From Chloroflexota bacterium (GTDB lineage Bacteria > Chloroflexota > Anaerolineae > Fen-1058), in assembly GCA_016219235.1 (NCBI GenBank), contig JACRBO010000058.1:1-6469 (forward strand): 6,469 nt of DNA. Direction: 5' to 3'. Positions 1 to 6,469 of this stretch are shown piece after piece. Under the pieces are notes generated by a model. That model saw only the letters and a list, made by a program, of their open reading frames with translations. It had not been told where the DNA came from and ran no database searches. The translations under genes and the position numbers were made by a program. Numbering within the stretch: the first letter of the stretch is position 1; each line of letters opens with the position of its first letter.

Positions 1-31
1 CATCCGCAATTCAACATGGGAGGCAGACAGC

Positions 32-613
32 ATGAAGGCGAAATCGAGCACGGCAGCCAGGCGCACCACCAGGCCCGCCGCCAAAGCAAAATCGACTCCG
101 ACGGCGGCGTCCGCCAAGGCAGCGGCCAGCAAGTCCAAGGCCAGGCCGCCCGCTAAAGCGACAGCCAAACCTAAAGCGACCGTCAAGCCAAAAGCAGCGG
201 CAGGCGGCAAGTCTGCCGCTGGCACGCGCGCTCAACCATGGAAATTGAAGACGCCCAGCGGATCATCGGAATACGTCATGTTCCGCGACGAGACGTTGGA
301 TCCGCCCGCACTGGTGTGCGTGGTGGGCACGACGGAACTGCGCTATCACCTGCGCTGCCTGGATGACCTCCACGTGCTGTTGAAGCAGCACGGCGACTGG
401 CTGCCGCTGGGCAGCGCCGACGAGCAGAAGCCCGCCGCGCCCGGCACGGTGGAAGCCTGGGCACGCTCCGCGGACAATCCCGTGGGCGGGTGGTACGGGC
501 TGAAGAAGGGCCTGCGGGGGCGCTTCGGCATGTACGTGCCGCCCTTGATGGAACTGCTGGGGCTGGCCGAAGTGGAGCACAACGCGAAGAACAATCGTAT
601 GCGGGCGCGGTAA
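32..613 (+). CDS. Histone-H1-like Lys/Ala/Pro-rich tail fused to a small conserved domain, function unknown
   Basis: The protein has 193 residues. The ATG at 32 is preceded by GGGAGG at 18-23, eight bases upstream, which supports this start. Residues 1 to about 68 are almost only Lys, Ala, Pro, Ser, Thr and Arg with repeated AKxKA/KPKA motifs. This resembles eukaryotic H1 tails and bacterial H1-like proteins, so nucleic-acid binding is likely for this part (inference). From about residue 70 a compact, normally composed domain begins (QPWKLKTPSG) and runs to the end; landmarks are HGDWLPLGSADEQKP, NPVGGWYGLKKG and a C-terminal HNAKNNRMRA. I recall this domain as a widespread standalone bacterial family of unknown function (possibly DUF6855, unverified). 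It ends in TAA. Only 31 bases of upstream sequence are present, so no promoter can be judged. Codons 151-193 and 44 bases beyond the stop are duplicated 2.9 kb downstream. The next gene lies on the opposite strand, so this gene appears monocistronic. Confidence 0.85.
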   Translation: MKAKSSTAARRTTRPAAKAKSTPTAASAKAAASKSKARPPAKATAKPKATVKPKAAAGGKSAAGTRAQPWKLKTPSGSSEYVMFRDETLDPPALVCVVGTTELRYHLRCLDDLHVLLKQHGDWLPLGSADEQKPAAPGTVEAWARSADNPVGGWYGLKKGLRGRFGMYVPPLMELLGLAEVEHNAKNNRMRAR

Positions 614-657
614 AACTCGCGGGCGTGGAGCAGTCAAATCAAACGCGGCGATCCAGC
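482..657 (+). repeat. Left copy of a direct repeat: gene 3' end plus half a terminator
   Basis: These 176 bases contain the last 43 codons of the first gene, its TAA (611-613) and 44 bases beyond. They recur at 3389-3560 with only two substitutions (554 C/T and 580 C/T) and a 4-base gap (TGTA 531-534, absent in the other copy). Both substitutions are synonymous in the intact reading frame, and the noncoding 44 bases are identical. The copy ends three bases after the first arm (AACGCGGCGATCC, 642-654) of a hairpin that is complete only in the right copy. Confidence 0.95.
642..654 (+). other. Orphan half of a terminator hairpin
   Basis: AACGCGGCGATCC is the left arm of the 13-bp stem found intact at 3545-3579. 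Here the sequence departs three bases later (from 658) and the partner arm is missing, so no such hairpin can form. Gene 1 has therefore lost this terminator. Its nearest downstream hairpin is now the one at 700-730. Confidence 0.8.
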
Positions 658-699
658 AACGGCAGAGTCAATGAGCCGTTTACGCAAGCTGGACACATA

Positions 700-730
700 A
701 CACGCCCCGGCCAGACTGGCCGGGGCGTGT
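700..730 (-). terminator. Strong hairpin terminator of the beta-helix gene
   Basis: A perfect 14-bp stem (700-713 with 717-730, arms starting ACACGCCCCGGCC) closes a 3-base loop. It lies 30 bases past the stop of the minus-strand gene. The tail on the minus strand (TATGTGTCC) is not T-rich, so termination may depend on the very GC-rich stem. It may also stop transcripts of the first gene coming from the left. Confidence 0.75.
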
Positions 731-760
731 CAATTGGTTGGCAACCGTTCAGGGTATCGA

Positions 761-3142
761 TTAGCCGTTTTTCAACACCACAGGCAAATAAACCCGCCGC
801 TGTTCACCCAACTTGACGACCTCGTTGGAGTAGGCGCTTTCGCGACCCAGGTAATCGTAGGCAGCCACCACAAAGTGATAGTCGCCGCTGGCAGACAGGC
901 CGTTCACTACTACCGTAGCGCCCTGCCCTAGATCGATGGGCGAATCGCCCTGCGGCAAACCGCTGCCATTATAGGGCGTACAGCTATCGGCGTCATAGTA
1001 CAGGCGATAGCCCCAATCAGGCGCGGCCGGTCCGGGGTTGCGGCAGCCGATGTCAGGCACAGGCGAACTCGGCGTCCAAGTGAGTGTGATCGTGGCCGTG
1101 CCCGTGACGACGCTCAGATTCGCGGGCGCCGACAACTGCGCTAGTGGTGTCGGAGAATACAGGCTAGGCGCATACCGCAGCGGGCCTCGACCAGGCGCGT
1201 CAAGCCCATCGTAGAACTGGCCGGGAATCGCGCCACAGGCGGACGGTCCCCAGTAATTGAGCGTGGCGCTCACCTCGCCGGATGACACCACCTCGGCATC
1301 GTAGGGCAGATTGCCGTACAGGTTATTGTAATGAACCTGCGGCTGCCCGCTGATCGAAACACCGCCGACCACGCCGCCGGGCGCGGTGTTGCTGACCACA
1401 CTGTTATAACTGAAGTCGGTGGCATTCACCACGTACGCGCCGGAGCCGTACCCAAAGGACGGCGACTGGTTATAGGCGAGGAAGTTCTGGGTGACGATGC
1501 TGCCGTTGGCGTACAAGCCGCCGCCGTCACTCTGGGCCGTATTGCTTTGAACCAGATTAGCGCGCACGGTGCCGCTGATGGCGTACAGGCCCGCGCCGAC
1601 ATTGGCCGTGTTGGCTTCCAGCGTGTTGCCGGTCAGCGTTGCCTTGTAACCGTACAGGCCGCCGCCGTAGTTGGCCGTGTTATACTTGAGTGTGTTTTGC
1701 AGCGCCGTGCCCTCGTCAACGTATAGTGTCCCGCTTAAGGTCGTGGTGTTGGAAAGGATGGTGTTGTTGGTGGTCGTCCCTTTGAATGAGTAGACACCGC
1801 CGCCGCGCTGGCTGCTGTTGTTTGTGACCGTGTTCTGCTGGACGGTATTCTGGCGGCCATAAATTCCGCCACCCTGACCGTCCGCCCCACCGGACGCCGT
1901 GTTCAAGTGGACGACGTTACTGCTGACCGCGCCGCCATCAGCATAGATGCCGCCGCCGTAACCGACATTGTTCGCTCCAACTGTAGACGCGGTGTTACCG
2001 GTGATGGTGTTGCCGGTAATGGTACTGCCTGAGCCGTAGATGCCGCCGCCGTAAGCATTGTCATTGTTCAAGCCGGCGGCGCTATTGCCGCTGATCAGGT
2101 TGCCATTTACGGTGCTCAACGAAGCATAGATGCCGCCGCCATAGACGTGGTTGCCGTAAGCGCCGGTGGTGAAGTTGCCGCTAATGGTGTTGTTCGTCAC
2201 CGTACCGCCCGCCGCGTAGATCCCCGCGCCGTATTGGTTCACGGTGTTGCCGCTGACGGTGTTGCCGGTCAGCGTGCTGCCGCTCGCATAAACTCCGCCG
2301 CCGTGATAACCATCGGCGTTGTTGCCGCTTACGACATTGCCGATCAATGTGCTGCCGGTGGCGTAGATGCCGCCCCCGTCCGTGTAAGAGTTGTTGTTCG
2401 TCACCGTATTGCTGAGCAGTGTGCTGGCCGAAGCATAAATCCCGCCGCCGCGGTCGCCGTTGACAAAGGCCGTGACATTGCTGTCCACCGTGTTCCCCGT
2501 CACAGAGCCATTGGCGACGTAGAGGCCGCCGCCATCTCCGTTGACTGTGTTGTGATTGAGGTTATTGCCGCTGACGACGATGAGGTGGCTGGCTGAACGG
2601 CCGGTGGCATGCAGGCCGCTACTCGCATTGTTCTGAATGGTGTTGGCAGTGATGAACGGCGAGGCGGAAGCCGCCTCGACTGCGCCGCTCACCCCGGCGC
2701 CGCCGCCGCCCCATTCGACGAGACTGTTCTGAAGCAGGCTTCCGCCTATATACTGGCCGCTACCGTTGAAGACGGCGTCTACGCTGCTGGCGGTAAAGAA
2801 GATACGCCCCCAGTCGCCTTTCGCATGGGTCGGCTTACCGGACGTAAAGGTAGCGCCCTGAGCGATGAGTGTGCCGTCGACTTGCAGCGAGGTGCCCGCG
2901 CCAAACTTCACGACGACGCCCGACTCAATGGTGAGCGTCACGCCGATCGTGACCTGCACATCGCACGTGACGGTGTATGGATTGTTCGCGGCGAGCCAGG
3001 TCGTATTGGTCGCAATGGCACCGCAGACATTGCCGGTGGGCGCGGCCCGAGCTGCTGCTGGCGGCTGGACGGACAGGAATAGCAGCACACAGCCTAGCAA
3101 GCTGACCGCGATCGACAGACTTCTACTTCGCAAACTTGGCAT
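761..3142 (-). CDS. Secreted right-handed parallel beta-helix protein with C-terminal Fn3-like domain
   Basis: The protein has 793 residues and is probably exported. Residues 1 to about 33 form a signal peptide: an Arg-containing start, a hydrophobic core IAVSLLGCVLLFLSV, and a likely cut after ARA. Residues 40-100 match the cap that often opens beta-helix proteins (TTWLAANNPYTVTC, then LTIESGVVVKFG). Residues 204 to about 590 contain about 15 coils of 22-31 residues starting GGGIYA/GAGIYA and continuing with xTxxGNTVSGNT. NYWG at 629-632 marks the usual end of the helix. Residues about 671-778 look like a fibronectin type III domain (APANLSVV, ITLTWT, YHFVVAAYD). The protein ends VYLPVVLKNG, a Chloroflexota-type terminal motif that may act in surface sorting (inference). 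The start is supported by AAAGGA ten bases upstream. No polysaccharide lyase or protease catalytic motif is evident, so an adhesive or structural surface role is as likely as an enzymatic one. The gene lies alone inside the putative insert. Confidence 0.92.
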   Translation of the reverse strand: MPSLRSRSLSIAVSLLGCVLLFLSVQPPAAARAAPTGNVCGAIATNTTWLAANNPYTVTCDVQVTIGVTLTIESGVVVKFGAGTSLQVDGTLIAQGATFTSGKPTHAKGDWGRIFFTASSVDAVFNGSGQYIGGSLLQNSLVEWGGGGAGVSGAVEAASASPFITANTIQNNASSGLHATGRSASHLIVVSGNNLNHNTVNGDGGGLYVANGSVTGNTVDSNVTAFVNGDRGGGIYASASTLLSNTVTNNNSYTDGGGIYATGSTLIGNVVSGNNADGYHGGGVYASGSTLTGNTVSGNTVNQYGAGIYAAGGTVTNNTISGNFTTGAYGNHVYGGGIYASLSTVNGNLISGNSAAGLNNDNAYGGGIYGSGSTITGNTITGNTASTVGANNVGYGGGIYADGGAVSSNVVHLNTASGGADGQGGGIYGRQNTVQQNTVTNNSSQRGGGVYSFKGTTTNNTILSNTTTLSGTLYVDEGTALQNTLKYNTANYGGGLYGYKATLTGNTLEANTANVGAGLYAISGTVRANLVQSNTAQSDGGGLYANGSIVTQNFLAYNQSPSFGYGSGAYVVNATDFSYNSVVSNTAPGGVVGGVSISGQPQVHYNNLYGNLPYDAEVVSSGEVSATLNYWGPSACGAIPGQFYDGLDAPGRGPLRYAPSLYSPTPLAQLSAPANLSVVTGTATITLTWTPSSPVPDIGCRNPGPAAPDWGYRLYYDADSCTPYNGSGLPQGDSPIDLGQGATVVVNGLSASGDYHFVVAAYDYLGRESAYSNEVVKLGEQRRVYLPVVLKNG
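1373..2533 (-). repeat. Coding repeat array: about 15 beta-helix coils
   Basis: The DNA encoding residues 204-590 is degenerate tandem repetition, visible on the + strand as recurrent GCCGCCGCC blocks followed by GTTGCCGGT-type blocks, spaced 66-93 bases. Each unit encodes GGGIYA, then a turn, then a GNTVSGN ladder of Asn and Thr that packs inside a beta-helix. Unit length varies at one loop, with the longest inserts around residues 224-232, 324-334 and 385-396. The repetition also creates open antisense frames that should not be taken as genes. Confidence 0.85.
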
Positions 3143-3388
3143 GGCGATTCATTCCTTTCGATGGGTGTGGGTTGCCAACTCGATCGATTTAATGAGACCT
3201 TCGATCGCCCGTGCCGGGCCTGATGAATGGCTGGAATGAACGCATGTTAATATACAATCACAACCGAGGGCGTTACCCATCCTAACATAGTTTAGAATTC
3301 GAAGTCAATGTGTGCGCAGCGTAGATCCGCCCGACCAGTTGGCGATCGATGCTAGCGTATGCTACAGTAAGCACCTGTAAACAGGCTG
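3143..3388. other. Leader and right edge of the putative insert; no gene seen
   Basis: These 246 bases, with the decayed fragment and terminator that follow, make about 450 bases without an intact gene (3143-3596). The part next to the beta-helix gene is its 5' leader with a Shine-Dalgarno at 3153-3158. Bases about 3245-3300 are notably AT-rich against the surroundings and contain the best -10 candidate. CGATCG occurs three times (3181, 3202, 3343). A small inverted repeat CCTGTAAACAGG sits at 3374-3385, immediately before the junction. No convincing small ORF or structured RNA was recognised. Confidence 0.6.
3249..3254 (-). promoter_or_regulatory. Candidate -10 box for the beta-helix gene
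   Basis: On the minus strand this reads TATATT inside an AT-rich stretch about 100 bases upstream of the ATG. No good -35 hexamer lies 16-18 bases upstream (GGTAAC is at the expected place). The call rests on the AT-rich setting and position only. Confidence 0.3.
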
Positions 3389-3516
3389 GTGGGCGGGTGG
3401 TACGGGCTGAAGAAGGGCCTGCGGGGGCGCTTCGGCACGTGCCGCCCTTGATGGAATTGCTGGGGCTGGCCGAAGTGGAGCATAACGCGAAGAACAATCG
3501 TATGCGGGCGCGGTAA
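3389..3516 (+). pseudogene. Decayed 3' fragment of the H1-tail/conserved-domain gene
   Basis: This matches codons 151-193 of the gene at 32-613. It has no start, no 5' two-thirds and no promoter. Loss of four bases after GRFG shifts the frame, giving GTCRP and a premature TGA, so it cannot encode the domain end. The original TAA position is still recognisable at 3514-3516. It is best read as the displaced original gene tail, left behind when the beta-helix block arrived, or as the far arm of an integration repeat. Confidence 0.88.
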
Positions 3517-3560
3517 AACTCGCGGGCGTGGAGCAGTCAAATCAAACGCGGCGATCCAGC
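3389..3560 (+). repeat. Right copy of the direct repeat
   Basis: These 172 bases are nearly identical to 482-657: two substitutions (3457 and 3483) and a 4-base deletion. The match starts at G3389 and ends at C3560, inside the loop of the terminator at 3545-3579. Confidence 0.95.
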
Positions 3561-3579
3561 TGAGTCGGATCGCCGCGTT
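3545..3579 (-). terminator. Intact hairpin terminator of the amber-split gene, possibly bidirectional
   Basis: A perfect 13-bp stem, AACGCGGCGATCC (3545-3557) with GGATCGCCGCGTT (3567-3579), encloses a 9-base loop. On the minus strand it is followed by TTTGATTTGACTG, a T-rich tail, 17 bases beyond the stop of the minus-strand gene. On the + strand the tail GTCGTAAGC is weak. Before the insertion it probably lay between two convergent genes and could have served both. The tail TTTGATTT also follows the hairpin at 5663-5696. Confidence 0.8.
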
Positions 3580-3596
3580 GTCGTAAGCGGATGAAA

Positions 3597-4430
3597 TCAG
3601 CGGGCCAGATAGTAGCCGTCGCCCAGCGCCCGGAAGGTGGTTTGAGCAGCCAGCGCGGCAAACAGCGGGCCGGGCGGCGTGCGGCGCACCAGGTTCAGCG
3701 CCGCGTACAGCGTCTTGACGTGGACGTTGCCCTGCGGACTGAGTTTGGCCAGTTCCGGCAGCAGCTGCACGATCAATTCGCTCAACGGCGTGCCGCGCTC
3801 GGCCAGCTGCGCGGTGAGTTTGTCGATACCGGCAGTGTCGTCGGCGATCACGATCAACTGTTCGTCGTAATCGCACGGAATCTGCCGTTTGATCATGTCA
3901 AAGGTCAGGCGGTTGTCGCGCAGCACGGCCACGCGCACCCATTCACGGCGGGGGCGCAGACCGCGCAAATCCACCACCACTACGCCGGGTTCGTCGCTGC
4001 GGGAGAGCTGCACGTAAGCGCCCGCGGGCACATCGTTGGCAGCGTACCACACATCCAGGCCAAAGGCATAGTGGCGCTCGCGCACTACCCAGCCGGGCCA
4101 GCGCTGACCGCTGCGGGCATCTTCGAACATGAAGCGGATGCGGTGCGTGCGGCCGTCGGGGAACAGGCGCGAGGTCGTGGACGACAGCGGCACGGTGCCC
4201 GCGCGCCGGTGTGGATACGTCAGCGTAAAGGTCACTTCTTCGTCGTCGAGTGACGCGTCGGCTGACGCATCATCGGCGGGCAAGTCCGACCATTCATCGT
4301 CGAGTTTGCGTTCGAACTTCAGCAAATCCGCGTTGAGCGCGCCGGGCGTGTAATCGATCGGCCTGTACTGCAACCGATCGGGCAGCTGTCGCACGCTGTC
4401 CGGTTCCAGCCGCACCAGATACCACAGCAC
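3597..4430 (-). CDS. C-terminal part of an amber-interrupted gene, function unknown
   Basis: This ORF codes for 277 residues if started at GTG 4430, ending in TGA. I do not recognise the family. Residues 41-66 form an acidic, low-complexity linker (DDEWSDLPADDASADAS). About residues 67-170 look beta-rich (VTFTLTYPHRR, HRIRFMFEDARSG, YAFGLDVWYA, GVVVVDLRGL). The end, residues 212-277, looks helical and closes with FRALGDGYYLAR, reminiscent of a winged-helix type fold (weak). The GTG at 4430 is doubtful as a real start. The 28 codons upstream are in frame and protein-like (IFSLNYALYHDERFDEVGP), contain no ATG, GTG or TTG, and run straight back to the TAG that ends the ORF at 4515-5180. No clear ribosome site precedes 4430. 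It is most likely the second half of one 527-codon gene. Confidence 0.7.
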   Translation of the reverse strand: MLWYLVRLEPDSVRQLPDRLQYRPIDYTPGALNADLLKFERKLDDEWSDLPADDASADASLDDEEVTFTLTYPHRRAGTVPLSSTTSRLFPDGRTHRIRFMFEDARSGQRWPGWVVRERHYAFGLDVWYAANDVPAGAYVQLSRSDEPGVVVVDLRGLRPRREWVRVAVLRDNRLTFDMIKRQIPCDYDEQLIVIADDTAGIDKLTAQLAERGTPLSELIVQLLPELAKLSPQGNVHVKTLYAALNLVRRTPPGPLFAALAAQTTFRALGDGYYLAR

Positions 4431-4514
4431 TTCGCCGGCCGGCCCTACCTCGTCAAAGCGCTCGTCGTGATACAGCGCGTAATTCAGCGAGAAGATTTGC
4501 TGGCTGCTATTGTT
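4431..4514 (-). other. In-frame coding-like segment between the amber codon and the next usable start
   Basis: Read in the frame shared by both neighbouring ORFs this gives 28 sense codons, beginning NNSSQQIFSLNYALY and ending PAGE before the GTG at 4430. The composition is that of a folded protein and it contains no start codon of the ATG/GTG/TTG type. It can only be translated by reading through the TAG or from an unusual start. Confidence 0.75.
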
Positions 4515-4517
4515 CTA
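4515..4517 (-). other. In-frame amber (TAG) codon splitting one reading frame
   Basis: Minus-strand context is CCG CCC TAG AAC AAT AGC AGC CAG CAA. Upstream (4518-5180) and downstream (3600-4514) are open in this same frame, so no indel is needed to join them. A single C-to-T change of CAG would create it, and the site lies in a Gln/Asn/Ser-rich linker where Gln would be natural. None of the other certain genes in the window ends in TAG (they use TAA or TGA). Confidence 0.85.
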
Positions 4518-5180
4518 GGGCGGCTGGCCGACTACGGCCAGGTTCGCTTCGGTGGACAGCGGGCCGCCGCCGTTCATGTCCAGCACCGCTTCGGCGATAT
4601 TGAGCTGGCCCACGTTCACATCGGCGATGAGGGCGCGCGGAAACCACGACCCGGCCAGCCAGACAAAATCGGGCGCGGCTTGCAGCAATTGGCGCAGGTG
4701 GGGCACAAAGCGGACGCCATGGCGCTTGTATAGATCGTCGGGCGACACCAGTTCTTCGGTCGGCGACAAGATCGCTGCATCTTCGTTGAGACGATGGCTG
4801 TAGGCAAAGTCGGCGGCGAACTCGCGCCGCGTGCCGTCCAGCTCCACTTCGATCACCTTGAAGTGATCGAAGTCGGGGTTCTGCCCGTCGCGGATGGCCG
4901 TCACCTGGCCCACGGCAAATTCCAGCGCGGGAAAGACCACCTGCTCGCCCACGCTAAACACGCGCTTGGGCTGATACAGCGTGCCCTGGCCTTGCTGCTT
5001 GCGGCGGATGGCGGTCTCTTCGCGCTGTGTGCGATAGCCGATCAACGCGCGCGCCAGCACATCGGTGCTGCGCGGCCGTTCGTCTTCTACAAACAGGTTG
5101 AGCAGAAACTCACGATCATCGGCGGTCAGGGTGAAAGCTTCACCCCAGTACTCGGGGGTCTGTGTGGCGCGGACTGTCAC
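4515..5180 (-). CDS. N-terminal part of an amber-interrupted gene, function unknown
   Basis: The ORF codes for 221 residues ending at TAG. The start is GTG at 5180, supported by AGGAG at 5191-5195 about ten bases upstream and a TATAAT box just beyond. I do not recognise the family. Residues about 18-60 look helical (LTADDREFLLNLFVEDERP, then a basic RTQREETAIRRKQQG), compatible with a DNA-binding or protein-binding helical module. Residues about 73-120 look like a small beta-barrel (FSVGEQVVFPALEFAVGQV, then FKVIEVEL). Residues about 155-205 form a third unit (RHGVRFVPHLRQLLQAAP, VWLAGSWFPRAL). Translation would stop in a Pro/Asn/Ser linker between apparent domains, so the truncated product could still fold. 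The same frame stays open for another 305 codons after the stop. This may be a recent nonsense mutation, suppressed amber, or a base-call error. Confidence 0.78.
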   Translation of the reverse strand: MTVRATQTPEYWGEAFTLTADDREFLLNLFVEDERPRSTDVLARALIGYRTQREETAIRRKQQGQGTLYQPKRVFSVGEQVVFPALEFAVGQVTAIRDGQNPDFDHFKVIEVELDGTRREFAADFAYSHRLNEDAAILSPTEELVSPDDLYKRHGVRFVPHLRQLLQAAPDFVWLAGSWFPRALIADVNVGQLNIAEAVLDMNGGGPLSTEANLAVVGQPP

Positions 5181-5190
5181 TGCTTATGAT

Positions 5191-5195
5191 CTCCT
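5191..5195 (-). promoter_or_regulatory. Shine-Dalgarno that fixes the GTG start at 5180
   Basis: On the minus strand this reads AGGAG, ten bases before GTG 5180. There is no ATG in frame nearby, so this site decides the non-ATG start of the amber-split gene. Confidence 0.65.
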
Positions 5196-5227
5196 GCGAT
5201 TAGGACTGCGTTTGTTTGGCGCGCGGA

Positions 5228-5233
5228 ATTATA
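5228..5233 (-). promoter_or_regulatory. -10 box of the minus-strand amber-split gene
   Basis: On the minus strand this reads TATAAT, a perfect consensus, about 47 bases before the GTG start. The -35 region 17 bases upstream (TTAATT) is weak and is made of the heptamer array at 5240-5288. The array may therefore supply the upstream promoter sequence. Confidence 0.6.
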
Positions 5234-5239
5234 CCACAG

Positions 5240-5288
5240 GAACAATGAACAATTAAGAATGAACAATTAACAATGATCAATGTTCAAT
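5240..5288 (+). repeat. Array of seven 7-bp repeats (GAACAAT type)
   Basis: Seven units in strict 7-base register: GAACAAT, GAACAAT, TAAGAAT, GAACAAT, TAACAAT, GATCAAT, GTTCAAT. This AT-rich array lies between two divergent promoters in GC-rich surroundings. It resembles the short tandemly repeated repetitive (STRR) heptamers known from cyanobacteria. The function is unknown. Confidence 0.85.
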
Positions 5289-5301
5289 GGGCAAGGTGTG
5301 C

Positions 5302-5307
5302 TATACT
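5302..5307 (+). promoter_or_regulatory. -10 box for the DUF2007-like gene
   Basis: TATACT matches the -10 consensus in five of six bases and lies 49 bases before the ATG at 5356. No good -35 is seen at 16-18 bases; the expected place falls in the end of the heptamer array. The transcript would start at about 5313, inside the second short heptamer run. Confidence 0.5.
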
Positions 5308-5335
5308 GATAACCAATCACCGGTTACCGATTACG
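5308..5335 (+). repeat. Four 7-bp repeats (GATAACC/GGTTACC type)
   Basis: GATAACC, AATCACC, GGTTACC, GATTACG follow one another in 7-base register. Bases 5312-5333 are the reverse complement, with one mismatch, of 6225-6246, the start of the array on the other side of the next two genes. Confidence 0.7.
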
Positions 5336-5345
5336 CGCACTCACC

Positions 5346-5350
5346 GGAGG
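5346..5350 (+). promoter_or_regulatory. Shine-Dalgarno that selects the ATG at 5356
   Basis: GGAGG sits five bases before ATG 5356. It argues against an in-frame ATG at 5287, which has no ribosome site and lies upstream of the -10 box. Confidence 0.7.
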
Positions 5351-5355
5351 CAGCG

Positions 5356-5643
5356 ATGTTTGGCAAGAAAGTGCAACTTCAACGCGAAGGTTTGGAGATC
5401 ATTTATCGCGCCCAGGGCATGCTGGAAGCCGAAGCAATAAAGGGCCGTCTGGAAACCTCGGGCATTCCGGCTGCGTTTGATTACGAATCGATCGGGCGCA
5501 CGTTGGGCATCACCATTGACGGGCTGGGCGAGGTGCGCATCCTGGTGCCGATCGAGCGGGCGGCCGAGGCGCGCGAGTTGTTGCGGATCAGCGCTGAGGA
5601 TACGATCGATGAGGCAGAGTTCGATTCATCTAACGAAGCCTGA
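5356..5643 (+). CDS. DUF2007-like small protein (putative signal-transducing family)
   Basis: The protein has 95 residues and begins MFGKKVQLQREG. The core fits the DUF2007 pattern: a first strand (EIIYRAQG), a helix with LEAEAIKGRLETSGIPAAF, a short loop, a strand with VRILVPIERAAEARELL, and an acidic tail. Members of this family are described only as putative signal-transducing proteins; the molecular role is not established. The protein is soluble with no signal peptide or membrane segment. It has its own -10 box and ribosome site, and its stop lies 19 bases before a strong terminator, so it is probably transcribed alone. It diverges from the amber-split gene and converges on the DUF350 gene. 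Confidence 0.85.
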   Translation: MFGKKVQLQREGLEIIYRAQGMLEAEAIKGRLETSGIPAAFDYESIGRTLGITIDGLGEVRILVPIERAAEARELLRISAEDTIDEAEFDSSNEA

Positions 5644-5662
5644 CACACACTCAACGAACCAC

Positions 5663-5696
5663 AACGCCCGATCGGTGATCAAGCCGATCGGGCGTT
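5663..5696 (+). terminator. Hairpin terminator between convergent genes
   Basis: A perfect 13-bp stem, AACGCCCGATCGG (5663-5675) with CCGATCGGGCGTT (5684-5696), encloses an 8-base loop and is followed on the + strand by TTTGATTTCG. It starts 19 bases after the DUF2007-like stop. On the minus strand the tail TGTGGTTCG is poorer, but the position 20 bases past the DUF350 stop suggests use in both directions. Confidence 0.85.
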
Positions 5697-5716
5697 TGAT
5701 TTCGATCGAGCGGCCC

Positions 5717-6199
5717 TCAGCCAACCAGCATCAGCAGAATCGCGTCGAGCGCAGTGCTGACGATCAACGACGTGGCAATGACCACGCCCGCCAGCACGGT
5801 GGCAATCGCCACATTGCCCCGGCCGATCTCTGCCCACTCGTCAATCGCGCCCGTCAGCCGCGTGAAGATCCACAGCGCCGCTCCAATGGCGACGATCGAC
5901 AACAGCAAGCCGATGAGGATTTGAATCAACTGCACAGCCAGCTTGACGACGACGGCATTGGCCGGTCCGACATCCAGGTTGAGCGCGGCGGGCGCCAGGC
6001 CGGGCCGCAAGATGATGCCCACGCCCACGATGAGCGAGGCCAGCACCAGGCCCACCGCCACGTTGCCCTTGCGCAGTTCGTTCCATTCGTCGATGCCGCG
6101 CGTGGTCTTGTCAAACAGCCAGATGCTGAGGAACGCCACCAGTGCGGCGGTAATGACCGAGATAACCAATTGCGCGCCAGACAAGAAAAGTGCAGCCAT
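5717..6199 (-). CDS. DUF350 family membrane protein with two tandem DUF350 repeats
   Basis: The protein has 160 residues with four apparent membrane segments at about 8-28, 47-66, 84-110 and 129-150. Each half carries the DUF350 signature directly after a membrane segment: LFDKTTRGIDEWNELRKGN at 28-46 and IFTRLTGAIDEWAEIGRGN at 111-129, exactly 83 residues apart. This shows an internal duplication. DUF350 proteins are integral inner-membrane proteins of unknown function. The ATG at 6199 has GGAGG four bases upstream (6204-6208). The gene is followed by the shared terminator at 5663-5696. Upstream on the same strand lies the M23 peptidase, separated by 127 bases that hold a repeat array, so cotranscription is possible but unproved. 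Confidence 0.9.
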   Translation of the reverse strand: MAALFLSGAQLVISVITAALVAFLSIWLFDKTTRGIDEWNELRKGNVAVGLVLASLIVGVGIILRPGLAPAALNLDVGPANAVVVKLAVQLIQILIGLLLSIVAIGAALWIFTRLTGAIDEWAEIGRGNVAIATVLAGVVIATSLIVSTALDAILLMLVG

Positions 6200-6224
6200 G
6201 TGTCCTCCAGAAGATGGTGATCAG

Positions 6225-6246
6225 TAAGCGGTAACCGGTGATTGGT
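6225..6246 (-). repeat. Inverted partner of 5312-5333
   Basis: These 22 bases match the reverse complement of 5312-5333 with one mismatch (6228). The core GGTAACCGGTGATTGG is identical. A further partial copy (AATCGGTAACCGGTGA, same orientation as this one) occurs at 6255-6270. Confidence 0.8.
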
Positions 6247-6320
6247 AATTGGTCAATCGGTAACCGGTGAACCAGTTGACCGATTGACTGATCGACTGAT
6301 TGACCAGTTGACTAATCGAC
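6230..6320 (+). repeat. Array of 7/8-bp repeats (GGTAACC to GATTGACT type)
   Basis: It opens with four 7-base units (GGTAACC, GGTGATT, GGTAATT, GGTCAAT) and passes into 8-base units (CGGTAACC, GGTGAACC, AGTTGACC, GATTGACT, GATCGACT, GATTGACC, AGTTGACT), ending with AATCGAC, seven bases before the M23 peptidase stop codon. The last 48 bases (6273-6320) keep an exact 8-base period. It fills most of the gap between the M23 and DUF350 genes. No clear promoter for the DUF350 gene was seen in it. Confidence 0.8.
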
Positions 6321-6326
6321 GGCCTC

Positions 6327-6469
6327 TCACGGAAACGCCCGCCGCGTAAATTGCAGCGGATCGACGTTGAGGCCGCGAATGCGCATATCCCAGTGCAAAT
6401 GCGCGCCCGTCGACAGGCCGGTGTTGCCCGACAGCGCGATCTGATCGCCGGGCTGCACCGTCTGCCCGA
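6327..6469 (-). CDS. M23 family metallopeptidase, C-terminal end only
   Basis: The last 46 codons and the TGA are present; the gene continues past the window edge. The visible part is GQTVQPGDQIALSGNTG, then STGAHLHWDMRI, then LNVDPLQF. The HLH of HLHW is the conserved HxH zinc/catalytic motif of the M23 (LytM/lysostaphin-type) peptidase fold, and the GDQIALSGNTG strand-turn is also typical. Such enzymes cleave peptidoglycan cross-links or act as cell-wall hydrolases outside the membrane. The N-terminal domains, signal peptide and first zinc ligands are out of view, so the subtype cannot be given. Confidence 0.93.
   Translation of the reverse strand, partial: GQTVQPGDQIALSGNTGLSTGAHLHWDMRIRGLNVDPLQFTRRAFP

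Follow-up and report, generated by a model that had tools for sequence, protein, structure and literature searches.

The window, that is, the whole 6,469-nt stretch of DNA analyzed here, is a single contig, and it carries the following features around the locus of interest, G129 and G105 being two genomes of the same genus.

32..613, plus strand: gene 1, an intact DUF6855 gene (PF21619) and the target of the insertion (Pfam, 2.3e-68; ORF list)
482..657, plus strand: left direct-repeat copy, comprising the last 132 nt of gene 1 with the stop codon, then 44 nt including the 5' arm of the native terminator at 642-654 (self-comparison; arm common to G129)
658..760, no strand assigned: end of the insert lying 3' of the beta-helix gene, which forms a perfect 15-bp hairpin of its own at 700-714/716-730 (fold, -31.0 kcal/mol)
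761..3142, minus strand: cargo gene encoding a 793-aa parallel beta-helix protein (PF13229, 1.6e-11; ORF list)
3143..3388, no strand assigned: other end of the insert, on the 5' side of the beta-helix gene, with a G+C content of 50% (base composition)
3389..3560, plus strand: right direct-repeat copy, an orphan gene-1 tail with a 4-nt deletion (self-comparison)
3545..3579, no strand assigned: complete native terminator hairpin with arms at 3545-3557 and 3567-3579 (fold, -26.0 kcal/mol; comparison with G129)
3597..5180, minus strand: convergent gene with an in-frame TAG at 4515-4517, its position conserved in G129 and G105 (ORF list; genome comparison)

The convergent gene is followed by a DUF2007 gene on the plus strand and then a DUF350 gene on the minus strand. 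ARAGORN predicted no tRNA in the window, and no Rfam family scored above its gathering score. The convergent gene forms one open frame of 524-525 aa in both G129 and G105 and is split in the window by the TAG, which may reflect recent pseudogenization, an erroneous base or a mixture of strains; neither of its two pieces matched Pfam or NCBIfam. Three 14-nt units of the type AACAATGAACAATT stand in tandem at 5241-5282, ahead of the DUF2007 gene, and similar repeats are readable in G105 (L105). In addition, the DUF2007-DUF350 pair was bracketed by a 26-nt inverted repeat (92%) of the type ACCAATCACCGGTTACCGATTAC at 5309-5334 and 6224-6249, and further degenerate copies at 6255-6320 suggested that this is perhaps a dispersed intergenic repeat family.

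The G+C content was 61-66% in gene 1, the beta-helix gene and the convergent gene, compared with 50% in 3143-3388. Apart from the parallel beta-helix domain, the 793-aa protein gave a weak FN3-like match below the Pfam cut-off and a match to the POMP repeat TIGR01376 (0.0044). Its C-terminus (761-790) reads ..VYLPVVLKNG and its relatives end in YLPVILRN, YLPLVLKA, YLPLIRRP or YLPLALKG, a C-terminal tail motif that they have in common and that is possibly a sorting signal.

Self-comparison of the window aligned 482-657 with 3389-3560 (176 versus 172 nt) at 96.6% identity over 176 columns (E = 2e-80). The copies differ by a C/T substitution at 554, another at 580 and one 4-nt deletion in the right copy, and they are identical from the gene-1 stop codon (611-613) through 657. 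Both substitutions are synonymous in the frame of gene 1; the left copy belongs to the intact gene, and the right one is frameshifted by its deletion. The match stops inside the terminator: the left copy holds the first arm alone, with no partner to its right, and the right copy continues through the loop and the second arm to give a complete stem. Between the two copies, the longest ORF was that of the beta-helix gene, and all other frames were of at most 157 aa and overlapped it. The insert (658-3388, 2.73 kb) reads as one transcription unit consisting of the gene, a low-G+C upstream region and a hairpin of its own (700-730). The first-pass annotation had described near-identical direct repeats around a single-gene block, a left hairpin arm that had lost its partner and an intact right stem, all of which were confirmed by the self-comparison, the ORF list and the folding energy, and the repeat structure supported its claim that the block had split a terminator and duplicated the gene tail. 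Its statement that the block holds no recombinase was likewise borne out, as no recombinase gene was recognized in 658-3388, where the sole ORF longer than 157 aa encodes the beta-helix protein.

That this arrangement is an assembly chimera, in which sequence of two strains, or of a rearranged clone, was joined into one contig, appears distinctly unlikely. Base errors or strain mixing are possible, given a single contig of this size in which an in-frame stop interrupts a gene left open in both same-genus genomes, but the copies are non-identical, the spacer between them is unique and colinearity with G129 extends over 2.9 kb of the right flank. Moreover, a false join via a shared repeat would be expected to leave one copy, not two.

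The first piece of the convergent gene was used as a query against 396 genomes of the class (Anaerolineae). Matches were obtained in 365 of them, the best being G129 (91%) and G105 (85%), followed by G077, G149 and G041 (66-67%); the genus sample consisted of the first two, and the family and order samples of the same five genomes. G129 was colinear with 3524-6467 of the window at 86% identity, terminator included, and carried no beta-helix gene beside the terminator; a different minus-strand gene lay on that side, which by direct reading of its sequence would encode a metallopeptidase. The other four genomes showed yet other content to the left of the terminator. A 13-nt stretch covering nearly the whole stem arm was identical in G129 and the window, and in the 27 nt before the arm an 18-nt stretch could be aligned to G129 with a score that was reached by 29 of 5,000 random G129 stretches. 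Since G129 has the terminator and the right-hand genes without the beta-helix gene, the terminator and the convergent gene were considered native and the beta-helix block the newcomer, as had been proposed from the window alone. Furthermore, both copies contain the junction of gene tail and terminator, and thus gene 1 should already have stood beside the native terminator before the copies arose. The ancestral order put forward in the first-pass annotation (gene 1, hairpin, convergent gene) was therefore seen in G129 as far as the terminator and the following minus-strand gene are concerned, whereas the earlier presence of gene 1 at that place is only inferred. The search for an empty site was similarly divided in its outcome, as G129 has one terminator and no beta-helix gene, but an allele in which gene 1 runs straight into the terminator was not found. 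In fact, no DUF6855 gene was found anywhere in G129 or in any of the five order genomes. The search itself was effective, since 26 of the 396 class genomes (genome completeness not given) matched DUF6855 at E<=1e-30.

Matches to the beta-helix gene were observed in 7 of the 396 class genomes at E<=1e-40, with at most two candidates scored per genome, and the nearest proteins were 60-63% identical. Within the five order genomes the best relative was in G149, and it was distant (44% over residues 5-147 and 39% over 594-791); the others were weaker. The beta-helix gene thus looks foreign to the lineage, and judging from these matches both it and the DUF6855 gene are sporadic in distribution. The other window proteins matched none of 80 DUF6855 loci at E<=1e-5. 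A literature search found no mention of DUF6855, and one combining beta-helix, Anaerolineae and cell surface found nothing.

The distance of these relatives bears on a history of tandem duplication and deletion. In it, a larger segment that began at 482 and reached, to the right, as far as a beta-helix gene already resident there would have been doubled, and everything from the first terminator half to the beta-helix gene would then have been lost, the right copy being the start of the second unit. Such a history would account for the duplicated native junction without foreign DNA, and its two steps would leave time for the copies to diverge. It needs, however, a downstream beta-helix gene in the genome, and with only distant relatives in the five order genomes, the best of them in G149, we regard it as unlikely.

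For the comparison of DUF6855 loci, 106 loci (101 distinct genes) were combined with 26 more, 5 of which were already included, to give 122 distinct loci. The beta-helix protein had no match at E<=1e-5 in the 127 DUF6855 stretches that represent them. This result bears on homologous integration, in which a circle or a transformed linear fragment carrying the beta-helix block beside the DUF6855 tail of a related strain would have recombined in the 0.17 kb of homology. The copies do differ only at two synonymous sites and a small deletion, like two alleles of one gene, and excerpts of two sources (PMC3240628, PMC2884548) describe homology-facilitated illegitimate recombination in the transformation of competent bacteria, which likewise accounts for foreign DNA captured beside a short homology. 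In contrast to that general process, the present case requires a donor already holding the block fused to this tail and terminator, of which none was seen in the 127 stretches, and a circle with such homology would have to derive from the same locus of a close relative. Homologous integration is thus improbable, and it explains the spread of the arrangement, not its first origin.

Elements with a tyrosine integrase that enter gene 3' ends leave the gene intact on one side and an orphan tail on the other. The window resembles them in its duplicated gene tail, with one intact gene and one orphan tail, but differs in that no tyrosine integrase was found at comparable gene ends and in that the duplicated piece includes local terminator sequence. 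A tyrosine recombinase profile was built from 11 of 30 fetched PF00589 loci and matched all 30, including the 19 unused in its building. With this profile, a tyrosine recombinase was detected in just 1 of the 122 DUF6855 loci, 0.7-1.9 kb upstream of the stop, and none was detected at the 3' end in any of the 122, of which 21 had less than 3.2 kb of downstream sequence. An integrase site at the DUF6855 3' end was accordingly rejected for tyrosine recombinases. The earlier suggestion of an integrase that uses this gene end thus gained no support.

Because a terminator arm native to the locus forms part of the left copy, the duplicated piece was taken to be local sequence. Both copies contain this native arm, and the repeat would accordingly not be a generic gene tail brought in by an element. 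The left copy is continuous with the whole of gene 1, and the right copy is continuous with the terminator and the genes common to G129. The duplicated segment being local, it is therefore the signature of a target duplication or a tandem duplication. It appears highly improbable, then, that the gene was rebuilt by the tail copy of a small passenger brought in by an integrase specific for the 3' end of DUF6855. A gene 3' end is a usual target of such integrases and one other locus, G075 (see below), has the same layout with another cargo, but the repeat contains locus-specific terminator sequence, the single tyrosine recombinase lies upstream of its DUF6855 gene, and the orphan tails differ in extent, with 132 coding nt (left copy) in the window and 37 nt in G075. 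The two tails overlap at the gene end, and a short shared core is possible.

A passively mobilised cassette, as suggested earlier, also found no support. The viral contigs contained no close relative of the DUF6855 or the beta-helix protein (a scan that reaches close relatives only), the whole window had no megablast match among plasmids, and 440-3700 had no blastn match among phages. Eight other beta-helix loci showed no direct repeat at E<=1e-3 joining the flanks within 2 kb, one flank being short in three of them (261 nt in L171, 700 nt in L172 and 239 nt in L178). Whole-locus self-comparison revealed more distant bracketing direct-repeat pairs, with kilobases of other sequence between the members, in L174 (31 nt) and L177 (44 nt). 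Neither end of the insert (658-760, 3143-3388) matched anything in 311 fetched stretches, many of which overlap. Integron cassettes end in attC sites with the core bases RYYYAAC/GTTRRRY, and the hairpin at 3545-3579, read by eye only, appeared to lack these bases.

We also assessed whether other DUF6855 loci carry a second copy of the gene tail. A direct copy of the coding tail at E<1e-5 was detected in 1 of the 122 loci, where copies may be missed given that the downstream sequence was shorter than 3.2 kb in 21 and shorter than 1.1 kb in 6. This single case, G075 (37 nt at 89%, E = 3e-9), has a minus-strand protein kinase gene (PF00069, 1.6e-30) between the DUF6855 gene and an orphan tail of 37 nt, which lies about 1.0 kb further downstream (L179:8982-10431). 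The kinase matched 34 PADLOC models, the best being mad6 (1.1e-37) and PD-T4-6 (9.3e-35), and it may be a single-gene anti-phage defence cargo, although kinase models are unspecific. None of the other DUF6855 loci had the permease or the pentapeptide gene of G075, and comparison with the G075 neighbours gave one weak kinase match (27%) and three weak dehydrogenase-like matches (26-36%). Direct repeats in L195 and L181 lie after the stop or begin 2 nt before it and look intergenic. Control stretches taken deeper inside the DUF6855 gene gave no repeat below E = 0.002.

As a background, 24 of 1,135 gene tails of the same loci were followed by a direct repeat at E<1e-5, the search being confined to cases with a 12-mer in common. 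In a listing read by eye, five of the 1,135 were partial copies that span the stop at a distance above 300 nt (L251, L199, L004 and one each in L028 and L244), some of which are perhaps paralogues. The ORF caller used for these tails missed the DUF6855 gene of G075, where a longer overlapping frame won. The comparison of 1/122 with 5/1135 gave a Fisher p of 0.46; at identity >=85% only L199 remained (1/1135, p = 0.18). The tail match in G075 is thus real and is the result most favourable to the cassette idea of the first-pass annotation, but its rate is not clearly above background: the sought-for second cargo between two tail copies exists in the form of the kinase, in one locus of 122. In L199 and L004, partial downstream copies of the 3' ends of other genes are separated from them by gene-sized spacers of 2,504 and 1,628 nt, and such copies may be additional examples of this type, or else paralogues.

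A search for the orphan-tail pattern over the 396 class genomes gave matches in 23 genomes and two control matches. Two orphan-tail matches fell in genomes without a DUF6855 hit. That in G031, with no further DUF6855 similarity, is probably due to chance. That in G324 (L307:1390-1530) is a DUF6855 remnant that comprises the 47 final codons of the gene (79%) and has a stop close to its end; by eye it is no insertion scar but an internal deletion in which a gene-like start is fused in frame to these codons, as expected from a deletion between two DNP-coding repeats. All in all, we consider it very unlikely that single minus-strand genes land repeatedly at DUF6855 3' ends, with the window and G075 as independent cases of a recombinase-free or trans-acting, tail-duplicating process.

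The reading to which we incline, with somewhat better than even confidence, is a one-off illegitimate insertion with long target duplication. The ancestor would have had the DUF6855 gene, the terminator and the convergent gene, the right half of this order being observed in G129 and the left half reconstructed. A 2.73 kb fragment with one complete transcription unit (the beta-helix gene together with the upstream region and hairpin that belong to it) would then have been captured either at two opposite-strand breaks spaced by about 172-176 nt or at a template switch over the same distance, and fill-in would have left the gene tail and half of the terminator duplicated on both sides. Gene 1 would thereby have stayed intact, the hairpin of the insert would have replaced the split terminator, and the right copy, with no evident function, would be decaying; no encoded recombinase would be needed.

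In favor of this insertion with target duplication, 176- and 172-nt copies of the host target bracket one gene that has only distant relatives in the order. Against it stand the failure to find a DUF6855-bearing empty-site allele and the fact that the copies are not identical; with both substitutions synonymous, the right tail could stem from another allele. Since the copies differ by 2 substitutions in 172 columns, as against 14% between the window and G129 over the right flank, the event is probably younger than the split from G129, which it seems to have followed by a considerable time. At the junctions, at most a few bases of microhomology could be present, from which the chemistry is not readable.

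Insertion with long target duplication is attributed to Nobusato et al. (2000), for Helicobacter pylori, and described for restriction-modification genes in excerpts of five papers (PMC1643837, PMC3874152, PMC3031569, PMC3154945, PMC4978471), one of which gives the duplication length as variable and of the order of 100 bp (PMC3874152). Illegitimate recombination is argued to make much of the small-segment genome diversity of bacteria (PMC2884548), and long flanking repeats are reported around moved plant genes (PMC2869330). The present case fits this known type in having a newcomer gene between long direct copies of host sequence and no recombinase recognized in the 2.73 kb insert. It differs in that the known cases are mostly restriction-modification genes found by strain comparison, whereas the cargo here is a beta-helix gene and no allele differing just by the missing insert was found. 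The arrangement in the window has the look of a single capture event of an already known type, not of a new mobile element. The observation is sound but unexceptional, and alone it reveals no new system. What it offers is a snapshot of the gain of a single gene without a recognizable mobile element, in which the target gene is left whole and the hairpin of the insert takes the place of the split terminator, and with it a pattern reported from restriction-modification systems is extended to a surface-type gene of an uncultured Anaerolineae-like lineage.
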